Shown one piece after another: positions 1 to 5,482 of a DNA stretch of 5,482 nt (its first letter is position 1; every line of letters begins with the position of its first letter). A program made the translations under genes and the position numbers. Origin of the DNA: Aquificota bacterium (GTDB lineage Bacteria > Thermosulfidibacterota > Thermosulfidibacteria > Thermosulfidibacterales > B14-G1); NCBI GenBank assembly GCA_015486015.1, contig WFSL01000007.1:1-5482 (forward strand). The letters are read 5' to 3'. Under the pieces are notes generated by a model that was not told the DNA's origin, did not search any database, and worked only from the letters and a program-made list of their open reading frames with translations.

Positions 1-5
1 AGTAG

Positions 6-341
6 ATGCCGATTATTGCAAAGGGCCTTGTTTCTGCAGCCATCATTGTGGCCCTCAGTGAGCTGGCCAAAAGACATGCCGTATTGTCTGGGCTCCTTGC
101 AGCCATGCCCCTCACCACCCTCCTGGTGATACTCTGGGTCTATGTAGATACTCAGGAAGTAACCACCATTTACCAGTTCTCCCGGGCGGTTCTGTGGGCC
201 CTCATCCCCACGGCCCTCTTCTTCTTGGCCATGGTTTTGAGCCTGAAGAGGGGCTTATCCTTCTGGCCTGCCCTGGGGGTCTCCATGGGGGTTTGGATGG
301 TGGGGGCTGCTCTCCATCTCTGGCTTTTGGGGGGATGGTAG
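6..341 (+). CDS. DUF3147-family small inner-membrane protein
   Basis: This is a 111-residue, very hydrophobic protein with about four predicted membrane segments (roughly residues 5-22, 26-47, 60-79 and 85-108). The N-terminal pattern SELAKR, then LSGLLAAMPLTTLL and an acidic turn YVDTQE, matches what I recall of DUF3147 proteins, which are short four-helix membrane proteins of unknown function; both length and spacing fit. The start is the ATG directly after an in-frame TAG at 3-5, so the ORF cannot extend upstream. Only five bases precede it, so its ribosome site and promoter lie outside the window. It is convergent with the catabolic gene train and probably unrelated to it. The family call is fairly secure; no biochemical role can be given. 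Confidence 0.8.
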   Translation: MPIIAKGLVSAAIIVALSELAKRHAVLSGLLAAMPLTTLLVILWVYVDTQEVTTIYQFSRAVLWALIPTALFFLAMVLSLKRGLSFWPALGVSMGVWMVGAALHLWLLGGW

Positions 342-347
342 TTAATG

Positions 348-379
348 AAAAGGGGGATGACCCCTCAGGGGGTCATCCC
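348..379 (-). terminator. Rho-independent terminator of the minus-strand gene train
   Basis: A perfect 11-bp inverted repeat (354-364 with 369-379, arms GGGATGACCCC and GGGGTCATCCC) encloses a 4-base loop. Read on the minus strand, the stem is followed by CC and then TTTT (351-348), the expected terminator form, 40 bases after the ligase stop codon. On the plus strand no T-run follows the stem, so it would be at best a weak terminator for the DUF3147 gene, whose stop lies 12 bases before the stem. Confidence 0.82.
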
Positions 380-419
380 TGAAAGCAAAACAAGCAAAGG
401 GACGATGCTTACCTGTTGG

Positions 420-1808
420 CTAATCAGCCCAAACCTTTTCCCTCTTGTCCACAACTCTCTTGGCTTTGTGGGTAGCCCTAGGAATCTCCCCCTCCCTCAA
501 AATGATAACCCTTCTGGGGGCTACGCCTACTCGGACCTTAATGGCTTCCCGCACCTCTTTGGCAAGCAACTCCGTGTCCATATCCACGCTTTCTAACTTT
601 TCCACTTCTACATCGAAGCGGTCCAGATGCTCTTCCCTATATACCACCATCCGGTACTCACCGGTGAGTCTCTTGTCCTGACGCACTACATACTCTATGT
701 CGCTGGGGAAGACATTGACACCGGTGATGATGAGCATGTCATCCAACCTGCCATGGACCCCCATGATCCTGGGATGGGTTCTGCCGCATTCACACTTTTC
801 CCAGGTAACAGTGACAATGTCACCCGTGCGGAATCGGATCATGGGCCTTGCCATCTTTCTCAGAGTGGTGAGTACCAACTCACCCCTCTCCATATCTCCA
901 ACAGGCTCGAGGGTCTCAGGATCCAGGACCTCCACGATATGGTGGTCTTCATATATATGGAGCCCATTTTGGACCTCACACATCCCAGCATTGGCACCGA
1001 AGAGATCCGAAAGGCCATAGAAGTCGAACAGATCTACGCCCCACAGGTCTTGGATAGCCTTGCGTGTCGCGGGGATAGAACCTCCGGGCTCTCCAGCCAC
1101 TATGAGCTTGTTGAGGTAGAAATCCTTCTTGGGGTCCAGCCCTTCCTTCTTAGCGGTCTCTCCCAAATACCAGGCGTAAGAAGGAGTGGTCCATGTAATG
1201 GTAGCCTTGAAGTTTCGTAGAATGAACAGGAGCCTTTCAGAGGGTATTGTCCCCGCCCAAATCCCAAGCGCACCTGTCCTCATGGCTCCAATGACGTCGG
1301 GTCCACCCACAAAGAGGGTGAAGTTTAGGGCGTGGACGTAGCGGTCATTAGGCCTCATTCCAATGCTCCAGAAGAGGCGGGCTTCATAATCCTGGAACTC
1401 ATCAAGATCCCTGGCAGTGAACGGAGAGGCAGTAGGAACACCCGTAGATCCTGAAGATGCAGAAATATACACTATATCTTCTTCAGGTACACAGACCATA
1501 TCCCCTAAATCAGGCACCGCTTCCTGACGCTCTCGTTCTATCTGTTTGTTGGTAAAGGGAAGGTGCCTTATATCCTCTACAGTCTTGATCTTGTCAGGAG
1601 AAACCCCTGCCTCGTCAAAGGCCTTCTTGTAGTAAGGGGAATTTTCATAGCAAAACTTCACAATATACCTCAACTCTTCAAGCTGGAGTTCTCTAATCTT
1701 CTCAGGGGGCATGGTTTCGATTTCCGGATCCCAATACTTTTCCTTAGGATCAGGCCTGACGTACACCTCCACGCCGATCCCTCCCTGCATTTTGCTCAGC
1801 TCCCTCAT
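420..1808 (-). CDS. Phenylacetate-CoA ligase (PaaK)-like AMP-forming acyl-CoA ligase
   Basis: This cytoplasmic enzyme of 462 residues should activate a carboxylic acid to its CoA thioester with ATP, via an acyl-AMP. Adenylate-forming motifs appear in PaaK order: phosphate loop SSGSTGVPT (118-126), YGLSDLFG (264-271), a CECGRTHPR cysteine pair (339-346), FRTGD (326-330), DDMLIITGVNVFPS (356-369), and a C-terminal HKAKRVVD (447-454) whose Lys448 or Lys450 is the likely catalytic lysine of the second half-reaction. The usual lysine after the glycine of the phosphate loop is Val here. Length is slightly above the usual ~430-440 because of an N-terminal extension. I chose the ATG at 1808 because AGGAGG lies 7 bases upstream; a GTG at 1829 would put that site inside the gene. 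It is last in the train, 20 bases after the AbfD-like gene. The family is confident; the substrate (phenylacetate, another aryl acid or an aliphatic acid) is not determined. Confidence 0.9.
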   Translation of the reverse strand: MRELSKMQGGIGVEVYVRPDPKEKYWDPEIETMPPEKIRELQLEELRYIVKFCYENSPYYKKAFDEAGVSPDKIKTVEDIRHLPFTNKQIERERQEAVPDLGDMVCVPEEDIVYISASSGSTGVPTASPFTARDLDEFQDYEARLFWSIGMRPNDRYVHALNFTLFVGGPDVIGAMRTGALGIWAGTIPSERLLFILRNFKATITWTTPSYAWYLGETAKKEGLDPKKDFYLNKLIVAGEPGGSIPATRKAIQDLWGVDLFDFYGLSDLFGANAGMCEVQNGLHIYEDHHIVEVLDPETLEPVGDMERGELVLTTLRKMARPMIRFRTGDIVTVTWEKCECGRTHPRIMGVHGRLDDMLIITGVNVFPSDIEYVVRQDKRLTGEYRMVVYREEHLDRFDVEVEKLESVDMDTELLAKEVREAIKVRVGVAPRRVIILREGEIPRATHKAKRVVDKREKVWAD

Positions 1809-1814
1809 GCAGAT

Positions 1815-1821
1815 ACCTCCT
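1815..1821 (-). promoter_or_regulatory. Ribosome binding site fixing the ligase start
   Basis: On the minus strand AGGAGGT runs from 1821 to 1815 and is followed 7 bases after AGGAGG by the ATG at 1808. The alternative GTG at 1829, which overlaps the upstream stop codon by one base, lies before this site and is therefore disfavoured. Confidence 0.85.
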
Positions 1822-1828
1822 CTATGCA

Positions 1829-3295
1829 CTATTTTTTAGGCCTGGGTGGTTCTGGTACGTCTGCCTTTATGCCGCCAATCCTCTTGGCCAGCTCCACCCA
1901 TTTCTCCCACGGGGTATTCACCCTTACCATAAGCCTGGCTGCATCGGGGGAACCTCCTCCGTGCATGCAGCCTGGTACCCCTGGGCCTAAGGTAAGCCAC
2001 TCCACTAACCTGGCACCCCGGGCCCTCGTTTCCCAATCCAGCCCTGCTTCTATGTACTTCTTAATTAGATCTCCGTACTTGGGGTCCATAATGTCTTTAT
2101 AGGATGGTAGGCATCCCGTCTCGCCTATGCCACCTGCAATCTCCTGGGCCAAACGGTTTGTCTCATAAGGCAAGGTGGCCACATGCACCTTGTTAGAATT
2201 GGCCAATAGTGAATCGCATATCCAGCAACCCGAAGGGTGCTCTTTCCCCAAGGCAGAAGCGGCCACACCCATTCCGAAGGTGGTCTCGTTGTTGATCTGC
2301 ATCCTGATGAGCTTGTCATAGAAAGTGCGCATAGAGAGCCCATTTGCCCTCGCCATAATGATGGCTGCCCCTACCTTCAGGTCTCCTTGCCCTGCCACGC
2401 ACCCTCCTATGGCCGCTCTATAGGTGGAGGTAAAGTACTGGATCACATTCAGGCAGTACTTGTACTCTCCGCACATGAAGACTCTCTCTTTTGGAACAAA
2501 CACGTCATTGAAAAGAAGGTAAGCTTGGGTGATGCCCCCTATCTCATCGGGGATGTCGAACCCCTCTTCATACTCCCGCATATCACTTGGACGCCTGGTC
2601 TCCACAATAGTAAGCCCTTCTATGTCCTTGGGTACCACAAAGGCTACGGCATAGTCCTTATCGGCTTCTTTATAAGCCCCCCCTGGGAGGCAGAATATCT
2701 CGTTGGCAGCAGCGATGCCGCATATCATGCACTTGGCCCCCCTTACCACAATTCCGTTTTCTCGTTTCTCCACTATGTGCAAGTTGAGATCCGGATCCTT
2801 TTGCATGCTGGGAGGTAGAGCCCTGCTCCCCTTTGCATCGGTGAGGGCGCCTGCACACGTGACGTCGTTGGCCTGGGCATACAAAAGCCAGTTCTTCAGG
2901 CGCTCGTGGTAGTCCGTTCCATACTCCTGATCCATTTCCCAGGTAGTGGCCCATAGAGAGTTTATAGATGTCCAGCCTACGCATCTACCCCCTGTGCATG
3001 TACCTGTGAGGTGATATGCAGCCCTTTTCATCCTTACGTTGTTGATGGCGTCCTCAGCGGATTTAACAATGGAGAGGTAACGAGAGATCTTTTCCCCTGT
3101 GAGGTGTGAGGTGGTGGTGAAGAGGTCGGCATACTCAGGATTGTTGTAGGCCTCGAAGAGCTGAGCGTGGCCGTTTATAGTTCTCCTGGTAGCAGGATGG
3201 GTAGTGACATCCTCAATGAGCTCCCCAAATTTGTAAATGTTGGGGCGCATTTTCCTGAGGCTCTCCCTGTACTCCTCCGCCGTTTTCAGTGCCAT
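1829..3295 (-). CDS. AbfD-like (4-hydroxybutyryl-CoA dehydratase / HpaB superfamily) flavoprotein with altered active site
   Basis: This 488-residue protein has the full length and collinear conserved blocks of 4-hydroxybutyryl-CoA dehydratase/vinylacetyl-CoA isomerase (AbfD): TAEEYRESLRK near the N-terminus, MDQEYGTDYH (121-130), LTDAKGSRALPPSMQKDPDL (151-170), VEKRENGIVVRGAK (175-188), EADKDYAV (210-217), GGCVAGQGD (297-305), PYETNRLAQEIAGG (376-389) and MHGGGSP (444-450). These proteins bind FAD in an acyl-CoA-dehydrogenase-like fold; AbfD also holds a [4Fe-4S] cluster through Cys99, Cys103, His292 and Cys299. Here Cys100, Cys105 and Cys299 are present, but the first pair is CX4C, the histidine position is Tyr292, and AbfD Thr190, Glu257, Tyr296, Lys300 and Glu455 correspond to Cys192, Gln257, Ile296, Val300 and Gly442. 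The alignment is from memory. The cysteines argue against an oxygen-dependent HpaB hydroxylase. I infer a CoA-ester dehydratase, isomerase or dehydrogenase with a different substrate. AGGAGGT lies 5 bases before the ATG. The gene sits between a permease and a CoA ligase. Confidence 0.85.
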   Translation of the reverse strand: MALKTAEEYRESLRKMRPNIYKFGELIEDVTTHPATRRTINGHAQLFEAYNNPEYADLFTTTSHLTGEKISRYLSIVKSAEDAINNVRMKRAAYHLTGTCTGGRCVGWTSINSLWATTWEMDQEYGTDYHERLKNWLLYAQANDVTCAGALTDAKGSRALPPSMQKDPDLNLHIVEKRENGIVVRGAKCMICGIAAANEIFCLPGGAYKEADKDYAVAFVVPKDIEGLTIVETRRPSDMREYEEGFDIPDEIGGITQAYLLFNDVFVPKERVFMCGEYKYCLNVIQYFTSTYRAAIGGCVAGQGDLKVGAAIIMARANGLSMRTFYDKLIRMQINNETTFGMGVAASALGKEHPSGCWICDSLLANSNKVHVATLPYETNRLAQEIAGGIGETGCLPSYKDIMDPKYGDLIKKYIEAGLDWETRARGARLVEWLTLGPGVPGCMHGGGSPDAARLMVRVNTPWEKWVELAKRIGGIKADVPEPPRPKK

Positions 3296-3322
3296 GGCAC
3301 ACCTCCTTCTGGTTTATTTAAG

Positions 3323-4744
3323 CTAATGATCCCCATCTTCCCCCTTTGAAGATTCCTCCTTGGGGGATCCTTTTGCATTATTGGTGAGCTTCTCCTTAAT
3401 GGGGCTCACTCCGTTTTTCATGAACTCAATGGCCAGGAACATGACAATACCTGCTGCCAGCCCCAGGGCCGAACCAGGCTTAGCGGCTATAATAGAACCC
3501 ATAACACCAGAGATACCCCTTTGGATGTTGTTCTCCAGCATTTCCATAGCCAAATAACAGCAGAGCCAGCCCTGAATAGCAAGGGTGAGTGCGAATCCCA
3601 CTTTGAGAGCGGGTTTACATACAGTAACGATAATGGCCAAGCAGAGCGCAATGCTCATACCCCAGAAGAGAGCCGTAGCACCACCCCAATATGTGGGCTC
3701 TTCTTCAGGGCTGCTGTTGATGAACCTGTTTACTACCAAGGCCTCTCCCCCTGTCCACTGAGGTCCTGCCAGGGAAAGGAAAGGAAGGAAAATGGCCTCT
3801 ACGATGTTCCTGATGGCAGTAATGATGTGGGTTCTGTTAGCGGAAAAGACCACGTTTTCATCAGGCCTTTCCCTATTGCACGCATCCACGAGGGACTCTA
3901 AGATGAGGATATCGCCAAACGCCAGGATGTAAGCCATAATTGCTAAGGGAATACCTTTGATCATGAGATCAATGCTGGGAAAACCTACACCTAAGGCGGA
4001 GACCTTGGTTATCATCCCTGAGATGTCCCAGTGGACCAATCCCCAATGGACGACAGGTGGTTTCACTTCTTTAGTGATGAGACCCACAATGTAGCCTACT
4101 ACAAAGGCGGGAGCAATGCCGTACTGGGCGATCCATCTGAAGATCCCATACTGTTCTCTTAGTCTCAGAGCCCTTCTGGAGAAGAGCATAAAGAAGGAAA
4201 AGAGAATGGATACCGAAAGTGTGATAGGCATCTCCGTGAAGAAGGATCCAGGCTTGAAAATCCTGATAATGGATGCCAAACCTGCCCCCAGGAGAATCCC
4301 TGACTTGATAGAGGCAGGAACTATAGCCACCACCTTTTTAGCGATGCCAAAAGCTCCCAAAACCAAGAAGATTAGCCCAACCACTAACTGAAAAGCAATG
4401 AGGGCTTTTAACCTTACAGGGCCAAAAGGGAATTGTAATAGATAACCGATATAAAGAGGAATACCCGCTGTAATCCAGCCCGCTACTGCTGGGTCTCCGA
4501 AAGTGGTGTGAAGCAAGTATAAAAAGTTGTTGATGATTACCATAGTGATAGCGATTCCAAAGGGAATGCCCAGATATTTGGTCATAGCGGCAATTATGCC
4601 CATAGGCACCACAGAGAGAATGGCACCTTGAATAAAGTCAGCCCACTCCATGGGATAATGGACGAAAGGGAGCCTCAGTTTTAGAGGCCCTCCCCAATAG
4701 GGCTGCTCCATACCGTACTCTCTTTTGTACATATAAAACTTCAT
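3323..4744 (-). CDS. Multi-pass permease, probably UraA/SulP-fold (NCS2-like), organic-acid candidate
   Basis: This is a 473-residue integral membrane protein with about 11-14 hydrophobic segments (for example residues 38-56, 58-78, 87-105, 112-132, 137-160, 171-190, 203-224, 263-285, 306-326, 354-376, 379-400 and 411-443). An N-terminal stretch of about 35 polar and aromatic residues precedes them, and a charged hydrophilic tail (446-473) follows. The block LGAFGIAKKVVAIVPASIKS then GILLGAGLASI (129-159) resembles the TM4-TM5 region of nucleobase (NCS2) and SulP-type carriers. The acidic residues in AFGDILILESLVDA (275-288, Asp278 and Glu283) sit where such carriers place a substrate or proton carboxylate. 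The benzoate carrier BenE shares this fold, so an aromatic or other organic acid is a reasonable substrate given the adjacent CoA ligase; this is inference. The ATG at 4744 has AGGAGG 7 bases upstream. Family placement is moderate; membrane transporter is secure. Confidence 0.7.
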   Translation of the reverse strand: MKFYMYKREYGMEQPYWGGPLKLRLPFVHYPMEWADFIQGAILSVVPMGIIAAMTKYLGIPFGIAITMVIINNFLYLLHTTFGDPAVAGWITAGIPLYIGYLLQFPFGPVRLKALIAFQLVVGLIFLVLGAFGIAKKVVAIVPASIKSGILLGAGLASIIRIFKPGSFFTEMPITLSVSILFSFFMLFSRRALRLREQYGIFRWIAQYGIAPAFVVGYIVGLITKEVKPPVVHWGLVHWDISGMITKVSALGVGFPSIDLMIKGIPLAIMAYILAFGDILILESLVDACNRERPDENVVFSANRTHIITAIRNIVEAIFLPFLSLAGPQWTGGEALVVNRFINSSPEEEPTYWGGATALFWGMSIALCLAIIVTVCKPALKVGFALTLAIQGWLCCYLAMEMLENNIQRGISGVMGSIIAAKPGSALGLAAGIVMFLAIEFMKNGVSPIKEKLTNNAKGSPKEESSKGEDGDH

Positions 4745-4776
4745 ATAACCACCTCCTCTAAAAAGTTGGGCAACAC
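4741..4776 (-). CDS. Possible 11-codon leader ORF overlapping the permease start
   Basis: On the minus strand a GTG at 4776 follows AAGGAG (4788-4783) with 6-base spacing and opens an 11-codon frame (MLPNFLEEVVI). Its TGA stop (4743-4741) overlaps the permease ATG in the arrangement ATGA. A TTG one codon later is an alternative start. The permease ribosome site lies within this frame. Overlap of this form is typical of translational coupling, but such a short frame can arise by chance and encodes no recognisable peptide. Confidence 0.25.
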   Translation of the reverse strand: MLPNFLEEVVI

Positions 4777-4801
4777 AGCTATCTCCTTCTGGCTTGGCCC
4801 A
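4760..4801 (-). promoter_or_regulatory. Imperfect hairpin with T5 tail ahead of the permease (possible attenuator)
   Basis: On the minus strand TGGGC (4801-4797) pairs with GCCCA (4771-4767). After one bulged C, AA pairs with TT, and after a 2x2 internal loop CAG pairs with CTG. The loop AAGGAGATAG carries the ribosome site of the possible leader ORF. ACTTTTT follows directly, giving terminator-like form. The stem is short and interrupted, so it could be a weak terminator after the stress-protein gene, an attenuator, or chance. Confidence 0.35.
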
Positions 4802-5239
4802 TTATTTGACTACCAAGACTGGACAGGGAACCTTTTCCACAATTCTGTCCACCAATCCGGCTCCAGTTCTTCTGTGGCACCCTACGATTACTAGGTCTGC
4901 ACTAGTTTCTTTCACTGTCTCTGCTACTTCCTTGGGAGGGGCTCCTGCCTTTGCGATGGTTTCGTAAGAATCTCCGGGCTCCATCACTCTGGCAGCAAAT
5001 TCTTTCAGGTTCTCTTCCGCTTTGGACTTTAGGATCAGTTCCAGTTCTTCGGGTTTCTTTCCTAATTGGAGCTCCATAACGTCTGCCTCTGTGAAGAAGA
5101 GGGGTGCAATATAGACTAATGTGATTTGGCAACCAAGTTTCTTTGCCAGGGCTGTGCCATACGCTACGGTTTCAAAAGAGTGTTCTGTGAGATCCACAGA
5201 AATCAAAAGCCTTTTTGGCAATTCTCTGAAAGACTTCAT
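4802..5239 (-). CDS. Universal stress protein (UspA) family, degenerate nucleotide site
   Basis: This 145-residue cytoplasmic protein has the Usp alpha/beta pattern: first strand RLLISVDLTEHS (10-21), helix with YGTALAKKLGCQITLVYI (27-44), middle strand ETIAKAGAPPKEVAETV (93-109), ADLVIVG (114-120) and terminal strand CPVLVVK (139-145). ATP-binding members carry G-x2-G-x9-G-S/T after that penultimate strand. Here the loop reads GCHRRTG, has Arg where the second Gly is expected, is about six residues short and lacks the Gly-Ser, so ATP binding through the classical motif is doubtful. I chose the ATG at 5239, with AGGAGG 8 bases upstream; an in-frame GTG at 5248 falls inside that ribosome site. 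It lies 57 bases before the permease gene, and Usp genes often sit beside transporters. A regulatory or stress role for the cluster is possible but unproven. Confidence 0.9.
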   Translation of the reverse strand: MKSFRELPKRLLISVDLTEHSFETVAYGTALAKKLGCQITLVYIAPLFFTEADVMELQLGKKPEELELILKSKAEENLKEFAARVMEPGDSYETIAKAGAPPKEVAETVKETSADLVIVGCHRRTGAGLVDRIVEKVPCPVLVVK

Positions 5240-5247
5240 CCCACTCA

Positions 5248-5253
5248 CCTCCT
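5248..5253 (-). promoter_or_regulatory. Ribosome binding site fixing the universal stress protein start
   Basis: AGGAGG on the minus strand (5253-5248) lies 8 bases before the ATG at 5239. The longer reading from GTG at 5248-5246 would begin with the last G of this site, leaving no spacing, so the shorter protein is preferred. The 70 bases upstream (about 5255-5325) are strongly AT-rich, but I see no convincing -35/-10 pair there. Confidence 0.8.
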
Positions 5254-5334
5254 GTGTATTAGATTTAATCTTAATTTCTAAATAATCCTAATTTTAAATC
5301 CATAATTTCCCCTGGGGTCCTTAGTAGGGTTTTG

Positions 5335-5364
5335 GGGAGAAGGAGCAGAGAGGCTCCCTCTCCC
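5335..5364 (-). terminator. Stable hairpin just after the ETF alpha stop codon, without T-tract
   Basis: On the minus strand GGGAGAGGGAGC (5364-5353) and GCTCCTTCTCCC (5346-5335) form a 12-bp stem with one G-U pair around a 6-base loop, starting 9 bases after the etfA stop codon. No run of Ts follows (the next bases are CAAAACCC), so it may stabilise or define the etfA mRNA end rather than terminate on its own. With the AT-rich 134-base gap, it suggests partial separation of etfA from the downstream genes. Confidence 0.5.
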
Positions 5365-5373
5365 TATCAGATG

Positions 5374-5482
5374 TTAATCTACTTGGAGCTTCTCCTTTAG
5401 CTTTCCTATGAGAGCGGGTAGCACTTGGGTTGCGTCTCCTACCACCCCAAAGTCGCAGACCTGGAAAAATGGAGCATTGGGG
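5374..5482 (-). CDS. etfA: Electron transfer flavoprotein alpha subunit, C-terminal fragment (cut by window edge)
   Basis: The last 35 codons of a gene entering from the right edge are visible, with the stop TAA at 5376-5374. The peptide begins PNAPFFQVCDFGVVGDATQV and continues LPALIGKLKEKLQVD. The order NAPFF, then D-[FY]-G-x-V-G-D, then a xVLPALI helix is the characteristic end of ETF alpha (EtfA/FixB), part of the C-terminal FAD-binding domain. ETF alpha pairs with a beta subunit to pass electrons from acyl-CoA dehydrogenases and similar flavoproteins toward the quinone pool or other carriers, or to bifurcate them. The beta subunit, if present, would be expected upstream, outside the window. 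The truncation is only the window boundary. Its place ahead of an acyl-CoA-type flavoenzyme supports a CoA-ester catabolic cluster. Confidence 0.85.
   Translation of the reverse strand, partial: PNAPFFQVCDFGVVGDATQVLPALIGKLKEKLQVD

Follow-up and report, generated by a model that had tools for sequence, protein, structure and literature searches.

Which reaction is catalyzed by a protein that has the scaffold of 4-hydroxybutyryl-CoA dehydratase (AbfD) and lacks the residues on which that enzyme depends? The AbfD gene serves as a marker of 4-hydroxybutyrate carbon fixation, and the enzyme catalyzes the key step in the fermentation of GABA/succinate; FAD and an iron-sulfur cluster give one-electron assistance as protons are taken from C-alpha and C-beta of the substrate, after which the C4 hydroxyl is expelled. 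The stretch of DNA analyzed here, 5,482 nucleotides long and referred to as the window, is the entire contig 7 of a 1.62 Mb draft genome and encodes such a protein (the variant; Table 1). A first-pass annotation of the window had proposed a different reaction on a different CoA ester rather than decay of the gene.

Table 1. Coordinates of features in the window and of related loci in other contigs and genomes.
Feature	Location	Strand	Basis or remark
AbfD-fold protein of the variant clade, predicted [4Fe-4S]/FAD type, 488 aa	1829..3295	(-)	ORF, Pfam, structure search, alignment, tree
PaaK-like AMP-forming acyl-CoA ligase	420..1808	(-)	ATG at 1808, AGGAGGT upstream; mechanical ORF runs from GTG 1829
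PurT-like permease	3323..4744	(-)	Solved homologue 7tak, E 9.5e-85
Universal stress protein (UspA family)	4802..5248	(-)	Family scan; conserved in L008, L037, L039
Electron-transfer flavoprotein alpha subunit, C-terminal end	5374..5482	(-)	Gene cut by contig end
Terminator-like hairpin, 11 pairs	354..379	(-)	3' of ligase gene
Small membrane protein, GlpM-like PRK09272 family	6-341	(+)	Convergent with operon
DUF6125 protein	L014 7537-8004		Also at 16 other loci
Operon acyl-CoA dehydrogenases without the usual Glu	L005 5019-6164; L039 14457-15605; L124 2739-3884; L126 4177-5319
Isobutyryl-CoA-mutase-type operon, contig 13	L144 7186-13662		Window's genome (G000)
AbfD-family paralogue, contig 32	L036 8210-11041		Window's genome
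AbfD-family paralogue, contig 22	L035 9391-10845		Window's genome
MttB-family methyltransferase, corrinoid-type protein, PocR-type regulator	L126 290-3703		Upstream of variant operon; no in-frame stop in methyltransferase

Fold and active site of the variant

The variant gene starts with ATG, with a strong site, AGGAGGTG, approximately 6 nt 5' of it. The Pfam domains HpaB_N and HpaB (PF11794 and PF03241) span nearly the whole protein. Among solved structures it is closest to two 4-hydroxybutyryl-CoA dehydratases, 1u8v (E 5.5e-106 over query residues 3-477) and 6vjr. An AlphaFold2 model with a mean pLDDT of 90 superposes on 1u8v over 473 residues (Z 51.8, rmsd 1.8 Å) and on 6vjr with a Z of 53.0. 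Both domains are present at full length and the fold is shared, placing the variant in the HpaB/AbfD superfamily; the full-length likeness to AbfD first noticed in the sequence is borne out, and the structural superposition proposed as a check on it came out favorably.

The active site is substantially altered. The first-pass annotation had assigned Thr190, Glu257, Tyr296, Lys300 and Glu455 of AbfD to Cys192, Gln257, Ile296, Val300 and Gly442, and the alignment reproduces this mapping, with the last position reading as Gly442 or as a four-residue deletion according to the placement of the gap. A further change had been overlooked: His292 of AbfD, which we take from the 1u8v structure to be an iron ligand of the cluster, is Tyr292 in the variant (the acid/base and ligand roles given to AbfD residues throughout are likewise taken as background). 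The cluster cysteines are retained as Cys100, Cys105 and Cys299, in 54/54 variants, with the first pair spaced CX4C rather than CX3C as in Cys99-X3-Cys103 of AbfD. A two-residue insertion brings in Gly394-Cys395; Cys395 is present in 54/54 variants and 0/31 of the other proteins compared, while His292 is absent from all of the former and present in all of the latter. Ser456 of AbfD becomes Cys443, and further nearly fixed switches are Gln101 to Gly, His188 to Met, Thr203 to Gly, Thr354 to His353 and Ala460 to Gly. Every variant has Val300, Cys395 and His353, and 96% have Tyr292 and Ile296 (n=54). The residues His292, Glu257, Tyr296, Lys300 and Glu455 are found in the 27 AbfD-type sequences and are missing from the 54 variants, the one exception being Glu257 in L108 and L109. 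Misalignment does not account for these differences, as block 292-300 is gapless and held in register by Arg293, Cys299 and the Gly/Asp residues on its flanks, and the model superposes along the length given above. The ligand residues and the fold suggest that the variant protein carries a [4Fe-4S] cluster and FAD. The gain of Cys395 maps to a single event on the tree, which suggests, and does not prove, a ligand switch.

A separate clade in bacteria and archaea

Relatives were collected from named contigs and whole genomes, and 85 proteins were compared: 27 have the AbfD residue set CCTEHYCKE and 54 belong to the variant type, the remaining four being other paralogues. In a maximum-likelihood tree the 54 variants come together with support of 100/100 on a long stem (0.94), and the structurally confirmed dehydratases 1u8v and 6vjr fall in another clade. 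The 52 variants with Tyr292 form one group (100/99); L108 and L109 (genomes G524 and G521) constitute an archaeal side branch with Glu292 and Met296, in which Cys395 is kept. The substitutions are fixed clade-wide and are not private to the gene in the window. The clade spans Thermoplasmatota, Bacillota, Zixibacteria and the window's own small phylum, with partial copies in Calditrichota and Desulfobacterota. One contig labeled as a DPANN archaeon (L007) carries the same operon with a variant 82% identical to the query, and is probably mis-binned bacterial DNA.

Within the window's phylum the gene is present in 7/9 genomes at 82-100% identity. Values of dN/dS against three phylum relatives are 0.013-0.038; dS is near saturation, so only their sense, strong purifying selection, is safe to read. 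Decay is rejected on the grounds of this selection, the presence in 7/9 genomes and the clade-wide fixation. A family that is monophyletic, conserved and subject to purifying selection has shed the whole catalytic set together, which makes a different reaction the best reading, as the first-pass annotation had argued; judged by sequence comparison, the variant family very probably performs a reaction other than 4-hydroxybutyryl-CoA dehydration.

Two genomes (G009 and G017) hold variant and full-AbfD-set copies side by side, so the variant is not simply a replacement of AbfD. The window's genome has two AbfD-family paralogues, on contigs 22 and 32, which are 32-36% identical to the variant; they belong to the same family and keep His292, with different residue sets, and the complete catalytic set of AbfD is present in neither. 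On contig 32 the paralogue is grouped with a PaaK-like ligase, an SDR and an HMGL-like protein, with an ABC transporter of the branched-chain amino-acid type opposite. Of 292 Thermoplasmatota genomes sampled, 53 carry the variant (53-69% identity), and only three others hold a more distant family member (E <= 1e-60). Since the variant is thus what 53/56 of the genomes with a strong match carry, AbfD marker calls in this phylum are probably wrong. Database labels that name variant genes dehydratases are likely to be in error. A candidate dehydratase has been reported for Thermoprofundales (PMC6461988).

Gene neighborhoods of the variant

Seven loci of the window's phylum share the gene order acyl-CoA dehydrogenase, EtfB, EtfA, (universal stress protein, PurT-like permease), variant, PaaK-like ligase; EtfB and the dehydrogenase lie beyond EtfA in these relatives, where the window ends. 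The ligase holds the same position in L004-L008, L037 and L039, and a permease is also found near the variant gene in L008, L037, L039, L120, L123 and L124. The first-pass annotation had asked whether the substitutions define a clade that co-occurs with such a ligase and permease: the clade is the fully supported one described above, and both genes recur. At the level of sequence, the substitutions, the clade and a conserved operon of acyl-CoA dehydrogenase, EtfBA, ligase and often permease are established. The hairpin 3' of the ligase gene, which has the strongest stem among 11 terminator-like sites found in the window (5.8 expected), is likely the end of the operon. An Rfam search of the window gave no match.

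The operon acyl-CoA dehydrogenase of the window's phylum and of two Dethiobacteria (L124 and L126) does not have the usual catalytic Glu, IPSGGTSQ, IPSAGTSD or ISSAGTTE replacing the IYEGT motif, while the enzymes of Thermoplasmatota and L127 keep it. Two neighboring flavoenzymes with changed catalytic residues lend support to an unusual substrate. Ligase, permease, dehydrogenase and ETF recur in L124, and ligase and permease in a further Dethiobacteria locus, L123. Upstream of the variant operon in L126 lie genes for an MttB-family methyltransferase, a corrinoid-type protein and a PocR-type regulator.

The Thermoplasmatota operon runs dehydrogenase, AMP ligase, EtfBA, DUF6125, variant; divergent from it are genes for an adenosyltransferase, a mutase large subunit and a B12-binding subunit. 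The mutase has the motifs RQFAGFG and AQKSYIFPP, that is, the Phe/Gln pair that we take to mark isobutyryl-CoA mutase (Tyr/Arg presumably marking methylmalonyl-CoA mutase). Among the 292 genomes, 53 have the variant, 39 a close mutase and 32 both, against approximately 7 expected (odds ratio 50, Fisher p 5e-22, with shared ancestry not removed). The window's genome has a complete Phe/Gln-type operon on contig 13, comprising an acyl-CoA dehydrogenase, adenosyltransferase, mutase, two-subunit CoA transferase, B12-binding subunit and MeaB-like protein. A second mutase, of the Tyr/Arg type, is encoded on contig 10. In most Thermoplasmatota the DUF6125 gene immediately precedes the variant, in many cases with an overlap or a gap of only a few bases, and it is close upstream in a Zixibacteria locus too; despite this tight coupling it is absent from the window's genome, which argues against DUF6125 as a required partner.

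A full C4 locus is found in the clostridial genome G009. It holds genes for an acyl-CoA dehydrogenase, a 3-oxoacid CoA transferase, 3-hydroxybutyryl-CoA dehydrogenase (Hbd) and a crotonase, these four being named by eye from sequence with no family scan. It also holds EtfBA, a sigma-54 regulator, a membrane reductase of the CCG/Fer4 kind and a butyryl-CoA:acetate-type CoA transferase, together with the variant, the permease and a thiolase. As all the usual steps from butyryl-CoA to acetyl-CoA are accounted for, the variant would be an extra step feeding or leaving this pool. A butyryl-CoA:acetate-type CoA transferase gene also adjoins the variant in L120 and L126. The variants of Oscillibacter/Eubacterium (L017, L020 and L130; 48% identity) adjoin genes for pyruvate:ferredoxin oxidoreductase subunits and a TRAP transporter.

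Proposed reaction, alternatives and known systems

The full C4 locus of G009 is the main ground for placing the substrate at the C4 level, which is most likely, judging from gene neighbors only. Counting against it, the mutase operon of the window's genome lies elsewhere, on contig 13, with its own dehydrogenase; 21 of the 53 Thermoplasmatota genomes with the variant are without the close mutase; and the Oscillibacter neighbors do not indicate C4. The cofactor sites are kept and none of the acid/base residues is, so the most economical reading is the same acyl-CoA activation without loss of water; no hydroxyl would be expelled from C4 because the residues serving that step are gone. We favor, at somewhat less than even confidence, a sister clade of 4-hydroxybutyryl-CoA dehydratase that has kept the fold and the three cysteines and rebuilt the active site, and that acts on a C4-level acyl-CoA by AbfD-type chemistry with no water expelled. 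The PurT-like permease would take up an acid, and the PaaK-like ligase (a CoA transferase in Clostridia) would make its CoA ester; the variant would then act at C-alpha/C-beta by one-electron chemistry of the AbfD type. The net outcome could be a redox reaction with ETF, an isomerization or the elimination of a group other than water. Cys395, alone or together with Tyr292, may be the fourth cluster ligand in place of His292, Tyr292 and Cys395 together replacing parts of the double role of that residue. The product would enter the butyryl-/crotonyl-CoA pool, which the acyl-CoA dehydrogenase and ETF would link to electron carriers. The wider proposal is put forward a little more tentatively: the variants may be a second, widespread class of AbfD-fold iron-sulfur flavoenzymes, with the His ligand exchanged for a new Cys, that carry out an undescribed radical conversion of a C4-level acyl-CoA without water loss and thereby contribute to anaerobic metabolism of the (iso)butyrate type in both bacteria and archaea.

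Several alternatives were weighed against this C4-level conversion. The missing acid/base residues would be explained if the leaving group needed no proton, as in an AbfD-like gamma-elimination lyase that releases, for example, the quaternary amine of a 4-substituted butyryl-CoA to give crotonyl-CoA. The flavoprotein BbuA, which eliminates trimethylamine from gamma-butyrobetainyl-CoA, is a precedent (PMC8364193); the methyltransferase and corrinoid-type protein of L126 give the idea some weight, as does the butyryl-CoA:acetate-type CoA transferase beside the variant there and in L120. We nevertheless consider such a lyase unlikely, as the methyltransferase was seen at a single locus, the operons showed no betaine carrier, and no amine genes lie near the variant in Thermoplasmatota or the window's phylum. 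An aryl or arylacetyl-CoA substrate, which the PaaK-like ligase would suggest, is somewhat less likely again. The best structure scores of the ligase are indeed to PaaK (4r1l, E 3e-82), yet it reaches 311 bits against the PaaK equivalog cut-off of 646 and has the loop GEPGxS-P in common with 2-hydroxyisobutyryl-CoA synthetase (6hdw); in other lineages the variant is accompanied by another AMP ligase or by a CoA transferase of the C4 type, genes of aromatic pathways were not seen, and the wider neighborhoods point to C4 acyl-CoA metabolism.

It is improbable that the variant is still a 4-hydroxybutyryl-CoA dehydratase or a vinylacetyl-CoA isomerase with a rearranged active site: the 42% identity to the Clostridium aminobutyricum enzyme, the common fold and the C4 context would suit this, and are set against the five residues that separate the 27 AbfD-type sequences from the variants and the two genomes that hold both kinds. 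Equally doubtful is a role without substrate conversion, in which the protein would carry electrons for the acyl-CoA dehydrogenase/ETF pair or support it structurally. The constant company of that pair and the lost acid/base residues are consistent with such a role, but many of the new residues are strictly fixed, and at L100 and L114 DUF6125-variant pairs occur with no acyl-CoA dehydrogenase nearby.

If the variant is active, it illustrates the re-tooling of an iron-sulfur flavoenzyme scaffold and makes an unassigned step in the anaerobic metabolism of short-chain acids accessible to direct testing. We found no open-access text that joins AbfD with the gene set of the variant or with isobutyryl-CoA mutase. 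Like AbfD of C. aminobutyricum (1u8v) and Nitrosopumilus maritimus (6vjr), to which it is approximately 42% and 38% identical, the variant has the full-length fold, the three cluster cysteines and a CoA-ester context. It differs in the changes at His292, Thr190, Glu257, Tyr296, Lys300, Glu455 and Gln101, in the CX4C spacing, in the additional Cys395 and in its separate clade, and in some genomes it occurs beside AbfD-type copies; assignment as a canonical 4-hydroxybutyryl-CoA dehydratase is rejected on His292, the catalytic residues and the tree alike. The 4-hydroxyphenylacetate 3-monooxygenases (HpaB) share its Pfam domains and fold (Z ~40), whereas identity to them is approximately 24%, against 42% to AbfD, and the variant lies beside ETF genes in apparent anaerobes. 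The cluster cysteines, which Thermus thermophilus HpaB does not have, are kept in the variant; on these and on the identities an HpaB-type flavin monooxygenase is rejected as well. BbuA resembles the variant as a flavoprotein of broad acyl-CoA dehydrogenase fold that acts on a C4 acyl-CoA, and belongs to a different family, with approximately 10% identity to AbfD (PMC8364193).
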